NCBI GenBank assembly: GCA_013373445.1
Contig: JABXHV010000090.1
Location: 1 to 51,756, forward strand
Direction of reading: 5' to 3'
Source: Paracoccaceae bacterium
GTDB taxonomy: Bacteria > Pseudomonadota > Alphaproteobacteria > Rhizobiales > Stappiaceae
DNA length: 51,756 nucleotides
In this document: positions 1 through 51,756 of the stretch, piece after piece
How positions within the stretch are numbered: the first letter of the stretch is position 1
Layout of the letters: each line of letters begins with the position of its first letter
The notes under the pieces: generated by a model
Seen by the model: only the letters and a program-made list of their open reading frames with translations
Database searches by the model: none
What the model was told of the DNA's origin: nothing
Position numbers and translations under genes: made by a program

Positions 1-1284
1 GGCTGGGCGGATGGCTATCGCAACACGCCGCTGAAAGCCATCGAAGGACTTCAGGACAAGGGCAAGGCGATTGTGGGCCCATGGGTGCACAAATATCCGC
101 ATTTCGCCTGGCCAAAGCCGCGCATGGATTTCCACGCCGAAGCCATCTCCTGGTGGAAACGTTGGCTCGATGATGCCGACAACGGCGCGGAGCAGCTGCC
201 GCAGATGCGCGCCTTTATTCTTGATGGGCCGCGCCCGGCGCTTCGCCGCGAAAACGATCCCGGCTACTGGGTCGCCAAGCAGGACTGGGCAGAGCCGCAG
301 ACGGACAAATTGACTGTTGCTGCCGACGGAACGCTGAATACGTCAGGTTCCAGTGAGGGTGTCGGCGATGTCTATCTGCGATCTCCCCTCGACACCGGCA
401 CGACCGGCGGCGAATGGTTTACCCTGAAGCCGGATGCCGAGATTGCCGGAGACCAGCGCCTTGATGATGGTGGCTCGCTCATTTTCCAGACCGCGCCGCT
501 CGCTGAGGAGGCGGTCTATCTCGGCGCCCCCGAGTTTACAGTCGATGTGGCCTGCGACGGTGATTGGGATAACCTTGCTGTCCGCATCATCGACGTCCAT
601 CCGGACGGGACCGAAACCCGCGCCTGCTACGGCGTCCTGAACCTCGCCCATCGTGACGGATATGCCATGCCCGCCAAGATGCCGCGTGGTGAGAAGACAC
701 GTATCTCTATGCAACTCGATGCCATGGGCTACCGCTTCGCGCCAGGTCACCGCATCAAGATCGCGCTTTCGACAAGTTACTGGCCGATCATTTTGCCGTC
801 GCCCCAGGCGCCCGGCCTGACGATCGACACGGCCAGCATCCGTCTTTGCCTGCCGCTTCTCGGCGAGCACGCACGTATCACTGTTGCAGAGCCGGAAAAT
901 CCCGATCCGTTGCCGACCTACGAAATGCTGCAGCCATCGCAAACACGGCGGTCGGTTGAAAGAGATCTGGTCACCGGACTGACCCACTTCCGCATCTACG
1001 AGGACGCCGGACTGGAAGTGCATCCGAAAAACGGTCTGCGTACCCAGGAAACCCGCAACGAGGACTGGTCCATCGACCCGAATGATCCGCTGTCCATGAG
1101 GGGTGATATCAACTGGCAAACACGCATAGAGCGCGAGGGCTGGTCCGTTGTGACGAAAACCACGACGTCGATGCATTGCACGGAAGAAGACTGGATCATA
1201 TCTGCCAGCGTGACGGCATTCGAGAATGAGCGGGAAATATTCACAAAGTCGTTCGAAAAGCGCATCCCGCGCGACTTCATGTAG
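1..1284 (+). CDS. CocE/NonD-family serine hydrolase, C-terminal part (5' end outside window)
   Basis: The reading frame is open from the first base, so the gene starts upstream; the GTG at 73 is internal and not a true start. The visible 427 residues begin inside the alpha/beta-hydrolase domain. GWADGY at residues 2-7 probably carries the catalytic Asp, and the His just after GPW in GPWVHKYPHF is the expected catalytic His. The nucleophile Ser would lie upstream. From about residue 100 the protein becomes the jelly-roll PepX_C domain typical of cocaine-esterase and X-Pro-dipeptidase relatives. Members hydrolyse esters or amides such as acyl-peptide or cocaine-like bonds; the substrate here cannot be read from sequence. 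Family placement is firm, substrate unknown. Confidence 0.85.
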   Translation, partial: GWADGYRNTPLKAIEGLQDKGKAIVGPWVHKYPHFAWPKPRMDFHAEAISWWKRWLDDADNGAEQLPQMRAFILDGPRPALRRENDPGYWVAKQDWAEPQTDKLTVAADGTLNTSGSSEGVGDVYLRSPLDTGTTGGEWFTLKPDAEIAGDQRLDDGGSLIFQTAPLAEEAVYLGAPEFTVDVACDGDWDNLAVRIIDVHPDGTETRACYGVLNLAHRDGYAMPAKMPRGEKTRISMQLDAMGYRFAPGHRIKIALSTSYWPIILPSPQAPGLTIDTASIRLCLPLLGEHARITVAEPENPDPLPTYEMLQPSQTRRSVERDLVTGLTHFRIYEDAGLEVHPKNGLRTQETRNEDWSIDPNDPLSMRGDINWQTRIEREGWSVVTKTTTSMHCTEEDWIISASVTAFENEREIFTKSFEKRIPRDFM

Positions 1285-1783
1285 CTCGTCCCGCCGCCGA
1301 ACAGTGGCTTCGAAAACGAGCCATTAAAAGTCGGAGGCTTGCGTGAGCAATTGTAAGTTCGCGCGGCACTAGAAATCCAGCAATACTCATCAGGAATGGC
1401 AGCCGATCTATTGGATCGCCGCCATTTCTCGTTCTAACTAATACAATGTCTGCTTCTTATGCTTCGCACACACGACGAGACAATCAGGATACTACCACGA
1501 GTTGATAACAACTCTCATGGGTGCAGAAAAACGTTCGACCGTCTCTGAAAGCGGTCTACGAGTGGGACCCTGAAGACAGGTCCGTTCCGTGCTCCGGGTA
1601 GTTACCTATTGCCGCTTAGCAAATGTAAAGGAGCGGTTGAGAGTGCCAAACGTTAAAGTCTCGGTGTAATCAGGCGTCTGTAAACAACTAAACCGCCCCA
1701 AAAGACGGAGAAGCCTCCAAAACACGGAGACCTCTCATAACGTTAGAGCGGCATCTTGAGATCAGATGCTCCACCAGCTTCAA
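1285..1783. other. 499-bp stretch without a recognisable gene
   Basis: No reading frame on either strand looks coding. It contains an imperfect hairpin at 1395-1426 (AATGGC pairing with GCCATT around a CGATC/GATCG core) followed by TCTCGTTCT, a possible weak terminator for the upstream hydrolase. It also contains a perfect inverted repeat GAGTTG-ATAA-CAACTC at 1499-1514. CGGAGA occurs twice, near 1704 and 1725. There are no tRNA, IS or CRISPR signs. Lower GC than its surroundings suggests a decayed or purely regulatory stretch. Confidence 0.5.
1395..1435 (+). terminator. Possible weak terminator after the CocE-family gene
   Basis: AATGGC (1395-1400) and GCCATT (1421-1426) pair outside CGATC/GATCG with loop TATTG, leaving a small internal mismatch. 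The stem is followed by a T-rich but interrupted run. It lies 110 bp past the stop codon. Confidence 0.35.
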
Positions 1784-2587
1784 TCAATCCGCATAAAGAC
1801 GCGTCAGATCAAAAGCGTGAATGTCCTTCAGGAGGTCTACAAAGCCCCTGGCCGCATGATCTACCGAAGCCTTGCCTTTGTCCGCGGTCGCGTTGGCGGC
1901 GTTGCCGAGCGCACCCTTTGCTCCCAGATCCTGCGCCTTCCAACCAAATTGTTGAGGGCCATGCCCACGCAGGTATTTGAATTCTTTCATGAAGTCCTGC
2001 TGCGCGGAGGTGAAATCTTCTGCATGTTCCATGCGTACGAGTTCGGGATGGAGGTGCAGCATGATGGATGTTTCAACATCACCGCCGTGGATCCCGTAAG
2101 TAAACTCGCGTTCCGAAAAAAGTCCTTCAGGCTGGCCAAACCGCGCCCAGGCGGTGCTGGTGACCAGCATTTGATGGCTGACGCGCAGCTCGCGCGCGAC
2201 GATGTCAATCATCGGTACGTTTCCGCCATGCGAATTGATAAGCACCAGTTTTCGGATGCCGGCACGTGCGACGCTGTGGCCAATTTCCAGCCAGGCTTTT
2301 GTCACCGTTTCCCAAGAGTGTGTCAGGGTGCCTGGCGAAGAAATATGCTCGTTGGATTTTCCGATTGCCTGCGTTGGCAGGAAGGTGACCGGCAGATCTT
2401 CGGGAAGAAGTTCAAGGACCCGTTTGACCTGGCCGTTGGCAATCGCCGTGTCAGTATAGACCGGGAGGTGCGGTCCATGTTGTTCGATGGCGGCGACTGG
2501 AAGGACGGCGATCCAATCGGAAACATTGGGGCTTTTGAAGTCGTTGGTGGTCATTTCATGCCAGTGGTGACGCGGCAAGGGGCTCAT
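1784..2587 (-). CDS. Creatininase-family protein (metal-dependent amidohydrolase)
   Basis: 267 residues, close to the usual length of about 250-270. The family signature EQHGPHLP at residues 35-42 followed by D46 (YTDT), a central NSHGGN loop and a later HGGDVETS segment match the binuclear-metal site of creatinine amidohydrolase relatives. Family members open lactam or cyclic amide rings such as creatinine, or work on riboflavin-pathway and peptide intermediates; the substrate cannot be told here. ATG at 2587 is preceded by AAGGA with about 7 nt spacing. The gene stands alone, divergent from the SprA-like gene across 160 bp. Cytoplasmic: no signal peptide or membrane segment. Confidence 0.85.
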   Translation of the reverse strand: MSPLPRHHWHEMTTNDFKSPNVSDWIAVLPVAAIEQHGPHLPVYTDTAIANGQVKRVLELLPEDLPVTFLPTQAIGKSNEHISSPGTLTHSWETVTKAWLEIGHSVARAGIRKLVLINSHGGNVPMIDIVARELRVSHQMLVTSTAWARFGQPEGLFSEREFTYGIHGGDVETSIMLHLHPELVRMEHAEDFTSAQQDFMKEFKYLRGHGPQQFGWKAQDLGAKGALGNAANATADKGKASVDHAARGFVDLLKDIHAFDLTRLYAD

Positions 2588-2747
2588 GATGGGTCCTTAT
2601 TTTGGGGGAAGGTGTGGCCACCATAACTCTAAATTCGAGCTGCGTCAGCGCTATAAATTGATATTTGCAGCGGCTGCTCACGAAGTTCTGATGTCCGGTT
2701 TCCGGTCTGTTAAGATGTCGTAAGGAAAAGTTGACGATCATTCACAC

Positions 2748-3668
2748 ATGTTGCGTGTCGATCAGTCCATTCTGCCTGTTGCGATACCTCGGGCGGTTGC
2801 TGCCGGCTCGGGGGCACCGGTGCATGGCGGCCATGACAAGGCTTCCCGGGCGCCACAAACAGCGCCCGTTACACAAATCCGCGGTGCAAGCGGATCTACA
2901 ACGTCAGATCGGCTGTCCAAAGATACAATCTTGTTGCTTCAGGAGGAGGCACCATCTGCTGCTCCAAACTCGCCAACGAACTCGGATCAGGTGAGCAACA
3001 AGCAGCCTGACGGTAACGAGCCCAGTGACGGCCAGGCATCCAGCAATGATCCGGCCGACGCAAAAGGTGGAGCCAACATCGCGGCGGAAGGTGATGTCGC
3101 TGCAGGAGAGCCGTCCGAAGAGGAAGCCGATGCTGATGGTCTGACCGAGGAAGAAGAGAAGCAGGTCAGGGAATTGGCTGCGCGGGACCGTGAGGTCCGC
3201 GCGCATGAACAGGCCCATGCCCGCGTCGGCGGGGCCTATGCGGGCGCGCCATCCTATACGTTCCAGCAGGGGCCGGATGGCAAACGCTATGCCATCGGCG
3301 GTGAGGTCTCCATCGACACTTCGTCAGAGCGTACACCTGAGGCCACAGTGCGAAAAATGCAGGTGGTCATCCGCGCAGCAACAGCGCCTGCAGAGCCATC
3401 ACCCCAGGACATGAAGGTCGCACAGCAGGCCCGTTCAACATTGCAGGCTGCTCAAGCGGAAGTGAGGGCAGAGCGAGCCGAAGACCTTCGCGGTGAAGAT
3501 AACGAAGGGGGCGCTGTCGGAGAAGGACAATCGGCACCCGCTGCAGATGAGGGTTCAGTTTCTTCCGGGGTGGATCGCGGGGCTGCGGAAACGGCATCGA
3601 TCTATCGTGATGTGCAAGAGCGCGGAGCCACAGGTGATCCATCCGAACGCCCTGGCTTTTTCGCCTAA
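2748..3668 (+). CDS. SprA-related putative metalloprotease (CJM1_0395-type)
   Basis: 306 residues. The N-terminal half is low complexity and acidic (Pro, Ser, Glu and Asp rich). The conserved core begins near residue 140 and contains HEQAH at about 153-157, an HExxH-type zinc-binding helix, followed by YTFQQGPDGKRYAIGGEVSID, the hallmark stretch of the SprA-related family. The C-terminal part is Ala/Glu rich and probably helical. Family members are annotated as putative metalloproteases on the HExxH motif alone; I know of no proven substrate. There is no signal peptide. A possible ribosome site (AAGGA) is too far upstream, so the start is uncertain. It is convergent with the next gene with only 5 bp between stops. 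Confidence 0.75.
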   Translation: MLRVDQSILPVAIPRAVAAGSGAPVHGGHDKASRAPQTAPVTQIRGASGSTTSDRLSKDTILLLQEEAPSAAPNSPTNSDQVSNKQPDGNEPSDGQASSNDPADAKGGANIAAEGDVAAGEPSEEEADADGLTEEEEKQVRELAARDREVRAHEQAHARVGGAYAGAPSYTFQQGPDGKRYAIGGEVSIDTSSERTPEATVRKMQVVIRAATAPAEPSPQDMKVAQQARSTLQAAQAEVRAERAEDLRGEDNEGGAVGEGQSAPAADEGSVSSGVDRGAAETASIYRDVQERGATGDPSERPGFFA

Positions 3669-3673
3669 AACCG

Positions 3674-4369
3674 CTACTTTTTCAGATGATTGAGAAGTGT
3701 GGTTCCTGTCGGGGTCACTCGAAAGCGCAGGTTGCCCGTCCGCGGAGAGGTTGTGCGCTCTGCAAGGCCCTTGTCGATCAGTTTTTCAATAACCTTGCTG
3801 GTTTCGTCTCTTGCCAGCTCTGCACTTCTGGCGATCCCGGTGGCGGTTCTCATTGTGAGGCTTCCGGTCGATTGCAACACCTTGGCTTCCTTGTCATCCA
3901 GTGAGGCGACCAGCTTCTTGATCGCCGGAGCATCAATGTCAGCTGCCGGTACGGGTGTTGGGGCCTGCGCATGGACGTTGTCGATCAGTTCCTCCATCTC
4001 CTCACTGCTTTGCTCCGCAAGCCGTTCTGCATTCTCGACCTTTTGCTGCATTTCAGAGAGAAGTTTTTGCGAGATCGTTGTCATGAATGCGCGTGCAGAA
4101 AAACCGGCAACGACGCAGAAGCCGGCAAAGATAAAGACGTTTTCGCCCGTTCCCATGTTCTTAATCAGGTCGGATTGGGCCATGGAGAGGAACAGGGGCA
4201 CGGCGACAGCTGCGATGATGCCGACAACCACATAGCCATAGCCACTGTAGCGGATCTGAGCAGCGCTATCGTCTGTGTTTGATGACAGAAGCCACGCCGC
4301 AAAGCCGCCGAGCCCGCCGCAAACAACCATAATTGCGATTACTGTTCCCGACTGTGCAAGATCCGGCAT
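3674..4369 (-). CDS. Three-helix membrane protein with C-terminal winged helix (YEATS-associated-like)
   Basis: Three hydrophobic segments fill the N-terminal third (roughly residues 7-29, 43-62 and 76-95). They are followed by a coiled-coil stretch rich in Glu/Gln (about 100-140). The C-terminal domain of about 75 residues has the look of a MarR/ArsR-type winged helix: an ATGIARSAELARDETSKVIEKL recognition region, then a beta wing ending LRFRVTPTGTTLL. From memory it resembles the YEATS-associated three-TM family; no YEATS gene is nearby. The start is chosen at the second ATG (4369) because GGAGG lies 5 nt upstream; the ATG at 4381 has no ribosome site. A membrane-anchored DNA-binding or signalling role is inference. 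Confidence 0.65.
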   Translation of the reverse strand: MPDLAQSGTVIAIMVVCGGLGGFAAWLLSSNTDDSAAQIRYSGYGYVVVGIIAAVAVPLFLSMAQSDLIKNMGTGENVFIFAGFCVVAGFSARAFMTTISQKLLSEMQQKVENAERLAEQSSEEMEELIDNVHAQAPTPVPAADIDAPAIKKLVASLDDKEAKVLQSTGSLTMRTATGIARSAELARDETSKVIEKLIDKGLAERTTSPRTGNLRFRVTPTGTTLLNHLKK

Positions 4370-4384
4370 GGCATCCTCCATCTA

Positions 4385-4440
4385 CAGAAAAATGCTATTA
4401 TAGAGTGTATTTATAATCTTCACAATTCGCCTTGTTTTTT
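4385..4440. promoter_or_regulatory. AT-rich divergent promoter region
   Basis: A perfect -10-like TATAAT lies at 4412-4417 on the plus strand, and ATTATA at 4396-4401 gives a TATAAT on the minus strand. The two would serve the MFS gene and the winged-helix membrane gene. No convincing -35 boxes are visible. Confidence 0.35.
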
Positions 4441-4512
4441 CTCGCAGTCTGCTGTCCAAAATGGCAAACTCCGCTGGCTCCGAATTATCTCTCCCTCTTT
4501 TTGGTTTTGTTG

Positions 4513-5664
4513 ATGTTGATCAATCGCGCCCGCGCAGCGACGGGCTACAGTTTCTTTGTCCTTGGCTCTCTGCTCGGCTCATGGGCGTCTCGGATTCCCG
4601 ATATTCAAATTCAGTTGAGCGTTTCGGAGGCGGATTTTGGATTGCTCTTGCTGGCAATGGCAATCGGTGCTGTCGTTTCCTTGCCTCTCAGCGGCACATT
4701 GATGGGGCGTTTCGGGGCTGCCCGGATGACCAAGATCTTCGGAATTGTTGTGGTTGTGCTGTTTGCAGCAGTGCCTTTGATCTCAAGTTTCCTTGCGATT
4801 TTGCCATTGGTGCTCGCCATCGGTTTTGCGATGGGAACGCTTGATGTTTCGATGAATGGTTGGGGCGCCGAGGTCGAGGAGGACATCGGGCGCTCCGTCA
4901 TGCAGTCGTTTCATGGACTTTACAGTCTGGGCGCCGCAGTCGGTGCAGGTGTCGGTGCGTTGACGCTCATGCTTGAATGGTCAACAACGCTGCATTTTGC
5001 TGTATGGACAGTGATTGTTCTGGTGCCGCAGTTTCTTGTGGTTCAGACGCACTGGTGTCCTGTGCAGCTTGACGAAGAGCTCCACACAGGCTCGCTGTTT
5101 GCGATTCCCAAAGGTGCATTGCTTTATGTTGGACTGATGGCTCTAGCCGCTGCGCTGGCTGAAGGTGCCAACACAGATTGGGCTGCGCTTTACCAAATTC
5201 GTGAACTGGGTATCGACCCTGCAGATGCTGCGACCAGTTTTTCGGTGTTTTCTGTTGCGATGCTTGCCTTACGCATGTTCGGAGACCGTCTGGTTGAGCG
5301 CTTCGGAGCTGTTCTGATCGCGAGGATCAGCGGCGTTCTGGCATGTGTCGGTGCAGTCATGCTGGTCTACGGAGGCGGAATCTGGACCATCTGGACTGCG
5401 CTCGCGATCATGGGAGTCGGCAACGCACTCATCTTTCCACTCGCGATCTCTCGAGCTGCGATGCAACCAGGTGTGCCAAAAGGTGTCGCAATTGCGTCGG
5501 TCGCGACACTTGGATATGGCGCCTTTCTTCTTGGCCCCCCGCTGCTTGGATTTGTTGCCGAGCTTGTGTCGTTACGCGCAGTTTTCGTGATCGTGGTGTT
5601 TGTTGGCTTCCTGGTGCCCTTGTTTGCCGGATGGTTTGAAAAACCTGTGCGGGCCAAACCATAA
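4513..5664 (+). CDS. MFS transporter (YbjJ/fucose-permease-like)
   Basis: 383 residues with about 12 hydrophobic helices. The first is preceded by a short basic N-terminus (INRAR), and the TM1 region carries GSWASRIPDIQ, a typical start for this MFS branch; loop 2-3 shows a GRFG-type MFS motif. I place the start at the ATG at 4513, in frame with a possible TTG at 4432. The longer form would add a hydrophobic stretch not seen in relatives; neither start has a good ribosome site. Substrate unknown: relatives export small metabolites or import sugars. Convergent with the next MFS gene (44 bp between stops), so the two carriers are not one operon. Confidence 0.8.
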   Translation: MLINRARAATGYSFFVLGSLLGSWASRIPDIQIQLSVSEADFGLLLLAMAIGAVVSLPLSGTLMGRFGAARMTKIFGIVVVVLFAAVPLISSFLAILPLVLAIGFAMGTLDVSMNGWGAEVEEDIGRSVMQSFHGLYSLGAAVGAGVGALTLMLEWSTTLHFAVWTVIVLVPQFLVVQTHWCPVQLDEELHTGSLFAIPKGALLYVGLMALAAALAEGANTDWAALYQIRELGIDPADAATSFSVFSVAMLALRMFGDRLVERFGAVLIARISGVLACVGAVMLVYGGGIWTIWTALAIMGVGNALIFPLAISRAAMQPGVPKGVAIASVATLGYGAFLLGPPLLGFVAELVSLRAVFVIVVFVGFLVPLFAGWFEKPVRAKP

Positions 5665-5708
5665 CAGTGGCAAATCTTGACAGGGACCGCCCGTGGTCAG
5701 GTTTGCAG

Positions 5709-6893
5709 TCAACCCTCGATCTTGTTGGCGCACCAAATGAGCAACGTTCCCGCTATCATCAGTCCGACAGTTAGCGTGAGCGGAGCCAGATAGCTGCCGG
5801 TTGCGGCAACCATCCATCCTGTAGAGGCGGGCCCCAGGATTTGGCCGCCGCCGTAAAGCAGTGTCATTCGTGCCATTCCAGCGCCTGGATTTTGAGGCAT
5901 TTTCAGTCCGGTGAGCATCAAGGACAATGACACTACGGCCATGAAGCAGCCGCCAAACAAAATTGCTGAGCCAAATGGAACGATCACGCCTGCAGGAAAG
6001 GCGTATCCGACGAGTGACACCGTTTGACCGGCAATGCAGATCAGCAGCACTGTCTGGAGGCCCCATTTTCGCGCTGCTAGCGAACCAAGCAGTGCGCCAA
6101 TCGCTGTGGCCAGTCCAAGGATAATCCAAATGAGGACAGCAGCATTGTTGGAGCCAATCCGTTCTGCATGAATATCGACGCTGAATGTTGCTCCCACCGC
6201 ATAGCCCCATCCGGCTGCAAAGTAACCGGCTCCAAAAAGCCAAAACCATGTTTTTGTTGCTGGCGCATATTCACCGCTCCCCTGGCTTGTTGCTCTTCTG
6301 GCCTCGCCATCCGGCCGCGGTGTGAGGCTCCAGGCGAAGGGAAACAGGATGGCTGAAAGGATGGCAAATACCATCCACTGGTTTGCCCAAGGCATATCAG
6401 TATTCAAAAGCAGGGCCACAAGACCGGAAAGGAAAATGCCCAATCCCAAGCCGACATAGTGTGGCCCAAGGTCTGGGCGCAACTTGTGCTGCCTGAGCCA
6501 GATCAAAATGAACTCAGCGGCTAAGAGCATTCCTGCTGCGCCGGCGAAGCCGCCCGCCAGTCTCGATAGTCCCCACAAATACACGTTGTCTGTCAGGGCC
6601 ATGGCAAAGGTACTGACGACTGCAAGAATAAGGCCTGCTCGGAACAGCAGCACACGAATGGAGCCGTTGCGCAAAACAGACAAAATGACCGCGCCTATGA
6701 TGTAGCCGACATAGATCAAAGCTCCCAGCACACCACTGGCCTGGATCGACAAGACACCTTGGTCCTGCATTACTGTCAAAAGCGGTGTGTAAGCAAAACG
6801 TGCGATGCCCACGGTCAAAAGCTGCGTTGCGATGCCGCCAGCGTAGGTTTTGATGATCTGGTTCTGGGAAACAGAATGGAGTACATCGGTCAT
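5709..6893 (-). CDS. YbfB/YjiJ-family MFS transporter
   Basis: 394 residues, 12 predicted helices. The N-terminus (IATQLLTVGIARFAYTPLL) is characteristic of the YbfB/YjiJ branch of the major facilitator superfamily. The start is set at ATG 6893; an in-frame upstream start at 6929 would add 12 polar residues not expected in the family. The gene is third in a minus-strand run after the Rid-like gene and 8-oxoguanine deaminase (98 bp from the deaminase stop). A role in moving a purine or its breakdown product across the inner membrane is therefore reasonable inference, but the family has no firmly known substrate. Confidence 0.8.
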   Translation of the reverse strand: MTDVLHSVSQNQIIKTYAGGIATQLLTVGIARFAYTPLLTVMQDQGVLSIQASGVLGALIYVGYIIGAVILSVLRNGSIRVLLFRAGLILAVVSTFAMALTDNVYLWGLSRLAGGFAGAAGMLLAAEFILIWLRQHKLRPDLGPHYVGLGLGIFLSGLVALLLNTDMPWANQWMVFAILSAILFPFAWSLTPRPDGEARRATSQGSGEYAPATKTWFWLFGAGYFAAGWGYAVGATFSVDIHAERIGSNNAAVLIWIILGLATAIGALLGSLAARKWGLQTVLLICIAGQTVSLVGYAFPAGVIVPFGSAILFGGCFMAVVSLSLMLTGLKMPQNPGAGMARMTLLYGGGQILGPASTGWMVAATGSYLAPLTLTVGLMIAGTLLIWCANKIEG

Positions 6894-6991
6894 GTGGCAA
6901 TCTATAAGCCAGTCCTTACAGATTGCCACTGACTTTTTATCAGGTCACCGTGACGCGCTGATCCGCAGTCGATTGGTCTGAATTCTCGGTG

Positions 6992-8335
6992 TCAGAGGCT
7001 TTCGAGAAAGCGTTTGGCAGCTTCCCCGTGCTCATAGCGCAATTCGCCAACGTCAATGGTTGTTGGAATCGCGTCAACCACAGTCCACTCCCCACCGATC
7101 ATGACCCGATCAGCAGAATGGGCACCGCACAACACCAAGGCGGCCAATGGGTCGCCTGCGCCCGAAAAGCGCAATTCATCCAAGGTATAGAAGGACATAT
7201 CGGCCATCATGCCAAGCTTTAGTGCCCCGATGTCCTCGCGTCCCAGGCAGCGTGCAGATCCTTCCGTTGCCCATCTGAAAGCATCGTAGTGCGTTACGCT
7301 TGCCGCATCATAGGTGAGTCGGTTGATCATGAGTGCGTGACGAACTCCTTCGATGAGGTTGGAGTTGTCATTGGATGCAGAACCGTCCACGCCGAGACCA
7401 ACTGGAGATCCTGCAGCCTCCAGCTCTTTGGTGCGGCACTGACCGGACGCAAGTACCATGTTTGACGTTGGACAATGACAAACGCCGACGCAGGCGTGGC
7501 CAAGCCGCTTGACTTCATCGTCGTTGAAATGAATGCCATGGGCAAGCCAGACACGCTCGTTCAGCCAGCCACATTCTTCGAGGTAGTCAACCGGACGGCA
7601 GTTGAAGTTCTCGACGCAGTACTTGTCTTCGTCAATGGTTTCGCCAAGGTGAGTGTGAAGGCGACAGTCATATTTCTCGGCAAGTGTCACACTCTCCTGC
7701 ATGAGGCGTTTGGTGACGGTAAACGGGGCACAGGGGGCAAGTGCGACCTGCAATTTGGAGCCCTTTGAGGTGTCGTGATACTTCGAGAGCACACGTTCAC
7801 AGTCCGCGAGAATGGTGTCTTCGTCCTGCACAACGGTGTCGGGCGGCAAGCCGCCGTCTTTCTGACTAAGGTTCATCGAACCACGTGTCAGCGTCATACG
7901 CAGTCCAACACGCTCGGCTTCTTCGGCCTGGATGTCCATTGCACTCTCCAGCCCTTCCGGGAACAGGTAGTGATGGTCGGAGGCTGCAGTACAGCCGGAC
8001 ATCATAAGCTCGGTCAAAGCGAGGCGGGTGCCAAGACGAAAGGTCTCTGGCGTGACGTTCCTTGCCCAAATCGGGTAAAGCGCATTCAACCAGGGAAAGA
8101 GCTCTTTGTTGATGGCATCCGGGTGCGCGCGTGTCAGTGTCTGAAAGAAGTGATGGTGTGTATTCACCAAACCGGGCGTAACCACGTGCCGTGACGCGTC
8201 GAATGTCTGGTCGACCGGAAGCATTGGCTCTTTGCCCTTCCCGATCAACTCGACGATTACGCCGTCTTCAATGACCAAACCCCGTTCTGCTCCCTCCGCT
8301 AGAATGGCGATTGGGTCCTTGATCCAGACACGCAT
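6992..8335 (-). CDS. 8-oxoguanine deaminase (amidohydrolase superfamily)
   Basis: 447 residues, as expected for PA0142-type 8-oxoguanine deaminases, which convert 8-oxoguanine to uric acid and ammonia in the cytoplasm. Visible metal-site motifs are HHH at residues 60-62 in VNTHHHFFQTLTR, LHTHLGE in the middle, HGIHFNDDE and GVDGSASND. CHCPTSNMVLASG is the usual loop of guanine-deaminase/AtzB-like enzymes. GAGGA lies about 8 nt before ATG 8335. It follows the Rid-like gene by 32 bp and precedes a YbfB-type carrier, pointing to a small purine-salvage or catabolic operon. The main alternative is another aminohydrolase (guanine or s-triazine) of the same clade. Confidence 0.85.
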   Translation of the reverse strand: MRVWIKDPIAILAEGAERGLVIEDGVIVELIGKGKEPMLPVDQTFDASRHVVTPGLVNTHHHFFQTLTRAHPDAINKELFPWLNALYPIWARNVTPETFRLGTRLALTELMMSGCTAASDHHYLFPEGLESAMDIQAEEAERVGLRMTLTRGSMNLSQKDGGLPPDTVVQDEDTILADCERVLSKYHDTSKGSKLQVALAPCAPFTVTKRLMQESVTLAEKYDCRLHTHLGETIDEDKYCVENFNCRPVDYLEECGWLNERVWLAHGIHFNDDEVKRLGHACVGVCHCPTSNMVLASGQCRTKELEAAGSPVGLGVDGSASNDNSNLIEGVRHALMINRLTYDAASVTHYDAFRWATEGSARCLGREDIGALKLGMMADMSFYTLDELRFSGAGDPLAALVLCGAHSADRVMIGGEWTVVDAIPTTIDVGELRYEHGEAAKRFLESL

Positions 8336-8367
8336 ATGTTCGTCCTCAACTTAAATTTTCAAAATTG

Positions 8368-8754
8368 TTATGGCTTCGCTGCGACGACTTCAACTTCAAC
8401 CACGAATTGTTCACGGGTAAACCCACCGACGATCATAAGTGTTGAGGCAGGTGGGGGAGAGGACGTGAATTCGTCGCGCGCCTTCATGTAACCTTGCATG
8501 TGTTCGCGGCCTGTTACATAGGCGTTGATGCGCACAATATCCGACAGGTTCATGCCTCCAGCGGCTAGAATGTGGCGTATGTTTTCGAAGCAAAGGCGCG
8601 TTTGATCCTCAACGCTTTCCGGGATCGTTTCGTCGGCGGCGATCCCAAGTTGGCCGGATGCGAAAATCAGGCGATGATCTGCAGGAACTTCAATGCCATG
8701 GCTGTATTTGGCGAAAGGTGCGCGAATTGCAGATGGAAGCAGGGGATTTGACAT
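8368..8754 (-). CDS. Rid (YjgF/YER057c) family protein without the RidA arginine
   Basis: 128 residues, normal for the trimeric Rid fold; LIFASGQLGI and VEVEVVA match the conserved beta strands. In RidA enzymes that hydrolyse 2-aminoacrylate, an Arg follows Pro-Ala near residue 105. Here the matching segment is PPASTLM, with Ser instead of Arg, so classic imine deaminase activity is unlikely. Such divergent Rids are common in heterocycle-degradation operons. It is first in the minus-strand run, with GAGGA 4 nt before ATG 8754. Likely role: a partner hydrolase for an unstable amino or imino intermediate, or a ring-product scavenger, in the pathway containing 8-oxoguanine deaminase. Confidence 0.85.
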   Translation of the reverse strand: MSNPLLPSAIRAPFAKYSHGIEVPADHRLIFASGQLGIAADETIPESVEDQTRLCFENIRHILAAGGMNLSDIVRINAYVTGREHMQGYMKARDEFTSSPPPASTLMIVGGFTREQFVVEVEVVAAKP

Positions 8755-9105
8755 TGGTTCCTCAATGGTGATTTGGCCAAGACGTTATCGATTGGTCATA
8801 TTGAGGGCAAGTCATGAAAGAACGCGTGTTTGGCAATTAACTAGGCATATTTCTGCCTGTTTTTTAATCCCTTACGTTGCGGTGCTAGATGCTCAGGTGC
8901 TTTGCTGGATGTCATTTCTGTCAGTGATGTTTCTATAAGAGTTTGATTTATATGTTGTTTATAAATGTCATATCGTTGTGGCATGCCGCTTGCTAAATAG
9001 ATAGGGCGTGAATGCCTGATCCGCTCCCAGGGCCTTTGTTGGCACAGCGGCAGAGCAAGCAGTCGGGTTTTGCCCGGCGTATAGCTATAGGAGAGTTGTG
9101 ACAGC
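8755..9105. promoter_or_regulatory. Divergent control region between rid and ABC importer operons
   Basis: 351 bp without a gene. AT-rich around 8920-8985, where both promoters probably sit; I could not place a confident -35/-10 pair. The 3' 65 bases form the structured leader described separately. Confidence 0.45.
9043..9100 (+). promoter_or_regulatory. Candidate NMT1-type (xanthine/urate) riboswitch overlapping the ribosome site
   Basis: Visible structure: an outer helix CACA (9043-9046) with TGTG (9097-9100) plus a G-T wobble (9047/9096), large internal loops, and an inner helix GTCGGG (9062-9067) with CCCGGC (9073-9078) around a TTTTG loop. The 3' internal loop holds the palindrome TATAGCTATA (9080-9089) and the Shine-Dalgarno GGAGAG (9090-9095), directly beside the outer helix. 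CTCC at 9024-9027 could pair with GGAG as an alternative. NMT1-motif RNAs are known to precede NMT1-domain ABC genes in proteobacteria and to bind xanthine or urate. The size, two-helix plan and downstream gene fit, but I have not matched the conserved nucleotides. Confidence 0.45.
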
Positions 9106-10110
9106 ATGCGCGCGCTTAAAAAAGTCGGTGTATCTATCGCTGCAGTATTTATCACTTCTTCCAGCGCCTACGCGCTCGATGAAGTCAAGTTTGGTACCAA
9201 CTGGCTCGCTCAGGCTGAGCACGGTGGTTACTATCAGGCCGTAGCTGACGGCACCTACGAAAAATACGGTCTCGATGTTGAAATCGTTCAGGGCGGTCCA
9301 CAGGCTGCCAACCGTGCTTTGCTTCTCGCTGGTAAAATTGATTTCTTCATGGCGGGAAACATGCTGCAGCCATTGAGCGCAGCTGCTGAAGACATTCCAC
9401 TCATCGAAGTTGCTGCGATCTTCCAAAAGGACCCTCAGGTTCTGATCGCGCACCCGGATGTTGGTCTCGAGAAATTTGAAGACTTGGCAAAACTGCCAAC
9501 AATCTTCATGGGCAAGAACGGTTTTTCTTCTTACTTTCAGTGGATGAAGTCTGCATACGAAGGTTTTGCTGATGAGCAGTACAAGCCTTATGCATTCAAC
9601 CCGGGCCCGTTCCTTGCTGACAAGCAATCCGCACAGCAGGGCTACATTACGTCTGAGCCATATGCGATCGAGCAAGAAGGTGGCATCAAGCCTAAGCTCT
9701 TTCTTCTCGCCGATGCTGGTTTTGAAACCTATTCAACGCTGATCGAAGGCCGTACGGACTTCGTTGCCGAGAACAAGGATCTGACACAGCGTTTTGTCGA
9801 TGCAACGATCATCGGTTGGTACAACTACCTCTATGGTGACAACGCTGCTGCGAATGAACTGATCAAAAAAGACAATCCAGAGATGTCTGATGAGCAGATC
9901 GCGTTCTCCATTGAAACAATGAAGTCTTTCGGCCTGGTTGAATCAGGTGATGCTCTCGATAAGGGCATTGGTTGTATGACCGATGAAAAGCAGGAAGAGT
10001 TTTACGCCAAGATGGTGAAAGCCGGCGTCGTTGAAGACGGTGTTGATATCACTGACGTCTACACGACCGAGTTTGTGTGTAAGGGCGTTGGCATGGAGCT
10101 GAAGAAGTAA
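9106..10110 (+). CDS. ABC transporter substrate-binding protein, NMT1/THI5-like
   Basis: 334 residues. Signal peptide about 1-23 (basic MRALKK, hydrophobic core, cleavage near SAYA|LDEV), so periplasmic. The mature part starts VKFGTNWLAQAEHGGYYQA, the standard opening of NMT1/SsuA-like binding proteins for pyrimidine-like or aromatic small molecules. AAN and FFMAGN segments line the usual ligand cleft. Two Cys near the C-terminus (CMTDEK, FVCKG) could form a disulfide. GGAGAG precedes ATG 9106 by 10 nt. Codon use is strongly biased (GCT, GGT, CGT), as expected for an abundant periplasmic protein. Downstream amidohydrolase and oxidase genes suggest the ligand is a purine- or pyrimidine-like heterocycle. 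Confidence 0.9.
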   Translation: MRALKKVGVSIAAVFITSSSAYALDEVKFGTNWLAQAEHGGYYQAVADGTYEKYGLDVEIVQGGPQAANRALLLAGKIDFFMAGNMLQPLSAAAEDIPLIEVAAIFQKDPQVLIAHPDVGLEKFEDLAKLPTIFMGKNGFSSYFQWMKSAYEGFADEQYKPYAFNPGPFLADKQSAQQGYITSEPYAIEQEGGIKPKLFLLADAGFETYSTLIEGRTDFVAENKDLTQRFVDATIIGWYNYLYGDNAAANELIKKDNPEMSDEQIAFSIETMKSFGLVESGDALDKGIGCMTDEKQEEFYAKMVKAGVVEDGVDITDVYTTEFVCKGVGMELKK

Positions 10111-10157
10111 TTCTTCTGCTCTGACGGACTTCTCTTTTCTCATCTGTTAACGTGAGT

Positions 10158-10183
10158 CTGTGTGGCGGTGTCCCGCCACACAG
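10158..10183 (+). repeat. Perfect 11-bp intercistronic hairpin after the binding-protein gene
   Basis: CTGTGTGGCGG (10158-10168) and CCGCCACACAG (10173-10183) pair perfectly around TGTC. No T run follows, so it is more likely an mRNA-stabilising or processing stem than a full terminator. It would favour excess binding protein over the ATPase and permease. Confidence 0.7.
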
Positions 10184-10247
10184 TATCTCAATGGGGCGCA
10201 TTCGCGCGCGCCAAAGGCCGGCACCTGGCCTAAAACGGAGCCTCCTC

Positions 10248-11081
10248 GTGACCAACGGAACGGCTACGGCCGACACTTCTCCATCAGTAGCTGATGCTGC
10301 TTCCAAACCTCTCGTCAGCTTGAAGGGGATTTCGAAAACCTTCTCCAACGGGACGGTTGCCCTGCAAAATATGACGCTTGATATCCAGCAGGGTCAGTTC
10401 ATTTCCCTCCTTGGACCATCAGGTTGCGGAAAATCGACAGCTTTGCGGATCATCGCCGGTCTTGGCGATCCAACATCCGGCAACATTGAATGGCCAACCT
10501 CCGGCTATGATGCGACCGGCAAGGCGATGCCTGAAATCAGTTTTGTGTTCCAGGAACCGACTTTGATGCCCTGGGCAACTGTATTCGGCAACGTTTGGTT
10601 GCCGCTGCGCCTGAAAGGCATTTCAAAAAAAGACGCGCGTGAACGCGTTGAAGAGGCGCTCGACATGGTTGGGCTGCACAATTTTGCCAACGCATATCCA
10701 AGAGAGCTTTCCGGTGGAATGAAGATGCGCGTGTCGATTGCGCGTGCGCTGGTAACGCGCCCGAAGCTGCTCTTGATGGATGAGCCCTTTGCCGCACTCG
10801 ACGAAATTACGCGTCACAAGCTCAACGATGATTTGCTGCGGTTGTGGGAGACATTTGGTTGGACAGTCTTGTTCGTGACGCACTCGGTTTATGAGAGCGT
10901 CTATTTGTCGAACCGCATTGTGGTGATGGCTGCACGGCCAGGCCGGGTGGTGAATGATATGGCCGTTCCCGCTCCATATCCCCGCGACGACACTTTCCGC
11001 ACTTCGAGTGTTTACAACGATTTTTGCAGGGACGCGTCTTCGGCCCTCCATGCAGCAATGGGGGCGAATGATCATCTATGA
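10248..11081 (+). CDS. ABC transporter ATP-binding protein (SsuB/TauB/ThiZ type)
   Basis: 277 residues. Walker A GPSGCGKST at residues 56-64, Q-loop FVFQEPTLMPW, signature LSGGMKMRVSIARAL and Walker B LLLMDEPFAALDE are intact. TVLFVTHSVYESVYLSNRIVVM is the H-loop region typical of nitrate/sulfonate/taurine-type ATPases. The start is chosen at GTG 10248 because GGAG lies 10 nt upstream and the length then fits the family; frames open from 10152 would run through the intercistronic hairpin. It overlaps the permease gene by 4 nt (ATGA), so the two are translationally coupled. Energises uptake of the ligand bound by the upstream NMT1 protein. Confidence 0.9.
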   Translation: MTNGTATADTSPSVADAASKPLVSLKGISKTFSNGTVALQNMTLDIQQGQFISLLGPSGCGKSTALRIIAGLGDPTSGNIEWPTSGYDATGKAMPEISFVFQEPTLMPWATVFGNVWLPLRLKGISKKDARERVEEALDMVGLHNFANAYPRELSGGMKMRVSIARALVTRPKLLLMDEPFAALDEITRHKLNDDLLRLWETFGWTVLFVTHSVYESVYLSNRIVVMAARPGRVVNDMAVPAPYPRDDTFRTSSVYNDFCRDASSALHAAMGANDHL

Positions 11082-11953
11082 CCGATCCTGATGTGAACAA
11101 AATGACAGCTCCAACAAATCAGATCGACCCTTCTGAGGTTGACCTTCTTCCGCCGGTAAAGACCTTTCCGGTAGAGCGTGTTCTGCGCGTGGCTATCCCT
11201 ATTATAATGCTCGGCCTGCTGGTTTTGCTTTGGGCCTGGTACGTGGATGCTTACGATGTGCCGCATTATATTCTGCCGTCTCCAATGCGCGTTGCTACTG
11301 CGATGGTGACAGACTGGCCGATCCTGTCAGCTGCGTTGGTTATTACGCTTGAAATCACACTGACGGCTTTGGGGATTGCCTTGGTCGGCGGGTTGGGCCT
11401 GGCAATCCTGATGTCGCAATCGCGCTGGATTGAGCTGGCTCTTTATCCATATGCCGTGATCTTGCAGGTCACGCCGATTGTTGCAATTGCTCCCTTGATC
11501 CTGATCTATGCACCAACAACCTACTCGGCTTTGTTGATCTGTGCTTGGCTCGTGGCGTTCTTCCCAATTCTTTCGAACACGACGCAGGGTTTGAAGTCGA
11601 CTGATCATAATCTTCTGAACCTGTTTGAACTCTACGGCGCCTCCCGCTGGCAAACGCTCTATTATCTGAAACTCCCAAATGCTCTACCTTACTTCCTTGC
11701 TGGTTTGCGGATTGCTGGTGGTCTTGCACTTATTGCTGCAGTCGTTGCCGAGTTCGCTGCGGGTTCTGCTGGTGCGCAGTCCGGATTGGCTTTCCGGTTG
11801 CTGGAATCCCAGTTCCGATTGAACATCCCTCGCTTGTTCGCTGCCCTTATTCTGCTGTCGGCAACGGGCGTTGTGATCTTCTCTATTACCAGCCTTGTCT
11901 CGCACCTGTTTCTGCGCAAGTGGCACGAGAGTGCCCTGAAGCGGGAGAACTGA
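11078..11953 (+). CDS. ABC transporter permease (SsuC/TauC type)
   Basis: 291 residues. A polar N-terminus of about 35 residues is followed by about six hydrophobic helices. The EAA coupling loop is visible as ELYGASRWQTLYYLKLPNAL followed by LAGLRIAGGLALIAAV, matching the BPD_transp_1 family. It starts within the ATPase stop codon (4-nt overlap) and ends 3 nt before the amidohydrolase start, so the importer and the catabolic enzymes are one transcript. Inner-membrane channel of the importer. Confidence 0.9.
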   Translation: MTDPDVNKMTAPTNQIDPSEVDLLPPVKTFPVERVLRVAIPIIMLGLLVLLWAWYVDAYDVPHYILPSPMRVATAMVTDWPILSAALVITLEITLTALGIALVGGLGLAILMSQSRWIELALYPYAVILQVTPIVAIAPLILIYAPTTYSALLICAWLVAFFPILSNTTQGLKSTDHNLLNLFELYGASRWQTLYYLKLPNALPYFLAGLRIAGGLALIAAVVAEFAAGSAGAQSGLAFRLLESQFRLNIPRLFAALILLSATGVVIFSITSLVSHLFLRKWHESALKREN

Positions 11954-11956
11954 TCG

Positions 11957-13288
11957 ATGGCAATGGTTTTGCCTGAGACCTTGGGCGCCCGGTTCGTGTT
12001 GACGAATGCGAGTGTGCCGGGATGCCTGTTGCCTGCCGGCTTTCAGACTGGCGATACGGCGGACCTCCAAAAGGTGGATCTCGAGATTTCTGATGGGACG
12101 ATTGTAAAGATCTTTCCGTCCGGCTCGACTGCCTTTGGAGATGTTCCTTGTGTCGATCTTGATGACGGGATGGTGTTGCCAACGCTCGTTGATGTTCATA
12201 CGCATCTCGACAAGGGACATATCTGGTCACGTAAACCGAACCCGGATGGCACTTTTGCGGGTGCATTGAAAGCGGTCGGAGAAGATCGTGTGGCGAACTG
12301 GACGCCAGAAGACGTGCGCGCCCGCATGGAGTTCGGGCTGAAATGTGCCTATGTCTACGGTACATCGGCTCTGCGTACGCACATCGATAGCTTGCCCCCG
12401 CAAGATGAGGTGAGCTGGCCGATTTTGTGCGAGCTGCGTGAAGACTGGAAAGATCGGATCGAGCTTCAGGGTTCCTGCCTGTTCGGTATAGACCGGCTTG
12501 AAATCGAGCCGGAATATCTCAAGAGAATTGCTGACCGGGTCGATGAAAGTGGCGGTCTTCTTGGATCAGTGACCTACATGGTGCCAAACCTTGAAAAGCA
12601 TCTTGATGCCATTTTTCAGGCGGCTATGGACCGTGGTCTTGATCTCGACTTTCACGTTGATGAAACCAAGGACGTCGATGCAAAGACACTGCGGGCGATT
12701 GCCGAGGCTGCCATTAGGGCAGGCTTTGAGGGCAAGATCTTGTGTGGTCACTGTTGTTCGATTGCGCGCCAGGATTCTGACTATGTCGATGGGACACTGG
12801 ACCTCGTTGCACGCGCTGGAATTTCCGTTGTCTCCCTGCCGATGTGCAACATGTATCTGCAGGACCGGGAGCCCGGTCGCACGCCTCGTTGGCGTGGCGT
12901 AACCTTGCTCCATGAGATGCGGGCACGCGGCATTCCTGTCGCAGTTGCGTCTGACAACACACGGGATCCATTTTACGCCTATGGGGATCTCGACTTGCTT
13001 GAAGTCTATTCTCAGGCGACCCGGATTCTGCAGCTGGACCACCCAATCGGGGACTGGATTTCGACGGTGTCGACATCGCCTGCTCAAGTGATGGGGTCTG
13101 CAAGTGGACAGATTTCGCAAGGCGGTAACGCGGATCTTATCGTCTTGAAAGCACGAAACTGGAGCGAGCTTTTGTCGCGGCCGCGAGGTGCGCGTGACGT
13201 GTTACGAAAAGGCATCGTTGTAACAGAAGAACTCCCGGACTATCGCGAGCTTGATGGTCTTTTTAAAAATGGAAGCAGTCAGTCATGA
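11957..13288 (+). CDS. Cytosine-deaminase-like amidohydrolase
   Basis: 443 residues, near CodA length. Metal ligands appear in order: H81 and H83 in VDVHTHLDKGHIW, FHVDE in the centre (the His and Glu of the CodA HxxE pair), LCGHCCS, and VASDNTRDPFYAYGDLD, which carries the catalytic Asp and the substrate-shaping loop of cytosine/isoguanine deaminases. Reaction in the family: hydrolytic deamination of a ring amino group, releasing ammonia. Its place right after an NMT1-type importer suggests it acts on the imported ring compound, which may not be cytosine. It overlaps the following FAD oxidase gene by 4 nt. Confidence 0.85.
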   Translation: MAMVLPETLGARFVLTNASVPGCLLPAGFQTGDTADLQKVDLEISDGTIVKIFPSGSTAFGDVPCVDLDDGMVLPTLVDVHTHLDKGHIWSRKPNPDGTFAGALKAVGEDRVANWTPEDVRARMEFGLKCAYVYGTSALRTHIDSLPPQDEVSWPILCELREDWKDRIELQGSCLFGIDRLEIEPEYLKRIADRVDESGGLLGSVTYMVPNLEKHLDAIFQAAMDRGLDLDFHVDETKDVDAKTLRAIAEAAIRAGFEGKILCGHCCSIARQDSDYVDGTLDLVARAGISVVSLPMCNMYLQDREPGRTPRWRGVTLLHEMRARGIPVAVASDNTRDPFYAYGDLDLLEVYSQATRILQLDHPIGDWISTVSTSPAQVMGSASGQISQGGNADLIVLKARNWSELLSRPRGARDVLRKGIVVTEELPDYRELDGLFKNGSSQS

Positions 13289-14688
13289 GTATTGAGGCAT
13301 TGAAAAGTGGCCTTGAGGGTCTTGAGATAGAGGAAAACCCTCAGATTGTGCGTCAAAAGAGCCGTGACTTCTTTTGGTACTCCCCGGTTTTGAAGAAGCA
13401 GTTGGACGATGTCACTGCGGATCTGATCGTAACGCCGAAAAGTGAAGCCGATGTCATTCAGACGATCAAGGCTTGCTATGAGAACGATATTCCGCTGACC
13501 GTTCGTGGCACCGGTACGGGCAACTACGGGCAGGCTATGCCGTTGTCTGGTGGTGTCGTTTTGAACATGGCCGGAATGAGCAAGATTGTGAAGATCGGCC
13601 AAGGCGTTGTTGTGGCCGAGGCCGGTGCGATTATTGCGAACATCGACGCGGCTTGCCGTGAGGAGTCTTCGCAAGAGCTGCGCCTGCATCCTTCCACTTA
13701 CAAGACGGCAACAATCGGAGGTTTCATCGCCGGTGGGTCCGGCGGCGTCGGCTCCATCAACTTCGGTGGCTTGCGTGATCTGGGTAACGTCATTCGTCTG
13801 CGGGTATTGACTATGGAAGCAGAACCGCGCGTGCTCGATATGACAGGCGAAGACTTGCAAAAAGTCATGCATGCATATGGCACCAACGGGATCATTACTG
13901 AAGTTGAGATGCCTTTGACCGCGGCCTATGATTGGGTCGATGTGATGGTGGCGTTTGATGACTTCATGGACGGTGTTCGTTTTGCCGATGCGCTAGGCAA
14001 TCAGGATGGTCTGTTGTGTAAGGAAATTGCGCCAATTGCAGCGCCTGTTCCTCACGACTACTTCCTGCGTCACCAGCAGTTCCTGACACCGGAAAAGTCC
14101 GTGGTGCTCTGTATGGTGGCGCCTTTTGCAATGAATGCCTTTGATGCATTTGCCTGCCGTCAAAAGGGTGCTGAAATTGTCTATCGGTCTGATCAAGCCG
14201 ATGAAGACGTGAAAAAACGGCTTCCTCCAACTTATGAGCTGGCCTGGAACCACACGACGCTTCGCGGTTTGCGGGTCGATCCGACGGTGACCTATCTGCA
14301 GGTTCTCTACCCGTTCCCGAACCAGATCGAAAAGGTTCAGACGATGTATGAGCTCCTCGGAGATGAGGTTGTTCCACATCTTGAATATGTGCGCTTTGAC
14401 GGCAAAGTGACCTGTTTCGGCCTGCCGATCGTTCGGTACTCATCCGAAGAGCGTCTTAACGAGATTATCAAGCTGCATGAAGACAACGGGTGTCCGATCT
14501 TCAATCCGCACCGCTATACGCTCGAAGAGGGGGGTATGAAACAAACAGATGCCGTGCAGTTGGCGTTCAAGAAAGAGGCCGATCCCAAGGGGCTTTTGAA
14601 CCCCGGCAAAATGATTGCCTGGGAAGATCCGTCATACGATTATTCATCTGATCAGGTCTTCCTGTTCCCGGGGCTTCAGCGGGACTGA
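13285..14688 (+). CDS. FAD-linked oxidase (GlcD/VAO-type)
   Basis: 467 residues. The FAD-binding PCMH domain spans about residues 45-220: TPKSEADVIQTIKACYENDIPLTVRGTG, then TIGGFIAGGSGGVGS and GTNGIITEVEMPL. A C-terminal FAD-oxidase cap follows and ends HRYTLEEGGM...DPKGLLNPGKM, the signature of glycolate/D-lactate dehydrogenase-like enzymes. Such enzymes oxidise 2-hydroxyacids or C-N/C-O bonds with FAD. Coupled by a 4-nt overlap to the deaminase-like gene, it probably acts on the deaminated or ring-opened product. No cysteine cluster or signal peptide; cytoplasmic or membrane-peripheral. Exact substrate unknown. Confidence 0.85.
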   Translation: MSIEALKSGLEGLEIEENPQIVRQKSRDFFWYSPVLKKQLDDVTADLIVTPKSEADVIQTIKACYENDIPLTVRGTGTGNYGQAMPLSGGVVLNMAGMSKIVKIGQGVVVAEAGAIIANIDAACREESSQELRLHPSTYKTATIGGFIAGGSGGVGSINFGGLRDLGNVIRLRVLTMEAEPRVLDMTGEDLQKVMHAYGTNGIITEVEMPLTAAYDWVDVMVAFDDFMDGVRFADALGNQDGLLCKEIAPIAAPVPHDYFLRHQQFLTPEKSVVLCMVAPFAMNAFDAFACRQKGAEIVYRSDQADEDVKKRLPPTYELAWNHTTLRGLRVDPTVTYLQVLYPFPNQIEKVQTMYELLGDEVVPHLEYVRFDGKVTCFGLPIVRYSSEERLNEIIKLHEDNGCPIFNPHRYTLEEGGMKQTDAVQLAFKKEADPKGLLNPGKMIAWEDPSYDYSSDQVFLFPGLQRD

Positions 14689-14713
14689 TCTGAGATTCCG
14701 AAGTTATGCGTCA

Positions 14714-14748
14714 GGACGGCCGCCCGGCTTGTTGAAAGCGGGCCGTCC
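14714..14748 (+). repeat. Intercistronic hairpin before the reductase pair
   Basis: GGACGGCC (14714-14721) pairs with GGCCGTCC (14741-14748), with a loop that may fold further. No immediate T run follows. Possible processing or attenuation point between the FAD oxidase and the two reductases. Confidence 0.45.
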
Positions 14749-14787
14749 CCTCCGCATGTCCGCTTTTTGAAACCGTTGGAGCAAGAT

Positions 14788-15369
14788 ATGCGCGTATTGG
14801 TCCTTTTCTCCCATCCGGTGGAGAGCAGTTTTGGTGCCGGCTTGCACGCTCAGGTCCTCGCATCGTTGAGGAAGGCGGGGCATGAGGTCGATAACTGCGA
14901 TCTTTATGCTGAAGACTTTGATCCGCGGCTGACGCGTGAAGAACGGCTTGGCTACCACGATCTTGATACCAACCAGGGCTCTGTTCAGGGATACGTCGAC
15001 CGATTGCAAAAAGCAGACGCATTGGTGATTGTGACGCCTGTCTGGAACTATGGACATCCAGCTATTCTCAAAGGCTTTTTTGACCGTGTGTTTTTGCCAG
15101 GTGTGTCTTTCAAGATGAAAGACGGCAAGGTTGCTCCGTGCTTGCACAACATCCGTAAGCTGACGGTCGTGACGACGTATGGCGGTACCCGTCAGCGGGC
15201 GTTTCTTGTTGGAGACCCGCCACGCAAAATTGCCAAACGTGTTTTGCGAGCCATCATCTGGCCATTCGCGCCGATCAAGTATCTGGCGCTTTATGATCTC
15301 AACAGACGAACTGACAGCGAGCGGGCAGGATTTCTCGCCAAGGTCGCTGATGAAATGGAAAAATTCTAA
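14788..15369 (+). CDS. Flavodoxin-fold NAD(P)H-dependent oxidoreductase, copy 1
   Basis: 193 residues, Flavodoxin_2 fold (NQO1/MdaB/KefF relatives). The N-terminal strand MRVLVLFSHPVESSFGA forms the flavin phosphate loop. VTPVWNYGHPAILKGFFDRVFLPG is the conserved FMN/FAD ring-binding segment and VVTTYGG the third flavin loop. These enzymes make two-electron reductions of quinones, azo or nitro compounds, or ring systems using NAD(P)H. ATG 14788 has GGAG 6 nt upstream, favouring it over the TTG at 14767. Its stop overlaps the start of a paralogue by one base, so the pair is co-translated and may form a heterodimer. Confidence 0.85.
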   Translation: MRVLVLFSHPVESSFGAGLHAQVLASLRKAGHEVDNCDLYAEDFDPRLTREERLGYHDLDTNQGSVQGYVDRLQKADALVIVTPVWNYGHPAILKGFFDRVFLPGVSFKMKDGKVAPCLHNIRKLTVVTTYGGTRQRAFLVGDPPRKIAKRVLRAIIWPFAPIKYLALYDLNRRTDSERAGFLAKVADEMEKF

Positions 15370-15956
15370 TGCGCGCGCTGGTCGTATATAGCCATCCTTG
15401 CTCTGAAAGCTACAACGCTGCGGTTCTGACAAAAGTAACTGAAACCCTGAGCGGATCTGGTCATGAGGTTCGTGTGCGGGATCTCTATCGCGATGGGTTT
15501 AACCCGGTCATGTCTGCCGAAGAACGCAGGAAATATCATGACAGGGGGATCAACGAAGAGCCGGTACGTGAGTATCTGGATGATCTTCTGTGGTGTGAGA
15601 TGCTGGTGTTTGTCTATCCGACGTGGTGGTTCGGCCTTCCTGCTATGCTGAAGGGGTGGTTCGATCGGGTCTGGATACCTTATGTCACCTTCGATATTCC
15701 CGGAGATGACGGTGGCATGGGTCCGCGCATGCAGCACGTAAAGAAAATCGCCGTCGTCACGACTTGCGGGGCGTCTTGGATTGTCTCAAAGTTTGTTGGC
15801 GAACCTGGTCGCAAGACGATCTTGCGTGGCATGCGTGCACTTGTCTCTCGCAGGTGCAAGACCCTTTATCTGGCGCACTATAAAATGGATACATCAACGC
15901 CTGAGAGCCGTGAGGCTTATCTGGGCAAGATCCAGTCCCGGCTGGCAAATTTCTAA
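15369..15956 (+). CDS. Flavodoxin-fold NAD(P)H-dependent oxidoreductase, copy 2
   Basis: 195 residues, clearly a paralogue of the preceding gene. It has the same MRALVVYSHPCSESYNAAVL phosphate loop, a YPTWWFGLPAMLKGWFDRVWIP flavin segment, and VVTTCGASWI. The aromatic YPTWWFG (against TPVWNYG in copy 1) suggests a different or complementary pocket. The start codon overlaps the previous stop (TAATG). Together with the upstream FAD oxidase it suggests a pathway with both oxidative and reductive steps, or a flavin/quinone electron partner for the oxidase. Confidence 0.85.
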   Translation: MRALVVYSHPCSESYNAAVLTKVTETLSGSGHEVRVRDLYRDGFNPVMSAEERRKYHDRGINEEPVREYLDDLLWCEMLVFVYPTWWFGLPAMLKGWFDRVWIPYVTFDIPGDDGGMGPRMQHVKKIAVVTTCGASWIVSKFVGEPGRKTILRGMRALVSRRCKTLYLAHYKMDTSTPESREAYLGKIQSRLANF

Positions 15957-16078
15957 TTAAAACACCGCTTGCGGGATCAGTGTCATTCGCCGGTTAAATA
16001 AGGCCCCTATGACCGTTGCAGTTCCATCGTCGTGCTGTGTGGTGCAATGATGGGTAGATAGGTGAATGGGGACACTGT

Positions 16079-16585
16079 ATGGCCTTCAATTATAAGAAGA
16101 GTGCGACGTTTCGTTTGGGGCAAGCTTCAAAGGCTTATCGTGCTCGTGCCGGTCAGCAATTGATGAGAATCAATCTTCACCCTGGACAGGAACTCCTGAT
16201 CAAGGTGTTGGCCGAAAACGACGGTCGCACCATGAGCGAGTTGGCCCAGGCGTTGGGTGTTCAGCCGCCAACTGTCACCAAGATGATCGCCCGTCTTTCC
16301 GCGCAGGGTGTGGTCGAGCGACATGTTGCAGATCGCGATGGTCGTTTGGCTCGAGTGTTTTTGACTGAAGATGGCAAGACACTCGTCAATGATGTCGATC
16401 GGACCTGGAAACGCTTGGAACGCGAAGCGATGGCCGGGATTGATGACAAGGACAGAAAGAAGCTTCGGAAGCTGCTGCGTCAAATCGAACGCAATCTTTC
16501 CTTGTCCAGTATTGATGATGGCGAGGACGACGATGTGGATACCTCTCTTGATGAGGTTCCAAAAGCTCAGCTCGAGCAAGCGTGA
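16079..16585 (+). CDS. MarR-family transcriptional regulator
   Basis: 168 residues. The winged helix spans about 35-135: MSELAQALGVQPPTVTKMIARLSAQGVVERHVADRDGRLARVFLTEDG is textbook MarR (helix-turn-helix then DxR wing). An acidic tail of about 25 residues (DDGEDDDVD) follows. GGGGAC lies about 7 nt before ATG 16079. It lies 122 bp after the reductase pair on the same strand, and is a likely local repressor for the heterocycle operon or the reductases. MarR proteins usually respond to aromatic or heterocyclic ligands. Confidence 0.85.
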   Translation: MAFNYKKSATFRLGQASKAYRARAGQQLMRINLHPGQELLIKVLAENDGRTMSELAQALGVQPPTVTKMIARLSAQGVVERHVADRDGRLARVFLTEDGKTLVNDVDRTWKRLEREAMAGIDDKDRKKLRKLLRQIERNLSLSSIDDGEDDDVDTSLDEVPKAQLEQA

Positions 16586-16660
16586 TTAACCCAACCTTCA
16601 TTTGACCGTTGAATGTCTGCTCACATCTTCCTATCTCGAAAGGGAGTTGAGTTGGGTTAA
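16586..16660 (+). repeat. 10-bp inverted repeat bracketing the leader of a small gene
   Basis: TTAACCCAAC at 16586-16595 (beginning right after the MarR stop) and GTTGGGTTAA at 16651-16660 are perfect reverse complements 55 bp apart. The second arm lies just before the small membrane-protein gene and after GGGAG at 16642-16646. The mRNA could close a long loop next to the start; alternatively it is a spaced operator. Confidence 0.6.
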
Positions 16661-16675
16661 ATGGAGATCGGATCA

Positions 16676-16900
16676 ATGGGTCGAACGATCAATGAAGAAC
16701 GCGGTGCAAGGCGCGCTGCCGAGTTGAAGAAGCGGTTCAGCCGTGTTTCAAAACGTTCACTTGGTTCCTCCTCCCCGATCGAGTCCATTGATCGTCGCTT
16801 GAGCAACGCGAGTGGTTTGGGTGTGTCTTCAGGTCGTTCCATCCTGATCTGGGTTGGTATTGGTCTCATTGCTTTCGTCGGCTTTTCCCTTCTTCATTAG
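16676..16900 (+). CDS. Small single-helix membrane protein, unknown
   Basis: 74 residues from ATG 16676, which has GGAG 9 nt upstream; an in-frame ATG at 16661 would add five residues. The N-terminal half is basic (ERGARRAAELKKRFSRVSKR) and likely helical. The last 20 residues (SILIWVGIGLIAFVGFSLLH) form a C-terminal membrane anchor. I do not recognise the family. The topology suggests a tail-anchored protein with a cytoplasmic basic domain. It follows the MarR gene and is preceded by the perfect 10-bp inverted repeat. The good ribosome site and sensible composition support a real gene. Confidence 0.6.
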   Translation: MGRTINEERGARRAAELKKRFSRVSKRSLGSSSPIESIDRRLSNASGLGVSSGRSILIWVGIGLIAFVGFSLLH

Positions 16901-17068
16901 TGGTTCCATAACTGCGTCTCCTTTCCAAGAATGGCGCCAGTTAGTATTTCTGGTTCAGAACGGTGTACGTTTTGATGTTCGACAAACCGGAAACAGGTCG
17001 ATAAAGAGAACATGCAGGCCTGGTCTTTGTCCGGGAAGCTTCGTTTATCTTGACCAGAGATTGAGAGC

Positions 17069-18181
17069 ATGAGCGACGACGGTAGTTCGGACGACCCCAA
17101 GGAAATAGATCCCGCTGTTGCGGGTTCCGGTTTTTCCGGGATGCCTGCGCATCAAGGGCCGAAGCCCGGTCGACGTATTACACTTGGCCATATTGCCGAA
17201 AAGCTCGGAATTTCAACTGCGACAGTCTCGCTGGCCTTGCGTGACAGCGCGCTGATCGCTGATGATACCAAGGCGCGGGTGAAACAAACCGCTGAGGAAG
17301 TTGGTTATATCTATAACCGTTCGGCAGCGTCACTTCGCACTGCGCGCAGCCAAATTGTTGGTGTCTCGGTTCACGACATTCTCAATCCCTATTTTGCTCA
17401 GCTTTTTGCCGCGCTTGAAGAAGTGCTTGAAAAAGAAGGTCAGATGATTGTCATCAGCAATCATCGTGACGATGTGGAACGGCAGCGAACCTTCATATCC
17501 ACGCTGCAGCAGCATAGAGCCGATGGTTTGATCCTTTGCCCAGCTGTGGGGACGAGTGCAGAAGAAATAAACCGGCTGATGAGCCTTGGTATCCCAATCA
17601 CTTTGCTGGGGCGGGAGGTGCCTGGAGCCTGGGCGCCTTGTGTTCACGGAGATGATGTCGCCGGTGCATATGAGGTGACAAAGCATCTGCTCGCTCAAGG
17701 CCATGAGCGCATTGCAATGCTTGGCGGCCGACGTGGGACCTCTGCGGGGCGTGACAGGAACCTGGGTTGGCGCAAGGCGCTTGAAGAACATGGGATTGAT
17801 CCTGACAAGCAACTCGATATTCCAGAGTTGATGACGCAATCTGATGGCCGCGAAATTGTGCCGCGCATTCTAGAGGCCCCAGAACGCCCAACAGCGTTGA
17901 TGTGTTTTAACGACCTTGTCGCGCTGGGCATCATGCCTGCGCTGCGTCGTCAGGACCTGATCCCGGGTGTTGATATGGCTGTCAGTGGGTACGATGACAT
18001 TGATAGCGCAGAGTATCGGACACCGTCTTTGACCACCGTGTGTAATCACGCAGACAAGATTGGCAGCCTGGCCGCTTTGACCTTGCTGCGGCAGGTGGCG
18101 GGTGAGCGGTTGCCAAGCAAGCCAATCCTGATTGAGCCCGAGCTACGCGTACGCGACAGCACTCCTCCGCCTCAAAAATAA
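17069..18181 (+). CDS. LacI-family transcriptional regulator
   Basis: 370 residues. The N-terminal extension of about 30 acidic/Pro residues precedes the helix-turn-helix ITLGHIAEKLGISTATVSLALRD and hinge helix ASLRTARSQ. The periplasmic-binding-protein-like sensor (about 90-355) contains HDILNPYF and VSGYDDIDSAEYRTPSLTTV. LacI members bind sugars or small acids and control adjacent genes. The next gene, 123 bp downstream on the same strand, encodes a 2-hydroxyacid dehydrogenase and is the obvious candidate target. A CTGGTC/GACCAG inverted repeat sits in its leader (17020-17025 and 17052-17057). Confidence 0.9.
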   Translation: MSDDGSSDDPKEIDPAVAGSGFSGMPAHQGPKPGRRITLGHIAEKLGISTATVSLALRDSALIADDTKARVKQTAEEVGYIYNRSAASLRTARSQIVGVSVHDILNPYFAQLFAALEEVLEKEGQMIVISNHRDDVERQRTFISTLQQHRADGLILCPAVGTSAEEINRLMSLGIPITLLGREVPGAWAPCVHGDDVAGAYEVTKHLLAQGHERIAMLGGRRGTSAGRDRNLGWRKALEEHGIDPDKQLDIPELMTQSDGREIVPRILEAPERPTALMCFNDLVALGIMPALRRQDLIPGVDMAVSGYDDIDSAEYRTPSLTTVCNHADKIGSLAALTLLRQVAGERLPSKPILIEPELRVRDSTPPPQK

Positions 18182-18304
18182 GCTCACGGTTCTCCCGATC
18201 ATTGAAGCAATGAACGTCGTCAAGTCTCAAAAGTGACGAACACGACTTGTCGAAGTTTTCCAAATCAGCTTCGTTAGTGCTTTGTTTTAGAATGGTGAGG
18301 ACCT

Positions 18305-19264
18305 ATGCCAGATATCTTGATGCCAAAACCCATGCAGCCGCTGGTGGAGCGTGAGCTGTCGGAGAAGTTTACGGTGCATCAGCCATTTAAGTCTGAGGAT
18401 CCGGAAGGAATGATCGCGTCCGTGAAGGACGATATTGTTGGAATTGCCGCAGGTGGCGTTGACGTTGATGATGCGTATCTGGATCAGTTTCCAAACCTAA
18501 AGATCATCGCCAATTTCGGTGTTGGTTACGATTCCATAGATGCCAATGCTTGCGAGAAACGCGGCGTCATTGTCACCAATACGCCTGACGTTTTGACCGA
18601 AGACGTCGCGGACATCGCAATGGCCTTGCTGCTATCGACGACTCGCGAATTGTCAGCAGCTGAACGCTGGTTGCGCGCCGGTAACTGGGAAGCCAAAGGT
18701 TCGTTCCCGCTCACGCGTGGGAGCTTGCGCGGGCGCATTATGGGTATTGTTGGCCTCGGACGTATCGGTAAAGCGATTGCGCATCGTGCAGAAGCCTTCG
18801 GTCTTACGATTTGCTATCATGGACGATCCAAGCAGGACGGCGTGGCCTATCCTTATTATCCAAGTGTTATGGCTCTGGCAGAGGCTTGCGACACGCTCAT
18901 GCTGGTCGCTCCTGGAGGCGAGGAAACCAAGCACATGGTTGGTGAGAGCGTGTTCGAAGCGCTCGGCCCTGAGGGCATTGTCATAAACATCGGTCGTGGG
19001 ACAGTGATCGACGAGGCGGCGTTGATCAAGGCGCTCCAGGATGGCACTATTCTTGGTGCTGGCCTTGATGTGTTTGAAGAGGAACCGCATGTTCCCGAAG
19101 CGTTGAGAAAGCTTGAGAACACGGTTCTGTTGCCGCACGTTGGGTCTGCATCGCAGTTCACTCGCAATGCTATGGCGCAGCTCGTTGTCGACAATCTGGT
19201 CGGCTGGTTTGAAAAGGGGCATCCGGTCACACCCGTGGCGGAAACACCCTTTCCAGCAAAGTAG
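18305..19264 (+). CDS. D-isomer 2-hydroxyacid dehydrogenase (glyoxylate/hydroxypyruvate reductase-like)
   Basis: 319 residues. The NAD(P)-binding Rossmann motif GIVGLGRIGKAIA is at about 148-160. The catalytic triad of the family is visible: Arg in NIGRGTVIDE, Glu in GLDVFEEEP, and His in LLPHVGSAS. VGYDSIDANACEKRGVIVTNTPDVLTEDVADIAMAL matches the catalytic-domain boundary. GTGAGGA stands 6 nt before ATG 18305. Likely reduces glyoxylate or hydroxypyruvate to the D-hydroxyacid with NADPH. The LacI gene upstream is its probable regulator. A terminator-like hairpin follows. Confidence 0.9.
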   Translation: MPDILMPKPMQPLVERELSEKFTVHQPFKSEDPEGMIASVKDDIVGIAAGGVDVDDAYLDQFPNLKIIANFGVGYDSIDANACEKRGVIVTNTPDVLTEDVADIAMALLLSTTRELSAAERWLRAGNWEAKGSFPLTRGSLRGRIMGIVGLGRIGKAIAHRAEAFGLTICYHGRSKQDGVAYPYYPSVMALAEACDTLMLVAPGGEETKHMVGESVFEALGPEGIVINIGRGTVIDEAALIKALQDGTILGAGLDVFEEEPHVPEALRKLENTVLLPHVGSASQFTRNAMAQLVVDNLVGWFEKGHPVTPVAETPFPAK

Positions 19265-19276
19265 TCAGAATGAAAG

Positions 19277-19310
19277 GGCGTGAGGGAAAATGCCTCACGC
19301 CTTCTTGTTG
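19277..19310. terminator. Terminator hairpin between convergent genes
   Basis: GGCGTGAGG (19277-19285) pairs with CCTCACGCC (19293-19301) around GAAAATG and is followed by TTCTTGTTG. The 3' arm contains the stop codon of the aminotransferase on the other strand. Probably serves the dehydrogenase transcript. Confidence 0.65.
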
Positions 19311-20476
19311 TCGTCGATGAAGTCTGAAACGCGGGTCACCGCACGTTTGATGTTCTCGGCGGAGTTGGCATAGCTCAAACGAAGATAGCCTTCGCCGAGA
19401 ATCCCGAAGTCAGGCCCGCCAATCGTTGCAACCCCGGTTTCTTCCAAAAGCGCCGAGGCCAGTTCTTTGGCTTTCCATCCAGTTTTCTTGATGTTTGGAA
19501 ACGCGTAGAATGCACCTTTTGGCGTTCTGCACGAAAAGCCCGAGATCTCGTTGAGTGATGAGACAACCAGCTTGCGGCGTTCATCGAATTTTTCAAGCAT
19601 GTGAGTGACAGCATCCTGAGGACCTTCGAGGGCCGCCAATCCAGCGTATTGGGCGGGGGCGTTGACGCAGGACCAGGAGTTGACGGCGAGCTTGCGAGCC
19701 TTGTCGATAAGGGCATCCGGCCAGAGTGAATATCCCATGCGCCAACCGGTCATGGCATAGGTCTTGGACCAGCCGTCGAGCAAGATCAAACGATCTCTGA
19801 GGCTTTCGTAGCTTAGCAGGGACACGTGTTCCATGCCGTCATAGGTCATCTGGGAGTAGATCTCATCGGACAGGATCGCGAGATCATGGTGGTGTTCAAG
19901 TCCCTTCACCAGCTTTTCGATTTCTTCCCGCGGTGTCACGCCTCCAGTCGGGTTGGCCGGGGAATTCAGGATCATCAATGTCGTTCGATCCGAGATAAGC
20001 CCCAGTGCTTCATCTGCTGAAAACGCGAACTCGTTTTCTTCGCGGATCGGCAACGGGACTGGTGTGGCGCCAGTGAATTCGATCATTGAGCGATAGATCG
20101 GGAACCCTGGGTCAGGGTAGATGATTTCTGCTCCGGGTTCCCCGAACATCAGTATCGCCATGAACATGGTGACCTTGCCGCCAGGCACAATCACAATGTT
20201 GTCCGGGTTGGTCTCGACATTGAGACGTTTGTGTAGATCGGCTGCAACAGCTTCACGGAGTGGAAGGATACCTGTTGCCGGAGTGTAGCCGTGGTGACCA
20301 TCGCGCAGTGCCTTGATAGCCGCTTCGACGATATGGTCAGGGGTTTGGAAATCCGGCTGCCCGATTCCAAGATTGATGATGTCTTTCCCTTGGGCGGCGA
20401 GCTCAGTAGCACGGGCCAGAACCGCAAATGCGTTTTCTTCTCCAATGCGGTCAAATCCGGCGATCGTTTTCAGCAC
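19295..20476 (-). CDS. Class I/II pyridoxal-phosphate aminotransferase
   Basis: 393 residues from GTG 20476, chosen because GGGAG lies 8 nt upstream and the product then begins at the usual place (LKTIAGFDRIGEENAF); longer in-frame starts reach 20776 but add non-homologous sequence. Fold-type I aspartate-aminotransferase hallmarks: NLGIGQPDFQTP near the N-terminus, NSPANPTGG, the Schiff-base Lys in DGWSKTYAMTGWRMGY, and a C-terminal Arg in LRLSYANS. Transfers amino groups between an amino acid and a 2-oxoacid; the partner amino acid cannot be fixed. It is divergent from the COG0523 gene across 220 bp. Confidence 0.85.
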   Translation of the reverse strand: MLKTIAGFDRIGEENAFAVLARATELAAQGKDIINLGIGQPDFQTPDHIVEAAIKALRDGHHGYTPATGILPLREAVAADLHKRLNVETNPDNIVIVPGGKVTMFMAILMFGEPGAEIIYPDPGFPIYRSMIEFTGATPVPLPIREENEFAFSADEALGLISDRTTLMILNSPANPTGGVTPREEIEKLVKGLEHHHDLAILSDEIYSQMTYDGMEHVSLLSYESLRDRLILLDGWSKTYAMTGWRMGYSLWPDALIDKARKLAVNSWSCVNAPAQYAGLAALEGPQDAVTHMLEKFDERRKLVVSSLNEISGFSCRTPKGAFYAFPNIKKTGWKAKELASALLEETGVATIGGPDFGILGEGYLRLSYANSAENIKRAVTRVSDFIDDNKKA

Positions 20477-20696
20477 GTGTTCACTCCCGATAATGATTTT
20501 TATGTTTGTCGTAGCGAAGCTGATGAGGTGAGAAAAGGCCTGTTTGATAAAATTAGTATGCCTTTGGTGGTTTCGGGCCCTGACTTCCTTTGATAAATCT
20601 CCACATAGCCCTCCCATGATGGTGCAAGACACCCTATATTCGCGTTCAAAGCTGCGCCTTTGTGCGCTCGAAACCCATCCGATCAAGGAAGTAAAA

Positions 20697-21806
20697 ATGC
20701 CTGATGCACAGGACACTGCCGCAAACCAGATTCCTGTAACGGTTCTGACGGGGTATCTCGGTTCCGGTAAAACCACTTTGCTGAACCGTATCTTGACCGA
20801 AAATCACGGTCAGAAGTACGCGGTGATCGTCAACGAATTTGGCGAAGTTGGTATCGACAACGATCTGCTTGTTGAGTCCGATGAAGAAATCTTCGAGATG
20901 AACAACGGTTGCATCTGTTGCACCGTGCGCGGAGATCTTATCCGCACGGTGCAGAACCTGATGAAACGACGCGGTGCATTTGACGCTATTATCGTTGAAA
21001 CGACGGGCGTTGCAGATCCGGCGCCTGTGGCACAGACCTTCTTCATGGATGACGATGTGCGCTCTGCCGCGCGGCTGGACGCGGTTGTTGCAGTTGTGGA
21101 TGCACGCCATGTTCTGCAGAGGTTGGAAGACACTGCTGAAGCCGAAGAGCAGATTGCATTTGCCGATGTGATTTTGCTGAACAAGACGGACCTTGTAACG
21201 GCTGAAGAGCTGGCGACGGTTGAGGCACGTATCCGCAAGATCAATCCCTACGCGGTTCGTCACAAGACTGAACGCTGTGCGATTGATCTGAAAGCGGTTC
21301 TTGATCGCGGTGCCTTTGATCTGGATCGAATTTTGTCATTGGATCCTCATTTCCTCCAGCACGGGCACCATGAGGATGAGTGTGGTCCGGATTGTGACCA
21401 CGAACATCACCATCATGCGCACCACGACCACTCGCACGCACATGATCATGAATGTGGACCCAACTGTGATCACGATCATCATCATCACGAAGATGAAAAC
21501 CCGCATTCGGTGAAAAGCATTTCGTTGAGAGCTGGCGATTTGAATCCTGACCTTTTCTTTCCATGGATCAATCAGGTGACACAGGTCCAAGGTCCCAACA
21601 TTCTACGTCTCAAGGGCATCATTGCGTTCAAGGATGATCCGGAGCGCTATGTCATTCAGGGTGTGCACATGATTGTCGAAGGCGATCACCAACGAGACTG
21701 GAAAGCGGATGAGCCGCGCGAGAGCCGTCTGGTGTTCATCGGCCGTGATCTGAACTGGGATGTCTTGAAGCAGAGCTTTCAGGCGTGTGCCGTACAACAG
21801 GACTGA
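20697..21806 (+). CDS. COG0523 (CobW/ZigA-like) metal-handling GTPase, His-rich
   Basis: 369 residues from ATG 20697 (AAGGAAG 6 nt upstream). Walker A GYLGSGKT at 19-26, the CxCC metal site GCICC at 71-75 (C72, C74, C75), ETTGVADPAP (Walker B region) and the NKTD base-specificity motif are intact. About residues 221-265 form a loop with more than 20 His plus Asp/Glu and two CGP-CDH repeats, expected to bind Zn, Ni or Co. The C-terminal CobW_C domain ends RLVFIGRDLNW. COG0523 GTPases load zinc or cobalt into client proteins. It is followed by a WD40 gene after 3 bp. No clear Zur box was seen upstream, so regulation by zinc is untested. Confidence 0.9.
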   Translation: MPDAQDTAANQIPVTVLTGYLGSGKTTLLNRILTENHGQKYAVIVNEFGEVGIDNDLLVESDEEIFEMNNGCICCTVRGDLIRTVQNLMKRRGAFDAIIVETTGVADPAPVAQTFFMDDDVRSAARLDAVVAVVDARHVLQRLEDTAEAEEQIAFADVILLNKTDLVTAEELATVEARIRKINPYAVRHKTERCAIDLKAVLDRGAFDLDRILSLDPHFLQHGHHEDECGPDCDHEHHHHAHHDHSHAHDHECGPNCDHDHHHHEDENPHSVKSISLRAGDLNPDLFFPWINQVTQVQGPNILRLKGIIAFKDDPERYVIQGVHMIVEGDHQRDWKADEPRESRLVFIGRDLNWDVLKQSFQACAVQQD

Positions 21807-21809
21807 CGA

Positions 21810-22784
21810 ATGCCCACAATTGCTGCTGTTGAAGCGGGAAGCTTTGTCGTCAAGACCGGCTTCTTGAATGATGTTCCCTATTTTGCGCTCGGAGATGGCC
21901 GTGTCGCGTTTGTCGACGGCGCGCAGACCGATATTCAGGCGCACAAGAGCGGCTTGCTCGCCGCCACCGAATTGCTGGATGGATCGGCGCTCGTTACCTC
22001 TGGTGATGATGGTTTGATTCAGAAGGTCTCCGGTGATGGCGCGGTGGAGACCTTGAGTGAGCGACCACGCAAGTGGATTGATATCCTGGCTTGCGGACCC
22101 TCTGGCGCGGTCGCTTTTGCCTCCGGTCGGACGGCGTGGGTGCGTCTTTCGAATGGTGAAGAGAAAGAGTTTGCCCAGGACCGTGCGGTTGGCGGGCTGT
22201 CCTTTGCGCCCAAGGGTATGCGGCTGGCAGTCTCTCACTATGACGGGTCGACGTTGTTGTGGGTTAACACTAGCGGCACGCCGCAGAAACTGGAGTGGAA
22301 GGGTGCTCATCTCGGAGTATGTTTTTCGCCAGACGGCAAGTACCTTGTGACAGCTATGCAGGAAAATGCGCTGCATGGTTGGCGCCTGACCGATGCGCAA
22401 GACATGCGAATGACTGGCTATCCCACCAAGGTCAAAAGTTGGAGCTGGTCCGTCAAAGGGCGTTATCTGGCAACATCCGGTGCAAATGCCGCAATCTGCT
22501 GGCCTTTCTTTGGCAAGACTGGTCCAATGGGACAAAATCCGTTGCAGCTTGGGACGCGTGGTGACAGTCTTGTGTCTTGCGTTGCCTGTCACCCCAAGGA
22601 AGATGTTTTGGCCATTGGATACCAGGATGGAATGGTCATGATGTGCCGGTTTGAGGATAATGCAGAGGTTCTGCTTCGTCGGCCCGGGCGTTCTCCTATC
22701 TCGGCCCTTGCATGGGACAAAGATGGACTGCGCGTTTCCTTTGGTGCCGAGGATGGGGAAGCGGGCATCATTTCATTGCAATAG
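21810..22784 (+). CDS. WD40-repeat protein coupled to COG0523 GTPase
   Basis: 324 residues, no signal peptide. Repeating blade-like segments such as LTSGDDGLIQKVS-type strands, LAVSHYDGSTLLWV, VCFSPDGKYLVTAMQENALHGWRL, LATSGANAAICWPF and LAIGYQDGMVMMCRF show the GH/WD spacing of a seven-bladed propeller; the C-terminal strand closes with LRVSFGAEDGEAGII. It begins 3 bp after the GTPase stop, so the two are co-translated. WD40 propellers are scaffolds, and a role presenting client proteins to the metal chaperone is inference from this tight pairing. Confidence 0.8.
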   Translation: MPTIAAVEAGSFVVKTGFLNDVPYFALGDGRVAFVDGAQTDIQAHKSGLLAATELLDGSALVTSGDDGLIQKVSGDGAVETLSERPRKWIDILACGPSGAVAFASGRTAWVRLSNGEEKEFAQDRAVGGLSFAPKGMRLAVSHYDGSTLLWVNTSGTPQKLEWKGAHLGVCFSPDGKYLVTAMQENALHGWRLTDAQDMRMTGYPTKVKSWSWSVKGRYLATSGANAAICWPFFGKTGPMGQNPLQLGTRGDSLVSCVACHPKEDVLAIGYQDGMVMMCRFEDNAEVLLRRPGRSPISALAWDKDGLRVSFGAEDGEAGIISLQ

Positions 22785-22810
22785 CAAAGTGTAAGTTCAG
22801 GAGGGGTGAA

Positions 22811-23314
22811 ATGGCGCGGATCTTTATGGTTTTGCTTGCCCTTGTGACGGGATCTGCAGGGTCCCAGTTTCCTGAATTTGCCCAGCAATACCGTCAACGC
22901 ATTGGCGGGGCGATCGATGCGTTGCAGGAAGTCATGACGGACTTTCAGGCAGATGCGTCGCGGTTCGGATTGAGTGTTGATGAGGCTATTGCTCGACTCA
23001 AGGCCAGTGATGACGGGCTTGTTCAAAAGCGTGGCTATACAATCGAACGGACCCAGGACCGGCTGGTGCGATTGATCGACCAGCGCGAGGCGTTTCAATC
23101 GGCTGGACCGTTTGCACGGTTGGTAATCTTCCTGGAATCGATGGACCCCAAGCTGGCACGTTCAACTGTCGAGGACTTTGAACCGGCAATTCCTGTGACC
23201 AGCGAAGGGATTGTTACCGCTGGTCTTGGTGCAGGCGCTGGCCTTCTCGGGTTTAAGTTTCTGGCCGGGCTCGGTCGCCTTAGGCGACGCAGAACACAAC
23301 AACAAATTTCATAA
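22811..23314 (+). CDS. DUF2937-family membrane protein
   Basis: 167 residues from ATG 22811, chosen for the strong AGGAGGGG ribosome site 5 nt upstream; earlier in-frame codons lie inside the WD40 gene. An N-terminal hydrophobic segment (IFMVLLALVTGSAGSQFPEFAQQYRQR) resembles the DUF2937 start. A helical middle domain is followed by a Gly-rich hydrophobic stretch (VTAGLGAGAGLLGFKFLAGL, about 140-160) and a basic tail. The domain has no assigned function. Same strand, 26 bp after the WD40 stop and 20 bp before the acylase gene. Confidence 0.75.
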   Translation: MARIFMVLLALVTGSAGSQFPEFAQQYRQRIGGAIDALQEVMTDFQADASRFGLSVDEAIARLKASDDGLVQKRGYTIERTQDRLVRLIDQREAFQSAGPFARLVIFLESMDPKLARSTVEDFEPAIPVTSEGIVTAGLGAGAGLLGFKFLAGLGRLRRRRTQQQIS

Positions 23315-23334
23315 ACAGTCAGGAACTGCAGTAC

Positions 23335-24927
23335 ATGGATACGATTACCTCTTCCGGCGGAATGGTCGTGGCCCCGCATATGGAAGCCGCGAAGGCTGGC
23401 GCGGATATTCTTGCGGAAGGTGGCTCGGCGATTGAGGCAATGATCGCAGCGGCTAGCACGATTGCTGTGGTCTATCCGCATATGAATGGCATTGGCGGTG
23501 ATGGGTTTTGGTTGATCTGCGAGCCGGGGCGAGAACCAAAGGCGCTGATGGCTTGCGGACCTTCTGGGTCAAATGCCACCCTTTCGGCCTATCATGACGC
23601 GGGCCATGGACAGATGCCCACACGTGGTCCGATGGCGGCGCTCACGGTGCCGGGCACCATTGGTGGTTGGGCGCTGGCGAAAGAGGCTGCGATAGCCATA
23701 GGCAAGGGTAAAATTCCAAACAGTGAGCTCCTGTCTGCAGCAACACAGTTTGCCAAGGATGGTTATGTGGTCAGCCGAAGCCAGGAAGAGCTCACCAATC
23801 AGAAATTTCTCGAACTGAAGGACCAGCCCGGCTTTAAGGATGTGTTTTTTGTTGATGGAAAACCGCCGAAGCAGGGGGATGTCCTCAAGCAGGAGCGGTT
23901 GGCCGATACGCTGCAGCACCTGGGCGCTGAGGGGTTTGAAGAATTTTACCGTGGCGATGTTGGAGAAGCGCTTGCAAGAGATCTTGAGCGTATCAATTCG
24001 CCGGTCCTCCGACGCGATCTTGAGCAGTTTGAAGCCAGGTTCAAGGATCCACTGAAGACCAGTCTCAAGTGCGGCACAGTTTACAACGCACCGCTTCCAA
24101 CCCAGGGTTTGGCATCTTTGTTGATCCTCGGACTTTATGACCGTCTGTCGGTGCAACAGCGTGAGGGGTTCGATCTGGTTCACGGCTTGGTCGAAGCCAC
24201 AAAGCGTGCGTTTTTGGTTCGCGACCGTGTTGTGACCGATCCTGCGCGCGTTCCAGAGCCTGTGCGACCGTTTCTCAATGCAGATTGGCTGGACGAAGAA
24301 GCAACCAAGATCGACATGAAACGGGCGTTGCCATGGCCACATGAAGCCAAGCCTGGAGATACGATCTGGATGGGCGCGGTGGACAAGGACGGTGTGGCGG
24401 TATCGTTCATTCAATCCATTTATTGGGAATTTGGATCAGGCTGTGTTTCCCCTCAAACAGGCGTCTTGATGCAGAACCGCGGCGCAAGCTTCTCTCTCCA
24501 TCCGGATGCCTTGAACGTTTTGGAGCCAGGCCGTGTACCGTTCCACACGCTCAACCCGGCGATGGCCAAGCTGAATGACGGTCGCCTTGTTACATATGGA
24601 ACAATGGGCGGTGAAGGACAGCCGCAAACGCAGGCTGCGATCTTTGCGCGTCATGTTCTCAATGGAATGCCTGTTGGCGAGGCTATTGATGCGCCACGCT
24701 GGCTGCTCGGTCGTACATGGGGGGATGAGACAACAGCCCTTCGGTTGGAAAATCGCTTCGATCCTGACGTTGTGAAGGCTCTGGAACGTGCAGGTCATGA
24801 GCTTGTTCAACTCGATGAAGCCTATTCCGATACCATGGGTCATGCTGGTATGATTGTGCGTAACGACAAAGGTGGACTTGAAGGCGCGCATGATCCACGA
24901 GCGGATGGTGGCGCGGCGGTCACCTGA
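23335..24927 (+). CDS. Gamma-glutamyltransferase-family acylase (oxamate-amidohydrolase-like alternative)
   Basis: 530 residues, Ntn-hydrolase of the Ggt fold. HMNGIGGDGFWLI is the N-terminal family stretch. The self-cleavage Thr aligns as DTIWMGAVDKDG, Thr standing where E. coli Ggt has T391 before SVVDKDG. Glutamate-binding residues differ: the NNxMDDF loop is replaced by QNRGASFSL and the SSMSP segment by PFHTLNPAM. These variants resemble Ggt-fold acylases such as HpxW oxamate amidohydrolase, known from uric-acid breakdown, more than glutathione hydrolases. There is no signal peptide, so it is cytoplasmic. Activity as an amidase is likely, substrate open. Last gene of the COG0523 run. Confidence 0.8.
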   Translation: MDTITSSGGMVVAPHMEAAKAGADILAEGGSAIEAMIAAASTIAVVYPHMNGIGGDGFWLICEPGREPKALMACGPSGSNATLSAYHDAGHGQMPTRGPMAALTVPGTIGGWALAKEAAIAIGKGKIPNSELLSAATQFAKDGYVVSRSQEELTNQKFLELKDQPGFKDVFFVDGKPPKQGDVLKQERLADTLQHLGAEGFEEFYRGDVGEALARDLERINSPVLRRDLEQFEARFKDPLKTSLKCGTVYNAPLPTQGLASLLILGLYDRLSVQQREGFDLVHGLVEATKRAFLVRDRVVTDPARVPEPVRPFLNADWLDEEATKIDMKRALPWPHEAKPGDTIWMGAVDKDGVAVSFIQSIYWEFGSGCVSPQTGVLMQNRGASFSLHPDALNVLEPGRVPFHTLNPAMAKLNDGRLVTYGTMGGEGQPQTQAAIFARHVLNGMPVGEAIDAPRWLLGRTWGDETTALRLENRFDPDVVKALERAGHELVQLDEAYSDTMGHAGMIVRNDKGGLEGAHDPRADGGAAVT

Positions 24928-24947
24928 GGCTTTCGCGCCTGTGAAGA

Positions 24948-24969
24948 CCGGTTTGTTAACGCAAACCGG
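24948..24969 (+). repeat. 8-bp perfect hairpin after the acylase gene
   Basis: CCGGTTTG (24948-24955) and CAAACCGG (24962-24969) flank TTAACG. No T run follows. Either a weak terminator or an operator before the LysR gene. Confidence 0.45.
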
Positions 24970-25010
24970 CGCTTGATAGAGAAAACGGAATTGCTGGCTT
25001 AGGAGTCCTC

Positions 25011-25928
25011 ATGGACGCATTGACTCGTATGCGCTGTTTTATTCAGGTCGTCGACAGCAAGGGCTTTTCTGCCGCGGCTCGCGAAATGGGAAAGTCCAAA
25101 GCGCTGGTCTCCAAGTACATTGGGGAGCTTGAAGATGAGCTGGGCGCTCGACTGTTGAATAGGACAACCCGGCAGGTCTCGCTGACGGAGGTCGGGGAGG
25201 CTTATTACAAGGAAACCACGGATATTCTACAGCGGATTGATGATCTGCATGTATCTGTCCAATCCTCGCAGCAAGCTATCAAGGGGCGTTTGAAGGTTTC
25301 TGCACCGCGCTCCATGGGTGATGGCTTCATAAACCGTGCGATTATGGAATTTCTCGTCGAATATCCCGACGTCGTCATGGATCTGCGGCTTGAAGACCGG
25401 TTTGTCGACCTGGTCGACGAAGGCTTTGATGTGGCCATTCGAGTCAGTGATATGGAGGATTCGAGCCTTATTGCGCGTAAAATTGCACCGTTCAAGGCGA
25501 TCGTCTGCGCAACACCGGAAGCGATCGAGAGGTATGGGTTGCCCAAGGCCCCAATGGATCTCGGTTCACTGCCCTGCATCATCGATACCAATTATCGCAA
25601 CAAGCATAACTGGAGCTTTGACGACGACGGGAGGAAAGTGACGGTTTCTGTCAATGGCCCGTTGCAGGTCAACAGTGCGTCGGCCGGCCGTGATGCCGCG
25701 TTGCTGAGCCTGGGATTCCTTAGAACGCCGCTGTATTTTGTTGCCTCGGATCTTGAAAGTGGTGAACTCATTTCCGTTCTGGATGAGTACGAGCCGGACG
25801 ATATCGGGATTTATGCGGTCTATCCGCATCGCCGACATTTGACAGGCAAGGTCAGAGCCTTCGTCGATTTCCTTGCTGCATGGTTCGGACGTCAGAAGAA
25901 GGAAAAGGATGGCATCTGCCCCGGATGA
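25011..25928 (+). CDS. LysR-family transcriptional regulator
   Basis: 305 residues. The N-terminal helix-turn-helix MDALTRMRCFIQVVDSKGFSAAAREMGKSKALVSKYIGELEDELGARLLNRTTRQVSLTEVG is canonical. The effector domain (about 90-295) contains PRSMGDGFINRAI and DVAIRVSDMEDSSLIARKI, as in the AaeR/CrgA-like group. AGGAGTCCTC precedes ATG 25011. It lies between the acylase gene and the metal-transporter fusion, all on one strand; which of these it controls is not visible, since LysR genes normally act on a divergent neighbour and there is none here. Confidence 0.9.
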   Translation: MDALTRMRCFIQVVDSKGFSAAAREMGKSKALVSKYIGELEDELGARLLNRTTRQVSLTEVGEAYYKETTDILQRIDDLHVSVQSSQQAIKGRLKVSAPRSMGDGFINRAIMEFLVEYPDVVMDLRLEDRFVDLVDEGFDVAIRVSDMEDSSLIARKIAPFKAIVCATPEAIERYGLPKAPMDLGSLPCIIDTNYRNKHNWSFDDDGRKVTVSVNGPLQVNSASAGRDAALLSLGFLRTPLYFVASDLESGELISVLDEYEPDDIGIYAVYPHRRHLTGKVRAFVDFLAAWFGRQKKEKDGICPG

Positions 25929-26019
25929 ATTTTTCGATCCAGAGGACGCAGGTTCTGCCTTGATGCGGCCATGCTTTGGTCGCTAAGGTACGCCTGCTTG
26001 GTTCAATGCAGGTCTTTCC

Positions 26020-27789
26020 GTGTTTGCTTTCCGCTCTATTTTACAGCTTCTGGCTATCCTTTTTTCATTGTTGCTTCCGACACTCTGCCTGGCGCATCCG
26101 CATGTCTTCGTGGAGGCTCGTTCCAAGTTGCTGTTTGATGACAGCGGCAAGGCGGTGCAGGTCGAACATGTGTTTCGGTTTGATGATGCGTTCTCGGCGT
26201 TTGCCATGCAGGGCTTTGACGCCAATGGGGATGGTGTCTACAGCCGGGCAGAGCTTGCCGAGTTGGCTCAGGTCAACATCGAAAGCATGGCGGAGTTTGG
26301 CTATTTCACTTTCGGCGACAATTCGCGGGTTGAACTGGATTTCGACGCCATCGAGAACGGTTACTGGCTCGAGGTCGTAACGGTCCCTCTTGCTTCTTAC
26401 TGGATGATGAAGCCGGAAGATTTTGCGGCGATGGAGGAAGACCGTAAGGCGCATGGAACAAAAATTCCCGAGACAGTCGATCTTCTCGAGCTGCATTTCA
26501 AACTGGACCTGACACCCCCTACTGATGCCTCAGCGCCTATCACACTGGATGTCTATGATCCGACGTACTATGTCGACTTTCGCTTTGCCGAGAGTGAACA
26601 AGCGCTGGAACTCGTAAATGCGCCAGGTCAATGTCGGATTGAGCGCAAGGATCCCCCCAAGCTAGGGGAGGCAGCGGCCTATGCGTTGTCTCAGGTCGGA
26701 GCAGATCAGCGAAAACTACCTCCAGAATTGCAAGATCTGGCCGCAAGTCAGGTCAACCAGATGATTGTGACCTGTGGTTCTGATGCTTCAGGCGCTGCTG
26801 CTCAGACAACATTACCTACGGGCGATGCCAGCTCTGCAGATGCGGCGAAGGCGATCGAGAGTAACTTTGATGCCAAGCAACCAAGTCTCTACGCGCGCGC
26901 AATGGGCGAAATCTATGCGTTGCAGCAGAGCTTCTATCAGAAGCTTGTTGGCGCCATGCGCGGGTTTCAGGCGGATCCGAATGCGTTTTGGATATTGATT
27001 GGTCTGTCCTTTGCCTATGGCGTGTTTCATGCCGCTGGGCCTGGGCATGGAAAGGCCGTGATCTCGGCATATATCGTAGCGAATAATGAAACCTTGAAGA
27101 AAGGCATCGTGCTTTCCTTCATTTCGGCCTTCGCCCAAGCGGTGACCGCAGTTGCGTTGATTGGCGGCCTCGCAGTTGTGCTTGATATGACATCTCTTGC
27201 GGTGAATAACACGGCGCGCTGGTTTGAGGTCGGATCCTACGGGCTAATCACTTTGCTCGGCGCTTATCTGATTTGGCAAAAAGCGCTGCGGCCTCTCTTT
27301 GCTAAGACTTCCTCACATTCTCATCATCACCACAGTCATGATCACTCACACAATCATGCTGGCGATCATGAACATAATCTCCATCACCATCATGTTGATG
27401 AGTCAGGTGTTTGTTCAACTTGTGGACATGCGCATGCTCCGACACCGGATATGTTGAAGGAGGAACTTTCTGTGCGCAGCGCAATTTCGATTGTGCTCGC
27501 CGTCGGTCTTCGCCCATGCTCAGGCGCGTTGATCGTCCTGGTTTTCGCCTTGTCCCAAGGCATGTTGGGTGCAGGTGTGTTTGCAACCTTCGCCATGGCG
27601 CTTGGAACCGGGATTACTGTCTCAGTGCTCGCGTCTCTGGCCGTTGGAGCAAAGACGCTTGCCTTGCGTCTGACAGGCGAAGGATCGTCGCTGGCTTCTC
27701 TTGTTGTCAGAACGATAGAAGTCGGTGGTGCGCTGCTCGTCTTCCTACTCGGTCTGAGCCTCTTGATTGCGAATGCCGGTTGGTACTGA
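26020..27789 (+). CDS. DUF1007-NicO fusion (ZevA-ZevB-like zinc or Ni/Co transport protein)
   Basis: 589 residues in one frame. Signal peptide about 1-26 (LLAILFSLLLPTLCLA|HPHVFVEA). A periplasmic DUF1007 domain (to about 235) starts with HPHVFV, as in ZevA. A linker leads to an NicO/RcnA-like membrane domain from about 325: GVFHAAGPGHGKAVISAY is the metal-site motif, and LAVGLRPCSGALIVLVFA the second signature. Between helices, residues about 432-472 are dominated by His and Asp with a CSTCGHAH motif. In Haemophilus, separate ZevA and ZevB genes support zinc uptake; RcnA relatives export Ni/Co, so direction is uncertain. The GTG start is the only upstream in-frame option near the signal peptide. 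Confidence 0.85.
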   Translation: MFAFRSILQLLAILFSLLLPTLCLAHPHVFVEARSKLLFDDSGKAVQVEHVFRFDDAFSAFAMQGFDANGDGVYSRAELAELAQVNIESMAEFGYFTFGDNSRVELDFDAIENGYWLEVVTVPLASYWMMKPEDFAAMEEDRKAHGTKIPETVDLLELHFKLDLTPPTDASAPITLDVYDPTYYVDFRFAESEQALELVNAPGQCRIERKDPPKLGEAAAYALSQVGADQRKLPPELQDLAASQVNQMIVTCGSDASGAAAQTTLPTGDASSADAAKAIESNFDAKQPSLYARAMGEIYALQQSFYQKLVGAMRGFQADPNAFWILIGLSFAYGVFHAAGPGHGKAVISAYIVANNETLKKGIVLSFISAFAQAVTAVALIGGLAVVLDMTSLAVNNTARWFEVGSYGLITLLGAYLIWQKALRPLFAKTSSHSHHHHSHDHSHNHAGDHEHNLHHHHVDESGVCSTCGHAHAPTPDMLKEELSVRSAISIVLAVGLRPCSGALIVLVFALSQGMLGAGVFATFAMALGTGITVSVLASLAVGAKTLALRLTGEGSSLASLVVRTIEVGGALLVFLLGLSLLIANAGWY

Positions 27790-27837
27790 ACAAGTCTGCA
27801 GTGAACGACAAAAGTATGTTTCCGCAGCTCCCGTCAT

Positions 27838-28593
27838 TCAGCTCTTGCTGGCAGCATAGTTGCGCGCAGCATCTCCGAATGCCTTGAACAGTTGCCTTGA
27901 TGGAACATCTGTCTTGACCCAGTACTCAGGATGCCACTGGGTGGCGACCAGATATCCTGTTGCGCCTTCAACAGATATTGCTTCAATTGTCCCGTCTTCC
28001 GCCCGCGCTTCAACCTTGATCCCGTTGCCTAGTCTGCCCACCGCCTGCCGGTGGAGCGAGTTGACCTCGATAGGCTTGTCTCCGACTACATTTGCCAGCT
28101 GGCTGTTCTTCTCGACGTCGATCGGGTGGGCGATACGGAATCGTTCATCCTGGTGATCAGCGTTCGGTGCGCGATGATCACCAATGCCTTCGAGGTCCTG
28201 AATTTCGGTCAGCAGTGATCCACCGCAGCTGACATTCAATTCCTGCATTCCACGGCAGATCGCAAAAACAGGGATGGCGCGTTCGATGGCTCGCCGCAAC
28301 AGCGGGAGTGTGGTCGCATCGCGAGCCGGATCATAGGGACCATTATCCTCAGTAGCTTCTTCGCCATAGAGCTCGGGATTGACGTTTGATTTCGACCCGG
28401 TTGCGAGAACACCATCGATCCGATCAAGGATGCTGTCCATTTCTTCTGGGCTTGGGCTCAGGCACGGAAGTACCAGTGGAACAACATCTGCGCCATCCAC
28501 CAACGCGCGCAGGTAGGTGTCCGGAGCTGCATGCCAGTAGTAGTTCTCAAAAAATTTCAAGTCAGATGTGACGAGGATGATTGGTTTTGTCAT
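27838..28593 (-). CDS. Class I glutamine amidotransferase (PuuD/gamma-glutamyl-GABA hydrolase type)
   Basis: 251 residues from ATG 28593; an in-frame TTG at 28638 would overlap the response regulator stop. Nucleophile C113 sits in VFAICRGMQELNV and the His/Glu pair in VATQWHPEYW, completing the Cys-His-Glu triad of peptidase C26 enzymes. PuuD-type enzymes hydrolyse gamma-glutamyl amides such as gamma-glutamyl-GABA from polyamine breakdown. It is the third gene after the histidine kinase and response regulator (41 bp gap), suggesting co-transcription although the functional link is not obvious. Confidence 0.85.
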   Translation of the reverse strand: MTKPIILVTSDLKFFENYYWHAAPDTYLRALVDGADVVPLVLPCLSPSPEEMDSILDRIDGVLATGSKSNVNPELYGEEATEDNGPYDPARDATTLPLLRRAIERAIPVFAICRGMQELNVSCGGSLLTEIQDLEGIGDHRAPNADHQDERFRIAHPIDVEKNSQLANVVGDKPIEVNSLHRQAVGRLGNGIKVEARAEDGTIEAISVEGATGYLVATQWHPEYWVKTDVPSRQLFKAFGDAARNYAASKS

Positions 28594-28634
28594 TCGATGC
28601 TCGAACTGTCGTTCGGCTCCTGTTTCACCCAGTT

Positions 28635-29294
28635 TCAATTCAGAAGATTTAGGTCAGCTGCGATCTTGTATAGTTGAGCAGCGTTCTTGCTACCGACTTT
28701 TTCTCTCAGGTTCAGCCGATGGGACTCAACCGTTCTGACGCTGATGCCGAGGTCTTCGGCTATTTCCTTGTTTGGTTTGCCTTTGGCGATTCCAGCCAGA
28801 ACTTCTTTTTCGCGCAAGGTCAATCCGTAGGGGTCTTCAGATACTTCTATCTTTTTGCCGCCAACAAGGGTCGCCCCAACAGCCGATGAGAAATAATAAC
28901 CGCCGCTTGCCACGCTCTTGATGGCGGTTGTCATTTCGCGCGCGCAGATGTCTTTCAGGATGTAGCCTTTGGCACCGGCCTGCATCGCGCCATGTACATA
29001 CTCCGGCGTGTCATAGATCGACAGCATCAGAACACTCGTCTGGGGGCAGCTTTCGCGGATCTTGCGGGTCGCATCCAAACCATTCATCTCCGGCATGGAA
29101 ACATCCATTAAAATCAGATCCGGTTTCAACTCATTGGCTTTTTGAACGGCTTCGAGGCCAGTTTTGACTTCGCCGACAATGTGGAAGGTGTCGATGTGTT
29201 CTAGGCGCGCACGGATGCCATCTCTGACCAGTTCGTGGTCGTCTGCGAGAAGAATCGAAACGTTTTCCGAGTTGGCGAAAGATTGCATGCTCAA
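28635..29294 (-). CDS. NarL/FixJ-type response regulator
   Basis: 219 residues. Receiver domain with the acidic pair ADDHELV and phospho-acceptor D64 in LILMDVSMPEMNG. The C-terminal LuxR-type helix-turn-helix contains LTLREKEVLAGIAKGKPNKEIAEDLGISVRTVESHRLNLREKVG. It overlaps the kinase gene by 4 nt, so the two are translated together. It most likely controls the divergent TRAP-transporter operon; the repeated TATAAC elements upstream of that operon are candidate sites. Confidence 0.9.
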   Translation of the reverse strand: MSMQSFANSENVSILLADDHELVRDGIRARLEHIDTFHIVGEVKTGLEAVQKANELKPDLILMDVSMPEMNGLDATRKIRESCPQTSVLMLSIYDTPEYVHGAMQAGAKGYILKDICAREMTTAIKSVASGGYYFSSAVGATLVGGKKIEVSEDPYGLTLREKEVLAGIAKGKPNKEIAEDLGISVRTVESHRLNLREKVGSKNAAQLYKIAADLNLLN

Positions 29295-30661
29295 GAGGCC
29301 ATCGAGGCTGGATTTGATTTGAGTGGCAAGGCCACGAGGATTTTTGTGCCACCTTTTGGGCGGTTTGACAATTGTAAGGAACCGCCGTGGGTTTCCATGC
29401 GTTCGCGCATATTCCGGAAACCAAAACCACCCGTCGGAAGGGGTGTTGGCAATCCTTTGCCGTTGTCTTCAATCTTCAGACGAATTTCGGTGCCTGTCAC
29501 TTCCAGGTCGATCCAGACCATGCTGGCTTCAGCATGTTTGGCGATGTTGGTCATGGCTTCTTGCACAACGCGGTAGATTGCGGTTTTTGCGTTTTCCGGC
29601 AGCAGTGTGCGGCAACGGTCCGCATGGATGTAGACGCTCACACCGGAGCGGTCCTCGAATTCGTTGGCAAGGGTTACAAGGGCGGCCGACAAGCCAATGT
29701 CGTCCAGAACGCTGGGCCTCAGGTCGCGCGATATGCGGCGCACTTCGCTCAATGTCGCATCCAGGGTCTGGAGGCATTTGTCGGAGTGCTTTTTCAGCGC
29801 TTCAGGCTTGGTGACAGCATTCTGGATCAGTTCCAGGCCGTAGCGAATTGATACCAGCATTTGAGAAATACTGTCGTGCAGCTCCGTTGCAACGCGCTTG
29901 CGCTCGAGCTCCTGCACATCATGGACCCGGTTGTTCAGCTCCTTTAGCTTTTTGTCTGCAAAGCGCTGCTCGGAAAGATGCAGGGTTGCCATGATCAAGG
30001 ATACGATGACGATGACACATATGGTTACGCTGAGAATGACGATGTTGGTATGGGTAACCGAGCGCGAAAAGTCCTTGCGCATGGTGGCGATCGCCAGGTC
30101 GATGTCGTCCAAATAAAGGCCTGTCCCAACCATCCAATCCCATTTTTCAAACAGAATGGAATACGCGATCTTGCGTTTGATTTTTCCGGCACTTGGCTTG
30201 TGCCACAGGTATTCGACGAAGCCTCCGCCATTCTGCGCTGCGGTGATAAGGTCTTTGATGACCCTGACGCCGTTCACATCTTCGAGATGAAGCCAGTTTC
30301 TTCCAATGAGATAAGTCAACTTCGGGTGCACTAAATTTGTGCCGTTTGTACTATAGGCAAAATAATAGCCATCTTCGCCGAAGGTTAGGGACGTAAGTAT
30401 GTCTTTGGCAGCGGCCTGAGCGGCTTCGCGTCCTCCGGGCTCATTGTCGTAGAGATCTTGAATGGCTGAGCGGGCCAGATGGATGTAGTTCCTGATTTCT
30501 TGGCGTTTTTCGGCCAGAACGCGGGTCCTGATCGTCGTTGTTTCTTTATCGATAAGTTGCCGTGATTGGAAATAGTTTACACTGGTTATCAACGCCGCCA
30601 CCAAGACTATTGGCAGGATGGTTATAAGCAGCAGTTTTGTCTTTAGGGGCAAATATTTCAT
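29291..30661 (-). CDS. Cache-domain sensor histidine kinase (NarX/HisKA_3 type)
   Basis: 456 residues. TM1 about 9-30, then a periplasmic single-Cache domain (about 35-200) with DILTSLTFGEDGYYFAYSTNGTNLVHP and WMVGTGLYLDDID, the classic sCache_2 segments that bind small carboxylates. TM2 about 205-228. HisKA_3 phospho-acceptor H262 is in ATELHDSISQML, and the ATPase domain has EAMTNIAKHAEA and GFGFRNMRERME. Domain order and the adjacent TRAP operon suggest it senses a 2-oxoacid or short carboxylate outside the cytoplasm. Divergent from the TRAP operon across 183 bp. Confidence 0.9.
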   Translation of the reverse strand: MKYLPLKTKLLLITILPIVLVAALITSVNYFQSRQLIDKETTTIRTRVLAEKRQEIRNYIHLARSAIQDLYDNEPGGREAAQAAAKDILTSLTFGEDGYYFAYSTNGTNLVHPKLTYLIGRNWLHLEDVNGVRVIKDLITAAQNGGGFVEYLWHKPSAGKIKRKIAYSILFEKWDWMVGTGLYLDDIDLAIATMRKDFSRSVTHTNIVILSVTICVIVIVSLIMATLHLSEQRFADKKLKELNNRVHDVQELERKRVATELHDSISQMLVSIRYGLELIQNAVTKPEALKKHSDKCLQTLDATLSEVRRISRDLRPSVLDDIGLSAALVTLANEFEDRSGVSVYIHADRCRTLLPENAKTAIYRVVQEAMTNIAKHAEASMVWIDLEVTGTEIRLKIEDNGKGLPTPLPTGGFGFRNMRERMETHGGSLQLSNRPKGGTKILVALPLKSNPASMAS

Positions 30662-30680
30662 TCGCGTCTTGCTTTTTCAG

Positions 30681-30775
30681 GCGCTATAACTCGTTATTCT
30701 TTCGCAGGGCCCAGTATAACTACTGAGAGGTGCGGTAGAACCACGAATGGCGTATGAGTTCAGGTATAACCTAGA
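30681..30775 (+). promoter_or_regulatory. Three spaced TATAAC elements upstream of the TRAP operon
   Basis: TATAAC occurs at 30685-30690, 30715-30720 and 30765-30770, i.e. 30 and 50 bp apart, near whole helical turns. The second sits in the inverted repeat CAGTA-TAAC-TACTG (30712-30725) and the third in AGGT-ATA-ACCT (30762-30772). Candidate response-regulator sites for the divergent pair. Confidence 0.5.
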
Positions 30776-30844
30776 CAAGACGCTGGTTCAGTGCATAGTT
30801 TTTTGCGTGAACTTAAGTATATTCCGATTGGGAGGAATTAGCTA

Positions 30845-31945
30845 ATGGATCGTCGTAGTTTTATTAAGAAAGCCGGTTTGGGTGCCGGTGGTGTAGTCGC
30901 AGCTTCTACGCTTGCAGCTCCAGCAATCGCCCAAGGCACAAAGGAAATGACAATCGTTTCCACTTGGCCACGTGATTTTCCGGGTCTGGGAATCCCGGCT
31001 CAGCGCCTCGCAGCTCGTATTGGTGAGCTGACAGAAGGTCGTTTGAACGTCCAGTACTTTGCTGCTGGCGAGCGCGTCGGCGCGTTCGATTCTTTCGATG
31101 AAGTTGCTTCCGGCAATGCTCAGGCCTACATCGGCGCTGACTACTACTGGAAGGGCAAGCATCCTGGTTTTGCAGCTTTCACTGCTATTCCGTTTGGTCT
31201 GACCTATACCGAGATTGACGCCTGGACGAAGTATGGCGGTGGTCAGGAATTGTGGGATGAGCTTGCAGCCGAGTTCGGCCTCAAGAACCTCGCAATGGGT
31301 AACACTGGCGTCCAGATGGGTGGTTGGTTCAACAAGGAAATCGAAACAGCTGATGACCTCAAGGGTCTGAAGATGCGTATTCCAGGTCAGGGCGGCGACG
31401 TCATGGCTAAGTTGGGCGCTTCTCCTGTTTCGCTTCCAGGTGGCCAGATTTACGAAAACCTTGTTTCTGGCGCTATCGATGCAACTGAGTGGGTTGGTCC
31501 TTTCAACGACTACTTCATGAAGTTCTACGAAGCTGCGAAGTACTACTACTTCCCAGGCATGCATGAGCCGGGCGCACAGCTCTGTATCGGCATGAACAAG
31601 GCATTCTGGGATGGTCTTTCCAAGACTGACCAGGAAATCATCAAGGCTTGTTGTGCAGAAGAAAACGCAGCAACTGCCGCTGAAACCAACGCAAACAACG
31701 GTACTTACCTCAACAAGCTCATCAATGAGCATGGTGTTGAGCTGCGCGAATTCTCCGATGAAATCTATGATGCATTCGGTGAAGCAGCTGCGGAAGTGCT
31801 CGAAGAAGCTATGGACCATTCCGACCTGTCCAAGCGGATTTTTGAATCTGTTGTTTCTGCACGTCAGGACATTGGAAGCTGGATGGCGATTTCCGATGTG
31901 GCTTACAGCATCAAGCGTAACCGCGTGCTGGGTATCCCAAGCTAA
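30845..31945 (+). CDS. TRAP transporter substrate-binding protein, TakP-like
   Basis: 366 residues. A twin-arginine signal (MDRRSFIKKAGLG, hydrophobic AASTLAAPAIAQ) means export folded through Tat. The mature domain belongs to the DctP family: TWPRDFPGLGIPAQRLAARI at the start, then LKGLKMRIPGQGGDVMAKLGASPV, with the conserved Arg that grips the ligand carboxylate, and LPGGQIYENLVSGAIDATEWVGP. This branch includes TakP, a pyruvate/2-oxoacid binder. GGAGGA lies 9 nt before ATG 30845. Codon use is strongly biased, as expected for abundant expression. First gene of the TRAP operon. Confidence 0.9.
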   Translation: MDRRSFIKKAGLGAGGVVAASTLAAPAIAQGTKEMTIVSTWPRDFPGLGIPAQRLAARIGELTEGRLNVQYFAAGERVGAFDSFDEVASGNAQAYIGADYYWKGKHPGFAAFTAIPFGLTYTEIDAWTKYGGGQELWDELAAEFGLKNLAMGNTGVQMGGWFNKEIETADDLKGLKMRIPGQGGDVMAKLGASPVSLPGGQIYENLVSGAIDATEWVGPFNDYFMKFYEAAKYYYFPGMHEPGAQLCIGMNKAFWDGLSKTDQEIIKACCAEENAATAAETNANNGTYLNKLINEHGVELREFSDEIYDAFGEAAAEVLEEAMDHSDLSKRIFESVVSARQDIGSWMAISDVAYSIKRNRVLGIPS

Positions 31946-31956
31946 AAACAAAAAAC

Positions 31957-31990
31957 GGGTGGGGGCGATTTTTCGTCCCCACTCTTTTTG
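31957..31990 (+). terminator. Leaky intercistronic terminator after the TRAP binding-protein gene
   Basis: GTGGGGGCGA (31959-31968) pairs with TCGTCCCCAC (31973-31982) around TTTT with one G-T wobble, followed by TCTTTTTG. It would let only part of transcription pass to the permease genes, a common way to overproduce binding protein. Confidence 0.65.
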
Positions 31991-32020
31991 TCAATTACGT
32001 TTACAAAGGGCATCGCCACG

Positions 32021-33061
32021 ATGACGGCCTTGGACAATGTTCAAGACGGTGCGCCTGCAGTTAACTCAGGCCCTACCGGCTCCACCAAAGGTATTCTTCC
32101 ATTCCGCGTGTTCGGATGGAGCGTTCTAGCCGTGATGGCGGCTTTCTTGCTGAACAACTATTTGAATTACTGGCAGGACCTTCCAGGTATCGCGCCGATT
32201 TTTGGCGGCGTCGCGAACGGGTCCATGTCAATTGCATGGTCTTGGGTGCAGTTGGCTCTTTATGTTTTGTTCGTGGTCTTGGCATGCGCTTATGTGATCC
32301 GATCCTCGCATGTGACACTCAGACAGGACAGCAAGCGGATCAGCGATCTGAACGCCTATTTGATCCGTGCAGCATTTTTCGCCGTCGTTCTGGTTGGCGT
32401 GACAGATGCAATTATTTCATTCCTTCGTGTCGAAGACTTGCTCGCATCGCTTGTCGGAGAGCAGCTCTCCGATGAACTCGGACTTGCGCGGTTTCGCGGG
32501 GCCAATGTGCACATGCCGTTGATTGCAGTGTCTTTCGTCATTGCTGCCTTTACGCGCACACTCGGCTTCACGTGGCTTGCCCTTTTGGTGGTTGCTGCTG
32601 AGTTGGGTATCGTTCTCGGGCGCTTTATCTTTTCCTATGAGCAGTCCTTCCTCGCGGATCTTGTCCGCTTTTGGTACGCGGCGCTGTTTCTCTTCGCCAG
32701 CGCCTATACCTTGCTAGAGGATGGGCATGTTCGCGTCGATGTGTTTTACGCAGGCCTGTCTGAAAAGGCACAAGGCTATGTCAATGCTGTCGGTGCAGTC
32801 GTCCTTGGCATGAGCCTTTGCATCGTTGTCATGGTCATTGGGATGGGCGGCAAGCAGAACATCATCAATAGCCCGATCCTTACGTATGAGGTTACGCAGG
32901 CAAACTTCGGTCTTTACGTGAAATATCTGATGGCCGGTTTCTTGGGTGTGTTTGCCGTGACAATGCTCATCCAATTTGTCAGCTTCTTCTTGAGTGCAAT
33001 TGCCGATATTCGCGGTGACAGTGGCGGACGACACGCCGAAGGTCACGTTGCAGTAGCCTAA
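32021..33061 (+). CDS. TRAP transporter small permease (DctQ-type, long form)
   Basis: 346 residues from ATG 32021 (AAAGGG 10 nt upstream; an in-frame start at 31988 lies inside the hairpin region). The usual DctQ protein has about 160-200 residues and four helices, which are matched by the C-terminal half (LVRFWYAALFLFASAYTLLEDGHVRVDVFYAGLSE). The N-terminal half adds about four more hydrophobic segments, as seen in the large TRAP class with TakP-type binding proteins. Inner membrane; partner of the large permease. Confidence 0.85.
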   Translation: MTALDNVQDGAPAVNSGPTGSTKGILPFRVFGWSVLAVMAAFLLNNYLNYWQDLPGIAPIFGGVANGSMSIAWSWVQLALYVLFVVLACAYVIRSSHVTLRQDSKRISDLNAYLIRAAFFAVVLVGVTDAIISFLRVEDLLASLVGEQLSDELGLARFRGANVHMPLIAVSFVIAAFTRTLGFTWLALLVVAAELGIVLGRFIFSYEQSFLADLVRFWYAALFLFASAYTLLEDGHVRVDVFYAGLSEKAQGYVNAVGAVVLGMSLCIVVMVIGMGGKQNIINSPILTYEVTQANFGLYVKYLMAGFLGVFAVTMLIQFVSFFLSAIADIRGDSGGRHAEGHVAVA

Positions 33062-33081
33062 TTCGCTGGAAATAACCTGAT

Positions 33082-35748
33082 ATGGAACTCTATTTTCTCG
33101 CTCTTCTTGTTCTGCTCATGGCGTTTGCTCTTGGCTCTGGTTTTCCAGTGGCATTTGCCTTGCCCGGGTCTGCCATTATCACCATTGGGGTTGCTGCACT
33201 TTGCGGGACGCTGTTTTCAACTGGCCCCGATGCCTTTTTTGGTCATGGCGGGCCGGGTCAATGGCTAAGCGCAGGTGTGACCAACTTTCGCGGCATTTAC
33301 TGGGAGGCTGAACGCGATACCCTGATAGCGATTCCGCTGTTCGTCTTCATGGGGATCATGCTTCAGCGCTCAAAGATCGCAGAAGACCTTCTGGTGACGA
33401 TGGCGCGCCTGTTTGGTCCTGTTCCAGGTGGGTTGGGCATTTCAGTTGTTTTCGTTGGAGCCTTGCTTGCTGCGACAACCGGTATCGTTGGCGCAACAGT
33501 GGTGGCGATGGGGCTGATCTCATTGCCTGCCATGCTGCGCAACAATTACTCGGTCCCACTGGCAACTGGTACGATTGCCGCATCCGGTACATTGGGGCAG
33601 ATCATCCCGCCGTCAATTGTTCTGATTATTCTTGCCGACCAGCTGGCAAGTGCCGTTGATCAGGCCGGTTCCATTCGTCAGGCGCTTTACAAGGCGTCGA
33701 CAGGCGAGCTGTCGATGCCGTCTGATTTCGCGGTCGTCTCTACGAGTGCCGGGGAGATGTTCCTCGGGGCCTTTTTGCCAGGTCTGGTGCTTGTCGGGCT
33801 CTACATGTTGTTCATCCTCGGGTTTGCCTTGCTGAACCCGAAGGCCGCTCCTGCCGTCCATGAAGAGGGTACCTTCACCCGCGAATTTGCCGGCCGGGTT
33901 GTCTTGACCTTGGTTCCACCACTGGCTTTGATCTTCCTCGTCCTGGGGTCGATTGTTGCTGGTATCGCGACTGTGAACCAGGCTGGTGCGATTGGCGCAG
34001 TTGGTGCGATGATCATGGCCGGTTATCGCCTGCGTGATGGTGAGCGGGGCGCTTATACACCTGCCATTATTGCCATCATCGGTTTGCTTGGCATTGCGAT
34101 GGTGATTGGGTTCATCGGCAGTGTGAACATCAAGCTGATCCAGACCAGTCAGGATCTGCTCGGGCTTGTATTGTCTCTGATTGCGGTGTCCCTGCTGTTG
34201 ATTGCGATCTTCTGGTCGGGTTGGCGGACGCTCAAGTTCGAGAACACCTTGCGCGGCGTGATGGTGGAAACGGCGAAGACCACATCGTTGGTCTTCATCA
34301 TCTTGCTGGGTGCCGCGATGCTGACGTCATCCTTCCGGGCATTTGGTGGTGAAGAACTGGTGAAAGACTTCCTGCAGGGACTGCCAGGTGGCTTCTGGGC
34401 TCAGTTCCTGATTGTGATGCTGGTTATCTTCATCCTTGGCTTTTTCCTCGACTTTATCGAGATTGCTGTGGTCGTTGTGCCGATCGTTGCACCGATCCTG
34501 TTGGCTGATCCTGCTGCTAACGTCACCGCGGTCTGGCTAGGTGTGATGATCGGTCTGAACATTCAGACATCGTTCCTGACACCGCCTTTCGGTTTTGCGC
34601 TGTTCTATCTGCGCGGTGTAGCTCCGGCGATCGTCAAGACCGTGGACATGTACAAGGGTGTGATCGCGTTCATCTGTCTGCAGCTCGTTGCGCTAATGAT
34701 TGTTGGTCTGGTGCCGCAGCTGGTGAACTATCTTCCGAACCGTTCTACCCTGCTGTCGGAGACCGCACCGCCGCCGAAAAACCCACGTCTTCAGTACTGC
34801 ATGGAAAACCTGGTTTATCAGGACTATCAGCAGAACAGTTCAACAATTTTGGCTGCGATTGAAGATGCTTCGAAACTGGACATCAGTTACCTGCCCAAGG
34901 GCCTTCAAAAAGACCTGAAGGCCGGGTTCGAGGACGCGCGTTCCGCCATTCCTCAGATGAATGAAATTGTCGACGCGGAAGCCGCTGTTGCGGCGGTCGC
35001 TGATGACTATCGGCCGATTCACTCCGAAGTTCGTGCGCTGGAGCGCGATATGCTTCGCCTTGATGAAGAGATTGAAGAGTTTGAGGTGATTGTGCGCCGT
35101 TCTGGTCCGACAGCCGTCTATACCGTCGCACAAGGCGAAAAGGCGCAAGCGAAGATCGAGACGCTTCTGGCGGAAAAAGAAGCCTTGAGGGCAAAAATTC
35201 CTGCTGAATGGAATGAGGCTCACGATACATTCGCCGCGATTCAGAAAACGGAAAACAAGGCGCGGCAGACCTATCGTCGGACTGTTGACGATGCGTATGA
35301 GCCGATCATCGAGGCTCGGGGCCTGTTGAATGATACCGACAAGCTGGCGGCGCTTGAGGCTGAGCTCGTTAACCTGAAAGAGCAGGTCTCGGCGGCTTCA
35401 CCAGAAGATGCTGTTGGCCTGATAGAGGCAGCGCGGTCCGAAGTCGGTTCCGTCGAGGGAACAAGCGATATTCGCAAGGGTCTTTCCGAAGCGCGCAAGA
35501 TCATGCGAGGCAAGTCTCCCGATGCGGATGAAGCGAATGCCGCGATTGACAAGTCGATTGCCGAGCTGAATGCGGATCTGGTCTGGCGCAAGCGAGGTCA
35601 GGAAGAGCTTCTGCCCGCGCTGGAGACCTATGATGCAGTGATTGCGGATAATATTGGTTTGCGTCAACAGGACCGTTTGCCAGATGACATGGCATTGGAT
35701 GTGGCAAGTTGTCTCTCTGGTCACCGAGACGTTTCCTTGAACTTCTAA
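33082..35748 (+). CDS. TRAP transporter large permease (DctM-type) with long C-terminal coiled-coil tail
   Basis: 888 residues against about 430 for plain DctM. Residues 1 to about 550 are hydrophobic, with DctM signatures FPVAFALPGS, FVGALLAATTGIVGATVVAMGLISLPAM, GTLGQIIPPSIVLIILADQ and NIQTSFLTPPFGFALFYLRGV. There is also a polar insertion near 195-225. From about 555 onward (34741-35748) a hydrophilic Glu/Ala/Lys-rich segment of about 335 residues runs to the end, with long heptad-like stretches and no transmembrane helix. Transport is Na+-driven uptake of a carboxylate delivered by the TakP-like protein. The tail's role is unknown. Confidence 0.9.
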   Translation: MELYFLALLVLLMAFALGSGFPVAFALPGSAIITIGVAALCGTLFSTGPDAFFGHGGPGQWLSAGVTNFRGIYWEAERDTLIAIPLFVFMGIMLQRSKIAEDLLVTMARLFGPVPGGLGISVVFVGALLAATTGIVGATVVAMGLISLPAMLRNNYSVPLATGTIAASGTLGQIIPPSIVLIILADQLASAVDQAGSIRQALYKASTGELSMPSDFAVVSTSAGEMFLGAFLPGLVLVGLYMLFILGFALLNPKAAPAVHEEGTFTREFAGRVVLTLVPPLALIFLVLGSIVAGIATVNQAGAIGAVGAMIMAGYRLRDGERGAYTPAIIAIIGLLGIAMVIGFIGSVNIKLIQTSQDLLGLVLSLIAVSLLLIAIFWSGWRTLKFENTLRGVMVETAKTTSLVFIILLGAAMLTSSFRAFGGEELVKDFLQGLPGGFWAQFLIVMLVIFILGFFLDFIEIAVVVVPIVAPILLADPAANVTAVWLGVMIGLNIQTSFLTPPFGFALFYLRGVAPAIVKTVDMYKGVIAFICLQLVALMIVGLVPQLVNYLPNRSTLLSETAPPPKNPRLQYCMENLVYQDYQQNSSTILAAIEDASKLDISYLPKGLQKDLKAGFEDARSAIPQMNEIVDAEAAVAAVADDYRPIHSEVRALERDMLRLDEEIEEFEVIVRRSGPTAVYTVAQGEKAQAKIETLLAEKEALRAKIPAEWNEAHDTFAAIQKTENKARQTYRRTVDDAYEPIIEARGLLNDTDKLAALEAELVNLKEQVSAASPEDAVGLIEAARSEVGSVEGTSDIRKGLSEARKIMRGKSPDADEANAAIDKSIAELNADLVWRKRGQEELLPALETYDAVIADNIGLRQQDRLPDDMALDVASCLSGHRDVSLNF

Positions 35749-35768
35749 CGGTTGGTTTTCCGAATTAT

Positions 35769-35812
35769 AAAAGGCCCGGAAGAGACTGCATCTTTCGGGC
35801 CTTTTTTTTGTG
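35769..35812 (+). terminator. Strong terminator of the TRAP operon
   Basis: A 14-bp stem, AAAGGCCCGGAAGA (35770-35783) with TCTTTCGGGCCTTT (35791-35804) including one G-T wobble, has loop GACTGCA and a T run. Confidence 0.9.
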
Positions 35813-35951
35813 AGTGAATGCCTGATGCACTCGTCGCAGTCATGGTGATCGGCTTTTCTGATCGAAACATCATGATCTTTGAGTTGACGTGGTGTGCGAC
35901 AGAGCCACATAAGACTGATGAGTTAGCTCTACAGCGCAGCTTCAAGACAGA

Positions 35952-37034
35952 ATGATGGAAATCCAGATGACGAACCAAGCAAGTGTTTCTGTATCGGACG
36001 AACGCGCCAAAACGGCGTTGCCGAGTGACCATCCACCTGTGCGGTTCGGCAAAGTCGGTGTTCTTATTGTCAACTTGGGAACACCTGATGCGACATCTTA
36101 TTGGCCAATGCGCCGTTATCTACGTGAATTTCTCTCGGATCGCCGGGTTATCGAATGGTCGCGGTTCCTTTGGTATCCGATCCTTTACGGTATTGTTCTG
36201 ATGACCCGGCCGGGCAAATCAGGCAAGGCGTATGAGGAAATCTGGAACCACGAAAAGAACGAATCTCCCTTGCGCACAATTACACGCAGTCAGTCTGAAA
36301 AGCTGGCTGAGTTGCTTAAGCCTGAAGGGGGCCGTGTGCAGGTCGATTGGGCCATGCGCTATGGCACGCCCTCCATTCGGTCCCGTCTGGAAGCGTTGAA
36401 AGATGACGGCTGCGATCGCATTCTCGTTTTCCCGCTTTATCCGCAGTACTCAGCAGCGACAACTGCGACCGTTAATGACGAGGTCTGCAGAGCACTTCTG
36501 GAAATGCGCTGGCAACCCGCCATCCGCACCGTGCCGCCATATCACGATGATCCCGTCTATATTGATGCGCTTGTGCAATCGGTTTCAGATCATCTGAAAA
36601 CAGTCGATTTTGTGCCCGACAAAATCCTCACTTCATTTCACGGTATTCCGCAGTCGTACTTCAAGAAGGGCGACCCCTACCATTGTCATTGCCACAAGAC
36701 TGCCAGGCTGATGCGCGAGCAGGCAGGATGGGATGGCGATAAGCTCATGCTGACTTTTCAGTCTCGCTTCGGTCCAGAGGAGTGGTTGCAGCCTTATACC
36801 GACAAGACCGTTGAAGCTCTGGCAAAGGATGGGGTCGAAAATGTTGCGGTCATGAACCCCGGTTTTGTTGCAGACTGCTTGGAGACGCTTGAGGAGATCG
36901 CAGGCGAGGCAGGAGAGATCTTTGAGGAAAATGGTGGCAAGAATTTCACTCATATTCCATGTCTGAATGACAGCGATCTAGGCATGAGGGTGATCGAACA
37001 TGTTGTAAGACGCGAGCTGTCTGGCTGGCTCTAG
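35952..37034 (+). CDS. hemH: Ferrochelatase
   Basis: 360 residues. Begins with GVLIVNLGTPDATSYWPMRRYLREFLSDRRVIE, typical of HemH. The metal/porphyrin site is in SFHGIPQSYFKKGDPYHCHC (His and Tyr), and the partner Glu in SRFGPEEWLQPYT. CHCHKTA near it could bind metal but is not the mammalian [2Fe-2S] set. Inserts Fe2+ into protoporphyrin IX, the last step of heme synthesis, at the inner face of the membrane. Three in-frame ATGs (35952, 35955, 35967) compete as start. Stands alone between two transcription units. Confidence 0.95.
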   Translation: MMEIQMTNQASVSVSDERAKTALPSDHPPVRFGKVGVLIVNLGTPDATSYWPMRRYLREFLSDRRVIEWSRFLWYPILYGIVLMTRPGKSGKAYEEIWNHEKNESPLRTITRSQSEKLAELLKPEGGRVQVDWAMRYGTPSIRSRLEALKDDGCDRILVFPLYPQYSAATTATVNDEVCRALLEMRWQPAIRTVPPYHDDPVYIDALVQSVSDHLKTVDFVPDKILTSFHGIPQSYFKKGDPYHCHCHKTARLMREQAGWDGDKLMLTFQSRFGPEEWLQPYTDKTVEALAKDGVENVAVMNPGFVADCLETLEEIAGEAGEIFEENGGKNFTHIPCLNDSDLGMRVIEHVVRRELSGWL

Positions 37035-37186
37035 CGTAGTTCGGGGGGCTGGGTTTTAATTGTTAGGCTAACCCGATCACCAAACGGTTTTTGCGTGTGA
37101 TAGTCTGAAAAGAGCTGGTGACGCTGCGTCAATAATATCATACTCAAGGTCACCACCACCTTGGTTTTGCGTTTGGAGCAGATTTA

Positions 37187-38173
37187 ATGCCGTCTGAGTT
37201 TTTTGGTTTTGATATCTTTTTGATTGTCCTGCTGGTCTTGGTCATTCTGGTGATCTTCGCCGGGATGAAGGCCGTGCCGCAGGGATATAACTATACGATT
37301 GAGCGATTTGGTCGCTATCGCAGGACGTTGGAACCTGGCCTCAATTTCATCGTGCCGTTTTTTGATCGTGTCGGTCGCAAGCTGAACATGATGGAGCGCG
37401 TACTTGATGTTCCTTCACAGGAAGTGATTACCCGCGACAACGCTACAATCACTGCAGATGGCATTACATTTTATCAGATCATGGATGCGCCTCGGGCGGC
37501 CTATGAGGTTCTGGGACTGGAGAACGCCATTTTGAACCTGACGATGACCAATATTCGTTCAGTGATGGGATCCATGGACCTGGATGAGCTTCTGTCCAAC
37601 CGTGATGAAATCAACGCGCGTCTGTTGCAGGTGGTAGATGCTGCGGCGGAGCCTTGGGGCGCGAAAATTACGCGTATTGAAATCAAGGATATTAACCCGC
37701 CGGCCGATCTTGTTGATGCCATGGCACGACAGATGAAAGCGGAGCGCGATAAGCGCGCATCGATCTTGGAAGCTGAAGGCAAGCGTCAGTCGGAAATCCT
37801 CAAGGCGGAAGGCGAAAAGCAATCGCTAATCCTGGAAGCTGAAGGTCGCCGTGAATCTGCGTTCCGTGATGCGGAAGCTCGGGAACGGGAAGCTGAAGCC
37901 GAGGCGCGTGCCACCCAGATGGTCAGCGATGCTATTTCAGACGGCAACGTGCACGCGGTCAATTATTTCGTAGCAACAAAGTATGTTGAGGCGTTCAAGG
38001 AACTTGCGACATCGCGCAATCAGAAGACGCTGATCCTGCCGATGGAAGCGACTTCTTTGATCGGTTCACTTGCAGGTATCGGGGAAATCGCAAAGGCGAC
38101 CTTCGACAAGGACGGGGCGCAACCCAAGCCCCGTAGCGGTGTGCCAAACACCCGCTCAGAGGATGAGAGCTGA
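37187..38173 (+). CDS. SPFH/band-7 membrane protein (slipin/QmcA-like)
   Basis: 328 residues. An N-terminal membrane helix (about 5-26) precedes the SPFH domain, which begins [33 protein letters not shown]. The domain ends in a highly charged coiled coil (about 185-245: [21 protein letters not shown] and repeats of EGEKQ/EGRRES). A conserved C-terminal stretch [19 protein letters not shown] follows. Forms large oligomeric membrane scaffolds. The ATG of the NfeD gene overlaps its stop codon by one base, the usual paraslipin-NfeD pairing. Confidence 0.9.
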
Positions 38174-38619
38174 TGATTATAGACTGGCTTTTCCATCAGG
38201 GCCCATGGATCTGGTGTGTTCTGGGCTTAGTCTTGTTGGTGCTTGAGGTTCTGGTGCCGGGTGCATTTTTTCTCTGGTTTGGGATCTCTGCCATCATCGT
38301 TGGCGGGCTTGCGTTCCTCGTGAACCTTGGATGGCAATATGAACTGCTGATCTTTACCCTGCTGTCGTTGGGCAGCCTGCTCATCGGACGTCGCATGATG
38401 GCAAGCCACGCTCCTGAGTTTGGCGATCCGCAGCTTAATCATCGCGGCAGCCGATATGTTGGTCGGGAGTTCGTGCTTTCTGCCCCTTTGTCAAAGGGCG
38501 AGGGCAAGCTGTTTATCGATGATACAGTCTGGCGTATCTCGGGAGATGATCTGCCTTCCGGGACGACTGTACGGGTGACAGGGGTCGATGGTGTTCGACT
38601 GCTTGTTGTCGCAGTCTAA
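38173..38619 (+). CDS. NfeD-family membrane protein
   Basis: 148 residues: two or three hydrophobic helices in the first 75, then an OB-fold-like domain with YVGREFVLSAPLSKGEGKLFIDDTVWRISGDDLPSGTTVRVTGVDG. This is the short NfeD form that accompanies SPFH proteins. Starts within the SPFH stop codon (TGATG). Likely modulates the SPFH assembly in the inner membrane. Confidence 0.9.
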   Translation: MIIDWLFHQGPWIWCVLGLVLLVLEVLVPGAFFLWFGISAIIVGGLAFLVNLGWQYELLIFTLLSLGSLLIGRRMMASHAPEFGDPQLNHRGSRYVGREFVLSAPLSKGEGKLFIDDTVWRISGDDLPSGTTVRVTGVDGVRLLVVAV

Positions 38620-38623
38620 ATAG

Positions 38624-38652
38624 AAAAAGCCGCGAGTATTCGCGGCTTTTGA
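38624..38652. terminator. Bidirectional terminator between nfeD and motB
   Basis: AAAAGCCGCG (38625-38634) and CGCGGCTTTT (38641-38650) pair perfectly around AGTATT. With A and T runs at its ends it can act on both convergent transcripts. Confidence 0.85.
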
Positions 38653-38666
38653 TCTCCAAGCGGCTT

Positions 38667-39521
38667 TTAGAGCTTGTGGTCTGGTGGTATTGGCGGCGCT
38701 TCTGCCTTTAGCAGAATTGCGATACGTCGGTTTGCCGCCAAGTACGGATCATTAGGAAACAATGGTTCTGTGTCCGACTTTCCCATAACTGCGAAGAACT
38801 GATCATCTGGAACGCCGTATTCGTTCAGGATCTGACGGGCGGTGTTTGCCCGATCCGTTGAAAGCTCCCAGCCGGTATACGAAGGGTCAGGGGATTGCTG
38901 CCCGCTCGTCGTATGTCCGGTAATTTCAACACGGTTCGGCATCTGCGCCAGGATTGGCGCCATTTTTGCCAGCAGACGTCGTGTTGTTTCATACGGGTAT
39001 TTGGAGCCTTCGCGGAACATTGAACGCCCATCTTGGTCGATGAGCATGATGTTCAAACCTTCGTCGTTTTCTTCCAAAATAATGTTGCTGGATATCTCGG
39101 TGATCTCCGGCATTTCCTGCCAGGCTTGGCGCAGTGAAGCGGCCGCGGTTGCAAACTGACGTGGCCTCTCGATGTCGGCTTCCTTGGTCTCGTGCGTGTT
39201 GGCTTCCGGACCTTGTTTGCTACGTTGGTTATGGCTTTCAGTAGAGAAGTCGGAGTTGAGCTCCTGCTCAACCTGACTGACATCCTTCATGTATTCCCGG
39301 ATGGGAATGCCGCGAACTTCGATCACACCGGAGCGTTTTGAATTCTCTTTAACGCCGAAGGCGTCTTTCATGGACCCGGCAACTACCTGGAGCTTTTCCT
39401 TGTCCTGGATGGAAAAGGAGATAATCAGAACGAAGAAACACACGAGCAGAGACATCAAGTCAGCGAATGTGACGAGCCAGTCTGGTGCTCCGCCGCCCCC
39501 TTGTGGTTTTTTCCGCGCCAT
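38667..39521 (-). CDS. motB: Flagellar stator protein MotB/PomB-like
   Basis: 284 residues. One membrane helix with D21 in WLVTFADLMSLLVCFFVLIISFS, the ion-carrying Asp in a sequence far closer to sodium-type PomB than to proton-type MotB. A polar linker of about 100 residues is followed by an OmpA-like peptidoglycan-binding domain (about 175-275: NRVEITGHTTSG, STDRANTARQIL, FFAVMGKSDTEPL, NRRIAILL). It lies 27 bp after motA. No other flagellar gene is in the window. Confidence 0.9.
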   Translation of the reverse strand: MARKKPQGGGGAPDWLVTFADLMSLLVCFFVLIISFSIQDKEKLQVVAGSMKDAFGVKENSKRSGVIEVRGIPIREYMKDVSQVEQELNSDFSTESHNQRSKQGPEANTHETKEADIERPRQFATAAASLRQAWQEMPEITEISSNIILEENDEGLNIMLIDQDGRSMFREGSKYPYETTRRLLAKMAPILAQMPNRVEITGHTTSGQQSPDPSYTGWELSTDRANTARQILNEYGVPDDQFFAVMGKSDTEPLFPNDPYLAANRRIAILLKAEAPPIPPDHKL

Positions 39522-39548
39522 GAGTGATGCCTTGTCTGTATGTAAGCC

Positions 39549-40316
39549 TTAAGCGGCTTCCACGAGTTCCGCACGGAGCTTCTCAGGCAGGTATGCGATC
39601 AGCATTTCCTTGATGAGTGCCGGGCTCTTGGATTCGCGAATTTGTAGGACGCCATCGATGATCAGTGTCTGGTTGAGCTCATCGACGTCGAACTTTGCGT
39701 CCAGTTTGTCGACGAGTGGAAGACAGATGATGTTGGAGACCAATGCACCATAAAGTGTGGTCAAAAGCGCGATCGCCATTGAGGGACCAATAGCAGCCGG
39801 ATCGTCCATGTTTGCAAGCATCTGCACCAGGCCAACGAGCGTACCGATCATTCCGAATGCAGGTGCAGAATCCCCAAGAGCTTTGAAGACACGTTTGCCT
39901 TCGGATAGACGGCTCAATTGAAGATCGCGTTCGCGCTCCATGGACTCTCTGATGAAGTCCATCTCGTATCCATCAGCGATGTATTGAACGCCTTTGGCCA
40001 GGACTGGATCGGAGATTTCGACGTTCTCCAGACCGAGAGGGCCGGATTTGCGAACGATTTCGCCAAGATTTGTGATTTCTGCAATCAACTCGCGCGGGGC
40101 AGATCCTTTGCCTGCAAGCGCGACTTTGAAGCCTGTGCCGAATGCGCTGCCGATATCTGAAACCTGAAAGCGAATCATCGTGGCCAGGATGCCGCCGCCG
40201 AGCACGATCAACATGGATGGAATATCAACGAATTGACCGAAGCTTCCGCCCATAAAGATGGCAGTTATGACGATGCCAAATGCGCCGAAGATCCCGATGA
40301 GGGTTGCTAAATCCAT
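39549..40316 (-). CDS. motA: Flagellar stator protein MotA/PomA-like
   Basis: 255 residues, PomA length. Four hydrophobic helices; the first two start MDLATLIGIFGAFGIV and PSMLIVLGGGILATM. The cytoplasmic loop carries the charged stretch RERDLQLSRLSEGKRVFKALGDSAP used for torque. Helices 3-4 read FGMIGTLVGLVQML and AIALLTTLYGALVSNIICLPLVDKL. AGGTGTGAGTA precedes ATG 40316. With motB it forms the ion-driven stator; the helix sequence favours sodium, which suits a marine habitat. Confidence 0.9.
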   Translation of the reverse strand: MDLATLIGIFGAFGIVITAIFMGGSFGQFVDIPSMLIVLGGGILATMIRFQVSDIGSAFGTGFKVALAGKGSAPRELIAEITNLGEIVRKSGPLGLENVEISDPVLAKGVQYIADGYEMDFIRESMERERDLQLSRLSEGKRVFKALGDSAPAFGMIGTLVGLVQMLANMDDPAAIGPSMAIALLTTLYGALVSNIICLPLVDKLDAKFDVDELNQTLIIDGVLQIRESKSPALIKEMLIAYLPEKLRAELVEAA

Positions 40317-40454
40317 TACTCACACCTGATACACATGAGCACGCACTTGTGCCCAACCGCCGACATCTTAGGCAGAGCAAGGCTAACCAATTACTAATTG
40401 CAGGCTAGAGTTTGTAGATAATTTCAAATAGGCGAGGAATTAATAGTTTGTTAT

Positions 40455-41453
40455 CTAAGCAGCGCCGATGCGTAGCAAGTCATGGAGATGAATAATTCCA
40501 ACAGGCTGTTGGTTCTCAATTACGAAGACTGACGTGATTGCAGAAGAGTTGACCAATTCCAGAATACTTCCTGCAAGAGCATCGGGTTCAATTGTCTTTG
40601 GTCCGGCCGTCATGATCTCCTCAACCTTGTTGTCAAGGAATGTCGGGCTCATATGACGACGCAAGTCACCATCAGTAATGATGCCGATCAACGCGTTGCT
40701 TGAATTGACGACTCCCAGAACGCCAAAGCCCTTTTCCGTCATGAGCACCAATGCGTCCCGCATGAGCAAGCCTTGCGGGGCAAGTGGGACCTTGTCGTCC
40801 TTGTGCATGATGTCGCGCGCTGTACGAAGGCTCGCGCCCAGTTTTCCGCCCGGGTGATAGATCTTGAAGTCCTGTGCGGTGAAACTGCGGCTTTCCAACA
40901 ATGCTATGGCCAGGGCGTCGCCTGTTGCCATCTGTAACATTGTGGATGTGGTGGGAGCCAAACCATGGGGGCAGGCTTCTACGACCTGCGGCATGACCAG
41001 AACAATATCGGCGGCGTGTGCGAGCGTGTTTTGCGTTCCCGCTGTGATCGCGATGAGCGGCACCTTGAAACGTCGGGTGTATGTGACAATGCCCGCCAGC
41101 TCCTGGGTCTCTCCCGACCAGGACAAGGCGATCACGGCATCGTCGGCAGTGATCATACCAAGATCGCCATGGCTTGCTTCAGCAGCGTGCACGAAGAAGG
41201 CGGGGGTGCCTGTGGAGGCCAGTGTGGCTGCCAGTTTGGTCCCGATGTGACCGCTCTTGCCAATCCCGGTGATGATGACGCGGCCTTTCAGACTGGACAG
41301 CAGCTCCACTGCCTTGGTGAAAGAGACGCCAAGTCCGTTGCCTATGGATGCCTTCAGGGCTTCCAGACCATTGATTTCGCTCTCGAGCGTTCTGATCGCA
41401 GAATTCAATATTTTGTCTGAGGTCGAGGAGTTGCCTTGAGGGATGTCCGACAT
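40455..41453 (-). CDS. kdsD: Arabinose-5-phosphate isomerase (KpsF/GutQ family)
   Basis: 332 residues from ATG 41453; an in-frame TTG at 41468 would add five residues. A SIS domain spans about 40-180: GRVIITGIGKSGHIGTKLAATLASTGTP, FFVHAAEASHGDLGMI and ALSWSGET. Two CBS domains follow (about 205-325: IMHKDDKVPL, GIITDGDLRRHM, VGIIHLHDLL). Interconverts ribulose-5-phosphate and arabinose-5-phosphate, the first step to KDO of lipopolysaccharide. Stands alone, divergent from the outer-membrane barrel gene. Confidence 0.93.
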   Translation of the reverse strand: MSDIPQGNSSTSDKILNSAIRTLESEINGLEALKASIGNGLGVSFTKAVELLSSLKGRVIITGIGKSGHIGTKLAATLASTGTPAFFVHAAEASHGDLGMITADDAVIALSWSGETQELAGIVTYTRRFKVPLIAITAGTQNTLAHAADIVLVMPQVVEACPHGLAPTTSTMLQMATGDALAIALLESRSFTAQDFKIYHPGGKLGASLRTARDIMHKDDKVPLAPQGLLMRDALVLMTEKGFGVLGVVNSSNALIGIITDGDLRRHMSPTFLDNKVEEIMTAGPKTIEPDALAGSILELVNSSAITSVFVIENQQPVGIIHLHDLLRIGAA

Positions 41454-41673
41454 GCTGCTTTTACACAATCACTTTGTTTTGGAGCTCTGACTGGGACTTG
41501 AATGGCGCAAGTCAGGCTTTCTCTACGCTAGCTTGTTTGGAGGTGCAAGTTTCCGAAGCACCTGAGATTTTAAGGATCTGTTATTCAAGTTGCATCCTGC
41601 GAAATGGCAACGAACATTTAACCATATTTCGTCAGGCTCTGGGCACCTGATCAGAAATTTGTGTGTTCATTTT

Positions 41674-43104
41674 ATGAAATATTCCGTGGCTCTCTTTTGC
41701 TGCCTTTTGTTCGTTGCTCCAGTCTCGCCCCAGGCGCAGGACACGGCAATGAGCTTGCGTGGAAGCAGCAACGATATGTCATCTGACAGCTCGTCCAGCG
41801 AGATCGATGAAGAAGATGCCGTGGAAGTTGTTGACCCGACAGACGGGCTACGCCTGAATTCAGCTTTGGTCGAAGAAGGATCAGATGCGTTCGGTGCGTC
41901 CTTGAGTGCGGTTCGGGTTCGTCCATTCTCTGATCGTGTAGCGGCAGTTAGCAGACGGGCGGGCTCCAGCGGCAGCACAGACATGGGCGGGACATTCACA
42001 GGCGATACAACGTTCGATCAACCTATTGGCTTGCGCTTTGGGTCCTTTACCGTGCTGCCCGAGCTAACGATCAATGGTGCGTGGTCTGACAATCTGGAAC
42101 AAAGTGCTTCAGGGACGCAGGGAACGTCCTATCGGATCGCTCCATCGGTCGCGGTAAGTTCAGATTGGGCGCAGCATCAACTTGACCTGGGTATTCGCGG
42201 TAGCTACGCCGATGATGAAAAAGCTGGTTCTGAGGCCAGCCAAAGTCTCGGTGCGGACCTTGCGTTGCGCCTTGACCTTAATGATGAAACGACTGCGACA
42301 GCCAATGCAGCCTACAGTCTGGCGCGTGAAAGCGGTTCCAGCGCGGAAGCCGGCTATGTGGCGAGTGATGAGAATACTCACCAGCTTTCGGGAAATGTCG
42401 GTCTGAAACGCACGGCTGGTATCGTCGGGGTTACATTGAAGGGTGGCTTGAACCGGACATCCTACGAAGAGGCGAAAAGTCGTAACAACACCGTCTACAC
42501 ACTTGGTCTGCGCACAGATCTGGCGACCAATGCCATTGCAACACCATTTGTCGAGGCTTCTGCGCTGACACGCCGTTACGACAAGAAGAGTGCTTCAAAC
42601 AACAGGAATTCAGTTGGGTATGAACTGCGGGGCGGTCTTGTTGTGGCTTCCGGATCAAAACTGAATGGTGAGGTTGGTCTGGGATGGCGTCAGGAAAAGC
42701 TTGATAGCGGTGCGTATGATGATTTGTCTGGTTTGACCGTCGACGGATCTCTGGTCTGGTCGCCATCGCGTTTGACAACGGTAACGGCAGGCCTGAGTTC
42801 CAGCTTTGAGGCCACAACTCTGGCACAATCTTCGGGCTCAATCGTCTACGCAGGTGATTTGCGAATTGCCCATGGGTTTAGTGACCGATTGGTTGGGGAC
42901 CTTGGCGTCGGCTACCAGCTGAGAGATTACCAAGGCGTCTCGATTGACGAACACACTATTACCGGAACGGCCGGAACAACCTTTGCGCTGACCAAGAATG
43001 CAGCTTTGCTGACACGGTTTACACAAAAGCGGTTCCTGAGCTCTTCGGCAGGATCGAGCTATAACCAGAGCACGGTCGAGGCGGGGCTTCGATTCCGGCA
43101 CTAA
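41674..43104 (+). CDS. Outer-membrane beta-barrel protein
   Basis: 476 residues from ATG 41674, which begins a clear signal peptide (MKYSVALFCCLLFVAPVSPQAQ). A low-complexity acidic/Ser stretch follows (SSDSSSSEIDEEDAVEVVD, about 32-55). From about residue 110 the protein alternates polar and hydrophobic residues in long strands and ends GLRFRH, i.e. a terminal strand closing on an aromatic-plus-His pair. It resembles alphaproteobacterial barrel proteins found near capsule or polysaccharide genes, but I cannot name a subfamily. It lies between kdsD and the lytic transglycosylase. Confidence 0.75.
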   Translation: MKYSVALFCCLLFVAPVSPQAQDTAMSLRGSSNDMSSDSSSSEIDEEDAVEVVDPTDGLRLNSALVEEGSDAFGASLSAVRVRPFSDRVAAVSRRAGSSGSTDMGGTFTGDTTFDQPIGLRFGSFTVLPELTINGAWSDNLEQSASGTQGTSYRIAPSVAVSSDWAQHQLDLGIRGSYADDEKAGSEASQSLGADLALRLDLNDETTATANAAYSLARESGSSAEAGYVASDENTHQLSGNVGLKRTAGIVGVTLKGGLNRTSYEEAKSRNNTVYTLGLRTDLATNAIATPFVEASALTRRYDKKSASNNRNSVGYELRGGLVVASGSKLNGEVGLGWRQEKLDSGAYDDLSGLTVDGSLVWSPSRLTTVTAGLSSSFEATTLAQSSGSIVYAGDLRIAHGFSDRLVGDLGVGYQLRDYQGVSIDEHTITGTAGTTFALTKNAALLTRFTQKRFLSSSAGSSYNQSTVEAGLRFRH

Positions 43105-43181
43105 ACTTCATGCACCATGAGCGATAGCCCTGTGCCGGGGTGTCCGACATAGAGACTGGAAGGCTATGGGAGGCCTGGAAG

Positions 43182-44435
43182 ATGTTTATCAAACGCAGAA
43201 TTGGCGAATTCACTGTGATTAATGCGGACGCTCTCAAGCGCTGGTCGCTGGTACTTTGTTCGACTGTAATGTTCGGAGCTTTCAGCGCGCCTATTGCCAA
43301 GGCAGACGCTGGCTTCAATCGCTTCATTGAACAATATTGGCCAACGGCTCGATCCGCTGGAATTAGCCGATCTGTATATAAGAATGTGTTTGGCGGCATG
43401 GATCCTGATCCAGATACGATCAGGTTGATGTCCAAGCAGTCAGAATTTGTAAAACCGATCTGGGACTATCTGGAGACCGCCGTTTCTGATGACCGAGTTG
43501 AGCGTGGACGCGAACTCTTGATTCAGTACGGTCCTGTTCTGGAACAGATTGAAGCGCGTTATCACGTTGATCGTGAAGCTGTTCTCGCGATCTGGGGAAT
43601 GGAGACCAATTTTGGTACCTATATGGGTAAGCATAATGTGGTGCGTGCCCTGGCGACCCTGGCTTATGCGGCTCCACGCCGTGCCAAGTTCTGGCGCAAG
43701 GAACTTCTAAAATCGCTTAAGATCGTTCAGGCCGGGCATGTTCGCTATGAGGACATGGAGGGTTCTTGGGCGGGTGCAATGGGGCATACTCAGTTTATGC
43801 CGACGAGCTGGGAAGCTTATGCCGTCGATTACGATGGAGATGGTCGCCGCGATATCTGGACTTCGATCCCTGACGCCTTGGCATCCACCGCGAATTACCT
43901 CAAGAGGCACGGCTGGCAATATGGCAAGACCTGGGGCTACGAAGTGGTTCTGCCTGCCGGTTTTGACTATGGTATGGCCGACGGCGACACAACCAAGACT
44001 CTGAGGGAGTGGTCCCGATATGGGCTAAGTCGTGCCAATGGTCGTGCCTTTCCTCGCGGTGATGACAATGCGGTTCTGGTTCTATCTGCCGGGACCGCGG
44101 GCCCGGCTTTCTTGATGCTGCGCAATTTTTATGTGATCAAGCGCTACAACAACGCCTTGGCCTATGCCCTTGGCGTCGGACATCTGGCTGACCGGATTCT
44201 TGGCGGGGGACCGTTGCTAGGTTCCTGGTCCCGCGAGTATCTTCCGCTAAACCGTTCCCAGACGGTCGAGCTGCAAAAGCAGTTGAACCGCTATGGCTTC
44301 AATGTTGGTGCTGCTGACGGAAAGCTGGGCCCTGCCACACGGCGTGGTATTCGGGCTTACCAACGATCCCGCGGTATGGTGCCTGATGGGTATGCGTCGG
44401 TTGTTTTGCTGGCCAGTATGCAAATGGGCGGGTAA
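43182..44435 (+). CDS. Lytic murein transglycosylase (MltB family) with peptidoglycan-binding domain
   Basis: 417 residues from ATG 43182, favoured by GGGAGG 8 nt upstream over an in-frame GTG at 43140. An N-terminal signal segment ends near AKADAGF (about residue 42). The catalytic Glu (about 140) is in IWGMETNFGTYMG, and GSWAGAMGHTQFMPTSWEAYAVDYDGDGRRD is the MltB hallmark. A PG_binding_1 domain (about 355-412) closes the protein: LQKQLNRYGFNVGAADGKLGPATRRGI. Cleaves glycan strands to 1,6-anhydromuropeptides in the periplasm. DUF459 follows after 39 bp. Confidence 0.92.
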   Translation: MFIKRRIGEFTVINADALKRWSLVLCSTVMFGAFSAPIAKADAGFNRFIEQYWPTARSAGISRSVYKNVFGGMDPDPDTIRLMSKQSEFVKPIWDYLETAVSDDRVERGRELLIQYGPVLEQIEARYHVDREAVLAIWGMETNFGTYMGKHNVVRALATLAYAAPRRAKFWRKELLKSLKIVQAGHVRYEDMEGSWAGAMGHTQFMPTSWEAYAVDYDGDGRRDIWTSIPDALASTANYLKRHGWQYGKTWGYEVVLPAGFDYGMADGDTTKTLREWSRYGLSRANGRAFPRGDDNAVLVLSAGTAGPAFLMLRNFYVIKRYNNALAYALGVGHLADRILGGGPLLGSWSREYLPLNRSQTVELQKQLNRYGFNVGAADGKLGPATRRGIRAYQRSRGMVPDGYASVVLLASMQMGG

Positions 44436-44474
44436 ACTGCGGTTCAGGTATTCACTTCGATTTTGAGGTTTGCG

Positions 44475-45611
44475 GTGCGGTTCCATAGTCTTTCCCGGCT
44501 CTATAGGCTTTTCGTCTCTGCACTTCTGCTCTGCCTGACGGTGGCATTTCTGGTCGCTGTGACGCCCTCAATCTCGTTCGCAGAGGATCCTGGAGCACTT
44601 GTGCGGCCAGAACCCAGCGCGGGTTCGAGCGGTTTCAGCTTTTTTGGCTTGTTCAAGTCGAGAGAGAGCAAACGTAAGGTTCGTGACAAAGGTGCGGGGC
44701 AACGCGCGCCCAAGAACCAGCGTGTCAAAGTGGTAATCAAGGAGAAAGATCCCGACGCTTCGGCGATCCTGGTTGTTGGTGATGAAATGGCCGATGGTCT
44801 GGCTAACGGCCTTCGTGTGCTTCTTGCTGAAAAAACCACGGTGCGAGTCGAGAAGCTCGTCTTGGCGAATACCGGACTGATCGCAGGTGAGGCGGATGGA
44901 TGGATTGATGCCATCGAAAAACAGCTGGCATCGGATGAGAACATTCGAGCTGTTGTCTTCATGTTGGGCCATGAGGATCAGCAGCTGGAGATCGACGGCC
45001 TTACGAATCCGCGATTTGGATCTTTTTCGTGGCGTTCGGCTTACAGGAAGCGTGCTGTTGATTTGATTCAGTCTGTCCGTGAGCAACGAAAGTCGGTGGT
45101 TTGGGTTGGCCTGCCTCCTACGAGCAAGACAGCAACCAACTCTGCCTTTGCGACGATGAATGCCATTTACAAAGACGCTGCCGAAGCCGAACTTGGCTAT
45201 GTTGTCGACATCTGGGATGTCTTCTTGAACGATAAGGGGGAGTATTCCTCTTATGGCCCTGATGTTGACGGAAAGAACAAGCTGTTGCGAACACGGAACA
45301 GTATTGGATTTACTCAGTCAGGTTATCAGAAAGTCGCGTTTTTTGTTGAACGACGCCTCTCCAGAATACTGGGTGGGTATGGCGCGTTGGCATTTGAAGG
45401 TGTCCAAGACGACCCGAATTTTATCGTTCTAACCGGTCGGACGACGTCCCCTGAAACAGAGCTTCTCGGCGGTTCGGATAAGCCAGCTGAAAAAGCCAAG
45501 AAGACGGCAGCCTATCAGTTTTTCGTTGAGGGGGAGGCGTTGCCTGGTGTTCCGGGCAGGGTTGATGATACTGGGTTTGTGACCTCACCTGTTGCTCAAG
45601 ATGGATCGTGA
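44475..45611 (+). CDS. DUF459 SGNH-fold protein, probably catalytically inactive
   Basis: 378 residues from GTG 44475, chosen because TGAGG lies 6 nt upstream; an in-frame TTG at 44463 is possible. A signal/anchor segment is at about 8-33 (FVSALLLCLTVAFLVAV). The SGNH core begins at ILVVGDEMADGLANGL (about 98-113), where active members have GDS: here residue 104 is Glu. Block III reads GHED instead of GxND. The C-terminal DxxH block is N275-S-I-G278 before FTQSGYQKVA, so nucleophile, Asp and His all appear lost. Otherwise the fold is well kept. Co-linear with the lytic transglycosylase; perhaps a periplasmic binding partner. Confidence 0.85.
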   Translation: MRFHSLSRLYRLFVSALLLCLTVAFLVAVTPSISFAEDPGALVRPEPSAGSSGFSFFGLFKSRESKRKVRDKGAGQRAPKNQRVKVVIKEKDPDASAILVVGDEMADGLANGLRVLLAEKTTVRVEKLVLANTGLIAGEADGWIDAIEKQLASDENIRAVVFMLGHEDQQLEIDGLTNPRFGSFSWRSAYRKRAVDLIQSVREQRKSVVWVGLPPTSKTATNSAFATMNAIYKDAAEAELGYVVDIWDVFLNDKGEYSSYGPDVDGKNKLLRTRNSIGFTQSGYQKVAFFVERRLSRILGGYGALAFEGVQDDPNFIVLTGRTTSPETELLGGSDKPAEKAKKTAAYQFFVEGEALPGVPGRVDDTGFVTSPVAQDGS

Positions 45612-45652
45612 TACGACCGGACGACTGCCTGATGTTCGGGGTGTACTGACTC

Positions 45653-45690
45653 AAAAAGGGCCGCTTCAAAGAGGCGGCCCTTTTGTTTTG
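45653..45690. terminator. Terminator between DUF459 gene and gltD
   Basis: AAAAGGGCCGC (45654-45664) pairs with GCGGCCCTTTT (45674-45684, first pairing G at 45674), with further TT/AG pairing inside, followed by GTTTTG. Placed to stop both convergent genes. Confidence 0.85.
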
Positions 45691-45708
45691 ATTTGGAAAC
45701 CGTTTGGC

Positions 45709-47142
45709 TTAGCGCGGAAGGTCTGACGAGCCTGTCAAGAACTCATCAACTGCGCGTGCCGCCTGTCGGCCTTCACGGATCGCCCAGACAATCAGGGACT
45801 GCCCACGGCGTAGATCTCCAGCCGCAAACACCTTGTCGATACTTGTTTTGTAATCTTCCGTATTCGCCTTGACGTTTGTACGCCCATCCAGCTCCAGCTT
45901 ATCACCTGCCTGGGCAATGAACGTGTCCAGACGGGGACCTGAGAAGCCGATGGCTGCCAGAACGAGATCAGCCCGCAAAATGAACTCTGTTCCTTCGATA
46001 GGCTGACGCTTTTCGTCAACACGGGCGCATTTGACGCCTGTCACCACGCCATCTTCGTCACCCACGATACCGAGCGTTGCTGCTGAAAACTCGCGCTCAG
46101 CACCTTCTGCCTGTGAAGATGATGTGCGGAATTTAGTTGGCCAGTAAGGCCAGATCGTGAGCTTGTCTTCCATCATTGGCGGGATAGGACGAATGTCGAG
46201 CTGTGTGACCGACAGGGCTCCTTGACGGAACGCCGTTCCGACGCAGTCTGACGCTGTGTCGCCGCCGCCGATGACAACCACGTGTTTGCCTGCTGCCCAA
46301 ATTGGCTGTTCTCCGTTGTCACCTTCCCCGCCAATGCGGCGGTTCTGCTGAACAAGGTATTCCATTGCCCAATGGCAGCCTTCGAGTTCCATGCCACCGA
46401 CACCCGGGTCTCGAGGGCGTTCGGAACCTGCACAGAGGATCACTGCATCGTGGCGTTCAGCCAGTTCCTCATGAGAAACTGTTACGCCAACGTTGACGCC
46501 ATAATGGAAGACAACGCCTTCAGCCTCCATCTGAGCAACGCGTCGATCGATGTAGTGTTTTTCCATTTTGAAGTCAGGGATGCCATAGCGCATCAGGCCG
46601 CCTGCCTTAGGCTCACGCTCATAGACGTGCACCGTGTGGCCGGCACGCGCTAGCTGCTGTGCTGCGGCCATGCCGGCTGGGCCGGACCCAACAATTGCGA
46701 CGGCGTGTCCGGTCTTTGCGGCTGCCGGTTCCGGTACAATCCAACCTTCGGACCATCCCTTGTCTGCGATTGCCTGTTCAACCGTCTTGATGTTCACCGG
46801 AGTGTCTTCAAGGTTGAGTGTGCAGGCCTCCTCGCAAGGCGCAGGACAGATGCGACCTGTGAATTCAGGGAAGTTGTTGGTGGAATGGAGATTGCGTAGC
46901 GCAAGTTCCCAGTCACCGCTGTAGACCAGATCATTCCAGTCCGGAATCTGATTGTTTACCGGACAGCCAGTTGGTCCATGGCAAAAGGGGATGCCGCAGT
47001 CCATGCAGCGTGCTGCCTGGCGCTGCACTTCATTTTCCGCCAGCGGCAGAGTGAAGTCCCTGAAATGGCGAATACGGTCAGATGCAGGCTGGTACTTCTG
47101 TTCCTGCCGGTCAATTTCCAAAAATCCGGTTACCTTACCCAA
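45709..47142 (-). CDS. gltD: Glutamate synthase (NADPH) small subunit
   Basis: 477 residues. N-terminal iron-sulfur domain: [19 protein letters not shown] and [15 protein letters not shown] site [27 protein letters not shown], and NADPH site [22 protein letters not shown]. Passes electrons from NADPH to GltB for glutamine plus 2-oxoglutarate to two glutamate. The start codon is TTG (47142), supported by a strong AGGAGG 5 nt upstream and the conserved [12 protein letters not shown] beginning. Lies 90 bp after gltB on the same strand, so the order is gltB then gltD. Confidence 0.96.
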
Positions 47143-47232
47143 GGCGACCTCCTCATAAATCTCTCGTCACATTGTCGGCTGCTACCGGACAGTCCGAGAC
47201 TGTCCGAGAGCCGTTCGGTCCAGATCAGGGCG

Positions 47233-50200
47233 TTATTCCGCCGCGACCATGCCCAAGCGTTTTTCTTCCATTTCCTTGAGCGCGCGGCGGTATTCGAGTG
47301 GCATCACCTTGACGAATTTCGGTCTGAACGTTGCCCAGTCATCGAGGATCTTCTGAGCCTTTGCAGAACCCGTCAGTTCGATATGGCGAACCAGCAGTTG
47401 GCGCAGTCGTTCGTCATCGTGTCGGGACATGTCACAGCTCACGTCGACGCGGCCCTTGTGTTCGATGTCGCCGCCACGGTGATGAAGCTTTTCCAAAAGG
47501 TCATCCTCTTCGGAAACCGGCTCAAGCTCGACCATCGCCAGGTTACAGCGTGAACCGAATGTACCGTCTTCATCCAGGACATATGCGATACCGCCAGACA
47601 TGCCAGCAGCAAAGTTACGGCCGGTTTGGCCGATGACCACGACAATACCACCTGTCATGTACTCGCAGCCATGGTCGCCCACGCCTTCGACAACTGCTGT
47701 CGCACCTGAGTTGCGAACTGCAAACCGTTCACCGGCAACTCCGCGGAAATAACACTCTCCGGTCGTTGCGCCATAAAGAACGGTGTTGCCGACGATGATG
47801 GAGTCCTCGGCGATAATACGGCTGTTCTGAGGTGGTCGAACGATGATCGTACCGCCGGACAGGCCCTTGCCTACATAGTCGTTGGCATCGCCTTCCAGAT
47901 CGATTGTTACACCTTTGGCAACAAAGGCACCGAAAGCCTGACCTGCTGTTCCCTTGAGCTGGATCTTCAAGGTACCGTTCGGCAGTCCCTTGGAACCATA
48001 GCGCTTGGCGATTTCACCAGACAACATGGCTCCGGCAGAGCGGTCGACCGAACAAATCGTCTCGTCGATGATGGTTGGCTCCTTGTTGTCGAGCGCTGGT
48101 TTGGCTGCGGCAATCAATTTGCGATCCAGGATATCGACGATTGGATGCTCCTGGCGTTGAGTCCAGCGAATGTCTTCCGGCTTGGCTTCTGGCTGGTAGA
48201 AGATTCGGCTGAAGTCGAGGCCTTTGGCTTTCCAGTGCGCGATTGCCTCGTCCTTGTCGAGGTAATCAGAATGACCAATGAGCTCGTCCAGATTTGCGAT
48301 ACCGAGCGACGCCATGATCTCGCGCACTTCTTCAGCAACGAAGAAGAAGTAGTTGATGACGTGTTCAGGCGTTCCCTTGAATCGCTTACGCAGGACTGGA
48401 TCCTGTGTCGCAATACCAACCGGGCAGGTGTTGAGGTGACACTTGCGCATCATCAAACAGCCCGCTGCGATCAGCGGCGCGGTTGCGAAACCGAATTCGT
48501 CCGCACCCAGAAGTGCGCCGATAATGACGTCACGACCGGTCCGCAATCCACCGTCGACCTGGAGTGCGATGCGGGAACGCAAGCCGTTGAGAACCAGAGT
48601 TTGCTGGGTTTCAGCAAGCCCCATTTCCCACGGGCTGCCGGCATGCTTGAGAGATGTCAGCGGAGATGCGCCAGTACCGCCATCGAAGCCCGATACAGTG
48701 ATGTGGTCTGCACGTGCTTTGGCAACGCCCGCCGCAACAGTTCCAACACCAACTTCGGACACAAGCTTGACGGAAACGTCTGCTTCCGGATTGACGTTCT
48801 TGAGATCGTAGATTAGCTGCGCCAGGTCTTCGATCGAGTAGATATCATGGTGTGGCGGGGGTGAAATTAGGCCAACACCCGGTGTCGAGTGACGCACTTT
48901 GGCAATCACTGCGTCGACCTTATGTCCTGGCAGCTGCCCGCCTTCGCCGGGTTTCGCTCCCTGCGCGACCTTGATCTGGATCATGTCCGCGTTGACGAGA
49001 TACTCTGCTGTAACGCCGAAACGACCGGAAGCAACCTGCTTGATAGCTGAACGCTGCGGGTTGCTTGATCCATCAGGAAGCGGATTGAAACGCTCTGGCT
49101 CTTCGCCGCCTTCACCAGTGTTTGACTTGCCGCCGATCGCGTTCATGGCGATAGCGAGCGAGGAGTGTGCTTCACGTGAGATCGAGCCGAAAGACATCGC
49201 ACCGGTTACAAACCGTTTCACGATGTTGTCAGCAGGTTCAACTTCGCTGATATCGATCTGCTTGCGACCAATCTCTTCTGCATTCTTGATGCGGAACATG
49301 CCGCGGATCGAGTAACGACCGCTGTCCTTGTTTACATGCTTTGCAAACTCACGATATTTCTCTGGCAGCTTGGAGCGTACGGCATGCTGCAGGCTAGCGA
49401 TTGAATCCGGCGTCCACATGTGGCTTTCGCCGCGAACGCGGTAAGCGTATTCACCGCCGACATCGAGGGAACGGCGCAGAATTGCAACGTTTCCGAAGGC
49501 TTCAGCCTGACGTTGCACCGTTTCGTCGGCGACTTGCTGCAGGCCGATGCCTTCAATGGTCGTGGCTGTGCCGAAGAAGTACTTTTTCACGAATTCGCTG
49601 GACAGCCCGACTGCGTCGAAAATCTGGGCGCCACAGTAGGACTGATAGGTCGAAATGCCCATTTTGGACATAACCTTCAAGATGCCCTTGTCGATGGCCT
49701 TGATATAGCGGCTGACGACTTCGCCTGAATCTACTTCTTCAGGGAATTCGAGATCTTCATGCATTGCCTGAAGTGTTTCGAACGCCAGATAAGGATTGAT
49801 TGCCTCGGCACCATAACCTGCGAGCACGCAGAAGTGATGTACTTCACGAGCTTCACCTGTTTCAACAACCAGTCCGACAGATGTCCGCAGGCCTTTCCGG
49901 ATCAGGTGGTGGTGAACAGCCGCTGTAGCGAGGAGTGCCGGGATGGCAATCCGCGACCGGCTGATCAGTCGGTCGGAGAGGATGATGATATTGTCACCGT
50001 CATTGACCGCCTTTTCAGCGCGTTCACAAAGGGCGTTGAGCGCAGCTTCCATGCCTTCTGCGTTCTTGCTCGCAGCATAGGTGATGTCGAGAGTCTTCGC
50101 TGAGAACTGGTTGTCGCCGATCTCGCCAATCACGCGGATCTTTTCAAGATCTTCGTTGGTGAGGATTGGTTGGCGCACTTCCAGGCGTTTTGAGGTTGAA

Positions 50201-51756
50201 ATACCCTTGAGGTCAAACAGGTTTGGGCGCGGTCCAATGAAGGACACGAGGCTCATCACCAACTCCTCACGGATCGGATCGATCGGTGGGTTCGTGACCT
50301 GCGCAAAGTTCTGCTTGAAATAGGTGTAAAGCAGCTTCGACTTGTCAGAGAGCGCAGAGATCGGGGTGTCTGTCCCCATTGATCCGATGGCTTCCTGTCC
50401 GATGGTTGCCATCGGGCGCATCAGGAGCTTCACGTCTTCTTGTGTGTAGCCAAAAGCCTGCTGACGATCGAGAAGGCTTTCGCCAGCGATTGGCGCCCGG
50501 TGGCGCACTTCCGGCAAGTCTTCCAGAACCATTTGCGAGCGGTGCAGCCAGTCCTTGTAGGGATTAGCTGTCGAGAGTTCACGTTTGACTTCTTCGTCTG
50601 AAACGATGCGGCCCTGTTCCATATCGATCAGGAGCATCTTGCCTGGCTGCAGACGCCATTTCTTGACGATTTTTTCTTCTGCGACAGGCAGAACGCCAAC
50701 TTCAGAAGACATGATGACGAAGTCTTCGTCTGTCACGATGTAGCGAGCAGGGCGCAGACCGTTGCGGTCTAGCGTTGCGCCGATCTGCCGGCCGTCAGTG
50801 AATGCAATTGCCGCAGGACCGTCCCATGGCTCCATGATCGCTGCGTGATACTCGTAGAATGAGCGACGGTTTTCATCCATCAAAGGATTGCCGGCCCAGG
50901 CCTCTGGCACAAGCATCATGGCCGCATGTGCAAGCGAATAACCGCCCATCACAAGGAATTCCAGGGCATTGTCAAAGCAAGCCGTATCGGATTGGCCTTC
51001 ATAAGAAATTGGCCAGAGCTTTGAAATGTCGTCTGAATACAGTGACGAGGTCACGGACGCCTGACGGGCCGCCATCCAGTTGACGTTGCCGCGCAGTGTA
51101 TTGATTTCGCCGTTGTGGGCGACCATCCGGTAAGGGTGCGAAAGCTCCCATGACGGGAATGTGTTTGTAGAGAAACGCTGGTGCACGAGGGCCAAGGCCG
51201 ACGTGAAGCGCTCGTCTTTCAAGTCTTTATAGTAGGCGCCAAGCTGGAACGCGAGGAACATGCCCTTGTAGACAATTGTGCGGCTCGACAGCGAGACCGG
51301 GTAAAAGCCGCCGTCGACTGCGTCGGTTTCCTGGCGCACAGAATTCGAGATTACCTTGCGCAGGATGTAGAGACGTCTTTCGAAGGCGTCTTCATCTTCA
51401 TCGTCGGAGCGCTTGATGAAAACCTGACGTGAGACGGGTTCGGTGGCTGCGATGTCCGGCGCTTTTGACAGTGAAGAATTATCGACAGGAACATCACGCC
51501 AGCCAATCAGGCTTTCGCCTTCGGCGGAGATCACGCGTTCGATAACGGCTTCACACTTTGCGCGCAGTTCCGCATCTTGCGGCATGAAGAAAAAGCCGAC
51601 GCCATAGTCGCCAGGTTTTGGCAATGTGATGTTCTGCTCGGACAAGACGGCAGAAAAGAAGTTGTGTGGGATCTGGACGAGCATACCTGCGCCATCACCC
51701 ATAAGCGGGTCAGCACCCACGGCGCCGCGGTGCGTAAGATTTTCGAGAACCTGCAA
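47233..51756 (-). CDS. gltB: Glutamate synthase large subunit, N-terminus outside window
   Basis: 1507 residues visible; the frame is still open at the right edge, so a few tens of N-terminal residues including the catalytic Cys1 lie beyond. The class II amidotransferase domain has [14 protein letters not shown]. The central and synthase domains include [18 protein letters not shown] and [16 protein letters not shown] for FMN and 2-oxoglutarate. The [3Fe-4S] ligands are in [13 protein letters not shown]. The C-terminal GXGXG helix domain follows ([43 protein letters not shown]). Produces glutamate from glutamine and 2-oxoglutarate; the main ammonia-assimilation enzyme with GlnA. Confidence 0.96.

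Follow-up and report, generated by a model that had tools for sequence, protein, structure and literature searches.

Guanine-class riboswitch variants are built on a three-way junction architecture. These variants (for xanthine, guanine and 2'-deoxyguanosine; PMC9295807) share with the leader considered here the prospect of small purine-type ligands and of purine gene control. A second point of comparison is the NMT1 motif, or xanthine-I riboswitch (RF03054). NMT1 RNAs (PMC7373994, PMC8266621) resemble our leader in forming a short rod near the ribosome site (P1, junction, P2a, small bulge, P2b), in preceding genes for purine-type amidohydrolases and for binding proteins of the NMT1/THI5-like kind, and in acting, as ours is predicted to act, on translation. 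PMC7373994 reports them to be OFF switches.

We describe here the leader of an importer operon in a 51,756-nt stretch of DNA (the window) whose host genome measures 3.64 Mb. We read 9005-9105 as a 5'-leader regulatory RNA of a class outside Rfam; comparative and folding evidence gives slightly better than even odds that it is, as the likeliest form of that reading, a small metabolite-sensing riboswitch with two exclusive folds and an ON response.

The importer operon

The operon lies on the forward strand. Its first gene encodes an NMT1/THI5-like substrate-binding protein (SBP; 9106..10110; PF09084, 80 bits), followed by an ABC ATPase and permease (10239..11953; PF00005, PF00528), a cytosine-deaminase-like amidohydrolase of the PRK07583 type (11957..13288; NF005759, 628.3 bits against a cut-off of 403), and a FAD-linked oxidase with two flavodoxin-fold oxidoreductases (13285..15956; PF01565, PF02525). 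A divergent RidA-like gene and an 8-oxoguanine deaminase gene occupy the reverse strand (6992..8754; PF01042; PRK08203, above cut-off) and provide context outside this leader. The first-pass annotation of this DNA had named both the NMT1-like binding protein, in an import and catabolism operon, and the divergent 8-oxoguanine deaminase, and the profile matches bear out both assignments. The 10 neighbouring proteins that we scanned comprise enzymes, transport proteins and one MarR-type DNA-binding regulator. SBP orthologues (E<=1e-60) occur in 39 of 61 genomes, the host genome counted.

A creatininase-family gene also lies near the operon (1784-2587, reverse strand; PF02633). Homologues are present within five related loci (L126, L128, L129, L130 and L131) and were not found in L125 or L127. 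This neighbour suggests that the pathway may include a step on a cyclic amide.

A conserved element in the leader

Twenty of 30 fetched SBP loci have in common a CCGCUCNNAGGGC-loop-GCACAGCGGCAGNGC block. In the window, this block and the UGCCUG-like letters 5' of it form an element of about 47 nt at 9011..9057 on the forward strand, delimited by a covariance model match, by alignment and by the fold of the isolated element. The predicted fold has an outer helix P1 (9013-9018/9051-9057, with A9054 bulged), a second helix P2 (9021-9025/9046-9050), an internal loop (9026-9031/9044-9045) and an inner helix P3 (9032-9034/9041-9043). The region drawn previously, 9020-9105, overlaps this element; the conserved part is about 9005-9057, and a start at 9020 removes the 5' half of the outer helix. 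The earlier placement of a structured RNA next to the importer operon's ribosome site nonetheless holds, in that a conserved element, in a leader under RNA-level selection, adjoins that site. Being conserved, and lying in the 5' leader of an operon whose genes are metabolically coherent, the element has the setting expected of a riboswitch.

Thirteen leaders, the window's own among them, were used to build a covariance model, R1. It matches the window at 9011-9060 (70.7 bits, E 2.1e-19), a score obtained on a member of its own training set. Applied to the window's family (Roseibium/Labrenzia, Pannonibacter), R1 finds a single strong copy in each of 29 of 87 genomes (E 4.6e-21 to 4.2e-16). All 29 copies have the SBP orthologue 3' of the element, and the distance from the first base of the element to the start codon is 78-131 nt. 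A match in a 30th reported genome (G886, locus L102; E 4.7e-4) was dropped as likely chance because that locus has no SBP homologue.

Beyond the family, R1 yielded no further convincing copy in 397 genomes of the order, 289 of the class and 398 of the phylum, samples that overlap, include some family members and were searched with strict filters that lose weak matches. We fetched 37 weak R1 matches (L102 and L148 included): no SBP homologue is present at any of these loci, and all but L052 and L102, 35 in total, overlap stop-free frames of at least 150 aa. In GC-rich DNA such frames suggest coding without proving it. An exact-pattern scan of one genome per species (84,980 species) returned 22 contigs, 20 of which carry the names Roseibium, Labrenzia or Pannonibacter. 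Searches with R1 of 17 sources, 10 element-less orthologue loci among them, returned nothing, and a plasmid search for the element gave no match. The leader element is strongly conserved and has so far been found in one family only (Roseibium/Labrenzia and Pannonibacter), a narrow distribution that restricts what statistics can show.

The 29 leaders fall into three classes. Class A, the window's type (9 leaders), has a variable linker hairpin, P4, after the element. Class B (14 leaders) has a conserved stretch there, and class C (6 leaders, from Pannonibacter and the genus g443) a short GCUUU/AAAGC hairpin. The element's mean identity is 0.85 between A and B, 0.94 between A and C, and 0.82 between B and C, and flank identity averages 0.39-0.58 against 0.44 (sd 0.04) for shuffled DNA. 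The 48-nt flanks of A and B agree at 43% and 49%, as against 85% for the element and 44% (sd 4) for shuffled DNA. The sole flank clearly above shuffles is the upstream one between A and C (0.58), which holds a common promoter motif. For comparison, at four-fold codon sites of the SBP gene the window agrees with three class B genes at 26/92, 32/93 and 30/94 positions (28-34%).

Selection on the leader as RNA

The window sequence contains an open frame over the element, with an ATG at 9012, 29 codons and a stop at 9099-9101, which raises the idea that a short upstream ORF (leader peptide) is what has been conserved. The block CCGCTC..GCAGNGC measures 36 nt in 16 of the 29 leaders, 34 nt in 7, 37 nt in 5 and 35 nt in 1; lengths of 34, 35, 36 and 37 nt are no codon steps. 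In 13 of the 29 relatives the element departs from the window's length by -2, -1 or +1 nt, and these differences break the frame; third positions are also as invariant as the others. We therefore rejected the leader peptide, which we regard as highly improbable.

How far the RNA fold itself is under selection can be read from substitutions in the paired positions of 17 distinct alignment rows. All five pairs of P2 are invariant, as are two of the six pairs of P1, whose other four pairs are each broken in 1-5 rows; neither helix has a compensatory change. The hairpin loop of the element varies in length, and one closing pair in P3, C24-G32, becomes U-A in 3 rows. Pairs changed on both sides are no more frequent than in shuffles (290/500). 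When 10 elements were folded in isolation, P1 and P2 formed in most of them (P3 differs in L087, and P1 in L101 and L042); the stability of these isolated elements is not unusual (z -0.17 to -1.98).

An invariant P2 that does not covary fits sequence-specific recognition, and a regulatory protein might recognize the leader element and act on the RNA there, in which case the element would not be a metabolite aptamer. Conservation, a single strong copy per genome and a small stem-loop fit a protein site equally well. Against it, no RNA-binding regulator is found among the 10 neighbouring proteins scanned, and we judge a protein site rather unlikely.

Selection on RNA is also seen in the linker after the element. 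In the window, P4 is a 7-bp hairpin at 9062..9078 on the forward strand (9062-9068/9072-9078), and its 26-nt segment folds with z -3.1, a value reached by 1 of 500 single-base shuffles. Corresponding segments beat at least 488 of 500 shuffles in 7 of the 9 class A leaders, L091 and L092 being the exceptions. The leaders of two relatives, L083 and L084, differ at 2 positions over 113 nt, and these are both partners of one P4 pair (G-C versus A-U), paired in both predicted hairpins. The compensatory change demonstrates, at the level of sequence comparison, that P4 is kept as RNA. Because P1 and P2 lack covariation while P4 changes in a compensatory manner, the demonstration of RNA-level selection, again comparative, applies to the leader; the P1-P2 fold is a prediction to which conservation is added.

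An inner hairpin had been part of the earlier proposal, and P4, with its low z score and its compensatory change between L083 and L084, shows that hairpin to be real. The proposal also called for covariation in its two helices, and the inner hairpin shows a compensatory change. The overall fold drawn for 9020-9105 fares worse. As a whole the region has z -0.04, with 84 of 200 dinucleotide shuffles folding as well, and its predicted structure shifts with the ends chosen.

The linker of class B (columns 36-83 of alignment A3) is itself conserved. In the consensus fold it pairs with the element's 3' strand through 16 pairs, with 99.4% of cells paired, in a consensus of 12 rows (11 distinct) where 12 of the 16 pairs never vary. 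The folding model makes it possible that this linker is an anti-element arm.

Predicted promoter and transcription start

The sequence TGGCATG-N4-TTGCT (8979..8994, forward strand), identified by pattern match, is a predicted sigma54-type -24/-12 promoter. The general form TGGCAYR-N4-TTGCW ends 16-17 nt 5' of the element in 15 of the 29 leaders (9/9 class A and 6/6 class C) and stands before the element in 0/14 leaders of class B, so the element is kept in 14 leaders that have no sigma54 motif. We presume a -12 GC spacing rule in placing the predicted 5' end of the mRNA, GGCGUG, at 9005..9010 on the forward strand, about 12 nt 3' of the -12 GC. GCGUG or GCAUG is found at the predicted 5' end in 14 of 14 alignment rows of classes A and C.

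A predicted start so near the element invites the thought that it is a DNA operator just 3' of the transcription start, its palindromes serving as two transcription-factor half-sites. The inverted repeats CCGCT...AGCGG and GCC...GGC near the predicted +1, and the invariance of the P2 half-sites, are consistent with such a site. Half-site spacing, however, varies by up to 3 bp, with four lengths among the 29 leaders, so that the half-sites would be rotated on the helix, and the element persists though the promoter type changes. The adjoining P4 changes compensatorily, although this bears on the leader and not on the element as such. We consider a DNA operator unlikely, and continue with the element as part of a regulatory RNA.

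Two exceptional configurations occur among the relatives. G032 (L132, C1:190600-192600) retains the sigma54 motif and, on the divergent side, the 8-oxoguanine deaminase gene, and the element is missing; to judge by its sequence, this locus is a natural deletion available for comparison. In L083 and L084 (genomes G009 and G027) the leader is of class A, carrying both the sigma54 motif and the element, and the SBP gene that follows it is class-B-like. The SBP of L083 is 83-85% identical to those of class B and 60% identical to the window's, and it seems from these identities that the SBP was swapped beneath the same leader in this lineage.

A predicted ON switch

For the leader as a whole, folding of 23 leaders and consensus folds point to an alternative to the P1-P2-P3 structure, in which the Shine-Dalgarno sequence AGGAG (9089..9093, forward strand) pairs with the element's 5' strand, and the predicted 5' end, 9005-9010, pairs with the start-codon region. 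Run separately on classes A/C and on class B, RNAalifold in each case prefers a structure where the 5' strand of the element is paired to the ribosome site; in the A/C consensus, the pairing extends to the start codon. This pairing is incompatible with P1 and P2.

On this basis we propose that the element has two mutually exclusive folds. In the first, the 5' strand GCGUG..AUUG..CUGA.CCGCUCC would pair with the Shine-Dalgarno region and block translation, with the start codon also paired in classes A and C. In the second, presumed to be the ligand-bound form, the element would close as P1-P2-P3 and free the ribosome site. Such an element would act as an ON switch, and in classes A and C, where transcription would depend on sigma54, induction by the substrate would come on top. 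Sigma54 is linked to nitrogen need. The model would suit an inducible nitrogen-scavenging importer, with sigma54 reporting nitrogen need and the RNA reporting the presence of substrate.

Several controls bear on this model. Leader folding and duplex tests covered 23 of the 29 leaders, near-duplicates being left out, and background-control folding covered 13 of those 23. When P1-P2-P3 is enforced, mean accessibility from the Shine-Dalgarno sequence to the AUG rises in all but one of the 23 leaders when 9 or 18 coding bases are included and in all but two when 30 are, and the Shine-Dalgarno bases alone become more accessible in 18 of 23 (18 coding bases). The enforced element also raises access when placed before unrelated start regions, by a mean of +0.02 to +0.08. 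Against this background of 400, nine of the 13 leaders place their native gain at rank 0-50, and L083, L087, L098 and L101 at rank 102-250. The predicted gain is generic in part.

The pairing predicted to occlude the ribosome site is modest. Of 985 background start regions, 77-211 equal it as a bare duplex in classes A and C, and 207-555 do so in class B (L080 left out), and duplex energy by itself was set aside as not significant against this background. When the pairing is scored within the leader, its rank among 400 is 6-69 for eight of the nine class A/C leaders and 213 for the ninth, L098; four class B leaders give 22, 48, 110 and 160. The mean cost of the element fold, with 30 coding bases, is 2.4 kcal/mol in class A, 2.3 in class C and 9.6 in class B, where by this calculation it is high for a weak ligand. 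Taken together, the alternative-fold controls are no more than moderately in favour of a switch in these folding models; the ON-switch model is reasoned from the data and not demonstrated by them.

Folding of the free leader predicts a ribosome site that is largely paired. Occlusion of this kind would also suit a leader targeted in trans by a small RNA, or one that serves as an RNA thermometer, melting close to the ribosome site. A thermometer, by our reasoning, would not require 47 nearly invariant nucleotides that can adopt a second, exclusive fold, and we hold this pair of explanations to be very unlikely. The ligand-dependent ON switch is the reading that we carry forward.

Separation from the NMT1 riboswitches

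The first-pass annotation had assigned the leader to the NMT1 class, with xanthine or urate as the ligand. The kind of downstream gene is indeed the same, and a PRK07583 deaminase also adjoins a genuine xanthine-riboswitch operon, in G165. Sequence models separate the two RNAs. No Rfam 15 family, the NMT1 model included, matches at gathering anywhere in the window or at E<=10 in 8750-9200, and RF03054 has no match in the host genome at E<=0.001. Rfam on the relative L006 gives four matches, all far below gathering, the best being RF02497 (E 2, 13.3 bits, gathering 60).

RF03054 does occur elsewhere: among 200 phylum genomes it is found in 4, among the 87 of the family in 12, and 14 control genomes gave no match. 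Seven genuine xanthine riboswitches served to build a model of that class, which on 8760-9120 with filters off reaches at most 1.4 bits, its best spot (8798-8818) lying outside the element; the same model scores 41-47 bits on 5 genuine members outside its build. The reverse search, with R1 on 11 NMT1 loci and L132, returned nothing. Both RNAs coexist at different loci in 8 genomes (G011, G012, G018, G019, G021, G034, G036 and G506). We fetched 10 RF03054 loci, 6 of them from those 8 genomes, and all 10 adjoin a dioxygenase or SBP gene resembling the G165 xanthine locus. Assignment of the leader to the NMT1 class was rejected on these grounds and is extremely improbable.

A related idea, that the present operon is the xanthine-riboswitch operon of other families, was rejected in G048, where the SBP orthologue (C1) and the xanthine riboswitches (C6) lie on separate contigs. 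The G165 locus (L125) itself holds two genuine xanthine riboswitches, at 7977-8025 and 10844-10889, which precede an SBP/ABC set and a 2OG-Fe dioxygenase gene; the PRK07583 deaminase lies downstream.

Candidate ligands

The ligand is probably the imported heterocycle or its product, and may be aminopyrimidine-like or an oxidised purine. The nearest solved relatives of the SBP, all weak, are 4nmy (1.2e-9), 3ix1 (9.4e-5) and THI5 (0.003), of which 3ix1 is a formyl-aminopyrimidine binding protein. The operon deaminase resembles cytosine deaminases, and cytosine-deaminase-type enzymes can act on isoguanine. With a PRK07583 enzyme also beside the xanthine-riboswitch operon of G165, the ligand may be a purine. 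Urate had been suggested earlier, with reference to the divergent 8-oxoguanine deaminase. That gene is present here, and a match at E<=1e-120 occurs in all 15 class A/C genomes; at the same threshold it is absent from all 14 class B genomes, which weakens the case for urate. With 14 of 29 element-bearing genomes having no close 8-oxoguanine deaminase, urate and 8-oxoguanine are no common denominator.

A more specific proposal can be made, to which we give somewhat less than an even chance: the leader would represent a new riboswitch class with an aptamer of about 47 nt, unrelated to the xanthine riboswitch, sensing whatever substrate the NMT1-like importer takes up (isoguanine or some other oxidised purine, or else an aminopyrimidine), turning translation on in combination with a sigma54 promoter, and having evolved apart from the xanthine riboswitch that some of these genomes also carry. 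If this holds, it adds an uncatalogued class of leader RNA, and the ligand would name the substrate of the import and deamination operon. Two unrelated RNAs before related importers in one genome, as in G018, would then amount to a natural test of the way RNA sensors specialise on related heterocycles. The construct is short, which makes the idea easily tested.

Relation to known systems

In the searchable literature we found no published report of such a leader RNA. Labrenzia, Roseibium, Pannonibacter, Stappia and NMT1 go unmentioned in the main texts of PMC11109978 and PMC8632094. By sequence and predicted structure, the element looks like a previously uncatalogued riboswitch-like leader RNA.

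The element and the NMT1 RNA are alike in outline only. Genuine members carry the core GAGUAGAAGC...AUUGCUC (read from L031-L037), which is absent here, where the core is CCGCUCNNAGGGC...GCACAGCGGCAG. NMT1 RNAs are OFF switches according to PMC7373994, whereas this element is predicted to be ON. The guanine-class variants are likewise unlike the element, 8750-9200 having no Rfam family match at E<=10. Among the systems compared, the lineage-restricted orphan riboswitch candidates of surveys such as PMC11109978 and PMC8632094 resemble the element in being conserved, structured leader RNAs associated with one gene type; set against those candidates, the element is confined to one family and to one locus per genome.
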